Shown here piece after piece: positions 1 to 64,000 of a stretch of DNA of 64,000 bases. Below the pieces are notes generated by a model, which did not search any database, was not told the DNA's origin, and saw nothing but the letters and a program-made list of their open reading frames with translations. The translations under genes and the position numbers were made by a program. This stretch comes from Nitrososphaera sp. (GTDB taxonomy: Archaea; Thermoproteota; Nitrososphaeria; Nitrososphaerales; Nitrososphaeraceae). The stretch lies in assembly GCA_039938515.1 (NCBI GenBank), contig JBDUUL010000005.1, positions 1 through 64,000 on the forward strand, given 5' to 3'. Within the stretch, counting starts at the first letter, position 1, and each line of letters starts with the position of its first letter.

Positions 1-103
1 TCTGCTTTAGTCTTTCTCGCGTAGCCGTGTCCTGATACTTGATATGCTCTTCAAGATTCCAAGTTGGAAAACGTCTTAGCTCCTGCTTGTTGTTATCAGA
101 CAT
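1..103 (-). CDS. N-terminus of an unknown protein, cut by the window edge
   Basis: An ATG at 103-101 on the minus strand opens a frame that stays free of stops to the left edge. The visible 34 residues are hydrophilic and begin MSDNNKQELRRFPTWNLEEH. The composition (charged, one WNLEEH stretch, no low-complexity run) looks like real coding sequence, but no family is recognised. A possible promoter lies at about 136-145 (minus-strand TTAATAACT), and a perfect 6-3-6 inverted repeat sits just upstream at 146-160. The rest of the gene is outside the window. Confidence 0.45.
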   Translation of the reverse strand, partial: MSDNNKQELRRFPTWNLEEHIKYQDTATRERLKQ

Positions 104-373
104 GCTCAGAATCGACAAGCGTTAGACAATTGTTCAGTTATTAACCAGCTTGCAAAGCTGTTATAGAACATAGTTCCAATTTGGACTCAATTTGTTTAGA
201 TTAATAGATGCTGTGACGTGCCAACTACTTTATCCGTTTCTCCGCATGGATACTTGATTCTGAAGACAGCCAAAGTATTATCCATCAGGAAATGAGGGTT
301 AGCGCTTCAGGCGCTTTGCTCTTCCCTAACGATTCCTAATCTGACATCAAAAAGGCCATTTCTTGTTCTTTGG

Positions 374-760
374 CTAGCTCTTTGCCAAGTGCGTCCGAAT
401 ATGCTTTGTCCGCTCCTCAATGGCGATCGGCTTTTTCAAAAAACAAAAGTTCTTCAAGTTGGTGAGCGTTTTCTTTGCTTCTGATTCATAGATTTCAAAT
501 GCTGTGAGAAAGCAGATTTGCAAACCTGGATTCTTTTTCCACAGCGCTCGTGCTAATTCAAAGCCGTTCATTCCAGGCATCTTAATGTCTAAAAGTGCAA
601 GGTCGTAGTCTGCAGGGTCATAGTTCTCGAGTGCCTCTTCCGGTTTGTTAAATACCGTAACATTAAACCCCTTTGATTCAAGGCCTCGTTTAAAAACCGA
701 CAGGATGTCTTTCTCGTCTTCTACAAGTAATATTCGACTAGCGGCTGCTGCCATGCCCAA
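374..760 (-). CDS. Stand-alone response-regulator receiver domain
   Basis: CheY-like receiver of about 128 residues with no output domain. The acidic pocket is E14/D15, the phospho-acceptor is D58 in LALLDIKMPG, the switch Thr is T86 and the conserved Lys is K110 before P111. Such proteins accept phosphate from a histidine kinase and act by protein-protein contact; no kinase lies nearby. The start is TTG at 760 or ATG at 754. A T-run just after the stop (about 350) may end transcription. It is one of four receiver-only genes in the first 3.5 kb; GF-ELAR after the acceptor Asp and TA-E after the switch Thr are shared with the others. Confidence 0.9.
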   Translation of the reverse strand: MGMAAAASRILLVEDEKDILSVFKRGLESKGFNVTVFNKPEEALENYDPADYDLALLDIKMPGMNGFELARALWKKNPGLQICFLTAFEIYESEAKKTLTNLKNFCFLKKPIAIEERTKHIRTHLAKS

Positions 761-846
761 TCGCCAGAGTTGCTCTAAGGCAAAGTAACCGAGGCATTCC
801 TTTTAGTAGCAACTCGCAGTATTTATCTTTAAAAAAGATTCAGACT

Positions 847-1047
847 TTAGGCAGCCATTCCGTCTTCAAAACTTCTTCTTGTTATCAGTGAGTACGCGCA
901 TTCAAGGTTGCAGCAATTGCAATCAGACTCAACACATGCTATTCGTGACTCATGGTCACACTGCTTGCATGGACATTTGGCGACAAAGCCTAAGTTAGCA
1001 ATGGCATCGTTTGAGCAAACTGGTATATAATGAGTATAGCGATTCAT
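847..1047 (-). CDS. Cys-rich mini-protein, probable metal binder
   Basis: Small protein (66 residues from the ATG at 1047) dominated by a Cys/His cluster: C25, C27, C30, H32, C38, C43, C45, C46. A second gene in this window (23487-23693) has exactly the same spacing of all eight residues, plus a shared HxSR and ESxC core, so this is a real paralogous family and not a chance frame. The pattern suggests a metal site, probably zinc or a metallothionein-like cluster. An upstream in-frame ATG at 1074 exists, but a TATA-like TGTATTTGA at about 1066-1075 lies about 23 bp before the ATG at 1047 and supports that start. Function unknown. Confidence 0.7.
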   Translation of the reverse strand: MNRYTHYIPVCSNDAIANLGFVAKCPCKQCDHESRIACVESDCNCCNLECAYSLITRRSFEDGMAA

Positions 1048-1168
1048 GACCCACTTTTTCACTGTCAAATACACTGACTTTCGATGATCAGGTTACACTT
1101 ACCCAGAACCGGTTAGCGCTTGAACTCCGGATCATGGCTGCCTTTTCACTAGATGAACGAGGAATCGG

Positions 1169-1567
1169 TTATTCCGTCGCCAGCTGCTTCTCTACAGTTT
1201 CTGCCAGCTGTTTCAGAGAGAGGGGCTTGTCCAAAAATCCGTCCACTGGCACGTCAGGAAGTACAGATTCAAATTCCGATGGATTGATCTCGAAAGCACT
1301 TGTCAGAACTACCTTGACCTTTGGATTTATCTCCTTGACCTTCCTGGCCAGCTGAAATCCGCTGAGCCCGGGCATGCGAACATCAGATATTATCAGCTGA
1401 CATTCATTCGGAGAATATCGAAAATGCTCAAGAGCCGTCACTGGATCGGAAAAAGCATGAACATTATACCCGTCTCTTTTAAGGCTGGTACTAAAGACAC
1501 TCAGCGAGTCCTCCTCATCGTCCACTATCATTACCAAGGCTTTCTTTTGCTGGTGTTCTTGTATCAT
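1169..1567 (-). CDS. Stand-alone response-regulator receiver domain
   Basis: A 132-residue receiver with no effector domain. D16/D17 form the acidic pocket, D62 in LIISDVRMPG is the phospho-acceptor, T89 is the switch residue and K114 precedes P115. A TATA box (minus-strand CTATATAC, about 1590-1597) lies about 27 bp before the ATG at 1567, so the message is predicted to be leaderless. It is divergent from the ribbon-helix-helix-like gene at 1739 across 171 bp, each gene having its own TATA box. Its partner kinase cannot be named from this window. Confidence 0.9.
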   Translation of the reverse strand: MIQEHQQKKALVMIVDDEEDSLSVFSTSLKRDGYNVHAFSDPVTALEHFRYSPNECQLIISDVRMPGLSGFQLARKVKEINPKVKVVLTSAFEINPSEFESVLPDVPVDGFLDKPLSLKQLAETVEKQLATE

Positions 1568-1707
1568 TCATTCAAGTTGCGAGCTCCAAGTATATAGCTA
1601 CTAGGAATTTTTTGTGCGTAGATGAAACAAATGTTTAGCCGCGATGGAAAACTCGCCGTTGTCTTACGATTGTGTGGTTTGTGTGAATCAGTTTGCAGAG
1701 CAAACAC

Positions 1708-1716
1708 TTTATAAAA
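1708..1716 (+). promoter_or_regulatory. TATA box of the 1739 gene
   Basis: TTTATAAAA at 1708-1716 lies 27 bp (centre to start) before the ATG at 1739, the expected archaeal distance for a leaderless transcript. It is one of the cleanest TATA elements in the window. Confidence 0.7.
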
Positions 1717-1738
1717 CACCGTTTCCATTACTAGACGG

Positions 1739-2302
1739 ATGGCTTCCAAAACAAGAAGCATCAACAGGGAAAGTCCGGGTTCTTCGGGGACTGGAACATT
1801 TCGCCTGGATTCTCGATTGCTAGATAGCCTGAAGGAAGAGGCAGAGCAAAAGAGGACAAGCCTCAACACCCTTGTCACGCAGGTGTTGCGTTCACACTCT
1901 GAATTTCATTCCCTTGCCGCGAAAAGTGGCATGATACCGATGCAAAAGTCTCTGCTGATCAGGCTCATGGACAGATTGAGCCAGCAGGAAGTAATCCAGC
2001 TCTCAGAGTATATCGCAAAGAACGAGCTCAAAGATACAATCCTTTTGATGAAAAGCAGGTACACTTCGGACACCGTAATGGAGTACATCGAGTCGTGGAT
2101 TAGAGTGGGAGGTTTTCCATTCAAGCACCATATTGGAGACGACAAGTCAAGAAAGAAGCACCTGTTCGTCATGCAGCATGACATGGGCGAGCGTTGGTCG
2201 CTCTACTTTGTCGAGCTATTTCGCTTTGCGTTTGAGGAAACAGGCATAAAGATTGATCTTCAGCACACGGCAAACACAATCTCGTTTGAAGCCGAATATT
2301 GA
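1739..2302 (+). CDS. Ribbon-helix-helix-like DNA-binding protein with unknown C-terminal domain
   Basis: A 187-residue protein. Residues about 20-52 (FRLDSRLLDSLKEEAEQK, then SLNTLVTQVL) match the strand-helix-helix pattern of ribbon-helix-helix regulators. The remaining 130 residues form an alpha/beta region with no family I recognise (YIESWIRVGGFPFKHH, VMQHDMGERWSLYF). The start is fixed by a TATA box 27 bp upstream. It is divergent from a receiver-only response regulator and followed by another at 2431, so a role in the same signalling circuit is possible, but that is inference from position only. Confidence 0.7.
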   Translation: MASKTRSINRESPGSSGTGTFRLDSRLLDSLKEEAEQKRTSLNTLVTQVLRSHSEFHSLAAKSGMIPMQKSLLIRLMDRLSQQEVIQLSEYIAKNELKDTILLMKSRYTSDTVMEYIESWIRVGGFPFKHHIGDDKSRKKHLFVMQHDMGERWSLYFVELFRFAFEETGIKIDLQHTANTISFEAEY

Positions 2303-2430
2303 AAATTAAGGCCTTCGACCAAGCCAAATGAACTAAGCTCTAGATGTCAAGCTGTTTTCGCTAACAAACTCTAACTATTGCACCCTTGAGAATAGCATAA
2401 GCCAACTGGCCGCGCCGAGCGCCTCTACCA

Positions 2431-2874
2431 TTGCCAGATCCTGAAATAAATAATAAGGATGTGGACAAACCATTGCTAGTTTTGACCTCAGCACACGCTG
2501 TAGATGCAAAGCTAATGGTCGTAGACGATGAGAAGGATATTGTAGATCTGGTAGCAAAACATCTTAAGAAAAACGGCTTTGATGCCATTGGCTTTACCGA
2601 CCCACTTGCGGCGCTTGAAGATTACAAAGCCCATGCCAGCAAGTATGCACTCGTAATAACTGACATCCGTATGCCGGGCATGAATGGCTTTGAGCTTGCG
2701 GCTACTATGCAAAAGATAAACCCAAGTGTCAAGGTGATAATAATGACGGCTATCGAGGTATTAATGCATGAAGCCAGAGTCCATCTGCCCGTCATAATTT
2801 ATGACGACATTATACGCAAGCCAGCAAAACTGCCACAGATTTGCAGTAGGGTGAGACAGGCTCTTCAATGCTGA
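2431..2874 (+). CDS. Stand-alone response-regulator receiver domain
   Basis: Receiver-only protein, 147 residues from the TTG at 2431. Numbered from there, the acidic pair is D32/D33, the phospho-acceptor D78 (VITDIRMPG), the switch Thr lies in IIMTAIE and the Lys in IRKP. The N-terminal 25 residues precede the domain and are doubtful. In-frame GTG at 2461 and TTGs at 2473 and 2482 are alternatives, and an AT-rich TATA-like stretch at 2446-2456 would fit one of the later starts. No SD site is seen. Confidence 0.85.
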   Translation: MPDPEINNKDVDKPLLVLTSAHAVDAKLMVVDDEKDIVDLVAKHLKKNGFDAIGFTDPLAALEDYKAHASKYALVITDIRMPGMNGFELAATMQKINPSVKVIIMTAIEVLMHEARVHLPVIIYDDIIRKPAKLPQICSRVRQALQC

Positions 2875-3060
2875 CACTTTGGATAGACATGTAATACTAC
2901 CCTGCCGCGCTGAAAAAATGCTTGCAATAAGAAAGCGATTTTATCCCCTCAGGCCACGATCACATCAGCATTAGGCTTCTGACCAACGTTTTGCAGCCGG
3001 CCATTTTCCTATTTTGTTTCCTTAAAGCAAACTTGGCCGCCTTTTCTTTACACAAAATGG

Positions 3061-3070
3061 GTTTTATATA
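3061..3070 (+). promoter_or_regulatory. TATA box of the 3097 gene
   Basis: TTTTATATA ending at 3070 lies about 31 bp before a TTG start codon at 3097. It supports that non-ATG start and a leaderless message. Confidence 0.65.
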
Positions 3071-3096
3071 GCGACAATTAGAGTACGCTGCAAGGA

Positions 3097-3519
3097 TTGT
3101 CATATACCGAACCGGGCAACCCAAGACTGTTGCTTGTAGAAGACGAGCGGGACATCAAGTATCTGCTAGAAAGGTCACTGACCAATTCAGGATTTCATGT
3201 TGAAGCATTTCTTGACCCATCAGAAGCCCTTGCAAACTATGAGCCCAAGAGTTACGATGGCATTATCCTTGACATAAGGATGCCAAAGATTTCCGGCTTT
3301 GAGCTTGCTCGCAAGATATGGGACATAGACCCTAGCGCTAGAATTTGCTTTCTGACAGCATATGAGCATTACAGAGAAGACGCAAAATGGGCAGTACCGG
3401 GCGATAAATCGTTATGCTTTATGGTAAAGCCAAAGTCACCATCAGAAGTAGTCGAGCACCTAAAAAGCCACGGCATTACACCGGATAGTAAATCAAAAGA
3501 CGCAAAGAGTCATTGCTAG
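3097..3519 (+). CDS. Stand-alone response-regulator receiver domain
   Basis: A 140-residue receiver. E15/D16 form the acidic pocket, D59 (IILDIRMPK) is the phospho-acceptor, T87-A88 the switch and K111-P112 the conserved Lys-Pro. The last 15 residues are a hydrophilic tail rich in Lys, Ser and Asp. The start is TTG, chosen because of the TATA box at 3061-3070. It resembles the 374-760 protein most closely (VEDE, the CFLTA switch motif, SGFELARKIW), suggesting local duplication of receivers. Confidence 0.9.
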   Translation: MSYTEPGNPRLLLVEDERDIKYLLERSLTNSGFHVEAFLDPSEALANYEPKSYDGIILDIRMPKISGFELARKIWDIDPSARICFLTAYEHYREDAKWAVPGDKSLCFMVKPKSPSEVVEHLKSHGITPDSKSKDAKSHC

Positions 3520-3771
3520 TACCAAAGTTGTTCAGTATGCTGCGTATGCGTTCTGACTTGATAAATGGCACTCTATAAGGTGTCTGGGAGATGGTCGCCG
3601 AAACTTTGGACCAACTGTTGGAGCTCAAGCACTTTTTCGATGTTCTCCTGAAGAAAGGCCAAACTAATGGCTTCTTTTGCTCGCCCACGATACATCCTGG
3701 CTGTCAACCAAGAGGCAGGGATGCCATCCTTGAGCATTCTTTATCTACTCGTTACGTTTTTGGTCAACCTA

Positions 3772-4275
3772 ATGCCAAAGGCTGACAAGGAGCATGTGGT
3801 AAGCGAAAAGAAATGGTCATTTATTACTCAAATCGACCCGAAGAAGCGGCAATTAGGAATCGACAAGCTCGGCCTTGAGATTTTATCATTGATGGTACGG
3901 CCGCACCATAACAATGCTTCAATTGCACGGGAGATTCGCAAGCCGCTTAGCACTGTTCAGAGAAGAACAAGAAAATTAATCCAAGATGGCTTTGTCAAGC
4001 CAGGCAACGAGCCGAACTTTTACGCACTTGGATTCAGGAAGGCTCTGATAATAGTATCGCTAGATATCGCTGATCCTGCAGCTATTTGCAACAAACTCGT
4101 GGAAATAGACGGAGTACTGGAGGCAAGTGCATATCTCGGTGCGGTAGAGGTTCTGGCAACTGCTATTTTCGTCGATACGAGACGCATGATGGACATAATT
4201 ACTCAGATTAGAAGAATTGATGGTGTAAAGAACACAGAATGGGCAGAGCGAGTATACTCGGTACCCGGACCGTAA
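3772..4275 (+). CDS. Lrp/AsnC-like regulator
   Basis: From the ATG at 3772 this is a 167-residue protein. Residues about 25-75 form a winged helix-turn-helix (LGLEILSLM, SIAREIRKPLSTVQRR). The C-terminal half is a RAM-type alpha/beta effector domain (KALIIVSLDI, IDGVLEASAYLGAVEVLATA). Lrp-type proteins bind small ligands, often amino acids, and regulate nearby genes. The frame extends upstream to 3667, but that part is hydrophobic and unlike the family, and a TTTATC element at about 3740-3746 lies 30 bp before 3772, so I place the start there. Its targets are unknown. Confidence 0.8.
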   Translation: MPKADKEHVVSEKKWSFITQIDPKKRQLGIDKLGLEILSLMVRPHHNNASIAREIRKPLSTVQRRTRKLIQDGFVKPGNEPNFYALGFRKALIIVSLDIADPAAICNKLVEIDGVLEASAYLGAVEVLATAIFVDTRRMMDIITQIRRIDGVKNTEWAERVYSVPGP

Positions 4276-4371
4276 CAGCATCACTCCGTAAGCTCGCTGG
4301 CTTACCGGGATATAGGCAGAGCCGGTTACAAGGGACTCATCCTTAGTCGAGAGACCAAAGGTCATGGAGTC

Positions 4372-4542
4372 TTAATCTTTGCCATCACATGCAGTTTTGT
4401 AATCCTGATAATAGGTCTGCTTAATGTTGTCTGTCAGGTCTCGAAGCTCATCCGGGTCGTTGAACTCGTTGAGATGTTTGGCCGCAATACCTAGAGATTC
4501 TAGCTCCCCTCTCAGATTGCCGATGTACTCTCTCCGATTCAA
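4372..4542 (-). CDS. 56-residue microprotein
   Basis: Minus-strand frame from a TTG at 4542 to a TAA at 4374-4372, 56 residues, soluble and acidic (RGELESLGIAAKHLNEF, then DPDELRDLTDNI). Seven nucleotides before the start lies AAAGGTGA, a good Shine-Dalgarno match, which supports both the start and the reading frame. The sequence predicts two short amphipathic helices. No family is recognised. It lies in the gap between the Lrp-like gene and the dehydrogenase, next to a second microprotein gene. Confidence 0.6.
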   Translation of the reverse strand: MNRREYIGNLRGELESLGIAAKHLNEFNDPDELRDLTDNIKQTYYQDYKTACDGKD

Positions 4543-4653
4543 GTATTCACCTTTCCAGTGTCATTACAGATATGCCACTTAATGCTATTCGAAAACTATT
4601 CTGGGTAGGGGTTTTACAGCCAAGAAAGGCAATCGGACGGTAGAAGTTTGTGC

Positions 4654-4794
4654 CTAGTTGCCTGAGCGAACATACTTTTTTAAAGTGCCCTTCGATCGCA
4701 GATATTCCCTCACCGTTCTCCAGAATTCCTTCTGATCATGGAAACCAAGGTAGTCCTTAATGGCTTCCGTGTTGTCTGAGTTCTCCTTGGTCAT
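4654..4794 (-). CDS. 46-residue microprotein
   Basis: Minus-strand ATG at 4794 to TAG at 4656-4654, 46 residues: an acidic N-terminus (MTKENSDNTEAIKDY) followed by a basic helical segment (FWRTVREYLRSKGTLKKYV). A TTTAACTAA element at about 4815-4823 lies about 26 bp upstream, so a leaderless message is plausible. It has the composition of a real small protein. It is transcribed toward the 4372-4542 gene but is separated from it by 111 bp. Function unknown. Confidence 0.55.
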   Translation of the reverse strand: MTKENSDNTEAIKDYLGFHDQKEFWRTVREYLRSKGTLKKYVRSGN

Positions 4795-5193
4795 ATGGAA
4801 CGATCGCAAGAATGTTAGTTAAAGGCTGCTGTATGTTTGAGCATGAATTATCCGAAAGCACGCCCATCTCGAACTCCCGCTCGCCGCCTTATTCAATGGT
4901 TAACCACTTTACAGACGGGGCCGCCTTTAATGATAAATAGACTGCAATCCTTTCAGTTATTGTACATTCGATGCTTACCTAGGCAGCCTTTGCCGAGCGC
5001 AGCTTGCTTCTAGGGTTAGAATACTTGGGTCTTGTCAACCGAAATCCGTCGTACCAAAAATTGTTAGCCTAAACCCGCTGACTCGTAGGCGAGTTTCAGT
5101 CGTTCTCGGTGGTACTTTCGCTCTGAAAAAAATACTGTCCGCGCTCGGCATAGGCTATATATGTAAACTATTAAAGAGCTGCATTACAGGTCG
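4795..5193. other. Intergenic stretch without a supported gene
   Basis: About 400 bp between a microprotein and the dehydrogenase. I see no convincing reading frame. It holds the likely dehydrogenase promoter, CTATATATG at 5155-5163, about 35 bp before the ATG at 5194. A short frame (ATG 4833, 35 codons) has no supporting signal. Confidence 0.5.
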
Positions 5194-6258
5194 ATGTCAC
5201 GCTTAGGAGCTCTAAAGTCGCGAGCCGCGGTCTTTTACGGACCGGGAGACATTGCAGTCGAGCAGCGCGATTTTCCGGAATTCCATGACCCCTCTGCTCG
5301 GGGTGCTCGGCTCAGGATCAGGTGTTGTTCTGTATGCGGATACGACGCTCGAGTGCTCAAGAGCGGGCATAGAAAGGTAAACCCGCCTGTCGTTCTGGGT
5401 CATGAAATTTGCGGTGAGACAATTCACGATGTCGATTCCATAACGTCAGGCACACGAGTGGCGGTCTACCCGGTCGCCCCCTGTCTCCATTGTTCCTACT
5501 GCAAAATGGAAAGGTACAACCTGTGTTCGAATTTGAAGGAGATTGGTTCTTCAATCGACGGCGGATTTTCCGAATTTCTCGCAATCCCAAAAGAGATTAT
5601 TAGTATTGGAGGGCTTGTCCCTACGCCGGACAGCATGACGGATTCAGAGGCCTCACTTGTTGAGCCTTTGGCCTGCTGCGTAAATAGTGTTTCAAATGTC
5701 GCTGCAATGAGGACCCGGGGCAGGATCGATACGGTGGCCATTATTGGCGACGGCCCGATGGGCATGATGCATGCCATGCTGACCCGCCGGATGCTTGGCG
5801 CCAAGACCGTGGTGGTTTTAGGCAGAATTCCAAACAGAATCGCGTTTGGACGGTCACTTGGGATCCAAACGCATTCGGTAGTGGATAGCCCGATTTCTGA
5901 CATTTTGCAGCCCTGCGGCGATGAGGGCTATGACGTAGTATTTGTTGCTGCAAGTGACCCGTCGGCGCTGGAGCTTGCAAGGAAAATAGCCGCAAAGGGT
6001 GCGTGTATTAGTATTTTCGCGGGCATTAGCGGCGCTTCCGCTGCCATTGACCCGCATTTCGTCCACTACAGCGAGGTAACAGTCACCGGTACGTTTAGCA
6101 GCACTCCGGCGCATTTCCGAACTGCTGTAGAACTGGCATCAAGAAAAGACGTTGACCTGTCAAAACTTGTAACGCACACATTTCCTCTTGAATCCATAAG
6201 CGAGGCCTTCAAAGCGACGTCCGACTACCGAGGAATGAGAATATCTGTAAGGCCATGA
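5194..6258 (+). CDS. Zinc-dependent alcohol/polyol dehydrogenase (MDR family)
   Basis: A 354-residue medium-chain dehydrogenase/reductase, a cytosolic NAD(P)-dependent oxidoreductase. Catalytic zinc ligands are visible as C48 (CSVCGYD) and H70-E71 (LGHE). The structural zinc loop is complete with C97, C100, C103 and C111. The nucleotide-binding motif GDGPMG follows at about 186-191. Length is normal for the family. The substrate cannot be read from the sequence; sorbitol/threonine-dehydrogenase-like relatives act on secondary alcohols. It is followed 25 bp later by a copper chaperone gene on the same strand, which may be co-transcribed. Confidence 0.85.
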   Translation: MSRLGALKSRAAVFYGPGDIAVEQRDFPEFHDPSARGARLRIRCCSVCGYDARVLKSGHRKVNPPVVLGHEICGETIHDVDSITSGTRVAVYPVAPCLHCSYCKMERYNLCSNLKEIGSSIDGGFSEFLAIPKEIISIGGLVPTPDSMTDSEASLVEPLACCVNSVSNVAAMRTRGRIDTVAIIGDGPMGMMHAMLTRRMLGAKTVVVLGRIPNRIAFGRSLGIQTHSVVDSPISDILQPCGDEGYDVVFVAASDPSALELARKIAAKGACISIFAGISGASAAIDPHFVHYSEVTVTGTFSSTPAHFRTAVELASRKDVDLSKLVTHTFPLESISEAFKATSDYRGMRISVRP

Positions 6259-6283
6259 TTGCGTTAGCTAGAGGCGTTCGTTC

Positions 6284-6544
6284 TTGAAGGCGCGGTTCAA
6301 AGTGGCCGGGCTCTATTGCACGTCCTGCAAGGGCGTCATTGAAAAGTCTCTCAAGGACAACGTTGCTGTCAGGGAAATTTACATCGATCTTGTCACCGAT
6401 TCTGTTATCGTTGATTACGATGAAACGGTCACGAACCCGGAGCAGCTCAAATCGGAGCTTGAAAAGTCAGGCTATCACTTTACCCGATTGGCGAATTGGC
6501 TTCCGGCGCCATGTCGCCAGCCTTTGCCGGGGAAAGCGGTTTAA
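6284..6544 (+). CDS. HMA-domain copper chaperone (CopZ-like)
   Basis: An 86-residue protein starting at a TTG. Residues 1-70 form one heavy-metal-associated domain (beta-alpha-beta-beta-alpha-beta) with the metal-binding CxxC at C12/C15 (LYCTSC). Such proteins carry Cu(I) to a P-type ATPase, and the ATPase is encoded convergently right beside it. The last 22 residues, beyond the HMA fold (WLPAPCRQPLPGKAV), are encoded over the antisense of the ATPase 3' end: the two genes overlap tail to tail by 65 bp. Copper is the likely metal given the partner. Confidence 0.8.
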   Translation: MKARFKVAGLYCTSCKGVIEKSLKDNVAVREIYIDLVTDSVIVDYDETVTNPEQLKSELEKSGYHFTRLANWLPAPCRQPLPGKAV

Positions 6545-8651
6545 CGTCGTCCGAGAAATGAAGATACCGCTTCGGTTTGTATCTGCCCAACAAGAGCGAG
6601 TTTGCAACAACCGTTACAGAGCTGAGCGCCATCGCACCTGCCGCAAGGTAGGGAAGCCACTCGTAAACTCCGGCGCCGGCAAAAGGTACAAGCGCTCCGG
6701 CAGCAATAGGAACCAGGCCTACGTTATACGCAAACGCCCAGAAGAGATTCTGCCTGATTTTCGACACTGTCTTGCCGCTCAGCTCAAATGCCGTAACTAC
6801 ATCGCGAAGATCGCTTTTGAGCAGTATTATCCCTCCCGTCTCTTTGGCGACGTCAGTTCCAGAGCCCACTGCGATCCCAAGGTCGGCCCGCGCGAGTGCG
6901 GGCGCGTCGTTGACGCCGTCGCCAATCATTGCGACCGCCTTTCCGTCGGACTTTAGGTCTGCAATGATCTGCTCCTTCTGCGCGGGCAAGAGGCCGGCAA
7001 AAACCTTTTGAATGCCAAGCTTAGACGCCACAGCCATCGCTGTCCTCTCGTTATCGCCGGTGAGCATCACTATTTCTATCCCCTGCCGGTTCAGGTCAGC
7101 GAGTGCCTCTCGGGCGTGTTCTGCGGGCAGGTCGGAAAGAGCAATAATTCCTGCCAATCTTCCGTCAACGGATACGATAGTAACGGTCTTGCCCTCTGCC
7201 TCGAGCCGCTGCATCTGTTGCTCAATTTCGCCCGGAACTGCGGTGCCTGCCGCGCTGATCGCGCTCCGGTTTCCGATTATTACTTTGCTGCCGGCCAGGG
7301 TTGCAGTCAGTCCACGGCCGGGCAGCGCCTCGAATGATTCAGGCTTTTCGGCGCCGGCTCCAGTGTTTGCCGCTTCCCTCACAATGGCACGTCCGAGCTG
7401 GTGCTCCGAGGCAGATTCGACGGCTGCTGCAAGCCTGAGAAGCTGCTGCGAACTATAGGGCTGGAAAGGGACGACATCGGTCACCTGCGGTCGGCCCCTC
7501 GTAAGAGTGCCTGTCTTATCAAAGGCCGCGACTTTGACCTTTCTTGCAATTTCAAGGTACTCGCCTCCCTTGAATAATATCCCGTTTTCTGCGCCCTTGG
7601 CCGCTCCTATCATAAGTGCGGCAGGAGTTGCGATTCCAAGAGCGCATGGGCAGGCGATGACTATCACGGACACGAATACCAGAAGGGAATGAGCCAGGCC
7701 GATCCCTCCGATAAAGTACCATGCAAGGGCGGCCACAGTTGCGATGGATGCAATCGCCGGTACGAAATACTTGGCTATTTCGTCTGCCATGCGCTGCATT
7801 GGAGCCCTGCCGACCCTAGCCTGCTGGACAAGATCGATAATCTGGGACAGCACGGTGTCCTGACCAATCTTTGTGGCCCTTATTCGCAAGAGGCCGAACT
7901 TGTTTATGGTAGAGCCCATGACCTCAGATCCTGCCAGCTTTTCTACGGGAGCGGACTCGCCGGTCATTGCCGACTCGTCGACCCAGGAATGGCCGCTTAC
8001 TACGACCCCGTCAGTCGGGATCCTTTCACCCGGCCGGACCAAGCAAACGTCATTTTCCGCGACTTCCTCGACCGGCAGTTCATGCCCCTGGCCTTCTCTT
8101 TCTACCCTGGCCATCGTCGGCTGCATCTCTAGTAGCTTTCTCACCGCATACGATGCACGTTCCTTTGTTCTCGTCTCTATCAGCCTCCCTACGAGAATCA
8201 GGGTTATGATAATGGCCGAAGTTTCAAAGTAAACATGGTCTGAAGTAAAGATTGCCGGGGCGATTGTTGCAGCGGCACTGTAGAAAAATGCAACGGAAGT
8301 GCCGACGGCTATCAGCGTATCCATGTTTGAGGATCTCGCCTTCAGGGCGTCCCAAGTGCCCCTGTAAAACCTCAGTCCAGCCCAGAACTGGACGGGGATT
8401 GTCAGAGCTAGAAGCACATAGTTGTTGATTGCCTGAGGCAGCAGCGTGAAATAGGATAGCAGGATAATAGGAATGGCAAGTGAAATGCTCGCGGCGACGC
8501 GCAGCTTGAGGCTCCGGAGTTCCCTCTCGGGCGCGGTGAACTCGTGAAGGCACTGGGTGGCGCAGAAAAAGTATTCCTGTCCGCCTACGGAGTGCCGTAT
8601 GGTATCCGGCTTTTCTTCAACAAACATTCCGCAGACAGGATCTTTTGCCAT
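6480..8651 (-). CDS. copA: Copper-transporting P1B-type ATPase with N-terminal YHS domain
   Basis: A 723-residue membrane pump exporting Cu(I)/Ag(I) by ATP hydrolysis. Instead of an HMA domain the N-terminus carries a YHS metal-binding domain (DPVCGM at 4-9, FFCATQC at 28-34). Eight membrane helices are expected, with the CPC ion-binding motif at 334-336. TGES lies at 230-233, phosphorylated D378 in DKTGT at 378-382 and GDGVND at 577-582. The nucleotide-domain SEHP motif reads SEHQ here (415-418). A TATA box (TTAATATAG, about 8680-8689) precedes the ATG at 8651. It pairs functionally with the convergent CopZ-like gene. Confidence 0.93.
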   Translation of the reverse strand: MAKDPVCGMFVEEKPDTIRHSVGGQEYFFCATQCLHEFTAPERELRSLKLRVAASISLAIPIILLSYFTLLPQAINNYVLLALTIPVQFWAGLRFYRGTWDALKARSSNMDTLIAVGTSVAFFYSAAATIAPAIFTSDHVYFETSAIIITLILVGRLIETRTKERASYAVRKLLEMQPTMARVEREGQGHELPVEEVAENDVCLVRPGERIPTDGVVVSGHSWVDESAMTGESAPVEKLAGSEVMGSTINKFGLLRIRATKIGQDTVLSQIIDLVQQARVGRAPMQRMADEIAKYFVPAIASIATVAALAWYFIGGIGLAHSLLVFVSVIVIACPCALGIATPAALMIGAAKGAENGILFKGGEYLEIARKVKVAAFDKTGTLTRGRPQVTDVVPFQPYSSQQLLRLAAAVESASEHQLGRAIVREAANTGAGAEKPESFEALPGRGLTATLAGSKVIIGNRSAISAAGTAVPGEIEQQMQRLEAEGKTVTIVSVDGRLAGIIALSDLPAEHAREALADLNRQGIEIVMLTGDNERTAMAVASKLGIQKVFAGLLPAQKEQIIADLKSDGKAVAMIGDGVNDAPALARADLGIAVGSGTDVAKETGGIILLKSDLRDVVTAFELSGKTVSKIRQNLFWAFAYNVGLVPIAAGALVPFAGAGVYEWLPYLAAGAMALSSVTVVANSLLLGRYKPKRYLHFSDDVKPLSPAKAGDMAPEANSPIG

Positions 8652-8899
8652 TAGACGATGGTTTTACGTGCGCTCCATCTATATATTAACGGGGCAATTT
8701 CATAGTCAGACCGCTGAATAACACAACCCACAGCGGGTCGAAGAGCAAAGAGGCCAGGGGAGCGTTGATGAACCGGGCGAAACAGTTGGCAATCGCATAT
8801 AGTGACAGTGACGCTCAGCCTGGCCCCGGGCTGGAGATTTGGGGTTCTCATCTGGAAAGATAAGTCTAATGGTATGTAAAACTAGTACAATGTTCGGGC

Positions 8900-9808
8900 T
8901 TATATCATCCCCGTCCTGCCGTGTCTCGTCTTCAGCTTTACTACCATAATCACCGATGCGGGAACCATCACCGCAAAGAGGATAACAGGAATTGGATTTG
9001 AGAAGAGCCTTGAAACGTTTGCCAGAATTGCTTGGGCGCTGAGCATTACCGAGACTACTAGGAGGACTATTCCGATAGCAAAGAAAGGGTACTTGGCCCG
9101 CCTGAACCTTCTCTGCGTGCTGGGCTTAAAAGCATGCCTTGCAATCTCGCCTGAAAAGAACAGGCAGAGCACGGCGGCGATCCCTACGCTGACCCCAAGA
9201 TAATTTAGCGGCGGCGATTGGACGTAATGGAAGAAATGCGGCAGGTTCCCCGGCGCAAAGTACCAGATAATCACGGTCCCCACGGATACTGCGAGAAATA
9301 TCCTATCAAGAATCTGGCCGTTGACGCCAAACCCGTAAACGCGCCTCCACGGTAGCGGATTGCATTCGTGCTGGTCCTGCAGGTCGGGGTCGGCTTTTTT
9401 CACAAGCCCCGGCGGATCTTCCTGATAATAATAGACTCGCCGGCCCTTTTCTATGGGCTGCTCCTCGCCCGTGCAATTGAACCTGCCGCGCTTCGCAAGC
9501 CTGCTCGCAGGGAAGAACCACTCTACACCCCTGTCCTTGACTGTGGTAAATGAGTCGGCCAGAATGTGCAAAAAAATTCCAAGCGAGAGATAGGGGCTGA
9601 CCACGTAAATTAACGCCATCATGAACACGTTATGAAAAGCAGCCCTGTGGAGCTGGTCGTCGGAAAATATCCGCCGGGGTATGAACCAGTACTCCCTGTC
9701 GAGATCCGGAATGAGCGAGCCAAGCGCCACCAGGAAGGCAATCTGTGTGTTGTCGGTAAACACGAGGCCGGCGGCAAAGCCGAATGCAAAGTGCGTTGGC
9801 AGATCCAC
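8900..9808 (-). CDS. YdjM-like membrane-bound metal-dependent hydrolase
   Basis: A 302-residue protein matching the YdjM/LexA-binding inner-membrane hydrolase family (DUF457-like). Conserved motifs are PTHFAFG near the start, SLIPDLDRE at about 32-40, LHRAAFHN at about 53-60 and HILADSFTT at about 81-89, which provide the His/Asp metal ligands. The N-terminal half has short membrane segments around these motifs. The C-terminal half adds four more hydrophobic helices, and a hydrophilic insert of about 75 residues separates them. The biochemical activity of this family is poorly known. A CTTATC element at about 9836-9842 fits a leaderless start at 9808. Confidence 0.75.
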   Translation of the reverse strand: MDLPTHFAFGFAAGLVFTDNTQIAFLVALGSLIPDLDREYWFIPRRIFSDDQLHRAAFHNVFMMALIYVVSPYLSLGIFLHILADSFTTVKDRGVEWFFPASRLAKRGRFNCTGEEQPIEKGRRVYYYQEDPPGLVKKADPDLQDQHECNPLPWRRVYGFGVNGQILDRIFLAVSVGTVIIWYFAPGNLPHFFHYVQSPPLNYLGVSVGIAAVLCLFFSGEIARHAFKPSTQRRFRRAKYPFFAIGIVLLVVSVMLSAQAILANVSRLFSNPIPVILFAVMVPASVIMVVKLKTRHGRTGMI

Positions 9809-9972
9809 TGTACTTGTAATTCTGCCGCTTTTCAGATAAGGCTCTTCATCAGGGATTTGTCGCGATTTAAGAAAGAGGAAAAAGTTAGCAATGCAATAAA
9901 AGCAGATGCGGTCCTTGACTGACGGAATATTCAGGGTAGAGATTTATTCACTCTGATTTCATAGGACAGCAA

Positions 9973-10641
9973 TTGGAGCACCCTGACGATATCAGCGCAG
10001 ACAAGGGAAACTCGCATAAACATCACTCGAGGGCGGACAGTCATCACGACAGGCGGACGCGACACAAGGCCTTGGCAGAAGCGGCGAAGAAGCTGATCAT
10101 TCTGGGCATCGCCCTCGGCGCATTCCTTGCTGCAAGCGGGCGCATTGTGGCCTTCTTTACAATAGACCCGCAATACGCGAGGTACATACAGATTGCGGCT
10201 ATAATCGTCGTTGGATATTTTGCGGTAAGCGTGCTCAGCACCGCCGCCTTCAAGATAGCTTCACGCCAGTCAGAGCAGACTGCAAAGACCGTAAGGAGCC
10301 TCAACAGGATTCTTGGCGCTATCATAATTATCGCCATAGTCATCTCGTATCTCAGCCAGGATCCCGTTGTCGCCATTTCGCTGAGTACAGTAACGGGAAT
10401 CGTGGTCGGCTTTGCAGCGCAGAATCTAATCGGAAACCTGATTGCTGGGATGTACCTGGTAATTGCCAGGCCGTTTCGGGTCGGAGACCGGGTGAATGCT
10501 TTCAACCAGTGGGGTATTCTGAGCAGCGTCGACCTCCTGTATTGCAAAATTATCATGGACAATGGCGACGTCATGCTGGCGCCAAACACAGGCATGGTTA
10601 CAACAAACGTAATTGTCCACAGGGATTCAGTCCCGAGCTGA
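9973..10641 (+). CDS. Short MscS-type mechanosensitive channel
   Basis: A 222-residue membrane protein with four hydrophobic segments (about 41-60, 72-93, 112-128, 134-164). The last contains the MscS pore-helix pattern (GIVVGFAAQNLIGNLIAGM), followed by the conserved beta-domain start FRVGDRV. The usual C-terminal alpha/beta vestibule is missing, so it is at the short end of the family. The N-terminus (15-31) is rich in His and Arg. The role is release of osmolytes on hypo-osmotic shock. The start is TTG, with a TATA element GATTTATTC at about 9941-9949, 29 bp upstream. Confidence 0.88.
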   Translation: MEHPDDISADKGNSHKHHSRADSHHDRRTRHKALAEAAKKLIILGIALGAFLAASGRIVAFFTIDPQYARYIQIAAIIVVGYFAVSVLSTAAFKIASRQSEQTAKTVRSLNRILGAIIIIAIVISYLSQDPVVAISLSTVTGIVVGFAAQNLIGNLIAGMYLVIARPFRVGDRVNAFNQWGILSSVDLLYCKIIMDNGDVMLAPNTGMVTTNVIVHRDSVPS

Positions 10642-10654
10642 TCTCTAGGAGATG

Positions 10655-10864
10655 CTAGAGCCTTCTCATCGGGAATTTTCTGTAAATGAAAAAGTCGAAA
10701 TAGGTGTTCTTTGATTCTGCCGCCATCAGCGTATAGTACATGCTTTGAGGTACTTCAAAGAACTGGTAGATGTCGCCCCTATGCAGCTCCACTTCCAGAA
10801 TCTTGCGGCCAAAGTCGTAGCCGACCGACTTTAGCTTGCCTGATCTGATTCTTTGTCGATACAA
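10655..10864 (-). CDS. KTSC-domain protein
   Basis: A 69-residue protein covering one KTSC domain: an SVGYD strand, LEVELHRGDIYQFFEVPQ and YYTLMAAESKNTYFDFFI match the pattern of this small family, although the eponymous KTSC tetrad has changed to ESKN. The family occurs alone or fused to nucleic-acid enzymes and its function is unknown. The start is TTG at 10864; a TATTTATTC element at about 10896-10905 lies upstream. It is convergent with the MscS gene, 13 bp apart. Confidence 0.7.
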   Translation of the reverse strand: MYRQRIRSGKLKSVGYDFGRKILEVELHRGDIYQFFEVPQSMYYTLMAAESKNTYFDFFIYRKFPMRRL

Positions 10865-11045
10865 TGTCTACCGGAACAATCGAAGTGTAGGGACGTTGAA
10901 TAAATATCAGCTCCTAGGGTGCATGGTGTAAGTTGGAGCTGTAATTAACGTCTAGCTGACTATTCCCTCTGATAACACCATAATGCCAATTAACTAAACC
11001 TGGCTAAAGCCTAGTAACTATCCCTCATGTACTGACGTCACATCT

Positions 11046-11076
11046 CCGGGGCGGGGGCCAAGACTCCGCCACCCGG
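11046..11076 (-). terminator. GC-rich hairpin after the ABC operon
   Basis: CCGGGGCGG at 11046-11054 can pair with CCGCCACCCGG at 11066-11076 with one bulge and an 11-nt loop. It lies 26 bp beyond the stop codon of the permease gene. It could end the operon transcript or protect its 3' end; archaeal terminators usually rely on T-runs, and only a short TTTT occurs nearby. Confidence 0.35.
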
Positions 11077-11101
11077 GGTTCTAAAACTTTTCATCCTGTT
11101 G

Positions 11102-12394
11102 TTAATCCCTTCGCAGTGCAACGATTGGATCGAGCCTTGAAGCCTTCCATGCAGGATAAATCCCTGCGAGCAAGCTCAGCGTCACAGACAGAGTCCAGAC
11201 ATACAGCAGGTCTCCCGCCAGGAAAACGGCCGGCTGCGACAGGCCTGCATTTCCGGTAATGCTGACTTTGAAGACATTCGTCAAGACATAGCCTGTTACC
11301 ACTCCTATCGCTACACCAAGCGAAGCTCCTGCAAAACCGATGATCGTCGCCTCTGCCAGAAACAATAGGAGTATGTCTCTGTTGAACGCACCGATTGCCT
11401 TTATTGTGCCAATTTCCCTGATGCGCTCAGTCACCGACGTGTAAAGCGTGGTAATGATTCCGACCGCGCCTACAACCAGCGATACAAGGGCGATGGCCTG
11501 GACAAATGAGCTGAAGCCCGAGGAAAAGGCCTGCCTTGATTGAAGCAGTGCCTGGTTTGACGTTACTCCGATGTGGTTTCCGTAGATTTGGGTCACCTCG
11601 CCCTGCACGGTCTGGACGTCGTCTGCAGTGTTTGTCACGAGCAGGATTTCGTCATACTTGTTACTCTTGTGCATGAGTGCATTTGCAGCCTCGGGAGAAA
11701 TGACCACTGCATTGTCAATGTTAAAGTTGCCGGTTACAGCAAAGACCCCACGTACAACGAATGACTTGGTTTCTGTGCTTGACTTGCGCGTAACTGGGTC
11801 GGAATAGGTGCTTGTAAGCTGTACGGTCTGACCTACTGAAATAAACGAGGGTTGGCCGGACGGGTTTGCCACAGAATCGCCGACATAAACCGCGGTCGCG
11901 TCGTTTAGCGTCGGGAGCGTACCCTGCGCCATTTGCGCGGTAGGCGCGACTTCAAGTAATTGCGAGAAATCCGCAGAGAACACCCTGGCCGAGTATGATG
12001 AGCCCTGCGATTCAATCGTGACGCCTCCTTGGTAAACCCCGATGACATCGCTCACCAGCGGCAGCGATTTCAACTTTGAAATTACTGCAGAGTTGAACAC
12101 TATGGGCGCGACGGTAGTCGACTGGGTCTCTGCGGGCCGAGGACCTCCTCCACCCCCGCCGCCTCCAAAGCCCCCGCCGCCAAAGAAGGTGCGCTGGGAT
12201 GTTGATAGCGTGAGCACGTTGGTCGCTAGGCTGCTGAACTGCTTCTGGATGAACGTGGAGAAGCCGGCGGTCAGGCCGTTTAGTGCGACCATGAGCGAGC
12301 TTCCGACTACGACCATCAATATCGTAAGTACTGACCTGATTTTCCGGTCCTTCAGTGCCTCAAACGCCAGGAGATAGATTTCGCCGATTTTCAT
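11102..12394 (-). CDS. ABC transporter permease, MacB/FtsX type
   Basis: A 430-residue permease with the FtsX/MacB plan: an N-terminal membrane helix (about 20-42), a large extracytoplasmic domain, and three C-terminal helices (about 290-415). The family couples ATP hydrolysis to movements of the outside domain (export or mechanotransmission) rather than classical import. Odd: residues 72-84 are almost pure glycine (FGGGGFGGGGG), followed by PRPAETQ. The secreted partner encoded upstream has similar Gly-rich stretches. It is the last gene of a three-gene operon, 8 bp after the secreted partner gene. Confidence 0.88.
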   Translation of the reverse strand: MKIGEIYLLAFEALKDRKIRSVLTILMVVVGSSLMVALNGLTAGFSTFIQKQFSSLATNVLTLSTSQRTFFGGGGFGGGGGGGGPRPAETQSTTVAPIVFNSAVISKLKSLPLVSDVIGVYQGGVTIESQGSSYSARVFSADFSQLLEVAPTAQMAQGTLPTLNDATAVYVGDSVANPSGQPSFISVGQTVQLTSTYSDPVTRKSSTETKSFVVRGVFAVTGNFNIDNAVVISPEAANALMHKSNKYDEILLVTNTADDVQTVQGEVTQIYGNHIGVTSNQALLQSRQAFSSGFSSFVQAIALVSLVVGAVGIITTLYTSVTERIREIGTIKAIGAFNRDILLLFLAEATIIGFAGASLGVAIGVVTGYVLTNVFKVSITGNAGLSQPAVFLAGDLLYVWTLSVTLSLLAGIYPAWKASRLDPIVALRRD

Positions 12395-12402
12395 TTAGCG
12401 GA

Positions 12403-14634
12403 TCACTTGAGCCTGCTATCCTTTCTTGTCGAAGAGCCTTTCTCCGAGCCGGGTTCCTGAAGGATGTCTTCGATGTTTCCCTCGCCTCCAGTGCTGTTCG
12501 CAGCTGCCCTGAGTCGCCGGGCTTTTGCCTTTCTTCTCCTTATGACGACAAATGCAATGACTGCGGCAATGACGGCGATAATCCCAATGATTATCGGGAT
12601 GGCGTAGTCGCTATATGGACCAAAGAACGCAAATGGTCCGGCGGCGCCTCTGTTGCGAAATTCCAGGCCGCTTGACTGCGGAAATACCACCTGTGTCACG
12701 GTCATCTGGTGGGGGTTTCTCAGACCGTCGCTGTATGTTATTAACAGCGTAACACGGAGCGGTGCCGCCGTCGTATTGCGAAGGTTATCCAGTGTTATGC
12801 TAAATGGCATGGGCGAATCGGCAGTCACGTCACCGAGGTACTGTGGCTGGAGCGCCTGAGACCCTCGTCCTCCGCCAAAACCTCTCCCGCCCGGCGCCTG
12901 TGTAGAGTTCTGCCCGCCGAATGCTCTTCCCTGCTGTCCAAAGGGCGGCTGTTGGTCCTGTCCTGCGCCAAACGAGCCCTGCTGTCCCGCCTGACCTGTT
13001 CCTGCGCCGAATCCGCCTTGCCTAAATCTTCCGCCGAGGCTGGTCCCGTTCAGATCCTGAACCTGGAGTAGCTGAACGGTGGTAAAGAGCGCTACAGTGT
13101 TACCCTTGTTCAGTATATTCCCGGTAAGCGTAGGGGTTCCTGCGCCTCCGCCTGCCGCATTTGTATTGCCTCCGCCGCCAAATCCTCCTCCCCCTCCGCC
13201 AATGGAGGGCGCGGCCCCAACGTAAGTAAGGGCCAGGCCATAGGTTGACAGATTGATGTCACCGTCGACATAGGTTCCGATTGTATACTGTTCTGTCTTT
13301 GACTGCCCACTTGTCAGGTAGTCAATAGTAACCGAGAAGTTGACGGGCGTGCCTATCAGCGATGGCGAAGCGTAGATACGGGTCGAGAGCGCTGCATTTG
13401 ACTGGGCGCCTATCGAGTCGACGGTCCACTTGGTTTCGCCAAGGATTTGGACGCTGCTGGAGCCTGATGAAAGGGATACAACCGCATTAGTAATAGGGCT
13501 TGAACCCCTGTTGGAAACGACCAGAGTAAAGTTGGAGACGCTGCCGGCAACCACCCTGTTGTCCGACACATTGCCGTTTGTCCCTCCCACGACGCTAATA
13601 AGCGAAGGTGCGCTCGGCAAGACAAAAAGGGACAGAGAAGGATTCAGAGTCTGCGTGTTGCCATACGGGTCGTTGTAGGTCACCTGGAGAGTTACGCTCG
13701 TGGTAGATGAGCCCGCAGTGTTGCTTGGGAAAAGGCTGGCAGTCAGCGTAGTATTTGACCTTGGAGCGATGGTGCCAACGCTAAAAGTCCTTGCGCCAAA
13801 GTTAGTCACCCTGACATCATTGCCGCCATTGATGTTGACGCTGCTGCCTCCTGACGATGACGTGCCGCTAGTGGAAATGCCGGTAATAGAGACAACCACG
13901 CCTGTCGCCGGTGCACTCCCCCTGTTGATAATCTGAAAGTTTACGTCATTTGCGACGCCAGGAGTCAGGTTGTGAGTCAGCGCGGCCGTATCGAGTATTA
14001 CTCTACCTGATAGCTGGAAAGGCACGTCAATTTGGTTGTGAAAATCACTTCCTACGGACAATACCTGCGAGTATTGAACATCGAGGCTGCCAACATAGGC
14101 ACCTACGCTTGTTTTATTGGTAACATTAACGTCGAAGTACAGCGTGAACGTGTTGCCAGCAGTAACCAGGGTGTTGAAGGTCGCGTCTGCGACATTCGGG
14201 CCGAACCTTGCGCCATTAGGCATAAAGCCATAGGGCAAAGTCAGATGGCCCTGTATTGCCGTAATGTCGGAAAGACCCCTGTCAACAAGGACTACGGCAA
14301 GAGTGGCTGCGCCGTCGCCGGGCCCAACTTGCTTTCTGTTTACAGTTGATGTAGTCGAAGTGCTGCTGGAACTGGAACTCGAAGAGGACGAGCTACCCTG
14401 AGACGCAGACTGGTCAACCCAGTAAGCATTTAAAAATACTGGGCCGCTCAACGCCGTCTTTAGAATCTCGTTCTGCGTTGGCGCCCTCTGGTTGTTATCC
14501 GAAGTCTGTGAACTTACCGTCTGGGATCCTTGGGACTGAGCACTGGCATAAGAAATCGAGGGTACCAGCGAACCAACGAGTAATGCCACCAGCATCAATC
14601 CCAGGGCAACTGCTGAATTGTTGAGTTTTGCCAA
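12403..14634 (-). CDS. Large secreted, C-terminally anchored protein of the ABC operon
   Basis: A 743-residue surface protein. It has a signal segment at about 8-31, a Ser/Thr run at 80-97, and several repeated beta-sandwich-like units of the CARDB/NEW3 (COG1361) type (NLTPGVANDVNFQIINRG, NFTLVVSNRGSSPITNAVV). Two Gly-rich stretches follow (about 475-500 and 540-600), then a membrane helix at about 677-698 and a basic cytosolic tail. The start is TTG at 14634, one nucleotide after the ATPase stop codon, with a strong GGAGGT ribosome-binding site at 14646-14651. Being sandwiched between ATPase and permease genes, it is probably their extracellular partner. Substrate unknown. Confidence 0.75.
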   Translation of the reverse strand: MAKLNNSAVALGLMLVALLVGSLVPSISYASAQSQGSQTVSSQTSDNNQRAPTQNEILKTALSGPVFLNAYWVDQSASQGSSSSSSSSSSSTSTTSTVNRKQVGPGDGAATLAVVLVDRGLSDITAIQGHLTLPYGFMPNGARFGPNVADATFNTLVTAGNTFTLYFDVNVTNKTSVGAYVGSLDVQYSQVLSVGSDFHNQIDVPFQLSGRVILDTAALTHNLTPGVANDVNFQIINRGSAPATGVVVSITGISTSGTSSSGGSSVNINGGNDVRVTNFGARTFSVGTIAPRSNTTLTASLFPSNTAGSSTTSVTLQVTYNDPYGNTQTLNPSLSLFVLPSAPSLISVVGGTNGNVSDNRVVAGSVSNFTLVVSNRGSSPITNAVVSLSSGSSSVQILGETKWTVDSIGAQSNAALSTRIYASPSLIGTPVNFSVTIDYLTSGQSKTEQYTIGTYVDGDINLSTYGLALTYVGAAPSIGGGGGGFGGGGNTNAAGGGAGTPTLTGNILNKGNTVALFTTVQLLQVQDLNGTSLGGRFRQGGFGAGTGQAGQQGSFGAGQDQQPPFGQQGRAFGGQNSTQAPGGRGFGGGRGSQALQPQYLGDVTADSPMPFSITLDNLRNTTAAPLRVTLLITYSDGLRNPHQMTVTQVVFPQSSGLEFRNRGAAGPFAFFGPYSDYAIPIIIGIIAVIAAVIAFVVIRRRKAKARRLRAAANSTGGEGNIEDILQEPGSEKGSSTRKDSRLK

Positions 14635-14635
14635 C

Positions 14636-15394
14636 TTACTGAGTTACCTCCTTTTCGACTCTGCCATCGCGGATGTAAATTGCCCGGTCAGTTGCTTCTG
14701 CGAGCTCAGGATTGTGAGTGACCATGACAATGGTCCGGCGGTACTTGCGAGTCAGCATCTGCATCAGCGCAAACACCTCGTTACCGGTCTTTGTGTCGAG
14801 GTTTCCTGTTGGCTCGTCTGCCAAGAGCATGGCAGGGTTATTCATAAGCGACCTCGCAATTGCTACCCTTTGCTGCTGACCTCCAGAGAGGTTTGTCGGG
14901 CGATAGTTGGCCTTGTCCTCAATGCCAAGTATCGAAAGTAGTTTGAGAGCCCGCTTCCGGCGCTCGTCGCGGTCTGTCATGGCAATCATTGACGGTAGCT
15001 CGACGTTTCTCAAAACTGTCGTCCTGTTTATGAGATTGTATGATTGGAAGATAAAACCAATGAGCTTGTTTCTCATCGCAGCTATTTCCTGATCGTCAAG
15101 CGAGAAAATGTCAACGCCATTGATTATGACTTTTCCAGAAGTCGGCCGATCCAGCGCCCCAATCAGGTTCAGCAGGGTCGACTTGCCGCTACCGGATGGC
15201 CCGACAATCGAAACGAATTCGCCTTTCCGGATTGAAAAGTTCACGTCGTTCAGAGCCACAACTCGCCCTGCCGCCGAATTGAAAATCTTGGTAAGGTGTA
15301 TGGCCTGGAGCGCGATGTCATTTCCTGACGACGAAAAGGTATTGCCAGGCATGGCATCATTTGCAGTTGGGCTCACGGCGTCAAACTTATCCAT
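14636..15394 (-). CDS. ABC transporter ATPase, LolD/MacB type
   Basis: A 252-residue ATPase: Walker A GPSGSGKST from 65, Q-loop FIFQSYN at about 114-120, signature LSGGQQQR at 169-176, Walker B LLADEP at 190-195 and H-loop MVTHN. The sequence is closest to the LolD/MacB branch, which pairs with FtsX-type permeases such as the one two genes downstream. The first 27 residues are a non-conserved polar extension. GGAGGT 8 nt before the ATG is a strong ribosome-binding site, so unlike many neighbours this mRNA has a leader. It is the first gene of the operon. Confidence 0.93.
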   Translation of the reverse strand: MDKFDAVSPTANDAMPGNTFSSSGNDIALQAIHLTKIFNSAAGRVVALNDVNFSIRKGEFVSIVGPSGSGKSTLLNLIGALDRPTSGKVIINGVDIFSLDDQEIAAMRNKLIGFIFQSYNLINRTTVLRNVELPSMIAMTDRDERRKRALKLLSILGIEDKANYRPTNLSGGQQQRVAIARSLMNNPAMLLADEPTGNLDTKTGNEVFALMQMLTRKYRRTIVMVTHNPELAEATDRAIYIRDGRVEKEVTQ

Positions 15395-15514
15395 TCTAAA
15401 CTACCTCCGCGATCAGCGAACATGAAATGCACACATGGGTGAGGGCAAACCTTGCATTCACGCTAGCGTCGCCGACAGTCGTTACTACCGTCATTGTTGA
15501 CTGAAACCCTAGAA

Positions 15515-15525
15515 GCTATATTAAG
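15515..15525 (-). promoter_or_regulatory. Probable promoter of the ABC operon
   Basis: Minus-strand TTAATATAG at about 15516-15524 is a TATA-like element. Transcription from about 15495 would give a leader of about 100 nt, consistent with the SD site before the ATPase gene. Confidence 0.5.
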
Positions 15526-15541
15526 TATTGATTACCAAAGG

Positions 15542-15560
15542 GAAGTAACTAAGTTACTTC
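15542..15560. promoter_or_regulatory. Perfect 19-bp palindrome, operator candidate
   Basis: GAAGTAACT-A-AGTTACTTC is a perfect 9-1-9 inverted repeat. It lies about 18 bp upstream of the ABC operon TATA element, in the 271-bp divergent region shared with the VIT-type transporter gene. Its position upstream of the BRE/TATA fits an activator site or a site controlling both genes. Confidence 0.55.
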
Positions 15561-15665
15561 ACACATCTCCCGGCGTCCGAAAACCTTGTATCAGCGTACC
15601 TGTTACTCGATTTTCTCAGCATCTTTATACTCTTATACCCCTTACCTAGCAGGAGCGCCAGTCAA

Positions 15666-16466
15666 ATGACATCGCCAGCAAAAGAAAGCACGGGGAAGCA
15701 AGACAGTGCAACAGGTTCAGCGCAGGGAGATGTTAGTTACCATGTTGAACCTCACATCAAGGAGAGTAACTACATCAGAGACCTTGTGTTTGGATTTGGA
15801 GACGGTGTCAATACTTCTCTGGGAATAACCGCTGGCGTCGGCGGAGCTGATGTGTCTGCAAGCATTGTAATACTCGCCGCCCTTGTCGGCATGTTTACCG
15901 GCGCCAAGGCAATGGCTGTCCAGAATTACCTTGCCGTAAAGTCTCAGAGAGAGATTCTGCAGGCAGAGATAAAGCGCGAGGAACAGGAAATCGAGACTAT
16001 TCCGGACAAAGAGCGTGCCGAGATCGAGGAGATTTACAGGGCAAAGGGTTTTGAGGGAAAAGAACTCGAGATGGTCGTAAACAGAATTACTTCGGACAAA
16101 AAAGTCTGGCTCAAGACCATGCTCACTGAGGAGCTTGGCCTGAACCTTGACATCCTCGGCAATCCTATCAGAGGCGCTTTGGTAATGTTCGGCGCGTTCC
16201 TCCTCGGAGGCATCTTGCCGATTATCCCGTACTTTATCCTTGGAAGCGGGTTTGTGTCACTTGGAATCGCCATTTCCCTGAGCCTCTCATCCTCGTTTGT
16301 AATAGGCGCACTCAAGGCCAGGATAGCAAGAAAGAACTGGGTCATCGGGGGCATCGAGATGGCAGGCCTGGGTACAGGAATTGCCTTGGTCGGATATGGT
16401 ATCGGTTCGGAACTCGCGGCTTCTGGAGTCGTCAGCCAGCAGCTCTTGAAACAAGGGTCCGGCTAA
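15666..16466 (+). CDS. VIT1/CCC1-family Fe/Mn transporter
   Basis: A 266-residue membrane protein of the vacuolar iron transporter family. The first helix carries the family motif (RDLVFGFGDGVNTSLGITAG, 38-57) and the second contains GMFTGAKAMAVQNY. A cytosolic Glu-rich segment (about 95-160) corresponds to the metal-binding domain that feeds Fe2+ or Mn2+ to the pore. Three hydrophobic segments follow (about 170-255). Here it probably exports excess ferrous iron or manganese from the cytosol. Promoter TTTATACTCTTATA at 15624-15636 and an AGGAG site at 15651-15655 precede the ATG. Confidence 0.88.
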   Translation: MTSPAKESTGKQDSATGSAQGDVSYHVEPHIKESNYIRDLVFGFGDGVNTSLGITAGVGGADVSASIVILAALVGMFTGAKAMAVQNYLAVKSQREILQAEIKREEQEIETIPDKERAEIEEIYRAKGFEGKELEMVVNRITSDKKVWLKTMLTEELGLNLDILGNPIRGALVMFGAFLLGGILPIIPYFILGSGFVSLGIAISLSLSSSFVIGALKARIARKNWVIGGIEMAGLGTGIALVGYGIGSELAASGVVSQQLLKQGSG

Positions 16467-16497
16467 ACACGCTTGAACCGGGGGTAGACTTAATTAG

Positions 16498-16509
16498 TTA
16501 GCCTGCTAA
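16498..16509. promoter_or_regulatory. Inverted repeat upstream of marR, likely autoregulatory site
   Basis: TTAGC-CT-GCTAA forms a 5-2-5 inverted repeat, and GTTAGSC occurs twice (from 16497 and again from 16512). It lies between a TTAATTAG TATA-like element (about 16490-16497) and the MarR start at 16528, where a bound repressor would block initiation. MarR proteins commonly autoregulate. Confidence 0.45.
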
Positions 16510-16527
16510 TGGTTAGGCATCAAAGTT

Positions 16528-17088
16528 ATGCAGACAGGCCAATTCTACGACAGCAGCACGTTTGTCGTTCGCATGACATCCAAAGCCATCGAGCGAGCGA
16601 TGGATATCGAACTGCGCCGGCGGTGCAACATGACTATCGGCCAGTCAAGAGTGCTTGCCTGCCTTTATGTTGTGAGAAACGGGATGAGCCAGGCCGAGAT
16701 AGCTGACAAGCTCGGTATCGAGGCGCCGACCCTTGTGCCGATTATAGACAAACTTGAGGAGTCCGGCCTCGTCGAGCGCAAGCCCGATCCGATGGACAGG
16801 AGGACAAAGTTCGTCTTTCTCAGGGCGCCCTCAAAGGCAGTATTGACATCCATCATAGAGTGTGGCAGAAGCATCGAGTTAATTTCCCACAGGGGAATAA
16901 ATGATAGCGCCATCAAGACCACGCTTAGTGTTTTGAAAAAGATGCGCGAAAACGTCGTCCAGCATATCGGCGACGAAAGGTGGTCAGCCGACGCCTCGCA
17001 AAAGACTGACGCCATAGCCAAGTCCGGCCGAAGGGCAGCAGCGGCGAATCATGCTCCCGGCAGGCATAAGATAAGGGCAGCGCGATAG
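16528..17088 (+). CDS. MarR-family transcriptional regulator
   Basis: A 186-residue winged-helix regulator. The MarR core occupies about 10-145, with the recognition region (QAEIADKLGIEAPTLVPIID) and the wing DPMDRRTKFVFL. The final 40 residues are a basic Ala/Arg tail not typical of the family. MarR proteins release DNA when they bind phenolic or other toxic compounds and usually control a linked efflux pump; the MFS exporter starts 3 bp downstream. An inverted repeat at 16498-16509 is a candidate operator. Confidence 0.88.
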   Translation: MQTGQFYDSSTFVVRMTSKAIERAMDIELRRRCNMTIGQSRVLACLYVVRNGMSQAEIADKLGIEAPTLVPIIDKLEESGLVERKPDPMDRRTKFVFLRAPSKAVLTSIIECGRSIELISHRGINDSAIKTTLSVLKKMRENVVQHIGDERWSADASQKTDAIAKSGRRAAAANHAPGRHKIRAAR

Positions 17089-17091
17089 AAA

Positions 17092-18801
17092 ATGGAATCT
17101 GAAGACTCTCGCGCTCGAAAGGAGGAGTCAAGGCATGGCGGACGCGACGCAGGCGGACATCCAGACAGTGCCAGGCCTCCCGCGACATCTGAAAAGGTAC
17201 CGCTTTCCGCCTGGAAAACCCTGGCTATTCTGAGCTCAATCGCGACCATGATAATGTATACTGAGACTATGCTGGTTCCTTCGCTCCCCAATATTATCAA
17301 AGAATTCAATCTGCCATACAGCGTTTCTCCGTGGATCCTGACTACCTATCTGATCGTAGGCGCAGTAATGACTCCGATAGTAAGCAGCCTGGCCGAAATG
17401 CATGGAAAAAAGAAAATTCTGCTGTCCGTAATGGGAATCTATTTCCTCGGCGTCCTTATCGGAGGGTTCTCGCAGGACCTCTACGTGTTTATCTTAGCAA
17501 GAGGACTTCAGGGAGTCGGCATGTCCATGTTTCCAATTGCATTTTCGATCATAAGGGAGCAGTTCCCAAAAAGCAAGCTCGCCATTGGCCAGGGCATCAT
17601 TACATCCATGTTTGCCAGCGGTGCCATCGTCGGCCTTGTTGTAGGTGCCGCAATTGCCTCGGGCTCCGGCTGGAGGATGACTTTTCTTTCCATTATCCCC
17701 ATCACCATACTGCTGCCATTTCTTGTTTGGAGGTTTACAAAGATTGGCGAGGTTCACTCTGACTGGGCTGCTGCCAAGTTCAGCCCAGCCTCAAGACAGG
17801 GAGGCGCTGCGGAGCCTCCCGCGGCCAGCAACTTCGCGGCAGGTCATCAAGGAAGCGACCAGCGTTCGGGACTCGCTGGGAAGACAGGCCTGGGTGCTCC
17901 GAAACCTCGCAGGACGCTTGACATCATTGGCGCAGGACTGCTTGCCATTGCCATCTCGACCTTCCTGATAACACTGACCCTCATTGAAACCACTCAGACC
18001 CAGACGACCGGGTCGACCACCATAAGTTCGTCGAACAATTCGGCGGAACTGGCTGCGTTTGCGCTGGCCTGTATTGTGTCCGTTGCCCTGTTCCTGCGGA
18101 ATGAGAAGCGGGCGGCAAATCCGCTCATAGACCTGGGACTGTTGCGCAACAGGGTGTTATTGTTTTCAAATATCCTGATCCTCATCCTGGGGTTCTCGAT
18201 GTTCATGGTGTTTCAAACGATACCCATACTTGCTGAAAGCCCGCCACCGGCAGGCTTTGGCGTGAACATAATCGGGGCAGGTCAAATTCAGCTGCCATTT
18301 GCGTTAATACTTTTGATTTTCGGGCCAACGTCCGGGTTTATCGTGTCAAGGCTTGGTTCCATTCGGCCTACAGTGCTCGGATATGCCATCAATGCAGGTG
18401 GGTTTTTCATGCTCACAGCATTTCACTCTCAACCGTGGATGGTGTCTGCGGCTCTTGCAACCATTTCCACGGGCATCTCGCTTGGAAGCGTTGGACTCAT
18501 GAATATAATCCTGCTCGCAACGCCGTTTCAGAAAATGGTGACCTCGGTAGGAATGACAACAGTCTTGAGAATACTGGGTAGTGCTGTCGGGCCGGCAATT
18601 GCTGGAGTGGTTATGCAGTTGAACCTGACAACAGTGGCCGGCCACGCTGGAAGGTACCCGTCCATGGGTTCGTACACAATTATATTCCTGGCAGCGGCCC
18701 TCGTGTCAGTACTATCGGTCGTCATGGCCCTCAGCATAAGGCGGCACCTCATCAAGGGCCAGACTGCAGCGGAAGCAAGTCCCCGTTCTGACACGGCATA
18801 G
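17092..18801 (+). CDS. MFS drug efflux transporter (DHA2, EmrB/QacA type)
   Basis: A 569-residue major facilitator with about 14 hydrophobic segments, the DHA2 plan. Motif C-like and antiporter motifs are visible (LARGLQGVGMSMFPIAFSII; GSGWRMTFL). The first 38 residues are hydrophilic. A poorly conserved cytosolic loop of about 60 residues (about 220-280, rich in Ala, Gly, Ser) splits the two halves. It lies 3 bp after a MarR gene, so the pair resembles an emrR-emrB regulator/exporter unit. It uses the proton gradient to expel hydrophobic compounds; the specific substrate is unknown. Confidence 0.9.
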   Translation: MESEDSRARKEESRHGGRDAGGHPDSARPPATSEKVPLSAWKTLAILSSIATMIMYTETMLVPSLPNIIKEFNLPYSVSPWILTTYLIVGAVMTPIVSSLAEMHGKKKILLSVMGIYFLGVLIGGFSQDLYVFILARGLQGVGMSMFPIAFSIIREQFPKSKLAIGQGIITSMFASGAIVGLVVGAAIASGSGWRMTFLSIIPITILLPFLVWRFTKIGEVHSDWAAAKFSPASRQGGAAEPPAASNFAAGHQGSDQRSGLAGKTGLGAPKPRRTLDIIGAGLLAIAISTFLITLTLIETTQTQTTGSTTISSSNNSAELAAFALACIVSVALFLRNEKRAANPLIDLGLLRNRVLLFSNILILILGFSMFMVFQTIPILAESPPPAGFGVNIIGAGQIQLPFALILLIFGPTSGFIVSRLGSIRPTVLGYAINAGGFFMLTAFHSQPWMVSAALATISTGISLGSVGLMNIILLATPFQKMVTSVGMTTVLRILGSAVGPAIAGVVMQLNLTTVAGHAGRYPSMGSYTIIFLAAALVSVLSVVMALSIRRHLIKGQTAAEASPRSDTA

Positions 18802-18851
18802 ACCTAGTGAATTGCGCGTGAATATCCGATAGACGCCAATGAATTAGTGCA

Positions 18852-19043
18852 ATGGGAACAAATCCTGGAGTCGGCAAGATGCCAAACAGGGGGCTTGGCA
18901 GGCAGATCGGAACTGATGACCCTGAAAGGGACAGCCGTGATAAAGACACCAATGTCCAGGAGATATCGACGGACATGCACACGGGAAACAATCCCGGCGG
19001 AGGGACGAACTTCCAGCATCAAAGGAAGGACTCGTCTAGCTGA
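18852..19043 (+). CDS. 63-residue hydrophilic protein
   Basis: ATG at 18852 opens a 63-residue frame rich in Gly, Asn, Asp and Arg with no hydrophobic core (GKMPNRGLGRQIG, DPERDSRDKDTN), so it is probably disordered. Overlapping frames on both strands exist, but this one has the composition of a real disordered thaumarchaeal protein. A second in-frame ATG lies at 18879. No strong promoter element is seen. It could be the tail of the MFS transcription unit, 50 bp downstream. Confidence 0.4.
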   Translation: MGTNPGVGKMPNRGLGRQIGTDDPERDSRDKDTNVQEISTDMHTGNNPGGGTNFQHQRKDSSS

Positions 19044-19093
19044 AGCACGCGGCCTTTCCCGCAAAGCGAAGTAGGCAACTTCTGAGCACGGTA

Positions 19094-19990
19094 CTATTTT
19101 TGAAAATATGACAACGCCTCGTGGATATTTGAGACTTCAACGACCTTCATCCCGTACTTGGCAGTCGTAATGTCAGAAAGCGGCTTCAGTTCTGACTGGC
19201 AGGTTCGGTAAACTATTGGTCCCTGCTGGCTTTGCGAGCATGTCTCCGCAGGGTACGATGACTGGCCGGGGGGAACAAGGAATATTTTGGCGCCGTACTG
19301 CCCTGCAGCTTCGGCCTTTTGTTCCACCCCTCCGATCTGCCCGATTGAGCCGTCAGGATTTATTGTTCCGGTCATGAGCACGTCTCGGCTGATTGACTTG
19401 TTCTGGAGCTCCGAGGCAAGCAAGACAGTCATTGCGCCCCCCGCGCTGCCTCCATCAACCGACTGCAAGTCCGCAGCGTTTCCTCTCGAACTGATAGAAA
19501 AAATAATGTCGCGGTTTGACAGGTCTGTTCCTGTAATCGACTGGGCAACCTTTACCGCGGTCTTCGCCGACGACTGAAAATCAACCCCGGTTGGCACTGC
19601 AGTATTTACAAGCACCCTTCCTTCACCTCCGTCCTTAATGTCAACTACTATCTCCATCACGGTCCCCTGGTACTGCACTGATTGGAAGAAACCGTCGGTC
19701 ACAGGTATGGTCTTTACAGCCACAGCAGTAATGGACTGGTGCTGGCCAGTTATCCCGGCACCCTTTACAGGTGGCGTCACTGTAACTGAGGGTGCTGAAG
19801 CGTTCGCGGCTTTGATAACAGTCTCGTTAGCCGAAGCCGAACTTGCTATCTGCTTTCGAAGGTTATCGTTATCTGCATGAGTCTTTGTCACTAGCTGTGC
19901 GAGGCTCTGTGCCTGCTGGTAAAGAAGCGCATTGGCGATAACTGAAATCACGAGCACGGCTGACAGGAGGACCGTGACAGTATTTGCCAT
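19094..19990 (-). CDS. Membrane-anchored Lon-like serine protease (S16 domain without ATPase)
   Basis: From the ATG at 19990 this is a 298-residue protein. It starts with a signal anchor, then a coiled or Ser/Thr-rich stem, then a Lon-type proteolytic domain. The catalytic dyad is visible: Ser in VDGGSAGGAM and Lys in GGVEQKAEAA (S190 and K233 counted from an upstream ATG at 20014; subtract 8 for this start). It belongs to the archaeal ATPase-free Lon relatives (COG1750), probably acting on the outer face of the membrane. SD-like AGGAAAGGA precedes the ATG at 19990, and an AT-rich TATA-like element (ATAAATAA, about 20019-20026) lies about 33 bp upstream, so I prefer this start. Confidence 0.82.
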   Translation of the reverse strand: MANTVTVLLSAVLVISVIANALLYQQAQSLAQLVTKTHADNDNLRKQIASSASANETVIKAANASAPSVTVTPPVKGAGITGQHQSITAVAVKTIPVTDGFFQSVQYQGTVMEIVVDIKDGGEGRVLVNTAVPTGVDFQSSAKTAVKVAQSITGTDLSNRDIIFSISSRGNAADLQSVDGGSAGGAMTVLLASELQNKSISRDVLMTGTINPDGSIGQIGGVEQKAEAAGQYGAKIFLVPPGQSSYPAETCSQSQQGPIVYRTCQSELKPLSDITTAKYGMKVVEVSNIHEALSYFQK

Positions 19991-20110
19991 GGAACATCCT
20001 TTCCTAGCTACCATTCGAAATTATTTATGTTTCTGCGCTATAGAATCCCGAAAGAGGTTCGGTCAGACTGAGGCGATACGCTTTATTTGTGTCCTCCCCA
20101 ATGTTGCTTG

Positions 20111-20485
20111 ATGACGTCCGACAGCATATCAGATCTTGCAGGCCAAAAGTACCTCAACGTCGAGACTTACCGGAAAAGCGGCAGGGCTGTTTCGACACCC
20201 GTTTGGTTTACCGTTGAAGGAGGCAGAATTTTCGTCGTAACAAGGTCGGACACCGGGAAAATAAAGCGCCTGAGAAATAACAGCAATGTGCGGTTCATGC
20301 CATGCGGTTCAAGGGGACAGCCAAAGGGCGAATGGAGAAATGGTACTGCCGCACTGTGCAATGCCGAAGAATTGGAGATTGCGGTCAGGGGCCGGAACAA
20401 GAAATACGGATTTCAGGCAAAACTGACAGGGCTCTTGTCAAGGTCGAAGGGCGATCTGGTGGCTTTTGCGATATCGCCAGCCTAG
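20111..20485 (+). CDS. PPOX-class F420/FMN-dependent oxidoreductase
   Basis: From the ATG at 20111 the protein has 124 residues and the split-beta-barrel pattern of PPOX proteins: YRKSGRAVSTPVWFTVEGGR followed by IFVVTRSDTGKIKRLRNN and VRFMPC. In F420-making archaea and actinobacteria this subgroup (TIGR03666-like) reduces substrates with F420H2. Making F420 here is plausible because cofE lies in the same window. A CTTTATTTG TATA box at 20081-20089 sits 26 bp before 20111, which sets the start; an upstream in-frame ATG at 20087 is not needed. Confidence 0.8.
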   Translation: MTSDSISDLAGQKYLNVETYRKSGRAVSTPVWFTVEGGRIFVVTRSDTGKIKRLRNNSNVRFMPCGSRGQPKGEWRNGTAALCNAEELEIAVRGRNKKYGFQAKLTGLLSRSKGDLVAFAISPA

Positions 20486-20777
20486 GTTTTTCGTTGGCAA
20501 GTTGTCTCGCATTATTGTGGTTTTGACCGCATACGCATAATTCCAAAGGGCAATCGCGCCTGCTGCAGTAGGAGTTTAAAAGAAAAAACAATCTCGGCAG
20601 CAGAAGCGGTATTAGGTGAAATCCAGCAGCATCAAGGCGATAGTAGTTTGTAAGATTCCTAGTATGCATAATAGACGTACGCGCCGCTTAATACAATTCA
20701 TTCCATGAATTACTTTGATTACAATGGCTCTTGTCGGTTTTATTTCCGGGAGCGTTCTTTCGGAGGTAAATGAGTAG

Positions 20778-21248
20778 ATGCCGAGGTACCTCGGTGTCAT
20801 GATTCTGGCAATCGCCATAATGGCCATAGCCTACGTAGGACGAGACCACCCCGGCACGCTCCTTCAGGATTCGGTCAGCTACTTTAGTTCAATTGGAGCA
20901 AGCGCTGCAACTTCCTCTTTGACGGACAAGCCTGATGGCAGCCTTCCAAACCGGTTCGACCAAGGACAGGTGAAGCAGTACGTCCAGGAAAAGTTTACTC
21001 AAGGACTCGGTCAAGGCGCTGCTGGAGAGGACACGGTCTCTCAGGCAATTGCATCTGATTCAGCAGTCCTTTCGGCAACGGCGGATAACACCACATCGGC
21101 GGATCAGTCCCTGCTAAGTTCGCTAACGGGCACGGCCGGCTCACCTCCCAACGCACAAGATCAACCGGCGATAAACTCGTATATAGTGCAAAAATTTCAC
21201 GAAGGTGAGGCTTCCGGTTCTGCAGGCGCAAGACACTCGCTGAACTAG
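20778..21248 (+). CDS. Membrane-anchored protein with a duplicated motif
   Basis: A 156-residue protein with an N-terminal hydrophobic anchor (5-20) and a polar Ser/Ala/Asp-rich body. Residues 64-83 (QVKQYVQEKFTQGLGQGAAG) and 131-150 (AINSYIVQKFHEGEASGSAG) are similar, indicating an internal repeat. No known family. GGAGG at 20762-20766 precedes the ATG by 11 nt; a TTAATACAA element at about 20679-20687 would give a leader of about 70 nt. Probably extracytoplasmic. Confidence 0.65.
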   Translation: MPRYLGVMILAIAIMAIAYVGRDHPGTLLQDSVSYFSSIGASAATSSLTDKPDGSLPNRFDQGQVKQYVQEKFTQGLGQGAAGEDTVSQAIASDSAVLSATADNTTSADQSLLSSLTGTAGSPPNAQDQPAINSYIVQKFHEGEASGSAGARHSLN

Positions 21249-21503
21249 CCTGTTGATGTTTTGACAATTAAATCCGTGGCCCCCCTCCCCCCAGGGTGCT
21301 TCATGCCTTATTACATGCCCGTTTCAGATAACTAGCAACCCCGCAGGCGCTTGATGTAGCCAACGCATTCTGATTGTTCAGGCCGCGGGGGTCCTCCCCC
21401 ATTCCCGACAGGAATTGGAATGTCAACTCAAGCTCGATGTGCAAAAACTTGTCTATGTTAGATTGTAACCAAAGCAATACATAATACGTCTGACTCGAAT
21501 CAT

Positions 21504-22172
21504 GTGCAGCCGATGGCCCTGCTCGAACTCTTGCAGCCGCTCGTTACGGCGATCACTTCTTGGATATCAAGCCTCGGGTATATCGGGATCTTTGGGCTGA
21601 TGGTACTTGAAAGCGCCCTCATTCCGATTCCAAGCGAAATTATAATGCCGTTTTCAGGTTACCTTGCTTCCACCGGCAGGTTCGAGCCCTGGGCAGTGGT
21701 GCTTGCCGGTACCCTTGGCAATCTTGTCGGGTCTGTCCTTACATACTACCTGGGATTAAAAGCGGGGAGGGCATTGATCCTGAGGTACGGGAGGTATGTG
21801 CTTTTCCGCGAGTCGCACCTCCGAACCGTCGAAGGCTGGTTTTCAAAGTACGGTGACAGGACTGCCTTCATTGGTAGGCTGTTGCCGGGTGTGCGAACCT
21901 ATGTCTCGCTGCCGGCAGGAATTGGTGAAATGAGGATAGGCCGGTTTGTGGTATACACTTTTGTCGGCTCGCTTATCTGGAATTCGATGCTGACTTTTGT
22001 CGGCATGCAGCTTGGTGAAAACTGGAAGAATATTGACAAGTATTCAATCTACCTTGACCTGGCCGCGGCTGCAGCAGTTCTGGGCTTTGTCATATGGTTT
22101 GTCAGGGCGAGCAGAAGCTCCGGAAAAGACCCTAAGGCTCGACAACCGTCAAAGGAAAAAAGTCAGAATTAA
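21504..22172 (+). CDS. DedA-family membrane protein (VTT domain)
   Basis: A 222-residue protein of the DedA/SNARE-associated family. Visible motifs are LESALIPIPSE (re-entrant loop), GNLVGSVLTYYLG, and FIGRLLPGVRTYVSLPAG with the conserved GR and PG-R residues. Five to six membrane segments are expected. DedA proteins flip phospholipids or carrier lipids and maintain membrane homeostasis. The start is GTG at 21504, with an alternative ATG at 21513; a CATAATAC element lies at about 21479-21486. The Lys/Arg-rich C-terminus is cytosolic. Confidence 0.9.
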   Translation: MQPMALLELLQPLVTAITSWISSLGYIGIFGLMVLESALIPIPSEIIMPFSGYLASTGRFEPWAVVLAGTLGNLVGSVLTYYLGLKAGRALILRYGRYVLFRESHLRTVEGWFSKYGDRTAFIGRLLPGVRTYVSLPAGIGEMRIGRFVVYTFVGSLIWNSMLTFVGMQLGENWKNIDKYSIYLDLAAAAAVLGFVIWFVRASRSSGKDPKARQPSKEKSQN

Positions 22173-22233
22173 AAAGAGAGGATATGCCGCCCGCCTGTCA
22201 AGGAGGGCAGAATATTTTCCTGCGTTCTAGTTC

Positions 22234-22842
22234 CTAGCCACTAGATGCACCTGTTTCTTCTGCGACCGTGGTTCTTATGAGGTGGTAGTCAAACAGCGAG
22301 TGGCTTCCTGCCAACTTTAGATCAAAGGTCTGCACGCCGGACCAGCCAGAGCTAATTACCATGCTGCCATCCAGGTGTGACGCCGGGTTCTTTATCGAGT
22401 GCGAGGCCACTGAGAGCAGGGTGATGTTCTGGGTCACAGGGCTGTTGTCAATCGCCGTTTCGGTTCCGTTTGTATTAGAAGCAGACACATGGGCGAGAGT
22501 TAAAGACACGGTGTCCGCCGACTTTTCAACGACTCCCAGCACCTTCACTCCGGGGACCAGACTGTAGCTCTGCTCCGTAAGGCCTCTCCATCTCAGGTTT
22601 CGTTCCGCTCTGTCCTCCATGGCCATCAGTCTCTTTATCTTGGCGTCAACGTTTGGTTTTGCATTCCCGCCTGTGGCTGCACCGGTTGTGCTCGTGCTGT
22701 TGTTCGTATTGTTTGCATTCTGCTGCTGGGCAAATGCCTGCCCCGTGCTAAGAGACGCGGCGGCAATTGAACCCAATACGGCGGCGACTATTACTGCTGC
22801 CAGCGTCGCCTTTCGTGCGTTCCATGTTTTGTTTGCTGACAT
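22234..22842 (-). CDS. Secreted protein of unknown function
   Basis: A 202-residue protein with a clear signal peptide (residues 1-39, cleaved near GQAFAQQ), a Asn/Thr/Gly linker, then a single globular domain rich in beta strands (VKVLGVVEKSADTVSLTLA, NITLLSVASHSI). No family is recognised. A TTAAAT element at about 22872-22879 lies about 33 bp upstream of the ATG. Thaumarchaeal genomes encode many such Asn/Thr-rich exported proteins. Confidence 0.65.
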   Translation of the reverse strand: MSANKTWNARKATLAAVIVAAVLGSIAAASLSTGQAFAQQQNANNTNNSTSTTGAATGGNAKPNVDAKIKRLMAMEDRAERNLRWRGLTEQSYSLVPGVKVLGVVEKSADTVSLTLAHVSASNTNGTETAIDNSPVTQNITLLSVASHSIKNPASHLDGSMVISSGWSGVQTFDLKLAGSHSLFDYHLIRTTVAEETGASSG

Positions 22843-23017
22843 TTTTTGTCGGCAACAGTAAGCTGCCTGCAGATTTAAGAAATTGCGAAACCTTGGAAAC
22901 TAACATGGTTAATGGAGTTCGGCTCTATGTCGCCAAAGATTGCATGTAATTATCGTGACACCAGGAGACTCTTGCCGCAGTAGGGAAATCGTGCCCCGAG
23001 CGGTGCACCTATACAGG

Positions 23018-23404
23018 TTATCTCAATAGCTTGTATGTGCCGTATGCCATCCTAAGCGCAGGGTGGGCATGAGCGATGGATTCCGCAAGAATTCCCGCAC
23101 GCTGCCGCACAAACTCGACGATACTGTCAAAAGTACCGAGGCTGCGCTGAAGGGCAGCAAGGCCAGCAGGCGTTATTATGAAATAGGTTCTCCTGATAAT
23201 CCTCATGCGCCGCCTGTGGACGGTATCCACGTAGCCGTACAGCATAAGGTCATTGAGGATGGAAGAAAGAGCATACTGGTCCACTTCGACTAATTTTGAC
23301 AACCGCTTCTCGGTTCTGGCCTGTTTTTTTAAAATTTTCAAGATGCGGAGCTGCAGTGCGTCAAGAGGCATTGTATTGTCCAGCTCAATCTCTCGATAGC
23401 TCAA
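23018..23404 (-). CDS. Winged-helix DNA-binding protein
   Basis: A 128-residue protein. Residues 12-85 fit a winged helix: LQLRILKILKKQARTEKRLS, a second helix LSSILNDLMLYGYV, and a wing HRRRMRIIRRTYFIITPAG. The C-terminal 40 residues are helical and may mediate dimerisation. It resembles archaeal PadR/ArsR-like regulators in layout, but I cannot assign a subfamily. The start is TTG at 23404, 27 bp after a TATA-like CATAAGC (about 23426-23433). Confidence 0.65.
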   Translation of the reverse strand: MSYREIELDNTMPLDALQLRILKILKKQARTEKRLSKLVEVDQYALSSILNDLMLYGYVDTVHRRRMRIIRRTYFIITPAGLAALQRSLGTFDSIVEFVRQRAGILAESIAHAHPALRMAYGTYKLLR

Positions 23405-23486
23405 CGAGTCTTTAATCGCGCTCCTTGCTTATGACTATTTGCCATAGTTGCGGTTTGATCGGCCGGGCGATGATGTTTTGTCGAGT

Positions 23487-23693
23487 CTATGCTTCCGCTG
23501 CAAACTCGCTTTCGCGGGCGGCCAAGTCGTGGGAATTTTCAGGGTGAAGTATTGCAAGAGCATGCTCCAAGCCGCAGCATGAGCACTGGGACTCGATGCA
23601 CGAAGTCCTGGAATCATGGGAGCATCCGCTGCAAGTGCAGTGATACACTCCGGAATTCGGGGTCTTTGAATTTTCTAGCATTGCCGTTGACAA
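23487..23693 (-). CDS. Cys-rich mini-protein, paralogue of the 847-1047 gene
   Basis: A 68-residue protein with C19, C21, C24, H26, C32, C37, C39 and C40. All eight fall at exactly the spacing found in the 847-1047 protein, with shared residues HDSR/HESR, C-[IV]-ES-x-C and LE. The flanking N- and C-termini differ. This pattern suggests a compact metal-binding module. The start is TTG at 23693, about 31 bp after a TATA-like CTTAAAAT (about 23720-23728); an in-frame ATG follows at 23681. Function unknown. Confidence 0.7.
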   Translation of the reverse strand: MSTAMLENSKTPNSGVYHCTCSGCSHDSRTSCIESQCSCCGLEHALAILHPENSHDLAARESEFAAEA

Positions 23694-23953
23694 ACCAAGT
23701 GGTAAGTTGTCTGGAACGGATTTTAAGCTAATGTAGAATATTTCTTACTAAAATAATCAGTATTTTTTTACCTAACTTAGGCCGACCGTATGCGCCTGCA
23801 ATACGGGCAAAGCGGTGGACGGGTCCCCGAAGAAGCACCAAAGTTTTCACAACGCTTTAGCCAGATAATGAGCTGTAGCTCTAGCTCCAGCTAACCCTTA
23901 GCTTTTATTTCTTAGCTGGCATTAAATTCATTATCGAGCTCAAGGTAAGCTGG

Positions 23954-24775
23954 ATGGCGGGTTCGGCTCGGAGCCTTTGGAAGGGCAGCATTTCTTTCGG
24001 ACTAGTCAATATACCGGTCAACCTATATTCCGCCACAGAGGACAGGAGTTTTTCCTTTAACCAGCTGTGCAAGAACGGCCACAGGATCCAGTACAAGCGC
24101 TGGTGTCCTGTAGAGAACAGGGAGGTCCCCTACGACGAAATAAGAAAAGGGTACGAGGTTTCTAAGGACAATTACGTGCTGATAGACAAGGCGGACTTGA
24201 GGGCCGTCAGGGTCGAAAGCACCAAGACAATCGATATCCGTGAGTTTATTGACATGGAGGAGCTGGACCCGATTTTTGTTGAAAAGAGCTATTACGTCGG
24301 CCCCGACTCTAGGAAGGGAGTCGAGAAGGCCTATTCTCTGCTCGTCAGCATTCTGGGGAACACGAAAAAGGCGGGAATAGGCAAGGTCGTCCTGCGCGAC
24401 AGGGAGCAGATAGTTGCGCTGAGGGCTTACCAGCGTGGAATTGTAATGCATGTGCTTCATTACATTGACGAGATACGGCCCATCGACGAAATAAAGGGCA
24501 TCGGTGAGGCGGCAAGCGAAAGGACAAAGACTGACGACAAGGAGATGCAGCTTGGCAGGACCCTCGTTGAGCAGCTCGCAGCAAACGGGTTCGATGCGAG
24601 CCAGTATACCGACGTATATAGTAAAGAGATTCAAAAACTCATTGAGGCAAAAGCCAAGGGCAGACAGGTCTTGGTCGCTCCCGAAGGTGAAGGCCGGCTT
24701 TCTCCTACCCCAGACTTGCTAGAGGCGCTAAAGGCGAGCATAAAAAAGACGTCGTCCGGCAGGGGCAAAAAATAG
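23954..24775 (+). CDS. ku: Ku DNA end-binding protein (bacterial type)
   Basis: A 273-residue protein made of one Ku core domain (about 5-250). Family landmarks are WKGSISFGLVNIPVNLY at the N-terminus, KNGHRIQYKRWCP and EIRKGYEVSKDNYVLI. It forms a homodimeric ring that threads onto broken DNA ends and recruits LigD for non-homologous end joining. The C-terminus ends in a short basic tail (IKKTSSGRGKK). The convergent neighbour, 22 bp away, is LigD, so this is a complete two-component NHEJ module. It is rare in archaea and probably acquired from bacteria. Confidence 0.95.
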   Translation: MAGSARSLWKGSISFGLVNIPVNLYSATEDRSFSFNQLCKNGHRIQYKRWCPVENREVPYDEIRKGYEVSKDNYVLIDKADLRAVRVESTKTIDIREFIDMEELDPIFVEKSYYVGPDSRKGVEKAYSLLVSILGNTKKAGIGKVVLRDREQIVALRAYQRGIVMHVLHYIDEIRPIDEIKGIGEAASERTKTDDKEMQLGRTLVEQLAANGFDASQYTDVYSKEIQKLIEAKAKGRQVLVAPEGEGRLSPTPDLLEALKASIKKTSSGRGKK

Positions 24776-24797
24776 CGATTTCAGGCACCTGACTCCC

Positions 24798-27539
24798 TCA
24801 GGCGACGTCTGACGTCCCGACTAGCAGCCCGTAAAGATCCTGCCTGTGATCGAAAATATCGCGCCAGGGGTCTCCATAATTTTTCAGATAGTCCGGTGCC
24901 GTCAGAATGGTATAGTCTGTCGGAAGTCTTTCTTCGAGCCGGTTCCATGCCAGAGGCATAGATACCGTCGCATCTGCAGTGGGCCTGACGGACAGGACCG
25001 ACGCGACCGTCTTGCCGCGCGCATTCTGGTTGTAGTCAAAGAACACCTTTTCCTTTCTTTCCGACACGTTCCATTGCATGGTCATTCCCCGGGTTCCGTT
25101 CGCCAAAAGCATTCTCCCGATCACCTCGGCAAAGCGCCTAGTCTGCTCAAAGGTATAGGACCGGACAACAGGGATGAATATGTGGAGTCCCGTTTTGCCG
25201 CTGGTCTTTACGTACGACACGATATGGAGGCTGTCGAGAAGCTCCTTCAGATCCAAGGCCACGTCAACCGTCGCCATGTAAGCCTTCTTGTTGTACTCGG
25301 GTTCCTGACCTGCACGCTCCTTGCCCGAATAGATGTAAGGGTCGAGGTCAAAAACGATAAAGTCCGGACTTGCGAGCCCGCACTTGGACTCGTCCAGCAT
25401 TCCATCATCTGCCGCACCTTCCCGCTTTGCTGCTGCGTGGCTGGCACACGCAGACCTGTCAGAAACGTGGCTGTACCATGGATGCATTTCGATGCACCCA
25501 AGGTTTGCTAGCCAGAGAAGCGTGTCCACGTTATTGCATAAGATGTAGTTGATAACGTCTCCCCGCGAGTCAGAATAGACTGTCATGGAATCCACGAATT
25601 CCGGCCTTGACTGGTTCCAGTTCTTGTGAAAAAAGGACTTGCCATTAATCCCGTCTGGGTACCTCTTTAGGGAAAGAGGCCTGTCGCGGAGGTGAGGCAG
25701 AATATGCGTTGCGACGCTCTGGTAGTAGTCTATTAGGTCTTTTTTTCTAAGGCCCGCCGGATTTCCCGCGCCGGGTGCCTGCGGGAAAAAGACCTTGTTC
25801 AAATTGGTAAGATAGGGCGCTGCCCTTCCTTGGGCCGCATTAGCCGGCCGGGAATCTATCGATATTTCCCTTGCATCATCTTTGCTTTCAGCTGCATCCT
25901 GAAGGACTTTCTCCAAATCAGCTGGAGAATCAAGCGTGCAATCCCGGGGCTGCTTGTCGTCTCTGAAGCGGAGAAATATTGGCGCTCGCATAATGCCCTC
26001 CCTCGTCCAGCCGCTAAATTTTATCTCCGCGATAAGACGCGGTTTAAGCCAGACTGCCTGCCTGTTGACATGAGGAACGTCTCCTATTGGACACGCCTCA
26101 ACCCTCAGAGCGGACATAACATTGAGCGCTTGTCGAAGCTGCTGCGTTCCAAAGCCGCTGCCGGAATGCCCGACAAAGCGGAATCGATTCAGTTTGCTGT
26201 CAAATGCCGCAAGAATAAGCGAGCCGAACAGTCCTTCCCGGTTTCCCTCGCCTTTCGTGTAGCCAATGACCACGCAATCCTGGGTCAAGACACCTTTTAT
26301 CTTGAGCCAGGCGGAGGAGCGCGCGCCCTGTTCATAGGTGCTCTGTTTTCTTTTTGCAACCAGCCCCTCGAGTCCCTCCTCAACGGCGTTTCGGAAGAGC
26401 TGTCTGCCGTCACCTTCAATATAATCAGATATTCTGATAAGCGAATGACCGTTGGATTTGTGCTGAACTACTTTTGAGAGAATTTTACGCCGTTGCACAA
26501 AGCCCAGTTTCTGGAGGCTGCGGCCGTCCAGATAGAGGATGTCAAATACGAAATAGGTTGCAGGCAGCTGACGGGAATAGCGCTCGATGTCGCGTTCTGA
26601 GTCCAGATTCATCCTACTTTGATGGCTTTGAAAATCCGGTACTCCCCTGTCGTTGAGCACGACTATTTCGCCGTCCAGAACCGCCGAGGAATCGCAGTGG
26701 ATTGAAGAATCCACTTCGCGTATCAACTCGGGATACCTGGATGTTATCTCCCTCTGGTTTCTGGACTGCAGTCTTACGACGCCCGCATCCTTGTCATAGA
26801 AAAGGACCGCCCTCACTCCGTCCCATTTTACCTCAAAGACCCAGTCCTTGCTGTCAAATGGCTGGTCTATTGCAGTCGCCAGCATGGGCCGCACCGAAGA
26901 CGGAATGCGCGAACCAGGCTTACCGGAGTGCCTACCTTTTGAGCGTGTGCCAGCATTCTGACGCTGATGTGATTTATCGCGCCCGGCGGAGTCCCTTGTG
27001 TTGATTGAACCAGTCAGGCTCCCGGCGTCCGAGTCATTTGTATGCGCAAATTTATCTGCTGTTTTCACTATGAGCCACTGATTCTTGGCGCCGTCTGCGG
27101 AGCGTTTCATCCTAATCATGGAATACTCCCCCTTGAACCTTTGACCGTGCAGGATGAATCGGACTCTGCCGGTGGCCTGCTGCTTTCGTATCTCATCGCC
27201 GAGCGGCTCGTACTGTCCCGTGTCCCAGACAATGACGGTACCTGCCCCATAGTTTCCTTCGGGTATAGTCCCTTCAAAATTGATATAGCTTAGCGGATGG
27301 TCTTCAGTTTCGACTGCAAGGCGCTTGTCCTTCGGGTCAAGCGACAATCCCTTGGGTACGGCCCACGACATTAGCGCCCCGTCAGCGGTCTCCAGTCTAA
27401 AGTCGTAATGGAGCCTGCTGGCCGAATGCTTTTGAATTACAAAACGGAGAGGCGCTGATTTTTCCCGGAAAAGATTCCTGTCACCGCTGGGCTCCGGAGT
27501 ATTTGTGAAGTCGCGTTTTTCCTTGTATTCCCTTAACAT
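24798..27539 (-). CDS. ligD: Multifunctional NHEJ ligase LigD (PE-LIG-POL order)
   Basis: A 913-residue enzyme with three domains. Residues 1-165 are a 3'-phosphoesterase domain (H38, H44, D46, R48 in QKHSASRLHYDFRLE, and H81). Residues about 213-525 are an ATP-dependent DNA ligase with catalytic K238 in EVKWDGVRA. Residues about 575-900 are a primase-like polymerase with DLD at 731-733, SGKTGLHIF from 780 and FFDYNQNARGKT. This order is that of Pseudomonas LigD rather than mycobacterial LigD. A linker of about 45 residues follows the PE domain, and an insert of about 30 residues interrupts POL at 691-722. It works with the adjacent Ku. Confidence 0.95.
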   Translation of the reverse strand: MLREYKEKRDFTNTPEPSGDRNLFREKSAPLRFVIQKHSASRLHYDFRLETADGALMSWAVPKGLSLDPKDKRLAVETEDHPLSYINFEGTIPEGNYGAGTVIVWDTGQYEPLGDEIRKQQATGRVRFILHGQRFKGEYSMIRMKRSADGAKNQWLIVKTADKFAHTNDSDAGSLTGSINTRDSAGRDKSHQRQNAGTRSKGRHSGKPGSRIPSSVRPMLATAIDQPFDSKDWVFEVKWDGVRAVLFYDKDAGVVRLQSRNQREITSRYPELIREVDSSIHCDSSAVLDGEIVVLNDRGVPDFQSHQSRMNLDSERDIERYSRQLPATYFVFDILYLDGRSLQKLGFVQRRKILSKVVQHKSNGHSLIRISDYIEGDGRQLFRNAVEEGLEGLVAKRKQSTYEQGARSSAWLKIKGVLTQDCVVIGYTKGEGNREGLFGSLILAAFDSKLNRFRFVGHSGSGFGTQQLRQALNVMSALRVEACPIGDVPHVNRQAVWLKPRLIAEIKFSGWTREGIMRAPIFLRFRDDKQPRDCTLDSPADLEKVLQDAAESKDDAREISIDSRPANAAQGRAAPYLTNLNKVFFPQAPGAGNPAGLRKKDLIDYYQSVATHILPHLRDRPLSLKRYPDGINGKSFFHKNWNQSRPEFVDSMTVYSDSRGDVINYILCNNVDTLLWLANLGCIEMHPWYSHVSDRSACASHAAAKREGAADDGMLDESKCGLASPDFIVFDLDPYIYSGKERAGQEPEYNKKAYMATVDVALDLKELLDSLHIVSYVKTSGKTGLHIFIPVVRSYTFEQTRRFAEVIGRMLLANGTRGMTMQWNVSERKEKVFFDYNQNARGKTVASVLSVRPTADATVSMPLAWNRLEERLPTDYTILTAPDYLKNYGDPWRDIFDHRQDLYGLLVGTSDVA

Positions 27540-27856
27540 ATCGCTTGGCAGACAGAAGCAAACCGCACGAATTCAAAATTAATGACAGCTATAGATTCTC
27601 ACTAGCTTTTCCTCGGATTCACCAGAAAATGTGTCGGATATGGAAAGATCCGGCTTGCAAACCGGCAGGCAAAGGACAGAATAATCGCGGATAGGATATT
27701 GGTAAAGCATTGAAACGCGGTGGATTTACATGAGACACACCACAGCATTTTTCCACCCCAGATCCTGCTCGCTCATTAAACCGAAATAGATTACCCCTTT
27801 GTATATGAGCAAAAGGCTAACCTACCCATAAATACTCAATTTGGACCGATCCGCCG
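27540..27856. other. Divergent promoter region between ligD and the first beta-helix gene
   Basis: About 317 bp with no supported gene. Near ligD, minus-strand ATTAATTTTG (about 27574-27583) may be its TATA element. Near the right end, CATAAATAC at 27828-27836 lies 25 bp before the ATG at 27857. I see nothing else. Confidence 0.45.
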
Positions 27857-28714
27857 ATGCAGAAGAATACGGCATATGTAATAGGCACGATTGCAGTTTT
27901 CCTAGCAGTAGCTGCAATGATACCGAAAACAACGACAATGAATGCAATGGCACAACCATCAAACAGCACTGGGGCAAATGTCACGGCCCTTTCCAACGCG
28001 GTTTCCAACGCCGTGAATTCGGCACAGAGCAGTAGCAGCAGCTCGCAACCAGTCTGTGGAGAGGTCATCAAGCACAATGTCATGCTGACAGCCAACCTGA
28101 ACTGCAGCGGCGACGGACTTATCGTCGGAGCCGACGGCGTCACAATCAATCTCAATGGCTTCTTTATCACCGGTCCGGGATCTGGGACCTCAACCAGAGG
28201 CATCATAATCCCTAACGTGGGAGATGTCAAAATCATAGGCCCGAGCGTGATTAGCGGCTTTGGAACAGCGATCGACTACACCGGCGGACCTGGCGGAGGA
28301 AACGTCACAGCAGTGATCATCTCGAACAATGGCAATGGCATTTCGCTTACTGGAACCAAGGGAGTATTCATCCAGGATGACCTCATAAACCACAACAATG
28401 TAGGCGTCTCGTCCCAGTCTAGCAGCGGTGGCAACGTCTCGTCCAACATAATCAATAACAATGCGCAGTCAGGCGTAGTACTTGTAAACACGCAGAACAT
28501 GGGAGTATCTACGAATAACATCATCGGCGACGGCTCAAGCGGCGTGTTCGTCGACTCTCAGAGTGGCGGGAACAACATCGGATTTAACAACGTGTTTGGC
28601 AACAACGTGGACATCAACAACGCAAACGGCCTGCCGCTTAACATCAACAACAACAGCATGCACGACAACAACTGCTTCAACAGCAACCCTGGCGGCTTGT
28701 GCATAGGCAGATAA
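27857..28714 (+). CDS. Secreted right-handed beta-helix protein (NosD-like)
   Basis: A 285-residue protein: signal peptide (1-35), Ser/Asn linker, then a parallel beta-helix built of about 22-residue coils rich in Asn and Gly (VTINLNGFFITGPG, GNGISLTGTKGVFIQDDLIN, NNVGVSSQS). Cys flank the domain, CG at its start and NNC...GLCIGR at the end, and could form disulphides. Beta-helix proteins of this NosD/PbH1 type often bind polysaccharide. A TATA box lies 25 bp upstream, so it is leaderless. A paralogue follows at 28818; the pair arose by tandem duplication. Confidence 0.8.
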   Translation: MQKNTAYVIGTIAVFLAVAAMIPKTTTMNAMAQPSNSTGANVTALSNAVSNAVNSAQSSSSSSQPVCGEVIKHNVMLTANLNCSGDGLIVGADGVTINLNGFFITGPGSGTSTRGIIIPNVGDVKIIGPSVISGFGTAIDYTGGPGGGNVTAVIISNNGNGISLTGTKGVFIQDDLINHNNVGVSSQSSSGGNVSSNIINNNAQSGVVLVNTQNMGVSTNNIIGDGSSGVFVDSQSGGNNIGFNNVFGNNVDINNANGLPLNINNNSMHDNNCFNSNPGGLCIGR

Positions 28715-28745
28715 GCAGAGGTCAGAGAATGACTTCTTCCGCCCT

Positions 28746-28755
28746 TTCTTTTTTT
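28746..28755 (+). terminator. T-rich terminator after the first beta-helix gene
   Basis: A pyrimidine tract (CCCTTTCTTTTTTT region, 28743-28755) follows the stop codon by about 30 bp. T-rich tracts are the usual archaeal termination signal. Confidence 0.45.
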
Positions 28756-28817
28756 CAGGATGTCCACGGTCTGGGCAAGGCTAGGCACCAATTTTTCCCG
28801 ACGAGTATTGTTTAGAG

Positions 28818-29873
28818 GTGGATTTTGTGAGAGACGGATTCAACCACCTTAAAGTAACCGGCATAATCTTGTTGCTTGGAATTTCTCTAGTGCTTCTCGT
28901 TCCTGCTTCGGGCATCGTAAGCACCGCGTTTGCGCAATCAAGTTCTCCCGCTACTCCATTCAGCCCGGACATTTTTTCAAAGCAGTTTACCGGGAACCCG
29001 CTGTCGCAGCCAAGTAATTCTCAAAACGCGCCACAGGCTCAGCGCCCCGTAAATTCAAGCGCAGCGGCAAATTCAACCGCGGAGCAATCCTCTGCCAAAT
29101 TGCAGAGTGAAATATTTGCTGCGCAGTCGCTGAACAACGCCCTTGGTCAGCAGTCTGTCAATCAGAGCAAGACTTTGCAGGCAGAGACACAGCAATCAAG
29201 TGCCTGTGGACAGAAAATCTTCAAAAACACTACGCTTACGTCAAACATCATTTGCAACGGCAGTGCGTTTATTGCTGCTTCGAACGGGATAACCATCAGC
29301 CTGAACGGCTATACAATCACCGGGATGGGAATAACAAAGGACAACCCCTCGAACTCGAAGGGCATAGGGATTACAAACAAGGCAGACGTAAGGATTTTGG
29401 GACCCGGTGTAATCAGAGGCTTCGACAAGGGTGTAGCGATTTCCGGCGGCAGGGGCTCTTCCGTGGTCGGGGTCATACTCCAATCAAACAACAACGGAAT
29501 CGGGCTTTCTTCGACCAACAGCACGGTCCTGTACGGAAATCTAATCATGAACAATAAGGCCGGAATTGCGTCGCAGTCAAGTAATTCGGGAAACATGTCA
29601 AGCAACATAGTCACAGGCAACAAGGACAAAGGGATCTCGCTATCCGATTCAAACGGGTTTACGATTGACAACAACGTACTGAATCAAAACGCAAACAACG
29701 GCGTAATCCTCGATTCCCAGAGCACAAACAACCAACTTGCACGCAACGCGTTTGTGTCGAACAACATTGACATTAACAATGCATTCGGTCTGCTGCCAAG
29801 CGTAAATGACAATTCATTCATCGACAATAACTGCCTGACGAGCAGCCCGACCGGGCTGTGCTTTGGGAGATAA
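28818..29873 (+). CDS. Secreted right-handed beta-helix protein, paralogue of the preceding gene
   Basis: A 351-residue protein with a signal segment (about 10-38), a longer Gln/Asn/Ser-rich stem (about 40-130) and the same beta-helix domain as the gene before it. Shared anchors are CGQKIFKN/CGEVIKHN, ITISLNGYTITG/VTINLNGFFITG, the DINNA block and the C-terminal NNC-GLCxGR. The start may be GTG 28818 or, more likely, GTG 28827, which has GAGGTG six bases upstream. Probably anchored at or exported to the cell surface; ligand unknown. Confidence 0.8.
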   Translation: MDFVRDGFNHLKVTGIILLLGISLVLLVPASGIVSTAFAQSSSPATPFSPDIFSKQFTGNPLSQPSNSQNAPQAQRPVNSSAAANSTAEQSSAKLQSEIFAAQSLNNALGQQSVNQSKTLQAETQQSSACGQKIFKNTTLTSNIICNGSAFIAASNGITISLNGYTITGMGITKDNPSNSKGIGITNKADVRILGPGVIRGFDKGVAISGGRGSSVVGVILQSNNNGIGLSSTNSTVLYGNLIMNNKAGIASQSSNSGNMSSNIVTGNKDKGISLSDSNGFTIDNNVLNQNANNGVILDSQSTNNQLARNAFVSNNIDINNAFGLLPSVNDNSFIDNNCLTSSPTGLCFGR

Positions 29874-29902
29874 TGTGAGCAAAGCAGCTGTCTTTAGACC
29901 AG

Positions 29903-30310
29903 TCAGCAACTTACTGTAATAGTCTTTGCCCTGCCGTCAAGGCAGACCTTGTAGTTATCCAGGATGTCTCTTCCAAGCAATGCTTTAGACGGCGTCTGGT
30001 CGGGAAGCTCCAGACACCCAACGTGCATGTTCTCATATAGGTCGCCGAACACCTCAATCGAAACCTCGTAATACGGCATGTCGATTATGCCCGCGCCAGT
30101 TACTGTCTGGTCGCTCCCGGCAAATGACAGATTCATTTCTTCGGCAATGCTCGTTGGAATTATGGTCATTGTTGATGCAAAGTCCAGGTGGGCGTCGACT
30201 GCAAAAGACTTGTTGCATCCGGCGTCTATAACCTTCATGACCACCAGCGGAAGGTTGTTGGTGTACCTAATTTGAAAGACTTGATCCGATTTCAAGACTT
30301 TATACGTCAT
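29903..30310 (-). CDS. Retropepsin-like aspartyl protease-fold protein
   Basis: From the ATG at 30310 the protein has 135 residues and the layout of clan AA retroviral-type aspartyl proteases. There is a first strand pair, a catalytic-loop region (VDAHLDFASTMTIIPTSIA), a central flap, and the C-terminal LLGRDILDNYKVCLDGRAKT typical of the family. The usual D-[ST]-G triad is replaced by D-F-A, so activity is uncertain. A TATA-like TTATTTGC lies about 23 bp upstream of 30310; the longer frame to 30400 is not needed. It is divergent from the 30435 gene. Confidence 0.65.
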   Translation of the reverse strand: MTYKVLKSDQVFQIRYTNNLPLVVMKVIDAGCNKSFAVDAHLDFASTMTIIPTSIAEEMNLSFAGSDQTVTGAGIIDMPYYEVSIEVFGDLYENMHVGCLELPDQTPSKALLGRDILDNYKVCLDGRAKTITVSC

Positions 30311-30434
30311 AGTATACGCGCTAAACGCAAATAACAATGCTTGGGTTTTTGCTGCCCCGGCGCCTCTCGATAAAAGCTGGCAGCATAACTGCTTGGTCAC
30401 AAGCGTCTTATAGTGCCGTTTGAAACCGGTCGGT

Positions 30435-30731
30435 ATGAAAAAACGCGCGACGATTGCATTTGTCGTTTCCCTCGCAATCGCAATTCCGGTGATGGGGATT
30501 TTTCTTTATTACTTGGGTGCCCTGACTGTATCGAGTAACCAAGAAATAGACTCACTGAAGGCTAATCTGAGGCAGAACTGCATGCAGCTGAGGACAGATG
30601 TGACCAATCAGACGACTGACCAGATTGCCTCAAGGGAGCATGTCGACCCGGCTCAGCTGAAGGCTGTCATCGATGAGTGCAAGTCCAACGGCTACTGGTT
30701 CAATAGCACCACAGGCCTGCTTCAGCGCTAG
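30435..30731 (+). CDS. Small membrane-anchored protein
   Basis: A 98-residue protein with one N-terminal membrane helix (about 5-30) followed by a helical extracytoplasmic part (NQEIDSLKANLRQNC, VDPAQLKAVIDECKSNGYWF). Two Cys may pair. The ATG at 30435 is 25 bp after a TCTTATAG TATA box (30406-30413), which supports it over an upstream in-frame TTG at 30420. No family recognised. Confidence 0.65.
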   Translation: MKKRATIAFVVSLAIAIPVMGIFLYYLGALTVSSNQEIDSLKANLRQNCMQLRTDVTNQTTDQIASREHVDPAQLKAVIDECKSNGYWFNSTTGLLQR

Positions 30732-30935
30732 CCGACCCGTCAGCGCTGCAGAACGTGCTGTGCTCACTCTGCAACTATGCGCACCAAGAAATTCTAAATG
30801 CCGTGATGGTGTGGCTTTGATCAGCGCTCCCCCGTTGTTCATAGCAATTTGAGTGAACATCACGAACAGGCCCTTGTGGCTCCAAGTTTTACCGGCTGCA
30901 GAATGTCGCAGTCATTGAAGGCTAGACTAACTCAG

Positions 30936-31019
30936 CGCGGGGAGTGGGATTCGAACCCACGGGTCTTTTCAGACATGGGATTAGCAATCCCACGCCCTAC
31001 CAGGCTAGGCGACCCCCGC
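30936..31019 (-). tRNA. tRNA-Ser (GCT anticodon)
   Basis: On the minus strand a complete type II tRNA of 84 nt is present. The acceptor stem is GCGGGGG pairing with TCCCCGC (one G-U), with discriminator G. The anticodon stem is TGGGA/TCCCA with loop TTGCTAA, giving anticodon GCT (Ser, AGC/AGU codons). There is a variable arm (GTCTGAAAAGAC) and a T-arm GTGGGTTCGAATCCCAC. CCA is not encoded and no intron is seen. Plus-strand frames across it are shadows. Confidence 0.93.
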
Positions 31020-31077
31020 TCCGCAGTTTCAATAAGTGAAGTAGAATAATATCGTTCCGCGAGCAAGAATCAAACCC

Positions 31078-31197
31078 CTACTGGGTGCTCTCGAGGATCA
31101 TTTCGTTCCCACACGACCGGCAGCTGCCTTTCGAATAGTCTGCCAGGGCGCCGCACAGACTGCAGATATTTTGCTGGCACCGCGCGCTGATTTCCAT
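31078..31197 (-). CDS. Zinc-ribbon microprotein (about 39 residues)
   Basis: Minus-strand frame of 39 residues from the ATG at 31197 (41 from 31203) ending at TAG 31080-31078. It carries two CxxC knuckles, ICSLCGAL and SCRSCGNEM, spaced as in a rubredoxin-like zinc ribbon. A CTCTAAATCC TATA-like element at about 31220-31229 lies 28 bp before 31197, so it would be leaderless. Such mini zinc ribbons often bind nucleic acid or larger complexes; the role here is unknown. Confidence 0.6.
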   Translation of the reverse strand: MEISARCQQNICSLCGALADYSKGSCRSCGNEMILESTQ

Positions 31198-31379
31198 TAA
31201 CATACTAGCTGAACAATTTGGATTTAGAGCGTGCTGCAAATCAGGCACGATTTCTGCCAGCAGAGAAGGAATAGTAAGCGCGGTCCTGCGAGCTTAAGAT
31301 CATTTCATAATTTTCAGTCCAGTTCGAAATAGTATACATCCGCGGCTATTGCACAACGTCGGCAAGAAAGAATAGGGGC

Positions 31380-31736
31380 CTAGGCCTTTGCCAGTGTAGT
31401 CTCGATGAACTTGACGTATGCCTCTTTCGGAGCAGCGCCCACGGTCCTGCCGACCTCCTTGCCGCCCTTGAAGAGCACAAGCGACGGGATAGACCTGACG
31501 CCATATTTCAGTGCGATTTCCTGGTTTTCGTCAACGTTCAGCTTTGCAACCTTTACCTTGCCTGCGAGCATCTTGGAGATTTGCTCGACCGCCGGCCCGA
31601 CCATGCGGCATGGCCCGCACCATTCTGCCCAGAAATCAACGAAAACCGGCACGTCAGACTTGAGCACTTCGGAGTCCCAAGACTTTGAAGTTACATGAAC
31701 AAGATTGTTTGAGGCGCTGCGAGATGTACTTTCCAT
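31380..31736 (-). CDS. trxA: Thioredoxin
   Basis: A 118-residue thioredoxin with active site WCGPC (C40, C43), the following MVGPAVEQI helix and the cis-proline P84 (SIPSLVLF). The first 12 residues extend beyond the classical fold. It reduces protein disulphides in the cytosol. TTAAAATAG at about 31763-31771 serves as promoter about 31 bp upstream. Confidence 0.95.
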
Positions 31737-31802
31737 GCAAACGTACTGGGCATAAAGGCTATTTTAATTATTATAGTGCCAGCGACGAATACAGGCAGCG
31801 GC

Positions 31803-31988
31803 CTATCTTCCACGGGTGCCCAGGGTGACGAATTCCGCAAGCAGCTTTATGACGAATGCGATGCCTCCTACGGCAGCAATCCCGAGGATTACAAGCCTGA
31901 GGTGCTGGATGTAATCGTCTTTGCTTGTCTTCTTTGCCAGCCTGAGGGTCTGGAATATTTCGGTTACTTTGCGTTCTATCATTGCCAA
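31803..31988 (-). CDS. secE: Protein translocase subunit SecE / Sec61 gamma
   Basis: A 61-residue protein with the SecE plan: an amphipathic helix (IERKVTEIFQTLRLAKKTSKDD) lying on the cytosolic membrane face, a short hinge, then one membrane helix (about 30-55, LRLVILGIAAVGGIAFVIKL). It stabilises SecY in the translocon. Length is normal for archaeal SecE. The plus-strand frame over the same bases is a shadow. Confidence 0.85.
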   Translation of the reverse strand: MAMIERKVTEIFQTLRLAKKTSKDDYIQHLRLVILGIAAVGGIAFVIKLLAEFVTLGTRGR

Positions 31989-32036
31989 GGTAGCGTTACG
32001 TGGCGAATGGGTGCCACGCTGTATATAAAAATTGGC

Positions 32037-32507
32037 TTATTGTGCTTTCGATGCATGGGCGCTGTAATTAGGTTCCTTGTCCGTCCGCTGCATCTCGACG
32101 AACGTCTCGGTGTTCTGGATCCCTTCAATCTTGCCGACCCTTTCGATGACTACGTTGTGAAGTTCCTCGAGCGTGTGCGCGCTCACGCTTACTATCATGT
32201 CAAACCTTCCCGTGACCTCTGAAAGCGACCGGACCTCGGGGATTTTTAATAGTTCAGAGTGAATCGACTCCTTCAGTTTGGGGTCACGATTTATCCCAAC
32301 CGTCGCCTTGACGTTAATCCCTAGCATGCCTTCATTGACTATCACAGTAAATTTCTTGACCAAACTGCGCTTAGTGAGCCGCTTAATCCTGCTGTAAAGA
32401 ACAGATGCGTTGATGTTGAGCTTTTTGCTCAACCTCGGTACGGAGACGCTGGCATCTTTTGTCAGCTCGGACAAGATTCGCATGTCGAGATCGTCAAACT
32501 TGTGCAA
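32037..32507 (-). CDS. Lrp/AsnC family regulator
   Basis: A 156-residue classical Lrp: N-terminal helix-turn-helix (LDMRILSELTKDASVSV, SKKLNINASVLYSRIKRL) at about 5-60 and a C-terminal RAM ligand/oligomerisation domain (GINVKATVGI, VTGRFDMIVSVSA, GIQNTETFVEM). The start is TTG at 32507. Between start and a TATA-like CATTTATTAA element (about 32540-32549) lies a perfect 6-3-6 inverted repeat (32518-32532), well placed for autoregulation. Ligand and regulon are unknown. Confidence 0.88.
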   Translation of the reverse strand: MHKFDDLDMRILSELTKDASVSVPRLSKKLNINASVLYSRIKRLTKRSLVKKFTVIVNEGMLGINVKATVGINRDPKLKESIHSELLKIPEVRSLSEVTGRFDMIVSVSAHTLEELHNVVIERVGKIEGIQNTETFVEMQRTDKEPNYSAHASKAQ

Positions 32508-32517
32508 TAAATTCAGC

Positions 32518-32532
32518 CGCCTATCCTAGGCG
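32518..32532. promoter_or_regulatory. Perfect 15-bp inverted repeat at the lrp promoter
   Basis: CGCCTA-TCC-TAGGCG, a 6-3-6 inverted repeat, overlaps the likely transcription start of the Lrp gene. Lrp-family proteins typically bind 13-17 bp dyads of this geometry and repress their own genes. Confidence 0.5.
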
Positions 32533-32683
32533 CATTGCGTTAATAAATGTAATTTTTGTATCTTATCCCGATTTTTTGACCAATCCGGTGAGATTTACGA
32601 GCATCGAATTCGAGTTCTGTCAAGATTGTCAGAGCGTGCCGGCAGCAAGTATTAATATAATTTGCCTCTGCGTTACCCTGTAG

Positions 32684-33199
32684 ATGTTTGGCCTTGGCCG
32701 CAAGGGGATAAAGGCTGGAGATTACGTTTTTGTCGTACATAAAGACGGCGCGGACGACTTTGGCAGGATAGTGATAGGAAGAGTTCAGTCATCGGAGTCG
32801 GGCAACTTACACGTTGTTGGCACGTACATATTCCCCCGCGGTGTCGTCGAGCGGGTAAGGGCGGGCAGGGCGGGCTCGCGCTCGTCGGAAGTCCTGTCAA
32901 ACCCGGACCCTAACAATTGCATTTTTCTGCTGATAGATCATGTTGAAACCGGCCGATTCAATGACAACGTAAGCGAGTCCAAGTCAAGAGTGGTTTGGAT
33001 AAACCAGAACCGGTACCTGGTTCTTGACGGCTGGATAAAGGAGAACATGCCGGAGATTTTTGCTTCGGCGCTCACGGCCTCATCAGAGGAGGATCGGAGG
33101 CATTCACGGCAGATACTAATCGACAAGATGGACTCACTTTACGAAAAGGACCTCAAGGACCACGTCTACACCGTTGCCAGGCTCACCAAAATCCTCTAG
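32684..33199 (+). CDS. Conserved-looking protein of unknown function
   Basis: A 171-residue soluble protein. The N-terminal part is beta-rich with a possible small barrel (KAGDYVFVVHKDGADDFGRI, LHVVGTYIFPRG); the C-terminal part is helical (SSEEDRRHSRQILIDKMDSL). No family is recognised. A strong TATA element (TATTAATATAA, 32649-32659) lies 29 bp before the ATG, so the mRNA is leaderless. Confidence 0.7.
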   Translation: MFGLGRKGIKAGDYVFVVHKDGADDFGRIVIGRVQSSESGNLHVVGTYIFPRGVVERVRAGRAGSRSSEVLSNPDPNNCIFLLIDHVETGRFNDNVSESKSRVVWINQNRYLVLDGWIKENMPEIFASALTASSEEDRRHSRQILIDKMDSLYEKDLKDHVYTVARLTKIL

Positions 33200-33241
33200 C
33201 GTGCAGCAAGGATTAAGTTCGAGCAGCACCAGATAGCAGTT

Positions 33242-33538
33242 GTGTCTTTTTTTGGAGGCCCATCAGATGCTCCAAGCTATGATAAGAAAAAGTACGAACA
33301 TCTCACCCTGAGCATCCGACAAACCGTCCTGGAACGAGCACGCAACAGGTGCCAGAAATGCTCCGTCAAGTTCGGCCCAAGCGTGGAGCCAAGGTTCGAG
33401 CACATCAACAAATCAAAGAAGGACAACCGGCCGGCTAACCTGCGCGCTCTCTGCCCGCAGTGCTTTGGCGAACTGGAGGCCAAAGAGAAGGGCAAGGGGC
33501 TTTTCAGCGGCAAGATCAAGGGCATGTTTGGATCCTGA
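33242..33538 (+). CDS. Treble-clef/HNH-like zinc protein
   Basis: A 98-residue protein starting at GTG. C37 and C40 (RCQKC), H54 (FEHINKSKK), N66 and C71/C74 (LCPQCF) follow the order of an HNH nuclease treble clef. The final catalytic His expected just after the second CxxC is replaced by Phe, so it may bind but not cut nucleic acid. The C-terminus is Gly/Lys-rich. It lies 42 bp downstream of the 32684 gene and may be co-transcribed with it. Confidence 0.6.
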   Translation: MSFFGGPSDAPSYDKKKYEHLTLSIRQTVLERARNRCQKCSVKFGPSVEPRFEHINKSKKDNRPANLRALCPQCFGELEAKEKGKGLFSGKIKGMFGS

Positions 33539-33589
33539 GATCCAGCTGCATTAACATCTAAATAGCATCGGCAGACTTTTCCCAGTGGT

Positions 33590-33766
33590 ATGGGCGTAAT
33601 CACGCTTCAGCTCGTATGCGACGACTGCAAAATGGTGGTCCTTGAGAAAACCGGCGAGCAGCACCTTCTTGAAGAAAAGTTTCCCATTACAAAGGAAGAG
33701 GAAGCCAAGCTTGCGAAGAACCATCTGGGGCACAATTGCCACATAGAGGCAGTTGAAAAAGGCTAG
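33590..33766 (+). CDS. 58-residue Cys/His microprotein
   Basis: ATG 33590 to TAG 33764-33766, 58 residues. A CxxC (C10, C13) in the N-terminal strand and a His/Cys cluster at the C-terminus (H45, H48, C50, H51) could together hold one zinc. The middle is a charged helix (ITKEEEAKLAKNHLG). ATCTAAATAG at 33556-33565 is a TATA element 30 bp upstream. Convergent with the winged-helix gene at 33775, 8 bp away. Confidence 0.65.
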   Translation: MGVITLQLVCDDCKMVVLEKTGEQHLLEEKFPITKEEEAKLAKNHLGHNCHIEAVEKG

Positions 33767-33774
33767 CGGGAAAA

Positions 33775-34059
33775 CTAAAGTTTCAGGCCAAATGAGTCGG
33801 CCATTTCCGAGAACTGGCGATACCTGTAGAGGTACTCCTTGCCCTTCGATGTAATGTGGTAGATGCGCTGTCCGTCCTGCACTTCCTCATTCATCATCCC
33901 GGCCTGCATGAGTTTTGAGGCGACGTTTGCGAGCCTCCCGTATGACAAATTGGCCTTGCGTAGCAGCGAGGTAAGGTTCACGCCAGAAATGCCCGATTCG
34001 TCTGCAATGCGAAGAACATCCCCAACAATAGTCACGCTGTTGCGGTACACCTCGCCCAT
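33775..34059 (-). CDS. Small winged-helix regulator
   Basis: From the ATG at 34059 this is a 94-residue single winged-helix domain of the archaeal HTH_45 type. GVNLTSLLRKANLSYGRLAN forms the helix-turn-helix and GQRIYHITSKGKEYLYRY the wing. These are compact archaeal DNA-binding proteins of mostly unknown target. The frame extends to 34116, but a TTTATTATTC TATA box at about 34083-34092 sits 28 bp before 34059, fixing the shorter start. Confidence 0.8.
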   Translation of the reverse strand: MGEVYRNSVTIVGDVLRIADESGISGVNLTSLLRKANLSYGRLANVASKLMQAGMMNEEVQDGQRIYHITSKGKEYLYRYRQFSEMADSFGLKL

Positions 34060-34207
34060 CTCAGTGTCTAGGGTTTGCTGGGAGAATAATAAACATTGTG
34101 TAATATAGCTCTTCACACAACAACCGCGAATCGACGACTGCTCTAAAAATGAGTGAGAGCTTCGATAACCCGAGACTTTTATAAAGGAATTGACAATTCA
34201 GAACCGG

Positions 34208-34675
34208 TTGTCCGCGCCCTCATCGTGGTACAAAGACTTTGTGGGACTTGGCTACAGGTATCATGATGTCTTTATGAACGTGTTTCCCCTCATGTCGGAC
34301 AAGAAGGAAGCGCATCGGCTCTGGAAAAAGACGATTGACTGGTGGCCCGACGACAAGATAAAGATGCGCTTTGTGGAGGAAGACGGTTACTACTGGTTCA
34401 TACTCTATGGGGGTTCTGACTATACGGGCGACAATACAGGATTTGCTAAAAAGGTCCAGATTTCCGACAATTACCTTCGCTTCAAGGAAGGCTTCGAAAA
34501 GAGGGCGATAGTGAGGTTTGGGATATACAAGCCCAACTCAAAAAAAGGCGATTCGGGTTACGACCTTGAACTCTTGAAAAAGAGCAAATCAGTCTACGAT
34601 GTGAAATTTCTAAACATGAGCGAGCTTTTGCCCGACAGCACCGAGGCCGCATGCATCCGGGTGAACAAAGATTGA
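34208..34675 (+). CDS. Protein of unknown function
   Basis: From TTG 34208 this is a 155-residue soluble protein rich in aromatic residues (SWYKDFVGLGYRYHDVFM, KKTIDWWPDDKIKMRFVEED). No family recognised. The frame is open from 34190, but TTTTATAAAG at 34177-34186 would then be only 10 bp away; TTG 34208 lies 27 bp downstream of it and is preferred. Its stop codon overlaps the start of the following YkgJ-type gene by 4 nt (TTGA), indicating co-translation. Confidence 0.65.
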   Translation: MSAPSSWYKDFVGLGYRYHDVFMNVFPLMSDKKEAHRLWKKTIDWWPDDKIKMRFVEEDGYYWFILYGGSDYTGDNTGFAKKVQISDNYLRFKEGFEKRAIVRFGIYKPNSKKGDSGYDLELLKKSKSVYDVKFLNMSELLPDSTEAACIRVNKD

Positions 34676-35295
34676 ACTCACGCAAAAGTCATGAGTCATC
34701 GCCGCCCGCGTTCCAGTGCGTCAAAGGATGCTCCGACTGCTGCATAGAGCGCGAGTACTTTCCGACCGAGCAGTTTGGAAGGATTGGCGTTCTCTTGCTC
34801 CCCAATGAAAAGACCGCCATTGAGGCGGAGGCAGAAAGACTCGGAATGACAGTCAGGATTATTCCGAGGCTCGCCGTTATCCCAGGCCGGGCAGGTTCCG
34901 GCGAACCGGAGATTCTTGCTTTTCAAATGATGGGCGAAAGAGGCGACGGGAGGCTCTGCCCCTTCCTCGACACGGCCAGCGCCGAGCGCTCACCTCACGG
35001 CGGCTACAAGTGCAGGATTTACAAGGACCGCCCGCTTGCGTGCAGGGCGTACCCGCTCCTCTCGATTGGACAAAAGGGAACCATTGAAACGGCAGAGCTC
35101 GACGAGCATTGCGCGTTCTGCAAACAAAGCGGTACGAGCAGGGCCAACCTCGCAGGACTAGAGCGCGAGCGAGAGTCGCTTGCCATTATCCAATCCACCG
35201 TTACTGCCAAAGAAAACGACACGATTTTGAGGTACGCCACCGCAACAGGCGACGAAGGCGTTTCAATGCTACCCGAAGGCTGGGTCGTCGAGTAG
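34672..35295 (+). CDS. YkgJ-type Cys-cluster protein
   Basis: A 207-residue protein with the Cys pattern of the YkgJ (zinc/iron-chelating) family: FQCVKGCSDCCIE near the N-terminus, then CPFL, KCRIYKDRPLACRAYPL and EHCAFC. The eight Cys probably hold a metal centre, a predicted Fe-S or Zn site. Start TTG 34672 overlaps the stop of the upstream gene, so the two are likely partners. A second member of this family sits at 55458. The molecular role of the family is not settled. Confidence 0.78.
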   Translation: MNSRKSHESSPPAFQCVKGCSDCCIEREYFPTEQFGRIGVLLLPNEKTAIEAEAERLGMTVRIIPRLAVIPGRAGSGEPEILAFQMMGERGDGRLCPFLDTASAERSPHGGYKCRIYKDRPLACRAYPLLSIGQKGTIETAELDEHCAFCKQSGTSRANLAGLERERESLAIIQSTVTAKENDTILRYATATGDEGVSMLPEGWVVE

Positions 35296-35327
35296 GTGCT
35301 TTGTTCCATCGCGTCACTTGCGAGTCC

Positions 35328-35546
35328 TTAGCGCGTGGCCTTGCTGTACAGGACTTTATCCTGCCGCTTTACCTTATAGATCCTGCTGGCGGGAATCGTT
35401 GAAAAGTTTTCAGAAAGCTCGATAAACTCGGCAAGCGGGATTTCAAGCAGGCTCTCAAAATTACGATATGTTACGGTGTAGAGCGACGGATCGTCTGCAT
35501 GCATGGCCCGGCTCAGTACCTCCTCAAGTACGCCCTTTCTGCCCAT
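35328..35546 (-). CDS. DUF504/UPF0248-like protein
   Basis: A 72-residue protein resembling the archaeal UPF0248 (DUF504) family: VLSRAMHADDPSLYTVTYRN in place of the usual RWD...YTVTY, then IPASRIYKVKRQDKVLYSK matching the IPYHRI-x-K motif, though the Tyr-His pair is changed. The family is archaeal and may act in RNA repair or processing by gene context. The promoter shares one TATATA core with the divergent ChaB-like gene. Confidence 0.6.
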   Translation of the reverse strand: MGRKGVLEEVLSRAMHADDPSLYTVTYRNFESLLEIPLAEFIELSENFSTIPASRIYKVKRQDKVLYSKATR

Positions 35547-35572
35547 CGGATCAGTGGTCTGGATTTCTTGTT

Positions 35573-35578
35573 ATATAT
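35573..35578. promoter_or_regulatory. Shared bidirectional TATA element
   Basis: The symmetric core TATATA at 35573-35578 lies 29 bp before the minus-strand ATG (35546) and 33 bp before the plus-strand ATG (35608). Only 61 bp separate the two starts, so one element could position TBP for either direction. Confidence 0.5.
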
Positions 35579-35607
35579 CATGAGGAGCAATCTCTAGACA
35601 AATAGAG

Positions 35608-35937
35608 ATGGCTTCCAAATCAGGCTCTACCCGTACGCGCAAGAGCCGCGCGGCAAAGAAATCGAGAGTTAGCCGGAGGAAGAGTTCGCCTGCCAGATCG
35701 ACGAGGCGCACAAGCCCAAAGCTGTCGGCGGCGACAAAGAAAAGAATAGACAGCCTCCCGGAGCACGCCAAGCATATTTACGAAAAGGCGCATGCGAGCG
35801 CCCTGCGGGAGTATAAGAATCCGTCAAAAAGACGCGGAGGCAAGTCGCAGAGTAGCGAGCAGGTTGCACACAAGGTCGCCTGGGCAGCTGTCAAGAACGA
35901 GTACCAGAAAAAGGGCGACGAGTGGGTCAAAAGATAG
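35608..35937 (+). CDS. ChaB-like protein with basic N-terminal tail
   Basis: A 109-residue protein. The C-terminal half (about 48-109) matches the ChaB fold: SLPEHAKHIYEKAHASALREY, then HKVAWAAVKNEYQKKGDEW. The first 45 residues are a Lys/Arg/Ser-rich tail (RTRKSRAAKKSRVSRRKSS) resembling histone tails and likely to contact nucleic acid. ChaB was once tied to cation transport, but its function is unclear; thaumarchaeal relatives are common. Confidence 0.8.
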   Translation: MASKSGSTRTRKSRAAKKSRVSRRKSSPARSTRRTSPKLSAATKKRIDSLPEHAKHIYEKAHASALREYKNPSKRRGGKSQSSEQVAHKVAWAAVKNEYQKKGDEWVKR

Positions 35938-35958
35938 GGCACTAGACAGGCAGGGCTG

Positions 35959-36462
35959 CTAGGTCTTTTTGTAGTGGAGCAGTCCGCCAGCCGCGACTAT
36001 TTTTGCGATAAGGTCCGGAAATGGCTTCATTGCATAAACCTCACGGCCCTTTGTAAGATTCGTAATCTCGTTCTTGGCAAGGTTGATTTCAAGCTCGTCC
36101 TTGTCGGATATTTTTTCTAGGGTAGCGCTGTCAATTTCGATTGGAAGCAGGTACCCGCCGTCCACTGCATTTCTGTAGAAAATGCGGGCAAATGAGGGCG
36201 CAAGGATCGCCTTGATGCCTGTTTGAGACAGCGCGATCGGGGCATGTTCTCTGCTTGACCCGCATCCAAAGTTCGAGCCGGCCAGAACAAAATCCCCCTC
36301 GGTCACCTTTTCAGAGAACTTGGGGTCAATTCCTTCCATCGCATGTTTTGCGAGTTCCTTGTGGTCGTGGATCTTTAGATACGGGCCTGGAATAATGACG
36401 TCGGTATCGATATTGTCCCTGCCGTATTTGTGAACCCGGCCCCTGAGAAGAGAACTGCTCAT
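35959..36462 (-). CDS. leuD: 3-isopropylmalate dehydratase small subunit (LeuD type)
   Basis: A 167-residue swivel-domain subunit. The motif FGCGSSREHAPIAL at about 66-79 binds substrate, and YGRDNIDTDVIIPG and FYRNAVDGGYLLP are family landmarks. With the large subunit it isomerises 2- to 3-isopropylmalate in leucine synthesis, or acts on a homologous hydroxy-acid such as homocitrate; sequence alone does not separate these. Its ATG overlaps the large-subunit stop by 4 bp, indicating coupled translation. Confidence 0.9.
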   Translation of the reverse strand: MSSSLLRGRVHKYGRDNIDTDVIIPGPYLKIHDHKELAKHAMEGIDPKFSEKVTEGDFVLAGSNFGCGSSREHAPIALSQTGIKAILAPSFARIFYRNAVDGGYLLPIEIDSATLEKISDKDELEINLAKNEITNLTKGREVYAMKPFPDLIAKIVAAGGLLHYKKT

Positions 36463-37742
36463 TTCGAAATGTCCCTCGGGTCCGTGATTTTGCCGCTGAC
36501 AGCTGATGCAGCGACTACGAGCGGCGATGCAAGGTAGGTCTTTGATTCGACGTGGCCCATCCTTCCGGGAAAGTTACGGTTAGTCGTGCTGATGCATACC
36601 TCGCCTTTGCCGAGTACTCCCATGTGCGCTCCGCAGCATGCGCCGCAGGTCGGCGGTCCGACCACGGCTCCGGCGTCTATAAAGATCTCGACGAGACCTT
36701 CCTTGACAGCCTTGGCATAGATCGACTGCGCCGCCGGGAGCACCTCGGTTCGGATCTTTACTTTCTTTCCCCTGAGCACTTTGGCAGCCTCGCGGAGATC
36801 GTCGAGTTTTGCCCCCGTGCATGAACCGATGTAGGCCTTGTCAAGCGCCGTTCCCTGGACGTCCCTTGCAGACGCGATGTTTCCCGGAGAAAACGGCTTG
36901 GCAATTGTAGGCTCCATCTTTTCGATCTCAATGTCCATCACCTCGTCAAAGTGAGCGTCCGGGTCCCCCCTGACCGGCGCGTAATTCGCGCTGGTTCTGC
37001 TGCGCAGATAAGAGAACGTGGTTTCGTCTGGTTCGATTATGCCGTTCTTGGCTCCTGCCTCCGTCGTCATGTTGGTGAGGGTCAGCCGCTCTTCCATGCC
37101 CAGTTTGTCGATTACCTCGCCGGCAAACTGCATGGCCCGGTAGTTAGCGCCATCGGTCCCAATCTTGCCAATGATTTGCAGAATGATGTCCTTGGCCATT
37201 ATGTATTCGGGCTTTTGGCCGTTGACCCTGAAGAGCATGGTTTCAGGCACCTTGAACCAGATCTCGCCATTCATGAGGACGTATGCGACATCGGTGTGTC
37301 CAAGACCTGCCGCGAACGCTCCCATCGCGCCGGTGGTATTGGTATGAGAGTCGCCGCCAACGTAGACCTCGCCCGGCAGCACCATGGCCTCCTCGTGCGA
37401 CAGCGTATGGCATATTCCATACTGCCCCAGTCCGTACTTGAAGTGTCTCGATATCCCCATCTTTTTGGTAAAGTTTGAGAGAGCGATAACGTTTTCAGCA
37501 GAGACTCGGTCGGCAGCGGGAACAAAGTGATCCTCCGTTACCCAGACTCTGTCAGGGTCCCAGACCTTTTCAAGCTTGATGCCCTTTTTTTCCCATTCGC
37601 TAAATACCTTTATCACACCTGGCCCCGAGACATCGTGCATCATCACCTTGTCCACTCGTGCAAATACGACATCGCCCGGCGAAACCCTTTCCTTATCCGA
37701 AGCCCTGGCGAGTATCTTTTCGGTAATCGTCATTCCAGTCAT
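36459..37742 (-). CDS. leuC: 3-isopropylmalate dehydratase large subunit (LeuC type)
   Basis: From the ATG at 37742 this is a 427-residue aconitase-superfamily subunit. Cys ligands of the [4Fe-4S] cluster are C308 (IGSCTGAKL), C366 and C369 (PTCGACCGAH). Other landmarks are HDVSGPG, VGGDSHTNTTGAMG and the C-terminal NRNFPGRMG. Length suits the archaeal LeuC branch. The frame is open to 37877, but the extra part is unlike the family and overlaps the cofE start; ATG 37733 is another option. With leuD it forms one operon. Confidence 0.9.
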   Translation of the reverse strand: MTGMTITEKILARASDKERVSPGDVVFARVDKVMMHDVSGPGVIKVFSEWEKKGIKLEKVWDPDRVWVTEDHFVPAADRVSAENVIALSNFTKKMGISRHFKYGLGQYGICHTLSHEEAMVLPGEVYVGGDSHTNTTGAMGAFAAGLGHTDVAYVLMNGEIWFKVPETMLFRVNGQKPEYIMAKDIILQIIGKIGTDGANYRAMQFAGEVIDKLGMEERLTLTNMTTEAGAKNGIIEPDETTFSYLRSRTSANYAPVRGDPDAHFDEVMDIEIEKMEPTIAKPFSPGNIASARDVQGTALDKAYIGSCTGAKLDDLREAAKVLRGKKVKIRTEVLPAAQSIYAKAVKEGLVEIFIDAGAVVGPPTCGACCGAHMGVLGKGEVCISTTNRNFPGRMGHVESKTYLASPLVVAASAVSGKITDPRDISK

Positions 37743-37865
37743 TATGAGATAAACAACTTCCTTTGCGTCTAAGGACTGCTCTTGCTCAAGGCGGATTAAT
37801 ACCTTTTGAGAGGTGCGACCCAAAAGAATGAAACGTAAGCCAGCATAGTCACGGTTGGCGACAGC

Positions 37866-38630
37866 ATGGCAATACAACTATTCCCAATCAAGGTCCCTCT
37901 CAAAAAGCGCCGGTTCGACCTCTTTGATGCGATTTCAAAGGGCTTTGACTTCACGGCTGATGACATCCTCATCGTCTCAAGCAAGTTCGTGTCCATGAGC
38001 GAAGGCGCACTGGTAAAGCTCTCAAGCATAGTACCTACTGCCCGGGCGCGCAGCCTGGCTAAAGAGGCGAGCATGGATGCGAAAATGGCACAGCTGGTGC
38101 TTTTGGAGGCGGACTATCTTTTGAGAGGCGTCCCCGGATTTGTACTTGCTGTGAAAGACGGGATGATAGCGCCCAATGCAGGAATCGACAGGTCAAACGT
38201 TCCAAGAGGCTATGCAATCCTTTATCCCAGAAAACCGTTTGAAAGCGCGCGCCTCCTGCGGCAGCGGTTTTCTGAGGAACTTGGAATCCGCACTGGTGTT
38301 GTCATATCTGACAGCCGCCTCATGCCGACTCGTGTGGGAACAACAGGGGTATCCATCGCGGTTTCAGGATTTGAGCCGGTCGAGGACATGCGCGGGAAAA
38401 TGGACCTATTTGGAAATCGCCTGAGAGTCACCCAGAAGGCAACTTCGGACGGGCTGGCGACCATGGGCGTGGCCCTGATGGGCGAATCAAACGAGGGGGT
38501 ACCTGCAGTCGTGGCGAGAGGAGTACACGTAGTCTGGACGGACAGGGAACTGACCTGGAAGGACATGGCAGTCGCGCCTGAGGTCGACATTTACCTGAGC
38601 GCGCGTAAAGATCTGGTAAAGGTGAGGTAG
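37866..38630 (+). CDS. cofE: Coenzyme F420-0:L-glutamate ligase
   Basis: A 254-residue CofE. It adds glutamates to F420-0 using GTP and a divalent metal. Landmarks are LIVSSKFVSMSEGAL, GMIAPNAGIDRSNVP (about 100-114), VISDSRLMPTRVGTTGV and EDMRGKMDLFG (metal and GTP binding). Length matches archaeal CofE. Its presence supports F420 in this organism and the F420 use proposed for the PPOX protein at 20111. Divergent from leuC with 123 bp between starts. Confidence 0.93.
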   Translation: MAIQLFPIKVPLKKRRFDLFDAISKGFDFTADDILIVSSKFVSMSEGALVKLSSIVPTARARSLAKEASMDAKMAQLVLLEADYLLRGVPGFVLAVKDGMIAPNAGIDRSNVPRGYAILYPRKPFESARLLRQRFSEELGIRTGVVISDSRLMPTRVGTTGVSIAVSGFEPVEDMRGKMDLFGNRLRVTQKATSDGLATMGVALMGESNEGVPAVVARGVHVVWTDRELTWKDMAVAPEVDIYLSARKDLVKVR

Positions 38631-38704
38631 AAAACTGTCCAAAGACAGGCTTACATAGAGTTTTAATACTGCCTCTAATGGAACAAACTTAAGCAGGATT
38701 CTTA

Positions 38705-39256
38705 ATGTCTGAATTTCTGACTAGCTATCCCAGAACGAGCATCGTCAGGGGTCTGCAGGACTTGATTCGAAAAGAGGAAATCGAGTTGGACCATCTCAGC
38801 CTGATGGTCAAGACCAAGAAGGATGAGATTATCAGGATGCTTATCGAGGAAGGCTTTCGGAGCGTCAAACTAGAGAACAAAAAGCCGACGCAGATCGGTA
38901 GCGGCTTTTCAAAGAGGCTGAGCAAGCCCTGGGAGATGCATGTCCGGCTTCTTGAGCTGCAGCAGGGCCTGATCGCGATTCAGGCAGAAGTTGAGATATC
39001 GCGCAAATACATCCAGCACATCAGGTCTGTGAGAGTGCCGGTGATTTACGAAATTGAGACGCTCCTGAAGAAGCATTCCATCGAGTACAGGATCTGGAAT
39101 GCCAAGGTGCGCGACTATATCACGAGCGTTATCGACAACCACCAAATTAAACTCAGGGGACCTTCGCTACCGCCGGTTTCATGGAAGCACATGGTGGGCT
39201 ACTGCGTAACTCTGTCGCTGGTTTACCTGCTAAAGTTCACGGGAATTCTTCACTGA
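38705..39256 (+). CDS. Helical protein of unknown function with a C-terminal hydrophobic segment
   Basis: A 183-residue, mostly alpha-helical basic protein (IVRGLQDLIRKEEIELDHLS, LLELQQGLIAIQAEVEISRK) with possible coiled-coil character and a single hydrophobic C-terminal segment (about 162-181) that may be a tail anchor. No family is recognised. TTTTAATAC (about 38659-38667) and CTTAAG (38688-38693) are possible promoter elements. Confidence 0.6.
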   Translation: MSEFLTSYPRTSIVRGLQDLIRKEEIELDHLSLMVKTKKDEIIRMLIEEGFRSVKLENKKPTQIGSGFSKRLSKPWEMHVRLLELQQGLIAIQAEVEISRKYIQHIRSVRVPVIYEIETLLKKHSIEYRIWNAKVRDYITSVIDNHQIKLRGPSLPPVSWKHMVGYCVTLSLVYLLKFTGILH

Positions 39257-39340
39257 CAGGGCGGCCTCAAGTCGACGGCCACGGGGCAAAATCCTTTATG
39301 GGTTGTTACGTCCTAGCTATGGCGGCCGGGTAAATCAAGA

Positions 39341-39880
39341 TTGTCGAGCGATGCTGCCATATTCCGGCACTACGGCGTGTCTCCCTGGGAGATTGAGGTA
39401 ATATTTGCCACTCTTCGAAGAACCTTTGTTGTGCAGGAGGAAGAGCTCCGGCCTGACGAATCCGATTATGTCAGCATGATTGAAATACACTTTCCATTCC
39501 CATACGGAGAGGCCTTTTTCCAGCAGTTTTCGATGGAAAGTTGGTTTCGGATAAAAGGCGTGCTCAAGGATGTCAAGCGACGCAGGGGGCGAAAGGGCCT
39601 GAAGACGTACGTTCAGTTTGAAGGAGTTGCCATGTCCGAGCGGCCTCATGTCATGTTTCCCCTTCTCTCCAAATCAGACAGGCCCTACGAGATGGGGATT
39701 GAAAAGCTGGAATACCTGGTTGACATTGTGCCACTGCAGCTGAAGGGGCTTCCCGAGGACGCCCTCGAGGTCTGGTACTCTTTTGACGAAGCATCGTTCA
39801 AGTGGTTTCCGGGCGTCGCGAGTGGCAAGGACGGCAGAAAATACGTTTTCGCGTCGGAAGCCTGGCGGCCTTCGGCCTAG
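39341..39880 (+). CDS. Protein of unknown function
   Basis: A 179-residue soluble protein starting at TTG 39341. It is rich in aromatic residues and beta strands (SMIEIHFPFPYGEAFFQQF, LKTYVQFEGVAM, LEVWYSFDEASFKWFPG). No recognised family or catalytic motif. CTTTATGGG at about 39293-39301 could be a distant TATA element (about 45 bp). Convergent with the 39921 gene. Confidence 0.6.
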   Translation: MSSDAAIFRHYGVSPWEIEVIFATLRRTFVVQEEELRPDESDYVSMIEIHFPFPYGEAFFQQFSMESWFRIKGVLKDVKRRRGRKGLKTYVQFEGVAMSERPHVMFPLLSKSDRPYEMGIEKLEYLVDIVPLQLKGLPEDALEVWYSFDEASFKWFPGVASGKDGRKYVFASEAWRPSA

Positions 39881-39920
39881 CCCAAGGTCCCTTGAGCCAT
39901 CTCTGAAGTATTTGCGCGGG

Positions 39921-40364
39921 CTATTTCAGCTGGTCGACTATCTTTGAATCGTTTATTGCCTTGACGAGGTCCTTGTACTTTCTGTCCATGAACTCGAGCG
40001 ATTCGGCAAGTTTCTTTGATTTTCCGTACTTGAATCGAACAAGCTCCCGATGCCGCCAGAAGTGCTTTCCGTCGCCTATCGAAAGAGTCGTAAAATAGTC
40101 CGGCCCCTTTAGCGAATCTGGAAGTTTTATGGAATATGGGAGAAGGTACTCTACGCTGACCCATTCGTCGCCGTCCGGATAGTCGTTTCCAGTTGAAAGG
40201 TCGAAGAAAAGGTGCAAGATATCTTCTCTGGTCAGCCCATCATCGGAGAGCACAGGATGCCGGACGCCGGCCGATTTGTGATAATCCATCTTGAGCAATT
40301 CTGGCTCAAAATATGACTTGATGATGGCCCGGCGAAAAATCTCGTTGGCATCTTTCAGGTTCAA
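39921..40364 (-). CDS. Protein of unknown function
   Basis: A 147-residue acidic protein (FFDLSTGNDYPDGDEWVSVE, KYGKSKKLAESLEFMDRKYK). No family recognised. The start is TTG 40364, fixed by a strong minus-strand TATA box (AGATTATATAATATTC, 40385-40400) 27 bp upstream. It is divergent from alaS. Confidence 0.65.
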   Translation of the reverse strand: MNLKDANEIFRRAIIKSYFEPELLKMDYHKSAGVRHPVLSDDGLTREDILHLFFDLSTGNDYPDGDEWVSVEYLLPYSIKLPDSLKGPDYFTTLSIGDGKHFWRHRELVRFKYGKSKKLAESLEFMDRKYKDLVKAINDSKIVDQLK

Positions 40365-40555
40365 AGATGCTGGTTAAATACATGAATATTATATAATCTT
40401 TTTAAAGCCAATCCTATTTTTTTACATCCTCGACATCGACACCAGTCGGACTCAATCTGAAAAAAGCAGGCTCGACGTATTACTCATGCAGCCTGAGAGC
40501 CCGCGGGTTCCAAGAAAGGATTAATACGGCATTGAGAGTGGCTTTACAACCATAA

Positions 40556-43297
40556 TTGGGGAAGAAAGAACTAGCCGCGCTCTTTGCAGCAGACCCCGAC
40601 AGGTATTACAGGGTCTCGCTATTTGACAGGCTCGGATTCCAAAGGCGCCGCTGCAATCTCTGCGACAAGTTCTTCTGGTCGCTAGATTCACAGCGACTGT
40701 CCTGCCCTGATCATGAAAGGTATTCCTTTATCGGCGCTCCTCCAACCGACCGCCGCCTGGATTACGTGGGGGCCTGGAAGGAGACTGAGAAGTTTTTTCG
40801 GGACAATAATCACCAGATAGTCCGGCGATATCCCGTCGTGTGCCGCTGGCGAGATGACCTGTATTTTACCATTGCATCAATTGTAGACTTTCAGAGAATT
40901 GTCGGCAACCAGATCGTGTTCGAGCTGCCGGCCAACCCGCTAGTGGTGCCGCAGATGTGCCTGCGGTTCAACGACATTGAGAACGTGGGTGTTAGCGGCC
41001 GCCATTACACCGGGTTTTGCATGATTGGCCAGACCTGCAACGCGGATCAGGAGGGAGGGTACTGGAAGGACAGGTGCATTGACCTGGACTTTGGCATGCT
41101 GACAAACGGCCTTGGCATACGTCCGGAGGAAATCACATTCGTCGAGGACGTGTGGATGGGCGCCGGAGCCTTTGGCTACTCTCTGGAGTACTTTGTCCGC
41201 GGGCTTGAACTTGGAAACGCAGTCTTTACAGAGTTTGAGGGCAACGAAAACCAGTACAGGCAGATGCCAAACAGGATTATAGACATGGGAGCCGGCCTTG
41301 AGCGGTTCTCATGGATTACCATGGGAACCCCGACCAGCTACGACTGCTGTTTTGGCCCAGTGCTAAAAAAATTGGTCGAGGCAACAGGCACCGATTCCGA
41401 TGAGCAGATCCTTGCCAAGTATTTTACCACGGTCTCAGACAAACTCGACTCTATTGCAGACATTAAGGAGCTTCGGAGAATTGTCAGCCGCGACATCGGG
41501 CTTTCTGAGGAAGTAATCTCAAGACACGTTTCACCGTACGAGGCGATCTATACCGCCGCAGACCACATCAGAACCCTGGTCTTTGCAATCTCTGACGGCG
41601 CTCTGCCATCGAATGTTGGCGGTGGCTATAACCTCAGGGTTATCCTGCGCAGGACGCTTTCGATACTTGAACGCATGAAATGGAGCTCCGTCAGGGTCGA
41701 GGACATTGCAGACATGCACATCGACTATTTGTCTTCAATCTACCCCGAACTTGAGGAGCACCGCGAAGACGCCAGGACAATACTCCAGCTTGAATCGAGC
41801 AGGTACGAAGGATCCCGCGAGCGCATGGATGCCATTGCCGTGTCCCTCAAGAATTCAAAAAAGGGTGGAGAACTCGCGGTTCAGGACCTTGTCAGGCTTT
41901 ACGAATCAGACGGCATCACACCAGACTTTCTTGTCGAACAGGGCGTCATAGCTTCCGTTCCTTCCAGTTTCTACGTAAAGCTTGCAGAGCTCCACGCCAA
42001 TTCCGCCGCTGCTGCCCAGGGCCCCGCGATTTCGGCCCGCTCCATTGAGGGACTGCCCCCGACCAAACTTCTCTACTACGAAGACCCGTCAATGATGGAC
42101 TTTGGCGCGACCGTACTGCGGATAATCGACGGCAAGTATGTGGTGCTGGACCAGACGGCATTCTACCCGCGCGGAGGAGGCCAGGAGCCGGATACGGGGT
42201 TTATCGGGAGCCTCAAGGTAGTCGAGGTGACCAAGCAGGCTGACGTTGTCCTGCACAAGATTGAAGGCGCTGCAAAGGGATTTGGCGAACTTGAAGCCGG
42301 ACAGGCACTCCGCTGCATTGTTAATGCAACAAGGCGCGGCCTGATTACAAAGCATCACACGGCGACGCATGTCATTAATTCGTCATCGCGCAGCAACCTG
42401 GGCAGCTGGGTGTGGCAAAACTCGGCATTCAAGGACGAGGGCTACGCGAGGCTCGACATCACGCATCATTCTGCCCTTGCCAAGGAGCAGGTCCAGCGAA
42501 TAGAGCAAACGGCAAACGAGGTAATCAGGAAAAACCTCCCCGTCGTTATCAAGACGTATGACCGTGGCGAGGCTGAGGAGTCTTTCAGCTTCCGGATCTA
42601 TCAGGGAGGCGTGGTGCCCAACAATAACGTGAGGATCGTCAATATCGAAGGATGGGATATCGAGGCATGCGGCGGGACTCATGTTTCCCGAACAGGAGAG
42701 ATCGGTCTCATAAAGATAACCAAGTCCGAGAGAATACAGGATGGCGTGGTGAGGCTGGAATTTGTCGCAGGCGAAGCAGCGATCAACTACGTGCAGAATC
42801 AAGAGAACCAGCTTGCCAGCATAGCGCAGTCGCTTGGATCGAGCAGGGAAAGAGTAGTTGAATCTCTTAACAAGACCCTTGAGGCCGGCGAGACGGCCAA
42901 GAGAAAAGCCCGCGCTGTTATCCGGAGCGTTGCCGGCGAAATGGCAAAGAAAGCATGCTCCGAGGCAAGAAAGCTCCCGTCAGGTAATACTCTCTACAGC
43001 GTAGTCGACGAGGAGCTCGATGAGGAGTACCATATCGCCGTCGGCGAGCTGGCGATAGCAAACGATCCCCACCTGGTATACGTTGCACTGATTTTCAAGG
43101 ACGCGGGAATCCGCGTGATCGTGCTCTCCGGCACTGAAGCCAGAAAGACCGCTCCCGCGGGAAATGTTTCAAGGAAAGTGTCTGCAGCGCTTGGGGGCTC
43201 GGGCGGCGGCGACGCAAGATTTGGTCAGGGCGGCGGAAAATGCCGGGATAAAATAGCAAGTGCAATGGAAGAAGCAGAAAAGGCTGCGGGCGGATAG
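40556..43297 (+). CDS. alaS: Alanyl-tRNA synthetase, archaeal type
   Basis: A 913-residue class II enzyme charging tRNA-Ala. The archaeal N-terminal zinc region is visible (RRRCNLCDKFFW at about 31-42). A catalytic core (to about 400), tRNA-recognition domain and editing domain follow. The editing zinc site is complete: H601, H605 (HHTATH), C705 and H709 (CGGTH). The C-terminal domain ends with a Gly-rich GGSGGGDARFGQGGG stretch typical of AlaRS. The start is TTG 40556, 32 bp after TTAATACG at about 40521-40528. leuS follows 23 bp later, so the two synthetases may be co-transcribed. Confidence 0.96.
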   Translation: MGKKELAALFAADPDRYYRVSLFDRLGFQRRRCNLCDKFFWSLDSQRLSCPDHERYSFIGAPPTDRRLDYVGAWKETEKFFRDNNHQIVRRYPVVCRWRDDLYFTIASIVDFQRIVGNQIVFELPANPLVVPQMCLRFNDIENVGVSGRHYTGFCMIGQTCNADQEGGYWKDRCIDLDFGMLTNGLGIRPEEITFVEDVWMGAGAFGYSLEYFVRGLELGNAVFTEFEGNENQYRQMPNRIIDMGAGLERFSWITMGTPTSYDCCFGPVLKKLVEATGTDSDEQILAKYFTTVSDKLDSIADIKELRRIVSRDIGLSEEVISRHVSPYEAIYTAADHIRTLVFAISDGALPSNVGGGYNLRVILRRTLSILERMKWSSVRVEDIADMHIDYLSSIYPELEEHREDARTILQLESSRYEGSRERMDAIAVSLKNSKKGGELAVQDLVRLYESDGITPDFLVEQGVIASVPSSFYVKLAELHANSAAAAQGPAISARSIEGLPPTKLLYYEDPSMMDFGATVLRIIDGKYVVLDQTAFYPRGGGQEPDTGFIGSLKVVEVTKQADVVLHKIEGAAKGFGELEAGQALRCIVNATRRGLITKHHTATHVINSSSRSNLGSWVWQNSAFKDEGYARLDITHHSALAKEQVQRIEQTANEVIRKNLPVVIKTYDRGEAEESFSFRIYQGGVVPNNNVRIVNIEGWDIEACGGTHVSRTGEIGLIKITKSERIQDGVVRLEFVAGEAAINYVQNQENQLASIAQSLGSSRERVVESLNKTLEAGETAKRKARAVIRSVAGEMAKKACSEARKLPSGNTLYSVVDEELDEEYHIAVGELAIANDPHLVYVALIFKDAGIRVIVLSGTEARKTAPAGNVSRKVSAALGGSGGGDARFGQGGGKCRDKIASAMEEAEKAAGG

Positions 43298-43320
43298 CCG
43301 TCGAAGGGCAGTGGATAGCA

Positions 43321-46284
43321 TTGAGTGAGCAGAAAAAGATTGACTGGGAGTCAATTGAGAAAAAGTGGATTTCAAGGTGGGACTCTGAGCGGCTGTTTGA
43401 AGCGGAACCGGATGAAAGCAGGAAAAAATACTTTGTGACCGTCGCCTACCCATATCCAAATTCGCCCCAGCATATCGGACACGGTCGCACCTACACCCTG
43501 GCTGACGCTCATGCCCGCTTTATGCGCATGCGCGGATACAACGTACTGTTCCCGATGGGGTTTCACTATACGGGGACTCCCATCCTTGGCATGTCTCGCA
43601 GAGTCGCTGCCGGCGACGCGGAATTGCTTGAAACGTTTCGCAGGATATACGAGCTCGACGACGGTGTAGTCGCCACCTTCGTAGAACCTGTCCGGATTGC
43701 GAGTTATTTTCACAACGAGATCAAACAGGGCATGAAGGAGATGGGCTATTCCATCGACTGGCGGCGTGAGTTTACCACCATTGATGCTGCCTACTCCAAG
43801 TTTATCTCCTGGCAGTTCAGAACCCTGAAAAAGAAAGGGCTGATCGTTCAGGGCTCGCATCCGGTCGGCTGGTGCCCGAATGACCAGAATCCGGTTAGCC
43901 AGCATGATACCATGGGAGACGTGGAGCCTGACTTTAACGAGTATGTACTGGTAAAATTCAGGCTAGAACAGCAAGGCGACGGGAATGAGAGGCCAAGGAT
44001 AATGCCTGCCGCAACTCTCAGGCCGGAGACGCTCTTTGGCGTGACTAACCTCTGGGTTAATCCGCACGTCGACTATGTGCTTGCGCGTGTCGACAAAGTC
44101 GAGGAGTGGATTGTTAGCAGAGAGGCCGCAAGAAAACTCGAATTTCTCAATCACAAGATCGAGATTGTGGGCACTATCAGGGGAGGCGATATCGTCGGCA
44201 AGCGGGTCATAAACCCAATAAACAGTGAACTTGTGCAGGTCTACCCGGCGGACTTTGTCGAGGAGGAAAGCGGGACGGGAATAGTCATGTCCGTTCCAGC
44301 GCACGCCCCGTATGACTTTGATGCCTTGGGCAGACTGCGCAGCGACAGCGAGCTTCGGGCAAAGTACTCACTGGGCCTTGTGGCAGAGCCGGTCAAGGTA
44401 ATCGAATCGGACAGCTACGCGGGCGAGACCATACCTGCGGAACTGGCAATCTCTCAGGCCAAGTCAGCAGCCGGCGACGTCCTAGAAAAAGCCACCACGG
44501 AGCTATACTCTCACGAGTTCTACAAGGGCGTCATGAACGCCAGGGCGGGGCAGTATGCTGGATCTCTTGTTTCGGAGGCCAAGGTGAAGATAAAAGACGA
44601 ACTGATCAGCCGCGGAAGCGCCGAGATCATGTACGAGCTGGCAAACCGGCCCGTCAGGTGCAGGTGTGGTGCAGAATGCGTTGTCAAGATACTGACGGAC
44701 CAGTGGTTCCTCAATTACGGAGACAAGGAGTGGAAGTCGCTGGCGCACGAGTGCATCGGCAGGATGGATATTGTTCCGCAAGAAATCAGAGGCGAGTTTG
44801 ATTATGTTATTGACTGGCTAAAGGAGCGCGCCTGCGCCCGGAGGTCGGGACTTGGCACAAAGCTCCCTTGGGACCCAGACTGGATTATCGAAAGCCTTTC
44901 TGACTCTGTAATCTACATGGCATACTATATCATCGCAAAATATGTCAATGCGGGCGAGCTTGCATCCAGCTCACTAGATGGCCTGCACGATTCATTTTTT
45001 GATTTTGTGATGCTTGGCTCCGGCAGCCTTTCAGCTGTCGCCAAAGAGAACGGTCTGCCCCAGGAGCTGGTCGCAAGGATCCGTGGAGAACTGAAGTATT
45101 TTTACCCGGTAGACTCGAGACACTCCGGCAGGGACCTGGTTCCAAACCACCTGTCTTTTTTCATCTTTAACCACGTGGCGATATTTCCAGCGGAAAAGTG
45201 GCCAAGGCAAATCGTCGTAAACGGTTCGGTGCTCATGGACGGAAAGAAAATGTCCAAGTCGCTTGGGAACATTATCCCGCTGCGTGCCGCCATCAAGGAG
45301 AACGGGGCAGACCCTATCAGGCTGGCAATGCTGGTGTCAGCAGAGCTGCTGCAGGACGCTGACTTTTCCTTCGACGCTTTACGGGGAATAAAGTACAAGC
45401 TGTCAGGCATACTCGACCTTGCATCAAGCGTCGCCGAACGCAACGCAGCAGAAGGCAGGGAAGAGCCGGAAGACCTGTGGCTCGCAAGCAGGCTTGAGAA
45501 GCACAAGGAAGAGACCACCCGCTCGATGGAAAAACTGAGGGTAAGAGAGGCCATACACACTATTCTTTACGTGCTGGAAACGGATCTGGGATGGTATCTG
45601 AAGCGGGCCTCTGCAAAGGGCAGGAACAAGCGCGATTCCGGCATGGCCAAGATCCTGAGGCAATATTGCGAAACCCAGGTTCAAATGCTGGCGCCGTTTG
45701 CGCCATTTACGGCAGACGAGGCATGGCAGCGAATGGGCAATAGCGACCTTGTTCAGAAATCCGGGTGGCCTGTGCCCGAGCCCTCTAGGATAAACTTGGT
45801 TGCCGAAGAAGCCGAGTTTCTCACACAGAGCATGATTTCAGACATCCAGAATATTCTCAGGGTCGCCAAAATCAACGCCAAGAAAGTGGTGGTGTATGTC
45901 GCATCGCCATGGAAGGTCAAGGTTTACGTCAAGGCCCTGGGGGAACTGCATGCAGGCAAGATGAACTTTGGAGAATTAATGAAGGCGATCATAGCCGACC
46001 CGGAGACCTCTAAAGCAAAAACGGATCCAAACCTTGTCAAAAAGATAATGGACGACATCCTGGCAGCGCCTGTCGAGGCCCGCGAAAGGAGGCTCAAGCT
46101 AGCCGGTCCGAATCAGGGGCCCTTTGATGAGGCCGCATCAGTCCTTGATGCTGCAAGTCTGATAGGACTTGAGGCAGGAGACGCCTCCGTGCAAGTCTAT
46201 TCGGAAGAGGACGCGGCAAAATACGACCCCAAATCCAGGGCAAAGGGCGCGAGACCGTTCAAGCCGGCGATTTACATCGAATAG
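43321..46284 (+). CDS. leuS: Leucyl-tRNA synthetase, archaeal type
   Basis: A 987-residue class I synthetase. HIGH is at 51-54 (PQHIGHGRTY) and KMSKS at 643-647. The CP1 editing domain inserted in the Rossmann fold contains MPAATLRPETLFGVTNLW and ESGTGIVMSVPAHAPYD, which binds mischarged adenosine. The anticodon-binding helical domain follows, then an archaeal C-terminal extension (from about 820) with YVASPWKVKVYVKAL. The start is TTG right after alaS. All key motifs are present. Confidence 0.96.
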   Translation: MSEQKKIDWESIEKKWISRWDSERLFEAEPDESRKKYFVTVAYPYPNSPQHIGHGRTYTLADAHARFMRMRGYNVLFPMGFHYTGTPILGMSRRVAAGDAELLETFRRIYELDDGVVATFVEPVRIASYFHNEIKQGMKEMGYSIDWRREFTTIDAAYSKFISWQFRTLKKKGLIVQGSHPVGWCPNDQNPVSQHDTMGDVEPDFNEYVLVKFRLEQQGDGNERPRIMPAATLRPETLFGVTNLWVNPHVDYVLARVDKVEEWIVSREAARKLEFLNHKIEIVGTIRGGDIVGKRVINPINSELVQVYPADFVEEESGTGIVMSVPAHAPYDFDALGRLRSDSELRAKYSLGLVAEPVKVIESDSYAGETIPAELAISQAKSAAGDVLEKATTELYSHEFYKGVMNARAGQYAGSLVSEAKVKIKDELISRGSAEIMYELANRPVRCRCGAECVVKILTDQWFLNYGDKEWKSLAHECIGRMDIVPQEIRGEFDYVIDWLKERACARRSGLGTKLPWDPDWIIESLSDSVIYMAYYIIAKYVNAGELASSSLDGLHDSFFDFVMLGSGSLSAVAKENGLPQELVARIRGELKYFYPVDSRHSGRDLVPNHLSFFIFNHVAIFPAEKWPRQIVVNGSVLMDGKKMSKSLGNIIPLRAAIKENGADPIRLAMLVSAELLQDADFSFDALRGIKYKLSGILDLASSVAERNAAEGREEPEDLWLASRLEKHKEETTRSMEKLRVREAIHTILYVLETDLGWYLKRASAKGRNKRDSGMAKILRQYCETQVQMLAPFAPFTADEAWQRMGNSDLVQKSGWPVPEPSRINLVAEEAEFLTQSMISDIQNILRVAKINAKKVVVYVASPWKVKVYVKALGELHAGKMNFGELMKAIIADPETSKAKTDPNLVKKIMDDILAAPVEARERRLKLAGPNQGPFDEAASVLDAASLIGLEAGDASVQVYSEEDAAKYDPKSRAKGARPFKPAIYIE

Positions 46285-46343
46285 CGCAGGAGAGCTGCAT
46301 GCATTTTCTGGTAGTATTTCAAAACCGGTCTGGCTGCCGATTA

Positions 46344-46544
46344 CTATTTTCGAATAGCCCGCCTTGCTACCACCGATGAAGCCATGTACAAGACGAACCC
46401 GCAGCCGACCATTATCACTCCATAAAGCGACATCGCATCTATGTTCTGGTACTCACCAATTCCCACAATAATTGCCCCGACAACGAGAATTGCGATGCCC
46501 AGCCTCGCGGTAGGCGGCATCCTTACCTGAGCTTTTCTGGACAT
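46344..46544 (-). CDS. Small two-helix membrane protein
   Basis: From the ATG at 46544 this is a 66-residue protein with two membrane helices (about 14-32 and 40-58; LGIAILVVGAIIVGIGE, MSLYGVIMVGCGFVLYMASS) and basic ends. The longer frame to 46616 adds an Arg-rich stretch with no support; an AAATATACC TATA box at about 46570-46578 lies 31 bp upstream of 46544. Function unknown. Confidence 0.6.
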   Translation of the reverse strand: MSRKAQVRMPPTARLGIAILVVGAIIVGIGEYQNIDAMSLYGVIMVGCGFVLYMASSVVARRAIRK

Positions 46545-46652
46545 TCCACGGTGCATGCATTGCCTTCGAGGTATATTTCTCCTTCTTTCCCTTTCATACC
46601 ATCCAAATCGCGCCAATCTTTTTATTGCATCGCAATGGAATTTGATTAGCCT

Positions 46653-47675
46653 TTGAAGTTAGCTGTCGTTGGTATCGGCGTTGCAGGAGCGTATCTTATG
46701 AACCGCCTGAGCGACAGTCACGACGTGCATGTTACTGGTTTTGAAAGGATGCCTGAGGATCAGCACGATGCCGTGTGCGCGTGGGCTACCTGCGACAGCG
46801 TCATGTCAGGGCTTGCGAAGAACTGCGGCCTGAACTTTGAGGATTACGTTTTACACAAAGGGAAGACCATGCATGTAGACCTTGGCGACAGGAAAAATAT
46901 CGACCTTGGACTCAGAGGGATGGTAAGTTACGACAAACTCCGACTTATCCAGGACATGATACGGGGAACAGAAATAAAGTTTGGCCGAGCGCCGAGAAAA
47001 AGCGAGCTGGAGGATGATTATGACGTTATCATTGATTCGACTGGTTTTCACAGGAATTACCTCCCGCGACTGGCGAGGGAGATGTGGATCCCCTGCGTTC
47101 AGTACAAGGTAAGATACGAGTCGGGAAGGGAGCCCTTTGACGATTTTTACCTAAAGTCGTTTCCTTCGATGTCTGGCTACTTTTGGTATTTTCCGCTCGG
47201 CGGTGGCATCGCCCATATCGGCGCCGGCGACTTTAACAGGACGCACAATCAGTTCCTCGACGATTTTCTTGCGACGCACAAGTGCGAAGTGCTCAAAAAA
47301 GTCGGCAGGCCCGTAAGGCTAAGCCCTCCGGCAGATTGCGAGCCATTCACAGACGGACACAAGACGATAGGCGTCGGCGAGTCGATAGGCACTGTATTTC
47401 CGCTGCTCGGCGAAGGGATAATCCCGTCGACTTGGTGTGCCGAGCTGTTTGTGCAAAATCTGGGGGATTCGGAAGCCTACAGAATGGCGGTACTTCAAAA
47501 ATTCAAAATTTATTCGCTCGTATTCCGCTTCATTCAGTTGAAAATATCCGGCCAGTTCAGCATGGTCAAACATTCCATGGAGATGCTCAAGATTTACCAG
47601 CACATGAAAGCCAATGAAGACCGCTATGGGATGGACATCACGATGTCCAACATGCTGCAAATCTCAAGAATCTAA
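46653..47675 (+). CDS. Geranylgeranyl-reductase-like FAD oxidoreductase
   Basis: A 340-residue flavoprotein. N-terminal FAD motif LAVVGIGVAGAYLMNRL, central CAWATCDSV, and the second FAD/substrate motif GVGESIGTVFPLLGEGIIPS typical of the geranylgeranyl reductase family. In archaea these enzymes saturate the isoprenoid chains of membrane lipids or quinones; the exact substrate is not visible. TTG start 46653 lies 31 bp after CTTTTTATTG (46617-46626). It precedes the prefoldin-ftsY genes. Confidence 0.82.
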   Translation: MKLAVVGIGVAGAYLMNRLSDSHDVHVTGFERMPEDQHDAVCAWATCDSVMSGLAKNCGLNFEDYVLHKGKTMHVDLGDRKNIDLGLRGMVSYDKLRLIQDMIRGTEIKFGRAPRKSELEDDYDVIIDSTGFHRNYLPRLAREMWIPCVQYKVRYESGREPFDDFYLKSFPSMSGYFWYFPLGGGIAHIGAGDFNRTHNQFLDDFLATHKCEVLKKVGRPVRLSPPADCEPFTDGHKTIGVGESIGTVFPLLGEGIIPSTWCAELFVQNLGDSEAYRMAVLQKFKIYSLVFRFIQLKISGQFSMVKHSMEMLKIYQHMKANEDRYGMDITMSNMLQISRI

Positions 47676-47708
47676 AGCTTTAAAAATCGTGCAGGAGCAG
47701 TCGAGGCA

Positions 47709-48182
47709 ATGAGCGCCAGCGACCCACGTTCCAGTGCCAACCCTAAGCATCACAGTGCCCAGTCAGCCGCTGCGATTGAGCAGCAGATAAACGAACTTGT
47801 GCAGCAGTCAAGGGTTTATGAAGCATATCTTAACGATGTCATGACCCGGCAGGTAACCGTAGCACGGATGCTTGAAGAGGCAAGACTGGCGTCCAGTACG
47901 ATTCAGGCAACCTCGCCCGAAAGCCAGATAGACTCTCTTATGCCAATCGGCATCGGAGTCCATATTCACGCGACTGTGCCGCCCGTCAAGAAGCTGCTGG
48001 TTAACCTTGGAGCAGGGGTAGCTGTTGAAAAAAGCCGGGACGACGCTCTGAACTTTGTCGAGGCCCGAATAAAGGAGTTTGAAGTGGCTGCCAGGCAGCT
48101 GGAGGCGCAGAGGGCGGAGCTGGCAATGAGAATGCAGCAGCTGCAGTCGCAGGTAAACCAGCTTTTGCGCGGCGCCCAGTGA
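47709..48182 (+). CDS. pfdA: Prefoldin alpha subunit
   Basis: A 157-residue chaperone subunit with the prefoldin layout: N-terminal coiled-coil helix (about 20-65), two beta hairpins (SLMPIGIGVHIHATVP, KLLVNLGAGVAVEKS) and C-terminal coiled-coil helix. With the beta subunit it forms the hexameric prefoldin that hands unfolded proteins to the thermosome. The pfdA-ftsY order is common in archaea. GCTTTAAAAA at about 47678-47687 gives a leaderless start. Confidence 0.92.
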   Translation: MSASDPRSSANPKHHSAQSAAAIEQQINELVQQSRVYEAYLNDVMTRQVTVARMLEEARLASSTIQATSPESQIDSLMPIGIGVHIHATVPPVKKLLVNLGAGVAVEKSRDDALNFVEARIKEFEVAARQLEAQRAELAMRMQQLQSQVNQLLRGAQ

Positions 48183-48253
48183 TTCGCGCCGGCGTGCCGC
48201 GGAAAGAAATAATGCTTACGGCCTTCCCAGACAATATGGAGACTGCTTGACCA

Positions 48254-49789
48254 TTGTTTGACAAACTCCGAAAGGCGTTTTCGAGCGCCGCAAAGAGCAT
48301 AGGGCAGAAGGAGATCTCCGCCAAGGTACTCGACGACACGCTCCTAGAGCTCCAGATTGGCCTGCTTGAGAGCGACGTTGCCCAGGAAGTCGTCGATTCT
48401 CTTACTGATAACCTCAAAAAGACCCTGCTCGGGCTAAGGCTCGAAAAAGGCCAGACGGCAGAAGAAGTCATTCAATCAAGGTTCAAACAATCCATAGCTG
48501 AGGTTTTTGCAAAGGCCGGCCGGCTGGACATTGCGGAAAGGATTAGCGCAAAGAAGGCATCAAAATCGGGTCCTTTTTCAATTGTATTTCTCGGAATAAA
48601 TGGTACAGGCAAGACCACGACCGTTGCCAAGATCGGGAACATGCTGCGCAAAAGCGGCATATCAGTCGTAGTTGCCGCGGGTGACACCCACAGGGCTGGA
48701 GCTATTGAACAGCTTTCCCAGCATTGTGAAAGACTTGCCATCAAGGTTATCGCCCAGAGGTACGGCGCGGATCCTTCTGCGGTTGGAAGGGACGCATTAG
48801 AATATGCACGCAAGCACTACATCGACGTTGTTCTTGTCGACACTGCCGGCAGGATGCAGACGTCCAAGAACCTTATGGACGAGATGGCAAAAATTGTGCG
48901 CGTTGTCAAGCCGGACATGAAGCTGTTCATTGGCGATTCGCTTGCTGGCAACGATACGATAAATCAGGCGAGAGAATTTTTTCAGTATACGAATTTCGAC
49001 GGGGCGGTTCTTACCAAGGTGGACGCGGACGCGAAGGGCGGGTCGGCAATATCTATTGCCAGCATTACGTCAAAGCCAATAGTGTATATCGGCGTCGGTC
49101 AGGGCTATGACGACATTATTCCGTTCAATCCGGACAAGTTCATAGAAACGCTGTTTGGCGCCGCGGCAGACGTCACGGTGGAAAGCCTTATGACGCCAGG
49201 AGCCATTCAGTCCCCACCTGAGCCTGCAGCGGAAGTTCAGCCTCCGGCCATAGAGCCATTGAAGCCGACCGCTGAGCGTGCCTCAAAGGATGAGCGGCCA
49301 ATTGCTACCCAGGCCTCATCCGGCCCCTTATTCACCATTGGCAGCCGCGAAAAGACAGCAGAGGAACCTCGCGACGTCAAACCTCCGGAGACAATCCCAG
49401 GCGGCCTCAAAGAACGTGGTCAGACATCTCCTGTTCAGGAACAGCGCGCAGAAGAAAAGGATCTGCCAAGGGCAACTGCTGAGCAGCCACAAGCACCCGA
49501 GCATGTCGAGGCAAAGCCAGGAAAAAAGAGCCGCTTCGGATTCTTTGGCAGAAAATCCAGCGCTGATGACGACAAGAAGGAAGAGAAAGAGAAGAAAAAA
49601 AGAGAGGAGCGGGAGAGGGAGAAAAGGCAGGAGGACCTGCAGCTTGCCGAAGAACCCCGAGAGGAGGAAAAAGAAGTTAGAGCGCCTGAATCGCCTCCAA
49701 AGAAGCGCAAGGATGATAAAGACAAGGGCGGGCAGAAAGACGAGGTAATCTATCTCTCAGATGAAGACATTGAAGACCTCCTCAAATAA
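48254..49789 (+). CDS. ftsY: Signal recognition particle receptor FtsY with long C-terminal extension
   Basis: A 511-residue protein. Residues 1-302 are a complete SRP-GTPase: N domain, then GINGTGKT (114-121), DTAGR (196-200), TKVD (254-257) and GVGQGYDD. It docks the SRP-ribosome complex to the translocon. Odd: about 209 residues follow, Pro/Glu-rich and then Lys/Glu/Arg-rich. They include a basic aromatic stretch KKSRFGFFGRKSS (424-436) and end in EVIYLSDEDIEDLLK. Many FtsY proteins carry a charged region N-terminally; here it is at the C-terminus. The start is TTG. Confidence 0.95.
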   Translation: MFDKLRKAFSSAAKSIGQKEISAKVLDDTLLELQIGLLESDVAQEVVDSLTDNLKKTLLGLRLEKGQTAEEVIQSRFKQSIAEVFAKAGRLDIAERISAKKASKSGPFSIVFLGINGTGKTTTVAKIGNMLRKSGISVVVAAGDTHRAGAIEQLSQHCERLAIKVIAQRYGADPSAVGRDALEYARKHYIDVVLVDTAGRMQTSKNLMDEMAKIVRVVKPDMKLFIGDSLAGNDTINQAREFFQYTNFDGAVLTKVDADAKGGSAISIASITSKPIVYIGVGQGYDDIIPFNPDKFIETLFGAAADVTVESLMTPGAIQSPPEPAAEVQPPAIEPLKPTAERASKDERPIATQASSGPLFTIGSREKTAEEPRDVKPPETIPGGLKERGQTSPVQEQRAEEKDLPRATAEQPQAPEHVEAKPGKKSRFGFFGRKSSADDDKKEEKEKKKREEREREKRQEDLQLAEEPREEEKEVRAPESPPKKRKDDKDKGGQKDEVIYLSDEDIEDLLK

Positions 49790-49802
49790 GGGAGGGCAAG
49801 AG

Positions 49803-50762
49803 GTGCGCGGACTGGCCAAAAGGGACGTCCTTTCGATTTCGGATTTATCGTCGGCGGAAATCCTCGAGATAATCAACGCTGCAAGGCAACTAAAGCGCGA
49901 CTTGAAATCAGGTCGCATGACCCAGCCACTCAGGGGGAGGTGCCTAGGGATGATCTTTCAAAAGCCCTCGACGCGCACCCGGGTTAGTTTTGAGGTGGCA
50001 ATTAGCCAGCTAGGGGGATACGCCATCAGCCTCAATTCTTCGGAAATTCAGCTTGCAAGAGGCGAGACTATTGAGGATACAGCCAAGACGCTCTCGCTTT
50101 ACATGGACTGTGTCATGGCCAGAGTCTATGCCCATGCCGATCTCGAGACGCTGGCTTCGCATGCCTCGGTGCCCGTAATCAACGGGCTCTCGGATCATTT
50201 TCACCCGTGTCAGACCCTTGCGGACCTCATGACCATCCAGGAATGCTTTGGTCGCTTAAAGGGGATCAAGGTCGCATGGCTGGGGGACGGCGATAACGTG
50301 TGTAACGACTTGCTGATAGGCTGTGCCAAGACAGGTGCAGACATATCTGTAGCGTGTCCAGCGGATTATGCGCCTCTGGAGCGAGCTGTCGACATCGCCC
50401 GCAAGGCAGGGGATGAAAGCGGTTCGCAGATACAGATAGGAGACGATCCGCGTTTTGCTGCGGCCGATGCTGACGTGATAGTTACTGACACTTTTGTATC
50501 CATTGGCAAAGAGGAGGAAATCTCTGACAGGCAGAAGGCATTTTATCCAAAATATCAGGTAAACGCACAGCTCATGTCAACTGCAAAGCCGGAGGCAATC
50601 TTTCTGCATTGCCTGCCGGCAAAGAGAGGCCAGGAGGTCACCTCTGAGGTAATCGACGGTCCCGCCTCAAGGGTGTGGCAGGAAGCAGAAAACAGGCTGC
50701 ATGCCCAGAAGGCGCTGCTTTGTTTTCTCATCGTGTCGAGAGAGCACGAAAGTTATAGTTGA
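49803..50762 (+). CDS. argF: Ornithine carbamoyltransferase
   Basis: From GTG 49803 this is a 319-residue enzyme making citrulline from ornithine and carbamoyl phosphate in arginine synthesis. Carbamoyl-phosphate motif STRTR is at 56-60 and HPCQ at 134-137. The ornithine loop TDTFVSIGKEEE (229-240) and HCLPAKRG (269-276) separate it from aspartate carbamoyltransferase. GGAGG at 49791-49795, 7 nt before the GTG, fixes the start just after the ftsY stop; the frame open upstream to 49761 would overlap ftsY. It is likely co-transcribed with ftsY. Confidence 0.93.
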   Translation: MRGLAKRDVLSISDLSSAEILEIINAARQLKRDLKSGRMTQPLRGRCLGMIFQKPSTRTRVSFEVAISQLGGYAISLNSSEIQLARGETIEDTAKTLSLYMDCVMARVYAHADLETLASHASVPVINGLSDHFHPCQTLADLMTIQECFGRLKGIKVAWLGDGDNVCNDLLIGCAKTGADISVACPADYAPLERAVDIARKAGDESGSQIQIGDDPRFAAADADVIVTDTFVSIGKEEEISDRQKAFYPKYQVNAQLMSTAKPEAIFLHCLPAKRGQEVTSEVIDGPASRVWQEAENRLHAQKALLCFLIVSREHESYS

Positions 50763-50822
50763 AGCGTCGGGGCTTTGCGCAAGCCAGAGAAATTAAAATA
50801 TGTGCAACAGGTTCCAGACAAC

Positions 50823-51131
50823 ATGGCAAAGGTCGTCGTAGGAAATACCTCTGATATTCCTGAGGGAAAGATTACTCACGTGACAGCAGGTGGAAAGGAA
50901 ATCCTGGTCGCCAATGTTGATGGGTCATATTACGCGACGAGCAACGTGTGCAACCATGCGGGGGCCGAGTTGCACGAGGGAGAACTCAGCGGCAAGGAGC
51001 TCACCTGTCCCTGGCACGGCGCTAAATGGGACGTGACTACCGGATCGCTCACTTGGTTCCCGCAGAAGCTGAAGGCCCTTACCGCTTACAGGGTGAGCGT
51101 CGAGAACGGTATTGTCTACGTTGACGTTTGA
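50823..51131 (+). CDS. Rieske-type ferredoxin
   Basis: From the ATG at 50823 this is a 102-residue protein with a complete Rieske [2Fe-2S] site: C43-x-H45 (CNHAG) and C62-xx-H65 (CPWHG). No membrane helix is present, so it is a soluble electron carrier or an oxygenase ferredoxin subunit rather than a bc1 subunit. AAATTAAAATATG (50790-50802) lies 27 bp before 50823 and supports a leaderless start over the upstream TTG at 50775. Confidence 0.9.
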   Translation: MAKVVVGNTSDIPEGKITHVTAGGKEILVANVDGSYYATSNVCNHAGAELHEGELSGKELTCPWHGAKWDVTTGSLTWFPQKLKALTAYRVSVENGIVYVDV

Positions 51132-51150
51132 GGGCATGAGGCCCGGCCAA

Positions 51151-51477
51151 CTATCGCCTCTTTGGCCGGCTTAACTTTCTAGATACAGACTCGATTTTGT
51201 CCTCGAGTGTTTGATTCTTGTCCAGTCGTTCATCAATCCTTACGCTGGTAATGATCCTCTGTGCACCGCTTGACCTTGCCGCCATATGGGCTGCCGAAAC
51301 CGCCTCTAAGACGCGTTCAAGATTCTCAGCCTCGATCTGGGTGCCAAGGGCGGTTAGTGTTGCATGGACCCCCCTGACGCTCCGAATGGCCTTAAACGCA
51401 GCTGCTATCTGCGTGCTCATGCTTGCGCTTTTCCTGCCGGTAATGGGCACTATGCTTATCTCGGCATGCACTGCCAT
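51151..51477 (-). CDS. MTH1187/YkoF-like thiamine-binding protein
   Basis: From the ATG at 51477 this is a 108-residue protein of the MTH1187 (DUF77) family: HAEISIVPITGRKSASMSTQ, then VHATLTALGTQIEAENLERV and QRIITSVRIDERLD. The ferredoxin-like fold forms tetramers, and relatives bind thiamine or its pyrimidine part. The long frame to 51672 runs across the divergent methyltransferase gene and is rejected; minus-strand GTTATTTC (about 51504-51511) is a TATA element about 31 bp upstream. Confidence 0.8.
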   Translation of the reverse strand: MAVHAEISIVPITGRKSASMSTQIAAAFKAIRSVRGVHATLTALGTQIEAENLERVLEAVSAAHMAARSSGAQRIITSVRIDERLDKNQTLEDKIESVSRKLSRPKRR

Positions 51478-51562
51478 GTGCGTACAACTGTTCGTCCGCC
51501 TAGAAATAACTAGCTGACGGGCGAAGTTAATTCTTATTATCGACTGGCGGAAGAGGATTCGG

Positions 51563-52348
51563 TTGGATATCGATGAGTTTGTCTCCAGCCTGCCGAAAGA
51601 TGTGGTGTCCGGAGACAAAGTCCTGCTTTCCAAACACGTTCTGCAGCGCATCTTAAAATTTGCAGGCCTCAAGCGGACAGACGTCTTTTACCACCTCGGA
51701 TGTGGAACCGGCGAGGCAGTCGCGATGGCCGCCCTCGAATTTAAGGTGAGAAAATCTATCGGCGTTGAGCTGAATAAGGAATTTGCAGAGGTCGCAGCAA
51801 GAAATATCTCTAAAATCAAGCGGGCCGAAATTCGACAAACGGACGTACTTGACGCCGACATTTCGGATGCGACCGTAATCCTGTTTTGGTTTAGCGAACC
51901 CGAAGTTGTGAGAAAAATGGAGAAAAAGTTCCGCCGCGACCTCAGGGATGGAGCCCGGGTAATTACAGTCTGGTCTCCACTCGGCATGAACCTTCCAGAC
52001 AAGGTCGAGTTTCCATTTTTTGTGTGTAAAAAGCCGTTCCATAAGGCCAGGTCAATTCGTGACCAGATAGAAGCCATATACGGCAACAGGTGTATCGACT
52101 TCACCGCTGCATGGCTGCTGGCAGAGCGGTACATAGACCAGCTGGGGTCCGTCCAGGCAGAATATAGAAGGTTCCTGAACATGATTCAAAGCATGGTCAT
52201 CTGGATCAACGCTTGGAATATGGGCGTCGCCTGTGAAAAGGAGATCCCGCCGCCGGTTGAAACGTACATCGGAATCCTGAAGACCTTTTTCGAAATTGAC
52301 ATGTCCGGGATGATAATGCAACCCGAAAAGTCAATCAAACGCGATTAG
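51563..52348 (+). CDS. Class I methyltransferase, Dot1/aKMT-like
   Basis: A 261-residue SAM-dependent methyltransferase starting at TTG. Motif I is YHLGCGTGEAV (43-53) and the acidic SAM residue is E69 (IGVELNKEF). The layout of residues 20-140 (DVLDADISDATVILFW, KFRRDLRDGARVITVWSPLG) resembles the archaeal lysine methyltransferase aKMT and eukaryotic Dot1. The 120-residue C-terminal extension is specific. If the resemblance holds, substrates are proteins such as chromatin proteins; this is inference. Confidence 0.7.
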   Translation: MDIDEFVSSLPKDVVSGDKVLLSKHVLQRILKFAGLKRTDVFYHLGCGTGEAVAMAALEFKVRKSIGVELNKEFAEVAARNISKIKRAEIRQTDVLDADISDATVILFWFSEPEVVRKMEKKFRRDLRDGARVITVWSPLGMNLPDKVEFPFFVCKKPFHKARSIRDQIEAIYGNRCIDFTAAWLLAERYIDQLGSVQAEYRRFLNMIQSMVIWINAWNMGVACEKEIPPPVETYIGILKTFFEIDMSGMIMQPEKSIKRD

Positions 52349-52432
52349 GGCTTTTCGATTGCCTTAGGACCGGCCGCATTAAACTAAAAGGAATTCGCTT
52401 AATATCCGGCACCCTGCTAGGACAGGTGTTTA

Positions 52433-52723
52433 ATGGACAGCCGTGTCAGGGACTCGGTGATAAAGAAGATTCACGAGGCCGCGGATAACAGCGAAGATGC
52501 AAAACTTATTGCCGAAGCACTGATAGGCGAAGTCAAAAACCCGCGCGATTTTCTTTTCGGAATTATTGTCGGCAGGATTTACAATTCGTTTCACTACCAG
52601 ACCAGGAGGATTCTTGGAAGAAGCGAGACAAGGCAAGAGTTCATAGAGTTCAGAGAGCTGCTCGGCAGCAATACCGATGAAATCAGCCGTGCCATCCAGC
52701 GATCTTTTCAGGATCGCCAATAG
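52433..52723 (+). CDS. Small helical protein of unknown function
   Basis: A 96-residue, mostly helical soluble protein (VRDSVIKKIHEAADNSEDAK, FLFGIIVGRIYNSFHYQTRR). No family recognised. CTTAATATCC (about 52398-52407) is a TATA element about 30 bp upstream of the ATG. It lies between the methyltransferase and a 43-residue gene on the same strand. Confidence 0.65.
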   Translation: MDSRVRDSVIKKIHEAADNSEDAKLIAEALIGEVKNPRDFLFGIIVGRIYNSFHYQTRRILGRSETRQEFIEFRELLGSNTDEISRAIQRSFQDRQ

Positions 52724-52839
52724 CTGCGTCGCGCTCCCGCGTTTTGGTTGTCAGGGTCAATAAATTGCAACTGGTGCAATTTTCAAGAACAAATTTCTGG
52801 TAAATCTTTTTAAGCTACCAGCTTTCACTGACACAAAGC

Positions 52840-52971
52840 TTGTCTCGTGACTTCTCCGAAGACATGGTCGCCCTGACACCCGATGAAATCAATCGCTTCA
52901 TATCAAACCTAAGAGACCGATACGCCTCCGATCCGCAGCCCGTAAAACGTCGCTCGTCCCAGCGCCGCTAG
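52840..52971 (+). CDS. 43-residue microprotein
   Basis: TTG 52840 to TAG 52969-52971, 43 residues: an acidic helix (MVALTPDEINRFISNLRDRY) followed by a basic tail (VKRRSSQRR). TCTTTTTAAG at 52805-52814 is a TATA box 30 bp upstream, giving a leaderless TTG start. The basic tail suggests contact with nucleic acid; no family is recognised. Confidence 0.6.
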   Translation: MSRDFSEDMVALTPDEINRFISNLRDRYASDPQPVKRRSSQRR

Positions 52972-53207
52972 TGCATAACTCCGGCCATTGATTGGCGGAA
53001 GAGCGGAGATCACGCGAGAGCATCGCAGAACATGCGTGTAAAGTATGATTCCGGCAAACTGGGAGTCATGAAATAAGATGTTGAATTCCGCATTCCGCTC
53101 CTAGCAACATTCTTGGAATTTGCTTGAGTGAAGGCTTGTACAGTGTCTCAGTTCAATAGGATTTTTGCTTGCTGTCTTTAAAATTAGTTAGTATAGCCTT
53201 AGTGGAC

Positions 53208-54812
53208 ATGCTAGTTAGTGACGACCCAAAGATTTTAACTACAGGAATCATACAGCTCGCAGAGATGGAATTTCGTCTCGGCAGGACTCACCGGAATTTG
53301 TCGGTTCCTGCGATGGTTGAAACAATTATTGCGAGGAAGGAAGGAATCCTGTCCTCCTCTGGCGCCCTGTCAGTTAATACAGGCAGGTTCACCGGAAGGT
53401 CTCCCGATGACAAGTACATTGTTGACGATGAAACCACTCATGACATTGTTGACTGGGGCAAGGTCAACAAGCCTATTTCCGAAGAGAATTTCGAAAAGAT
53501 CCTTAAGCGCATGCGTGCCCACGCGGAGGGCGGCGAGTTTTATGTCTTTGACGGATTTGTAGGTGCGGACCCTTCCAGCCGGTTGCCGATCCGGGTAATC
53601 AATAACCGTGCTTGGCACAACCTGTTTGCGCGGCAGCTCTTTATCCGGCCTTCGAGTGAGGAGCTGGGGCACTTTAGGCCCGAGTTTACGCTGCTTTCAT
53701 GCGACGACTTTGCCGCGGACCCCAAGACGGAGGGCACAAGAACTGAGACATTCATCATAATAAACTTCAAAAAGAAAATCGTTCTCATAGGCTCGACGTC
53801 CTACGCAGGAGAGATAAAGAAGGCAATGTTCTCCATCATGAACTTTCTGCTTCCAAGAAAGGGCACATTTCCAATGCACTGCTCGGCCAACGTCGGATCA
53901 GATGGGCACACGGCCCTGTTTTTCGGCCTTTCCGGCACAGGCAAGACCACGCTTTCGGCAGACCCCCAGAGAAGGCTTGTCGGGGACGACGAGCATGGAT
54001 GGTCAGACCACGGCATTTTCAACTTTGAAGGAGGCTGCTACGCCAAGTGCATAAACCTGAGCAAGGAAAAGGAGCCGCAAATCTGGAATGCCATCCGGTT
54101 TGGCGCGGTGATGGAAAACGTCATCGTCAACCCGGAAACCCGCGAGCCGGATTTTGATGACGGCCAGAGGACAGAAAATACAAGGGTAGCCTATCCTCTT
54201 GACTATATCGATGGCTCGGTGATACCAAGCGTCGCGGGCCACCCGAAGGTGATTGTTTTTCTGACGGCCGACGCGTTTGGCGTAATGCCCCCGATTTCCA
54301 AATTGAGTCGCGAGGGAGCAATGTACCACTTTATGTCAGGCTATACGAGCAAGCTGGCAGGCACCGAGCGCGGAATTACAGAGCCGCGCGAGACGTTCTC
54401 TCATTGTTTCGGGGCGCCTTTCATGCCCCTTCATGCGCAGGATTACGCCAAGATGCTTGGAAAAAAGATTGCCGGGCACTCTACTCGAGTTTACCTCATA
54501 AACACTGGCTGGTCAGGTGGTCCATACGGGGTCGGGAAGAGGATGAACCTGTCCTATACGAGGGCAATGGTTACAGCGGCTCTGTCTGGTGAAATCGACA
54601 AGGCACCATTGAGGCACCACGAGATCTTTAACCTTGACATGCCAACGTTCTGCCCCGGCGTGCCTTCAGACGTTTTGGACCCGCGAAACACTTGGTCCGA
54701 GAAGGAGAGATACGACTCGTCTGCAAGAAGGCTGGCCGGACTCTTCATAAAGAACTTTGAAAAGTTTGGCAGCGTGCAGAAGGAAATCGTTCAGGCCGGT
54801 CCGCGGGGATAA
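53208..54812 (+). CDS. pckA: Phosphoenolpyruvate carboxykinase (ATP)
   Basis: From the ATG at 53208 this is a 534-residue ATP-type PEPCK, converting oxaloacetate and ATP to PEP and CO2 in gluconeogenesis. The kinase P-loop GLSGTGKT is at 240-247, followed by the metal-binding DDEHGWSD. Substrate loop [18 protein letters not shown] and the C-terminal [15 protein letters not shown] are intact. TTTAAAATTAG (53178-53188) lies 25 bp upstream of 53208; the frame open to 53169 is not needed. The use of ATP rather than GTP follows from the family. Confidence 0.95.
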
Positions 54813-54818
54813 GATGAT

Positions 54819-54962
54819 TGGTAGCCCGGAGCAGATTCGAACTGCTGTCTCCAGGTATCTTCTCTAAAAGATCCAGAGCCTGGAATCCCTAGCCCTCAAC
54901 CATGGAGATTGGCCACTAGAATCGGCGCCTGAAACCTTTTAATTTTCAGGCTCGACCGGGCT
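54819..54962 (-). tRNA. tRNA-Gln (CTG) interrupted by three introns
   Basis: On the minus strand the acceptor 5' strand AGCCCGG (54962-54956) pairs perfectly with CCGGGCT, followed by A and an encoded CCA (54821-54819). The T-arm is AGCAG-TTCGAAT-CTGCT. The anticodon stem CCAGG/CCTGG encloses CTCTGG-A, anticodon CTG. Removing about 32 nt (54950-54919), 20 nt (54905-54886) and 16 nt (54872-54857) leaves exactly 76 nt with a D-arm typical of archaeal tRNA-Gln (AGTGGCCAA loop). Introns 1 and 3 form internal hairpins (CCTGAAA/TTTCAGG; ATCTT/AAGAT). Intron 3 is at the canonical 37/38 position; 1 and 2 split the D-arm. Exact junctions may shift by a base or two. Confidence 0.82.
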
Positions 54963-55000
54963 AACACGAGCTACGCATGACGAAACTAAGATACCGATAT

Positions 55001-55414
55001 TTAACGCTTGGTATTGATTTCCCTAATCACTTGGCCGTATTCCAGCAGCGCTCGCTTGCGCATGTAGGGGATCAGCCTATAATGGATAGAGTAGATGTTC
55101 TTGTTTCTCGAAATAATTCCTTTTATCAAAAGCGACACAAAACCTCCTGCCACTTTGGACGGCATTATTCCGCTCTGCCTGCAGTAAGCATTTCGTTTCT
55201 GGTGGTATTCGTCCAAGCTGAAGTAAGACCTGTTCAGGTCGAGAACCAGCGGCCATACAACGTATTCCCACACCATCCTCCTATTCTCTGTCGACGACGC
55301 GTGCTTGCCCTTCCTCTCCCGAGGCTTTCGGCCGTGGGCCGGGGAGCTCTTGTGCGCAGGGTCAAACCCCTCTGCGAACCGCCCGTCTTGCCTAGTCTGC
55401 GGGCTTTGGCGCAA
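55001..55414 (-). CDS. Basic protein of unknown function
   Basis: A 137-residue protein from TTG 55414. The first 45 residues are Arg/Lys/Ser-rich and probably disordered. The rest is helical (MVWEYVVWPLVLDLNRSYFS, MPSKVAGGFVSLLIKGIISR) and could be a winged-helix-like domain. GTTTAAATC at 55434-55442 on the minus strand lies about 24 bp upstream and overlaps the TATA element of the divergent gene. ATG 55276 is an alternative start. Confidence 0.55.
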   Translation of the reverse strand: MRQSPQTRQDGRFAEGFDPAHKSSPAHGRKPRERKGKHASSTENRRMVWEYVVWPLVLDLNRSYFSLDEYHQKRNAYCRQSGIMPSKVAGGFVSLLIKGIISRNKNIYSIHYRLIPYMRKRALLEYGQVIREINTKR

Positions 55415-55433
55415 GATAGGGTAGATTTAAACT

Positions 55434-55448
55434 CCCGGTTTTATAACT
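55434..55448. promoter_or_regulatory. Overlapping divergent TATA elements
   Basis: Minus-strand GTTTAAATC (55434-55442) and plus-strand TTTTATAAC (55439-55447) overlap in the 43-bp gap between divergent genes, so the two promoters probably exclude each other. Confidence 0.4.
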
Positions 55449-55457
55449 CAATAGAGC

Positions 55458-56189
55458 TTGGAAGGGCAACAGGTCAATCCGGTAGAGCATTCCCTGAAGA
55501 TTTTATCAGAGAAATGGGAAATAGATCCGCGCGTATACGATTTCGAGCTAGGCAGGCGCGACGATGTCACTGAGACCCGGCTTTCTGTGGACGGCGTCAT
55601 ATTTCATATTCCCACGCTTTCGCGGGAGGGGTTGTATGTCGTCTGGAAGTGTCTTTGGCCGGACTGCCACAACTGCTGCGAACGGCAAGGCAGACTGCCG
55701 CTTACAACCAAGGATATGGAAATAATATCAAGAAAATTAGGTTACCACAGTTTAGCGAAATTCCTGCAGAACGAGACAACGATTTCCAGCTGGGAGGAAC
55801 ACGCGGCATTCGGAAACCTCATTACAAACCTAACCATGATCTCGCTCAAGAGAAAGCCTGACGAGAGCGAATCAGAGGACGGAACCCCGCTCAGATGCAG
55901 GCACCTTGATAACTCTGGTTCCTGCCAGCTACATCCTGACAAGCCAGGCGTCTGTTGGCTCTACCCCTTTGCATCATGGCTAGAATCGGACGCCGATGGA
56001 AAGGCAGTTGCCCATGCAACATTTCAGTTTACTGGCGACTGTCCGGGCTTTTATCTTGACAAGTCGCTTGATGGATTAATGCAGGTCCTCAAAGAATATG
56101 CGCCGAAAATATTCGATTACAACATGGCTGTCAGCAGGACGGGGAGGCAAAATTACAGCTCGATAAGCTTTGTGAACCTGAATTCATGA
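55458..56189 (+). CDS. YkgJ-type Cys-cluster protein
   Basis: A 243-residue protein with two Cys groups of the YkgJ family: CLWPDCHNCCER at about 66-77, and CRHLDNSGSCQLHPDKPGVC at about 148-167 followed by WLYPF. A distal Cys (GDCPG) completes the set. Probably metal-binding. It shares the Cys arrangement with the 34672 gene but little else. The start is TTG 55458; its distance from the TATA element (about 15 bp) is short, so the true start is uncertain. Confidence 0.72.
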   Translation: MEGQQVNPVEHSLKILSEKWEIDPRVYDFELGRRDDVTETRLSVDGVIFHIPTLSREGLYVVWKCLWPDCHNCCERQGRLPLTTKDMEIISRKLGYHSLAKFLQNETTISSWEEHAAFGNLITNLTMISLKRKPDESESEDGTPLRCRHLDNSGSCQLHPDKPGVCWLYPFASWLESDADGKAVAHATFQFTGDCPGFYLDKSLDGLMQVLKEYAPKIFDYNMAVSRTGRQNYSSISFVNLNS

Positions 56190-56220
56190 ACTCAAGACTG
56201 CAGTCAAAAAGAAAGATGCG

Positions 56221-56844
56221 CTAGGCGCTAAAGCGCTTTGCGACTTCGTCCCAGTTTACGACGTTCCACCACGCTGCCACATAGTCGGCGCGTTTGTTCT
56301 GATACTTCAGATAGTATGCATGCTCCCAGACATCTAGCCCCAAAAGCGGGACCAGTTTTTCAGACTTCCACCTCGTCCAAGGGCTCGTCTGATTGGGCAT
56401 GGTGGTAAACTGGACGGAGTTGGTGTTTTTGTTAAGAACGAGCCATCCCCAGCCGCTTCCCTGAATGGCAACGGTATCCTTTGAAAACTTGTCCTTAAAC
56501 TCTGCAAAGCCGCCAAAAGTTTTCTTTATCGCGTTTGCAAGCTCGCCAGATGGCTCGCCGCCTCCGCCCTTTTTCATGTTATTCCAGAAGAGAGTGTGAT
56601 TAACGAAACCACCGCCGTTAAAGTTCACGGCGCCTCGGACTGATTCAGGCACGCCGTCTATATTCTTCAATATGTCCACCGCCTCCATATTTTGGAAATC
56701 AGGTGCAGACCCAAGTGCCTTGTTGAGGTTGTCGGTGTAGGCCTGATGATGCTTGGTGTAATGTATTTCCATCGTCCTTGCGTCAATGTGTGGCTCCAGT
56801 GCGTCGTAGGAATACGGAAGTGGAGGTAAGGTGAAATTTGCCAT
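56221..56844 (-). CDS. sod: Superoxide dismutase (Fe/Mn)
   Basis: From the ATG at 56844 this is a 207-residue enzyme. Metal ligands are H28, H83, D171 and H175 (DVWEHAYY). The N-terminal helix pair (LPYSYDALEPHID, HYTKHHQAY) and GSGWGWLV are typical. It converts superoxide to peroxide and oxygen. Whether Fe or Mn is used is not decided by sequence here. TATATTC (about 56868-56875) is a TATA element about 27 bp upstream; the frame open to 56907 is rejected. Confidence 0.95.
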   Translation of the reverse strand: MANFTLPPLPYSYDALEPHIDARTMEIHYTKHHQAYTDNLNKALGSAPDFQNMEAVDILKNIDGVPESVRGAVNFNGGGFVNHTLFWNNMKKGGGGEPSGELANAIKKTFGGFAEFKDKFSKDTVAIQGSGWGWLVLNKNTNSVQFTTMPNQTSPWTRWKSEKLVPLLGLDVWEHAYYLKYQNKRADYVAAWWNVVNWDEVAKRFSA

Positions 56845-56907
56845 GTAACCAAAAACGCCGCGCATGAATATATTGTTTGTCAGAATGCAGCTAGTAGAGG
56901 ATAGCAC

Positions 56908-58092
56908 CTAGCGCTTTGTCTGCGCAGGCACGTGCGACAGTGAGATCGCGTGATCATCGATCATTGTTCCGACTCCCACTCCGACGCTTTCAATCCTGAT
57001 TTTCAGCCCATCAAGTTCTGAGTCTGATAATCCGTACTTGGCAGCAAGCGATTGTTTGACTTTATCCTCAGGATCTGATATTTGCCCTACGTCTGAAGGC
57101 ACGGTAACGTCGAGCAGCTTTAGCAGCTGCGAGGAGGGGATCTTTGAAGAAGAGTCGTTCAAAATAGTAAACACAATCTTGTCCGCGTACACTGGGTGTG
57201 GCAGTGTGTCGAGCGCATTAGCGGTGTAGAAAACCTGCACGTCCAGCGGGTCCACCTGGCCCGACTGCTGACCCACAACTGATGTGCCGTTGTCGCTGAG
57301 TTCGCCGAGGAGTTGCGGATCGAGCGGGGCTTCAATCGAGATGAAGCCTTCAGCGAAGGAGCTTCCTACGCTGAAAAGCTGGGTCAGATCCTTGCACACA
57401 ACGGCCGAAGCAGTATGCGGCTGCAGCGTTTGAAGTATCGTATTGCCAAGCGCGCCCTTGCTCAGGCTTGCACTCCAGAACAGCTTGACTGGAAAATCTT
57501 GCTTGTTAAAGATGCTAATGTCCGTATCATAATGGCCGGGCCGGAGAGGCCCTTCAGACCCCGAAATCGTGCCACACTCGAACTTGACAGTGTATACAAT
57601 GCTCTTGGCAGGGCTAGAAGCTTGATCGTTGCCCTGCGTCTGGGATTGGGTATTAGAAAAACTAACAGTCAATGACTGCGAGCCAGAAATAGTCACGAGC
57701 CGGGAAAGCTTGTTGAGCTGGAACTGTGGGGGCACTGCGGTCTGGGTTACGGTATAGTTGCCGGAGCTAATTCCGCCGACTGTTATGACACCCGCTGTCG
57801 GGTTACTGTCGCCCTGACCCCCGTCCTGTACGGTTATCGTTTCTCCAGACTTGGAGGCAGGAAATGGAGCGATGGTGTAGGTCGCATTAGGGACGAGTGC
57901 GTCGGCGGAGATTGTAATGATTGTAATCGTACCGCCGCCTGGAGCGCTGTAAGCGGGCTTGCCGTTGCTGCCGGGAGGGCTCCCGCTGTTCCAAAATAGT
58001 GACGTAACAATTGTTACTATGACCGCCGTGGCGACAACCGAAAGGATTGTCGCGCTAGTTCTTGGCGACATGAAATAACTAAACTTCGCCAT
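56908..58092 (-). CDS. Membrane-anchored extracytoplasmic protein
   Basis: A 394-residue protein with one N-terminal membrane helix (about 12-34), a Gly/Pro/Ser linker and two regions outside. The first (about 54-145) looks like a SpaA/Cna-B-type beta-sandwich (NATYTIAPF, GVITVGGISSGNYTVTQTAV). The second (about 165-394) is unassigned, with two Cys (FECGTISG; VVCKDL). Function unknown; possibly surface adhesion. Alternative start ATG 58071. Confidence 0.6.
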   Translation of the reverse strand: MAKFSYFMSPRTSATILSVVATAVIVTIVTSLFWNSGSPPGSNGKPAYSAPGGGTITIITISADALVPNATYTIAPFPASKSGETITVQDGGQGDSNPTAGVITVGGISSGNYTVTQTAVPPQFQLNKLSRLVTISGSQSLTVSFSNTQSQTQGNDQASSPAKSIVYTVKFECGTISGSEGPLRPGHYDTDISIFNKQDFPVKLFWSASLSKGALGNTILQTLQPHTASAVVCKDLTQLFSVGSSFAEGFISIEAPLDPQLLGELSDNGTSVVGQQSGQVDPLDVQVFYTANALDTLPHPVYADKIVFTILNDSSSKIPSSQLLKLLDVTVPSDVGQISDPEDKVKQSLAAKYGLSDSELDGLKIRIESVGVGVGTMIDDHAISLSHVPAQTKR

Positions 58093-58167
58093 TCTTCATA
58101 ATAAATCATTAGTACGAATTTCGATTTCTGTCAAGAATTAAATATACAATCGCTCCAAATCGAAATC

Positions 58168-59607
58168 GTGATCGGACAGGCCTTTGTACGATACGCCACG
58201 ATCTCTGCAATTGTTTTTGCTCTGGTTTTTCCGGCTCTGGCATTTAACAAGAAAGTCTACGCGGATGGCCTCTTTATGGAGAACCTGCCTCCCGCAAGCG
58301 TCGGAAACCGCGATGCTAGTTTGTTTGTGAGAATAAATCCACCCGTGCTCGTAAGTGGATCCAATTCTGACGCATACCTTCAGCTGCGCCTCTTCGACGC
58401 CAAGACGAACGAGACTATCAAATCCACAACCTTTGACATCACTGTTACGAAGGGAGTTGAGAAAGATGCAAAGGTCATCATGGAGCAGGTCTTTACGACC
58501 GATAGTGGGCTACTCACCCTCCACATTACGCCGACAAACGGCTCCGTCACTGTTAATGCTAACCAGGACCCGTTTCTCAACGCATGGCAGGCGGACCCGG
58601 GAGGCGATATCAAGATCAGCGGCCCGCTCTTGCTCGACGGGGGCTTGTACCATTTTCACATCAGGATATTGACTGTGGACAACATCAGAAACCTGTTCTC
58701 TGACACTAACGCGCCCACGTTCGACTCGTACCTGAGCGTCGGCGACGTGACGAACAGAAACATTTCGCAGAGCGGCCAGCAGTACAACGCCACGCTGATT
58801 TCATATTACGACAAAGCAAACGGGTTCAGCCTGAACCCAAGCGCCAAGACCTTTACTTGGAGTATGCCATTTAATTGGAATGCAACGAGAATCAAGAACG
58901 CTCCCTCCTTCCTCGTCCATGAAGAAGTTCGCATTCCAAAATCTCTCAAAGATATCGGCGACACGAATTCCTTTAATGCCACGGTCAATGGACAGCCACT
59001 GCAGGGCAGACAGCTAATCGTTGATCCGTTCACATACAGCAACGCAGTCGTCGTCCACTATTTGCTTGCCAAAAACGATGTGCTGAACATGGCCACTTCG
59101 GGCGTAAAGAACAATACCTCGATGAATTTCGCCCTCTCGCCTGCCTCGGCCCCGGTTGCAGAGAACCAGACCAGCGGAGAATGGCGTGCAGAGCGGTCCA
59201 ACGTCATCGTGACATGGACTCCCAGCCAGCTTGCTTCAGGCAAGGACAGCACGCTTCACCTTCAGTTCATTGATACGCAGGGCACGGGCCAGCAGATAAG
59301 CGGCAACGTCCACTATGACCTTACGGTCAAGGACATGGACGGCAATGTGGTGATTTCAAAACCGGGACTAGTTGCAAAAGGCGGCCAGGATACCCAGACA
59401 CTGAACTTCCCCGCCGACAAGACGTACAGAACCGAAGCCAAGATAACATCCATTGATTATCAAAACCTTCCTTCCGACATCCGCGTGGATTACGCGAGGG
59501 GCGTCGTGGTGGTACCCGAATTCCCCGCAGGCTCCCTCATCGCCATAGCTGGCATAGTTGCTGCCGCAATAGCAGTCCAGAGGTTGGTAAAGAAAAATCC
59601 AGCATAG
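58168..59607 (+). CDS. Surface protein with PEF-type C-terminal sorting signal
   Basis: A 479-residue exported protein: signal peptide (about 8-33), a long beta-rich body, and a C-terminal tripartite tail of VVVPEFPAGS, a hydrophobic helix (LIAIAGIVAAAIAV) and basic QRLVKK. This tail matches the PEF/PEFG-CTERM class of archaeal sorting signals processed by archaeosortases. The body is common in this lineage but has no known function. GTG start; AATTAAATATAC (58135-58146) lies 27 bp upstream. Confidence 0.75.
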   Translation: MIGQAFVRYATISAIVFALVFPALAFNKKVYADGLFMENLPPASVGNRDASLFVRINPPVLVSGSNSDAYLQLRLFDAKTNETIKSTTFDITVTKGVEKDAKVIMEQVFTTDSGLLTLHITPTNGSVTVNANQDPFLNAWQADPGGDIKISGPLLLDGGLYHFHIRILTVDNIRNLFSDTNAPTFDSYLSVGDVTNRNISQSGQQYNATLISYYDKANGFSLNPSAKTFTWSMPFNWNATRIKNAPSFLVHEEVRIPKSLKDIGDTNSFNATVNGQPLQGRQLIVDPFTYSNAVVVHYLLAKNDVLNMATSGVKNNTSMNFALSPASAPVAENQTSGEWRAERSNVIVTWTPSQLASGKDSTLHLQFIDTQGTGQQISGNVHYDLTVKDMDGNVVISKPGLVAKGGQDTQTLNFPADKTYRTEAKITSIDYQNLPSDIRVDYARGVVVVPEFPAGSLIAIAGIVAAAIAVQRLVKKNPA

Positions 59608-59640
59608 TCAGCCTGAGACCAGATAACAATAATTCAAAAT

Positions 59641-59686
59641 GCTTGACCGGCTATGCAGTTTTTCTCACCTGCATAACCGGCCAAGC
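59641..59686 (+). terminator. Long imperfect hairpin
   Basis: GCTTGACCGGCTATGCAG (59641-59658) pairs with 59669-59686 over 18 bp with two mismatches. The loop of about 10 nt contains TTTTT. It begins 34 bp after the stop codon of the surface protein gene. It probably ends or stabilises that transcript; a repeat element is another reading. Confidence 0.55.
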
Positions 59687-59843
59687 TGTTCCCCATCGGT
59701 TTGGTCGATGTAGCATTTCTATTCCTGAATCACAATTTAAATGTGCCGCCTCGCAGGCTACCGGATGTATGAGCTGAATCTGCAGTTGCCAGCGTTTATC
59801 TGCGTTGGATGCAGGGTCCAATAATTTCCAGAAATAGGTTTAA

Positions 59844-61271
59844 ATGAGTACTGAGCATACAGATTTCGAATTGCCAGTCGTAGGGATTGATGACCTGGCT
59901 ATTTACGTGCCCAAACTTTACATCGATTACAAGGATTTTGCTGAAGCCAGAGGCATTGACCCTCAAAAGCTTGAATACGGCATTGGCATCAGAAAGATGG
60001 CCATCGCCGACACTAACCAGGATCCAGCTTGCATGGCTGCCAACGCCTGCCTCAAGTTGATGCAGAGAAACCATCTGCACCCGCAAGATATAGGCAGGAT
60101 TTATGTGGCAACCGAGTCATCGCTTGACGAGTCAAAGGCTCTCAATTCTTTCGTGGTTGGAATGCTCGAGCAGATCTACGGCGAGGGCTCGTTCGAGCAT
60201 GCGGGCGGCATCGAATGCAAGTTTGCGTGCGTCAGCGGATCTTATGCGCTTTACGATAATGCAAACTGGATAAGGGCAGAGGAGAACAACGGCAAGGCAG
60301 CGATCGTTGTAGTCAGCGATATTGCAAAGTATGACATCGGCTCTTCGGGCGAGTACACCCAGGGCGCCGGAGCAGTCGCGCTTTTGATAAGCGAGAAGCC
60401 CCGCCTTCTCGCTTTTGACCAAAAAGTTGCTTCCACAACCATCAAAAACGAATATGACTTTTACCGGCCATTTGGCAAGGAAACTCCTCTGGTCAATGGA
60501 AGCTATTCCAACCTGCTATACCTCATTTCGGTCAGAAAGGCCTTTGACGCCTACAAGGAGAAGGCAATCAAGTCAGGTCTTTTGAAGCTCAAAGACGGCG
60601 AGTCCATTACTGACCATATTGATTTCTTTGCGGTGCACCTTCCGTATCGAAGGATGGGAGAAAAGGCCCTTGCATACCTTCTCAGGCACGAATGGAGGCA
60701 TCTTCCAAGGTGGAGGAACGTCGTAAAGGAAATAAGCATGGAAGAGCCAGTTCCAAAGGATCCCAGGGGTACAATAGAATCGATACTTGCTGACACTCAG
60801 TTCATGAAGGCCGACGAGCAGTTCAGGCGCGGCTTTATGCAGACCTCTTTCTACAACGAGGTCTATGAAAGCAAGATGGCCAGTTCCCTTGAAGCATCGT
60901 CTATCATTGGCAACCTCTATACTGCTTCAATGTACATGGGCCTGCGTAGCCTCTTAGAGTTCGAGTATAACAAGGGGACCGACCTGTTCGACAAGCGGGT
61001 AGGATTTGGGTCATACGGCAGCGGTAGCAGCGCCATGGTCTTTAGCGGCATCATTCAGCCCGAGTACAAGGATGTCGTGAGCAGGATGGACCTCGAAGCT
61101 GACATTGGCTCGAGACAGAAGCTCTCCATAGAGCAGTATGAGAGGCTCCATAGAAACGAACGCGATTTCACCGACTCTGTCATCTGTCCTCACAGCGAGT
61201 TCGTGCTGGTAAAACTTGGCGGGAGCACCGCAGACAAGGCCGGCCTGCGAGAATACGATTACGTCAGCTAA
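59844..61271 (+). CDS. Hydroxymethylglutaryl-CoA synthase
   Basis: A 475-residue thiolase-superfamily enzyme condensing acetyl-CoA and acetoacetyl-CoA for the mevalonate pathway to archaeal lipids. Catalytic residues are E91 (ATESSLDESKA), C129 (CKFACVSGSY) and H265 (FFAVHLPYRR). Length and motifs are closer to the eukaryotic/MvaS-like branch than to short archaeal synthases. AATAATTTCC (59817-59826) is about 24 bp before the ATG. Its 3' end overlaps the convergent threonine dehydratase by 8 bp. Confidence 0.92.
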   Translation: MSTEHTDFELPVVGIDDLAIYVPKLYIDYKDFAEARGIDPQKLEYGIGIRKMAIADTNQDPACMAANACLKLMQRNHLHPQDIGRIYVATESSLDESKALNSFVVGMLEQIYGEGSFEHAGGIECKFACVSGSYALYDNANWIRAEENNGKAAIVVVSDIAKYDIGSSGEYTQGAGAVALLISEKPRLLAFDQKVASTTIKNEYDFYRPFGKETPLVNGSYSNLLYLISVRKAFDAYKEKAIKSGLLKLKDGESITDHIDFFAVHLPYRRMGEKALAYLLRHEWRHLPRWRNVVKEISMEEPVPKDPRGTIESILADTQFMKADEQFRRGFMQTSFYNEVYESKMASSLEASSIIGNLYTASMYMGLRSLLEFEYNKGTDLFDKRVGFGSYGSGSSAMVFSGIIQPEYKDVVSRMDLEADIGSRQKLSIEQYERLHRNERDFTDSVICPHSEFVLVKLGGSTADKAGLREYDYVS

Positions 61272-62514
61272 CGACCTTAAACTCGATTCCTTTCTGGTGC
61301 AGCAGATTGACAAGCCGCTGCGCGTGTTTTTCATCCTCGATTTCCAGGCTCAGGTAGACTCCGGCAGTGCCCGGCGGAATGTTTGAGCTGAGCCGGTCAT
61401 GCTCCACTTCCACGATGTTCACGCTGAGCTCCGCGATTCCATCGACGACGTCTCTTAGCGCTCCCGGCTTGTCCGGAAGAAGGATGAATATCCTGAGCAT
61501 CCTTCCCATCTGCATCAGTCCCTTTGCCACGATTTGTCCGAGGAGGTACATGTCGATGTTTCCTCCTGAAAGAATAGACACAATGTTTTCACCGGGTTGG
61601 TGCTGCCTGCCGTTTGACAGAAGGTACGCCAGGCTGGCTGCTCCCGCGGGCTCGACAACCAGCTTGGCCCTTTCCATGAGCAGAAACATCGTCTTTACGA
61701 TTTCCATGTCTTCGACAAGTACAATGTCGTCCAGGTGCTTGCGGATGATTTCAAAGGTCAACTTGCCGGGGTTCTTGACTGAGATGCCGTCGGCAATGGT
61801 ATAACCGTGCTTGACGGATTGGAGCGACCCTCTTGCAAGTGACTCTTTCATAGCAGGGAAGGCCTTTGACTCGACACCGATTATCTTGACGTCCGGCCTC
61901 TTGGATTTTACAGCAATTGCCACTCCCGCTGCAAGGCCGCCTCCTCCGACAGGCACGTATATTTTTGACACGTCCGGGAGGTCCTCAATTATTTCTAAGC
62001 CGACTGTACCCTGACCAGCAATTACTGTCGGGTCGTCAAATGCGTGGATAATGGTCTTGCCCTCATCCTGCGCAATGCGCTTGGCAGAGTCCCAAGCTTC
62101 GTCGTAGTTTGATCCTTCCAGTATCACCTTTGCACCGTATGATCTCGTCGCGGATACCTTGGCAGGCGAGGCGTTCTGCGGCATTACGATAGTACAGGGG
62201 ATTTTTTTTGAGGAAGCGGCAAATGCCACTCCCTGTGCGTGGTTCCCTGCCGACGCGGCTATGACCCCGTGCTTTGCCTGGTTTTCTGAAAGCGCGCTGA
62301 CTTTGACGTAGGCCCCGCGCACTTTGAATGAACCGGTCAGCTGAAGGCATTCGAGCTTCAGGTAAAGATTTGAGCCCGTAAGACGCGAGAAGGTGCGAGA
62401 GGTCTGGAGCGGGGTCTTTCTGATTACGCCATCAAGGACGCGCCTGGCAGAATAGATATCATCAATGCTGGGGGCAGAAAGGTGTTTAGCGTCCAGGCCG
62501 CGGGCTTGATCCAT
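61264..62514 (-). CDS. ilvA: Threonine dehydratase with C-terminal ACT-like domain
   Basis: A 416-residue PLP enzyme making 2-oxobutyrate from threonine. The PLP lysine is K64 in TGSFKVRGAY; the phosphate cup is VGGGGLAAG (about 190-198). The C-terminal 80 residues form one ACT-like regulatory domain (RIFILLPDKPGALRDVVDGI), the short form of biosynthetic/catabolic threonine dehydratases. It probably supplies isoleucine synthesis. A TTATAATTATG TATA box (about 62538-62548) and a perfect inverted repeat (62522-62536) precede the ATG. Confidence 0.92.
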   Translation of the reverse strand: MDQARGLDAKHLSAPSIDDIYSARRVLDGVIRKTPLQTSRTFSRLTGSNLYLKLECLQLTGSFKVRGAYVKVSALSENQAKHGVIAASAGNHAQGVAFAASSKKIPCTIVMPQNASPAKVSATRSYGAKVILEGSNYDEAWDSAKRIAQDEGKTIIHAFDDPTVIAGQGTVGLEIIEDLPDVSKIYVPVGGGGLAAGVAIAVKSKRPDVKIIGVESKAFPAMKESLARGSLQSVKHGYTIADGISVKNPGKLTFEIIRKHLDDIVLVEDMEIVKTMFLLMERAKLVVEPAGAASLAYLLSNGRQHQPGENIVSILSGGNIDMYLLGQIVAKGLMQMGRMLRIFILLPDKPGALRDVVDGIAELSVNIVEVEHDRLSSNIPPGTAGVYLSLEIEDEKHAQRLVNLLHQKGIEFKVVS

Positions 62515-62521
62515 CTGTGCT

Positions 62522-62536
62522 AGGCATAAAGTATGC
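62522..62536. promoter_or_regulatory. Perfect 15-bp inverted repeat at the ilvA promoter
   Basis: GGCATA-AAG-TATGCC, a 6-3-6 inverted repeat, lies between the TATA box and the start codon of the threonine dehydratase gene, covering the likely transcription start. This is a repressor-type position. Confidence 0.5.
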
Positions 62537-62594
62537 CATAATTATAACTTGTGAGGAAAAAAACTGCCGGGAGGAGAGAAAAACAATAAAGAGG

Positions 62595-62858
62595 TTATGG
62601 AGGGCAGCCTTCCATTTTTTGGATGTAGTAGCCCTTTTGAGAAATGGATTTTTCGACCATGGCAGGTGCCTGCTGGATGTGGCAGAACTGGCATTCCTCT
62701 GAAGTAATTTTTTGTCCTGACTGTCCCACGCTTTCCAGGTACATCTTGCCGTATTCTATAGCCTTCTCATGCGGCGTCTTGTGTTCTACCACGACGTCAA
62801 AATGCATAACCTTGCCATCCTTTTTTTGAACGTATGTATCATATACTGCGCATTCCAT
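62595..62858 (-). CDS. DUF2024 protein
   Basis: An 87-residue protein matching DUF2024 along its whole length: VYDTYVQKKDGKVMHFDVVV, YGKMYLESVGQ, EECQFCHIQQA and GYYIQKMEGC. The CxxCH could bind metal or heme-like ligand, but the function of the family is unknown. AATAAATACC (62880-62889) lies 27 bp upstream of the ATG and a perfect inverted repeat sits between them. Confidence 0.85.
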   Translation of the reverse strand: MECAVYDTYVQKKDGKVMHFDVVVEHKTPHEKAIEYGKMYLESVGQSGQKITSEECQFCHIQQAPAMVEKSISQKGYYIQKMEGCPP

Positions 62859-62859
62859 G

Positions 62860-62874
62860 CAGGCAGATTGCCTG
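62860..62874. promoter_or_regulatory. Perfect 15-bp inverted repeat at the DUF2024 promoter
   Basis: CAGGCA-GAT-TGCCTG, a 6-3-6 inverted repeat, lies directly between start codon and TATA box of the DUF2024 gene. Its half-site differs from those at lrp and ilvA. Confidence 0.45.
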
Positions 62875-62975
62875 AGAGGGTATTTATTCTATTTCACCGT
62901 GTAAGGCGTGGCAGGCCTGCAACCCCGGACAGTCCACCGGGTGGAAGGCTGAGGGGAATGTTTTTGTCTTTCGCA

Positions 62976-63602
62976 ATGACAGAAAGAGCAGTGTACCCGT
63001 CGGACATCTTTTCACGCATGTACCCAAAGTCAGAGGCGGGCCTTGTCTATCCGAAATATGAAGGATCACCGTCGGAAATTGACGACGTGCTTCAGACCAA
63101 CATATTCAACGTAATGTTAGGGAGGAGGTCCCAGAGAAGTTTTGACGACCGCAGCGTAGAGGATTGGAAGCTTGAAATGATTTTCGCAGCCGCCGATACC
63201 TCCCCCACTGCTGGAGGCTTTCAGGGCTTTGAGCTCTACAATGTAAAAAATGAAGACATAAAATCCAGAATCGTTTTGGCGGCAAACAAGCAGCCTCATG
63301 CACGGGCACCGGTCGTTCTTGTTTTTTGCATGAATCCATCCCGCATCAAAATGAATTTCCCCGAAGACATTATCAAGAAGTTCTCAGTCCAGGACGCAAC
63401 GCTTGCGGCTGGTTATGCGCAGCTAGCCGCACATGCCCTTGGCCTTAGCAGCGTCTGGATAGGAATGTTTGATGAGCGAAAGGTCATGGAAGCTCTGGGG
63501 ACTGACCTCGTCCCGTCCTCGATCCTCTGTATCGGATATCCCAAAAAGATCTTGATGCCAAAGCCAAAGCGTAATCTTGCGGAACTGATTCACGAAATCT
63601 AG
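62976..63602 (+). CDS. Nitroreductase-family flavoprotein
   Basis: From the ATG at 62976 this is a 208-residue FMN-dependent nitroreductase. FMN-phosphate contact RRSQRSF is at 50-56; SPTAGGFQ (76-83), the GLSSVWIGMFDE helix and C-terminal GYPKKI are typical. It reduces nitro compounds or quinones with NAD(P)H, or modifies flavins; the substrate is unknown. ATG 62958 is an alternative start. The frame open to 62769 overlaps the divergent DUF2024 gene and is not used. Confidence 0.85.
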   Translation: MTERAVYPSDIFSRMYPKSEAGLVYPKYEGSPSEIDDVLQTNIFNVMLGRRSQRSFDDRSVEDWKLEMIFAAADTSPTAGGFQGFELYNVKNEDIKSRIVLAANKQPHARAPVVLVFCMNPSRIKMNFPEDIIKKFSVQDATLAAGYAQLAAHALGLSSVWIGMFDERKVMEALGTDLVPSSILCIGYPKKILMPKPKRNLAELIHEI

Positions 63603-63633
63603 CAATTATTTTTTCAACGTATTAGTCAGGACT

Positions 63634-64000
63634 TCATGACTGAACGGAGCTCGAGTCAGCCAGGGCCTGCTCCAGCGCGTCTGACACCTGCTGAAGAGAG
63701 CTGACGAGCGCTCTGTCGTCTGACTCGGAGAGTTTGGCAGGGTCGAATAACGCCCTGGTCGAATCTGAGGCCTGACCGCTTGATCTCCTTCGCGCGCCCT
63801 TTGCAGGGGAGACCCACTCGATATCAAAATACGCAACAATGCCCTCTTCGCCTGAGAGCAGCCTAATGGAGTCAATAAGTACCGGCGTTGTGCGGTAGAA
63901 TTCGAGTACGAAATCCTTCAGTTCTGACAGCAGGGCATCCCTTTGGGAAGTGATCCGCTCAAGTTCTGGAAACGCGCCCTTTACCTCGCTATTCTTGATG
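63634..64000 (-). CDS. C-terminal part of an unknown protein, cut by the window edge
   Basis: A minus-strand frame with no stop from the right edge to TGA 63636-63634, 121 residues visible. It contains helices (FPELERITSQRDALLSELKD) and a beta stretch (EGIVAYFDIEWVSP), then a Ser/Asp-rich disordered part and an acidic C-terminal helix (LQQVSDALEQALAD). No family recognised. A shorter overlapping frame (63606-63875) is a shadow of this gene. Confidence 0.65.
   Translation of the reverse strand, partial: IKNSEVKGAFPELERITSQRDALLSELKDFVLEFYRTTPVLIDSIRLLSGEEGIVAYFDIEWVSPAKGARRRSSGQASDSTRALFDPAKLSESDDRALVSSLQQVSDALEQALADSSSVQS

Follow-up and report, generated by a model that had tools for sequence, protein, structure and literature searches.

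The tRNA-Gln(CTG) gene found in the window (by which the whole stretch of 64,000 nucleotides analysed is meant) raises the question of how a tRNA precursor could stay folded while it is spliced at an intron whose splice motif would draw on the acceptor stem itself. The explanation that we consider likely as a whole is that this is the sole Gln(CTG) gene found, that it is interrupted by three introns with bulge-helix-bulge (BHB) motifs, and that the acceptor 5' strand is present a second time in its leader, where this copy serves as a stand-in acceptor strand. The leader copy, which was missed by the sequence-only reading that preceded this analysis, is the unusual feature of the locus.

The gene covers 144 nt of the minus strand (54962-54819), starts with AGCCCGG and ends with CCGGGCTACCA. 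Its length, perfectly paired acceptor stem (AGCCCGG/CCGGGCT), encoded CCA and CTG anticodon were all confirmed in the sequence as first described, and removal of 32 + 20 + 16 nt leaves a product of 76 nt including CCA, AGCCCGGTCGTCTAGTGGCCAAGGATTCCAGGCTCTGGACCTGGAGACAGCAGTTCGAATCTGCTCCGGGCTACCA, so that the number and the lengths of the introns had been read correctly. The placing of two introns in the D-arm and one at 37/38 is likewise borne out by relatives and by BHB motifs at corrected junctions (Table 1); the first two introns had been put 2-3 bases off, intron 1 at 54950-54919 rather than 54952-54921 and intron 2 at 54905-54886 rather than 54908-54889. Intron 1 is assigned to 10/11 because same-genus relatives without it read AGCCCGGTCGTCTAGTGGCCAA, and it follows that the D-stem is GTCT/GGAT and that intron 2 lies at 21/22. 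The D-stem GAG/CTT previously proposed, with its supposedly compensating change, was mistaken and left one T-T mismatch in the product, whereas in the corrected 76-nt product all pairs form in a cloverleaf template with a 4-bp D-stem and zero mismatches. The true contrast in the D-stem is a swap of the 12-23 pair, with GTC/GAT in Gln(CTG) versus GTG/CAT in Gln(TTG).

Table 1. Features of the tRNA-Gln(CTG) locus, in window positions.
Feature	Positions	Strand	Sequence	Remarks
TATA-like box	54997..55004	-	TTAAATAT	23-30 nt upstream of leader copy; putative promoter element
Leader copy of acceptor 5' strand	54967..54974	-	GTAGCTCG	kept in relatives with intron 1, lost or decayed without it
Exon 1, tRNA positions 1-10	54953..54962	-	AGCCCGG TC G	C5G6G7U8 forms the central helix of intron 1
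Intron 1, 32 nt, site 10/11	54921..54952	-	AGCCTGAAAATTAAAAGGTTTCAGGCGCCGAT	precisely absent in same-genus relatives
Exon 2, tRNA positions 11-21	54909..54920	-	TCTAGTGGCCAA	
Intron 2, 20 nt, site 21/22	54889..54908	-	TCTCCATGGTTGAGGGCTAG	from alignment of relatives and BHB pattern by eye
Exon 3, tRNA positions 22-37	54873..54888	-	GGATTCCAGGCTCTGG	anticodon CTG
Intron 3, 16 nt, canonical site 37/38	54857..54872	-	ATCTTTTAGAGAAGAT	relaxed BHB; hairpin by eye
Exon 4, tRNA positions 38-76	54819..54856	-		remainder of anticodon arm, variable loop, T-arm, 3' acceptor, A73, CCA
3' acceptor strand	54829-54823	-	CCGGGCT	
Encoded CCA	54821-54819	-	CCA	

The spliced 76-nt product is called as tRNA-Gln(ctg) by ARAGORN, and the unspliced locus gives neither an ARAGORN call nor an Rfam match (E ≤ 1). 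The latter result would suit a decayed or unspliced pseudogene, a reading to which we give almost no credence: no second Gln(CTG) gene, intact copies elsewhere having been a point to check, was found in the tRNA census of this 99.84% complete genome (2.56 Mb in 24 contigs), the exons are conserved across the class, and splice motifs are kept in all three introns. Searching with the window locus, syntenic homologues with the same exons were found in most related genomes, far beyond chance, and the protein of the upstream ORF (55001-55414, minus strand), used as query, turned up in this neighbourhood in records from Nitrososphaera and other thaumarchaea. The TATA-like box overlaps the stop codon of this ORF, and similar AAATAT boxes stand at the equivalent place in relatives. 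At the other end, a complete ORF resembling an ATP-type PEP carboxykinase (53169-54812) reaches to within 6 nt of the tRNA 3' end, in convergent orientation. All exons are collinear within the 144 nt and in normal order, and the gene is therefore neither a split nor a permuted tRNA.

The BHB of intron 1 has the bulges CG^A and AU^U (^ marking a junction), a central helix CGGU/GCCG in which exon nucleotides C5G6G7U8 pair with intron GCCG, and the inner helix GCCUGAAA/UUUCAGGC. Across 74 distinct introns at 10/11, the 4-bp central helix is kept in 70, and the inner helix has a mean of 4.3 bp with its own partner versus 1.7 bp with swapped partners. By eye, intron 2 has the bulges AA^U and AG^G, the central helix GGCC/GGCU and the inner helix CUC/GAG. 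L054 and L060 have the second D-arm intron of this tRNA at 24/25 and not at 21/22; introns at both sites contain GGGCTAG, which suggests a splice-site shift in one intron lineage. This GGGCTAG, at the end of intron 2 (54889-54895), resembles the 3' acceptor strand, is able in folding models to pair with the acceptor 5' strand, and is conserved also in genes without intron 1. The genome has two PF01974 splicing endonuclease genes (frames of 181 and 211 aa), a number consistent with the alpha2beta2 enzyme, which tolerates such non-canonical introns (PMC4090602).

Multiple introns, as many as three, are known from archaeal tRNA genes, among them non-canonical ones in thaumarchaea (PMC8450103, PMC4033280, PMC3293823), and a three-intron gene is by itself therefore nothing new in kind. 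The examples from Thermoproteales, Thaumarchaeota and Caldiarchaeum are alike in that one gene may hold as many as three introns, in that these sit in the D-arm and at 37/38, and in their relaxed BHB motifs, and their known hosts have a heteromeric splicing endonuclease (PMC8450103, PMC3293823, PMC4033280). The three-intron architecture is a shared family state, with intron 1 lost in part of the genus, so that the layout is no oddity of this genome.

The leader copy GTAGCTCG can pair over 8 bp (one of them G-U) with CGGGCTAC at tRNA positions 67-74, that is, with the 3' acceptor strand, the discriminator and the first C of CCA. Relatives with intron 1 retain the copy at the same place, a few of them as a variant, whereas same-genus relatives without intron 1 do not. 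The Gln(TTG) gene of the same genome, on contig 1, has a 10/11 intron too (AGCCCGGTGG^AGGAACGTATTTTCCGCCGAA^TGTAG) together with a leader copy; in general, Gln(TTG) genes with this intron have GCCCGG immediately before AGCCCGG, and intronless Gln(TTG) genes lack it. In an earlier set, all 56 distinct intron-bearing Gln genes have a leader helix of 6 bp or more. A third case, tRNA-Ser(TGA), was reached via partial Rfam matches in genome G025: its intron lies at 8/9, with the central helix C3G4G5G6, and in at least three families the leader copies the gene's own acceptor strand, while intronless Ser(TGA) relatives are without the copy, except that L347 has one and that L346, from the same genus as L347, matches in part.

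Among the other tRNAs of genome G000 no conserved leader copy was found. The leader match of Ala(CGC) is not conserved in relatives and was put down to chance, and the apparent one of Glu(TTC) (L002, L150) is no copy but the real acceptor exon: this gene has a D-loop intron, and ARAGORN sets the 5' end inside it and misses the true acceptor, GCTCCGA. The same genome holds five tRNA-Phe(GAA)-like genes with differing anticodon-loop introns (L026, L028, L141, L142 and L143, called Gln or Ile by ARAGORN), an unusual number for an archaeal tRNA. Most of the partial Rfam matches in G010, G018 and G025 proved to be introns of the D-loop or T-arm that lack a leader copy. Pairing of the leader with exon 2 as an outer BHB helix was also rejected, as it comes to only 2-3 bp and is not conserved.

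For the association of intron and copy, the 10/11 site of the two tRNA-Gln isoacceptors and the 8/9 site of tRNA-Ser(TGA) were considered together, and extra Gln(TTG) genes of the class were added. A duplex between leader and 3' strand of -10 kcal/mol or better, a threshold set after the data were seen, was present in 14/14 CTG, 64/65 TTG and 10/10 Ser(TGA) genes with the intron and in 5/20, 0/26 and 1/11 intronless ones, respectively, counted after hand corrections in which L356 and L357 were taken as intronless and L353, whose 3' strand was unparsed, was dropped. When genus and gene are combined into units, the leader copy is found in 43 of the 44 units with the intron versus 3 of the 37 without (Fisher p = 3e-18, uncorrected for phylogeny), and all five within-genus contrasts agree (genus 1 for CTG; genera 17, 28 and 33 for TTG; genus 20 for Ser). 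Exceptions include L055 and L347, which keep the copy without the intron, L038, L051 and L052 from the genus of the window gene, which are intronless with 6-bp remnants, and the intron-bearing L224, whose copy is just 5 bp. In genus g11 (L055, L346, L347), Gln(CTG) and Ser(TGA) genes without the acceptor-proximal intron have full or partial copies, possibly as a result of recent intron losses. Archaeal tRNA genes with an acceptor-adjacent intron almost always carry an upstream copy of the acceptor 5' strand.

The Gln copy pattern occurs in 42 of 398 genomes of the phylum, with only a handful of matches for the reversed control, and the pattern loci that were read, from families f28, f39, f46, f59, f68 and f73, are tRNA-Gln genes with 10/11 introns. 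Because these loci were selected by the copy itself, they show breadth and not association. Three further matches (L264, L281 and L282) have no tRNA downstream and were discarded as chance, and at L271 the copy is present with a different intron. It could be argued that this is an ordinary multi-intron gene, of a sort already known in thaumarchaea (PMC8450103), and that the leader match is a promoter or initiation element or has another role, since it lies near the expected transcription start, about 25 nt below the TATA-like box. This is highly improbable, as the sequence of the copy is family-specific and matches each tRNA's own acceptor, and intronless relatives are without it.

The copy also changes together with the acceptor. 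The acceptor of genome G037 is AGCCCCG, and both of its Gln genes (L053 and L189) have the leader AGCCCCG and the 3' strand CGGGGCT, with an intron central strand of GCGG instead of GCCG that matches the acceptor change. Ser leader copies track the Ser acceptor, which is GCCGGGA or GCCGGGG, both acceptor and leader being GCCGGGG in L348, and in L050 the CTG copy has its wobble pair at another position. In pairing controls computed before the hand corrections of gene calls, Gln leaders gave -14.1 with their own 3' strand versus -8.9 with that of Ser, and Ser leaders -15.1 with their own versus -10.4 with that of Gln. The copy could alternatively be a functionless trace of a tandem duplication of the gene 5' end by which the intron was created; in TTG genes the copy almost adjoins the gene (GCCCGGA^AGCCCGG), and L055 and L347 retain a copy without the intron. 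However, many genera share the paired core although the leader around it differs, and the copy follows acceptor changes (L053, L189, L348), shifts its wobble pair (L050) and decays upon intron loss. Since a neutral relic of 6-8 nt is not expected to show such core conservation, covariation and decay, these count against this origin, which we regard as improbable.

The native acceptor stem and the splice-competent fold exclude each other, because the BHB at 10/11 or 8/9 uses acceptor nucleotides. The leader copy probably stands in for the acceptor strand until splicing, with the BHB using nucleotides 5-8 (3-6 in Ser). The archaeal splicing endonuclease would remove the three BHB introns, and intron 1 could fold into its BHB only when its 3' end is paired to acceptor nucleotides 5-8. 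Such pairing would open the acceptor stem, which would be the reason for the copy in the leader. In the precursor this copy is predicted to take the 3' acceptor strand as its partner and so to keep the tRNA body together. Once intron 1 is cut and the exons are joined, the true 5' strand would take over the 3' strand, and RNase P would then remove the leader with the copy, splicing thus preceding 5' trimming. The order known from Methanopyrus kandleri, in which 5' and 3' trimming come before intron removal (PMC3695527), is the opposite of the one predicted here.

When Gln(TTG) is modelled with its leader, the central BHB helix has a predicted probability of 0.61, as against 0.23 for shuffled leaders and 0.06 if the leader is absent, and native acceptor pairing falls from 0.94 without the leader to 0.24 with it. 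When the two acceptor states are forced, the stand-in is favoured in 24 of 31 unspliced TTG precursors and in only 9 once intron 1 is spliced. The Ser models go in the same direction on average, and the energy comparison of the two states is clear for TTG only. For the window gene itself (L031), BHB probability is 0.015 with the leader versus 0.056 with shuffled leaders, and there is no gain; CTG full precursors show a small leader gain, and none is seen across 20 CTG genes once introns 2 and 3 are taken out. The mechanism thus has good support from comparison, is backed by the energy models for TTG, and extends to the window gene only by analogy.

On average, native acceptor pairing in the CTG models is lower with the leader. 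This fall, with no clear rise in BHB probability, is consistent with a different emphasis, namely that the copy mainly hides the true 5' site from RNase P until splicing restores the stem and has little role in the BHB. As a main function this is possible, though doubtful. CTG copy pairing extends through A73 and C74, and bacterial RNase P is reported to be inhibited by pairing of the 5' leader with the 3' RCCA (PMC9433436); against this stands the rise in BHB probability brought by the copy in the TTG and Ser models, and the RNase P effect alone leaves unexplained why the copy is restricted to introns whose BHB consumes acceptor nucleotides. The RNase P role and the BHB stand-in role are compatible.

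Several known systems resemble the stand-in arrangement in part. In split tRNAs (Nanoarchaeum, Caldivirga; PMC3218864, PMC4090602), pairing of leader or trailer sequence outside the mature tRNA likewise holds a splice-competent precursor together, but the pairing partner there is the trailer of another transcript, whereas here there is one transcript and the partner of the leader would be the mature 3' acceptor strand, outside the BHB. In permuted tRNAs (Thermofilum, Cyanidioschyzon; PMC3218864, PMC4090602), the pre-tRNA termini are processed via a BHB, while the gene order here is collinear. The bacterial pairing of leader and RCCA is alike in that it joins a 5' leader to the 3' end of the tRNA and would bear on 5' processing; there the leader extends an intact acceptor stem (PMC9433436), whereas here the leader would replace the 5' strand and is tied to an intron. 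No description of a leader copy tied to 8/9 or 10/11 introns was found in the open literature searched, and priority is not established.

For the phylum, we lean towards a rule by which a leader stand-in is required wherever the BHB of an intron takes up the acceptor 5' strand, so that splicing must precede RNase P and an RNA strand exchange completes maturation. If this is true, introns near the acceptor constrain sequence outside the tRNA, in a leader usually deemed disposable, and the gain and loss of introns would be coupled to leader evolution. The leader copy also offers a sequence signature for tRNA genes that are missed by standard scanners. Finally, tRNA maturation in these archaea would include a programmed strand exchange.
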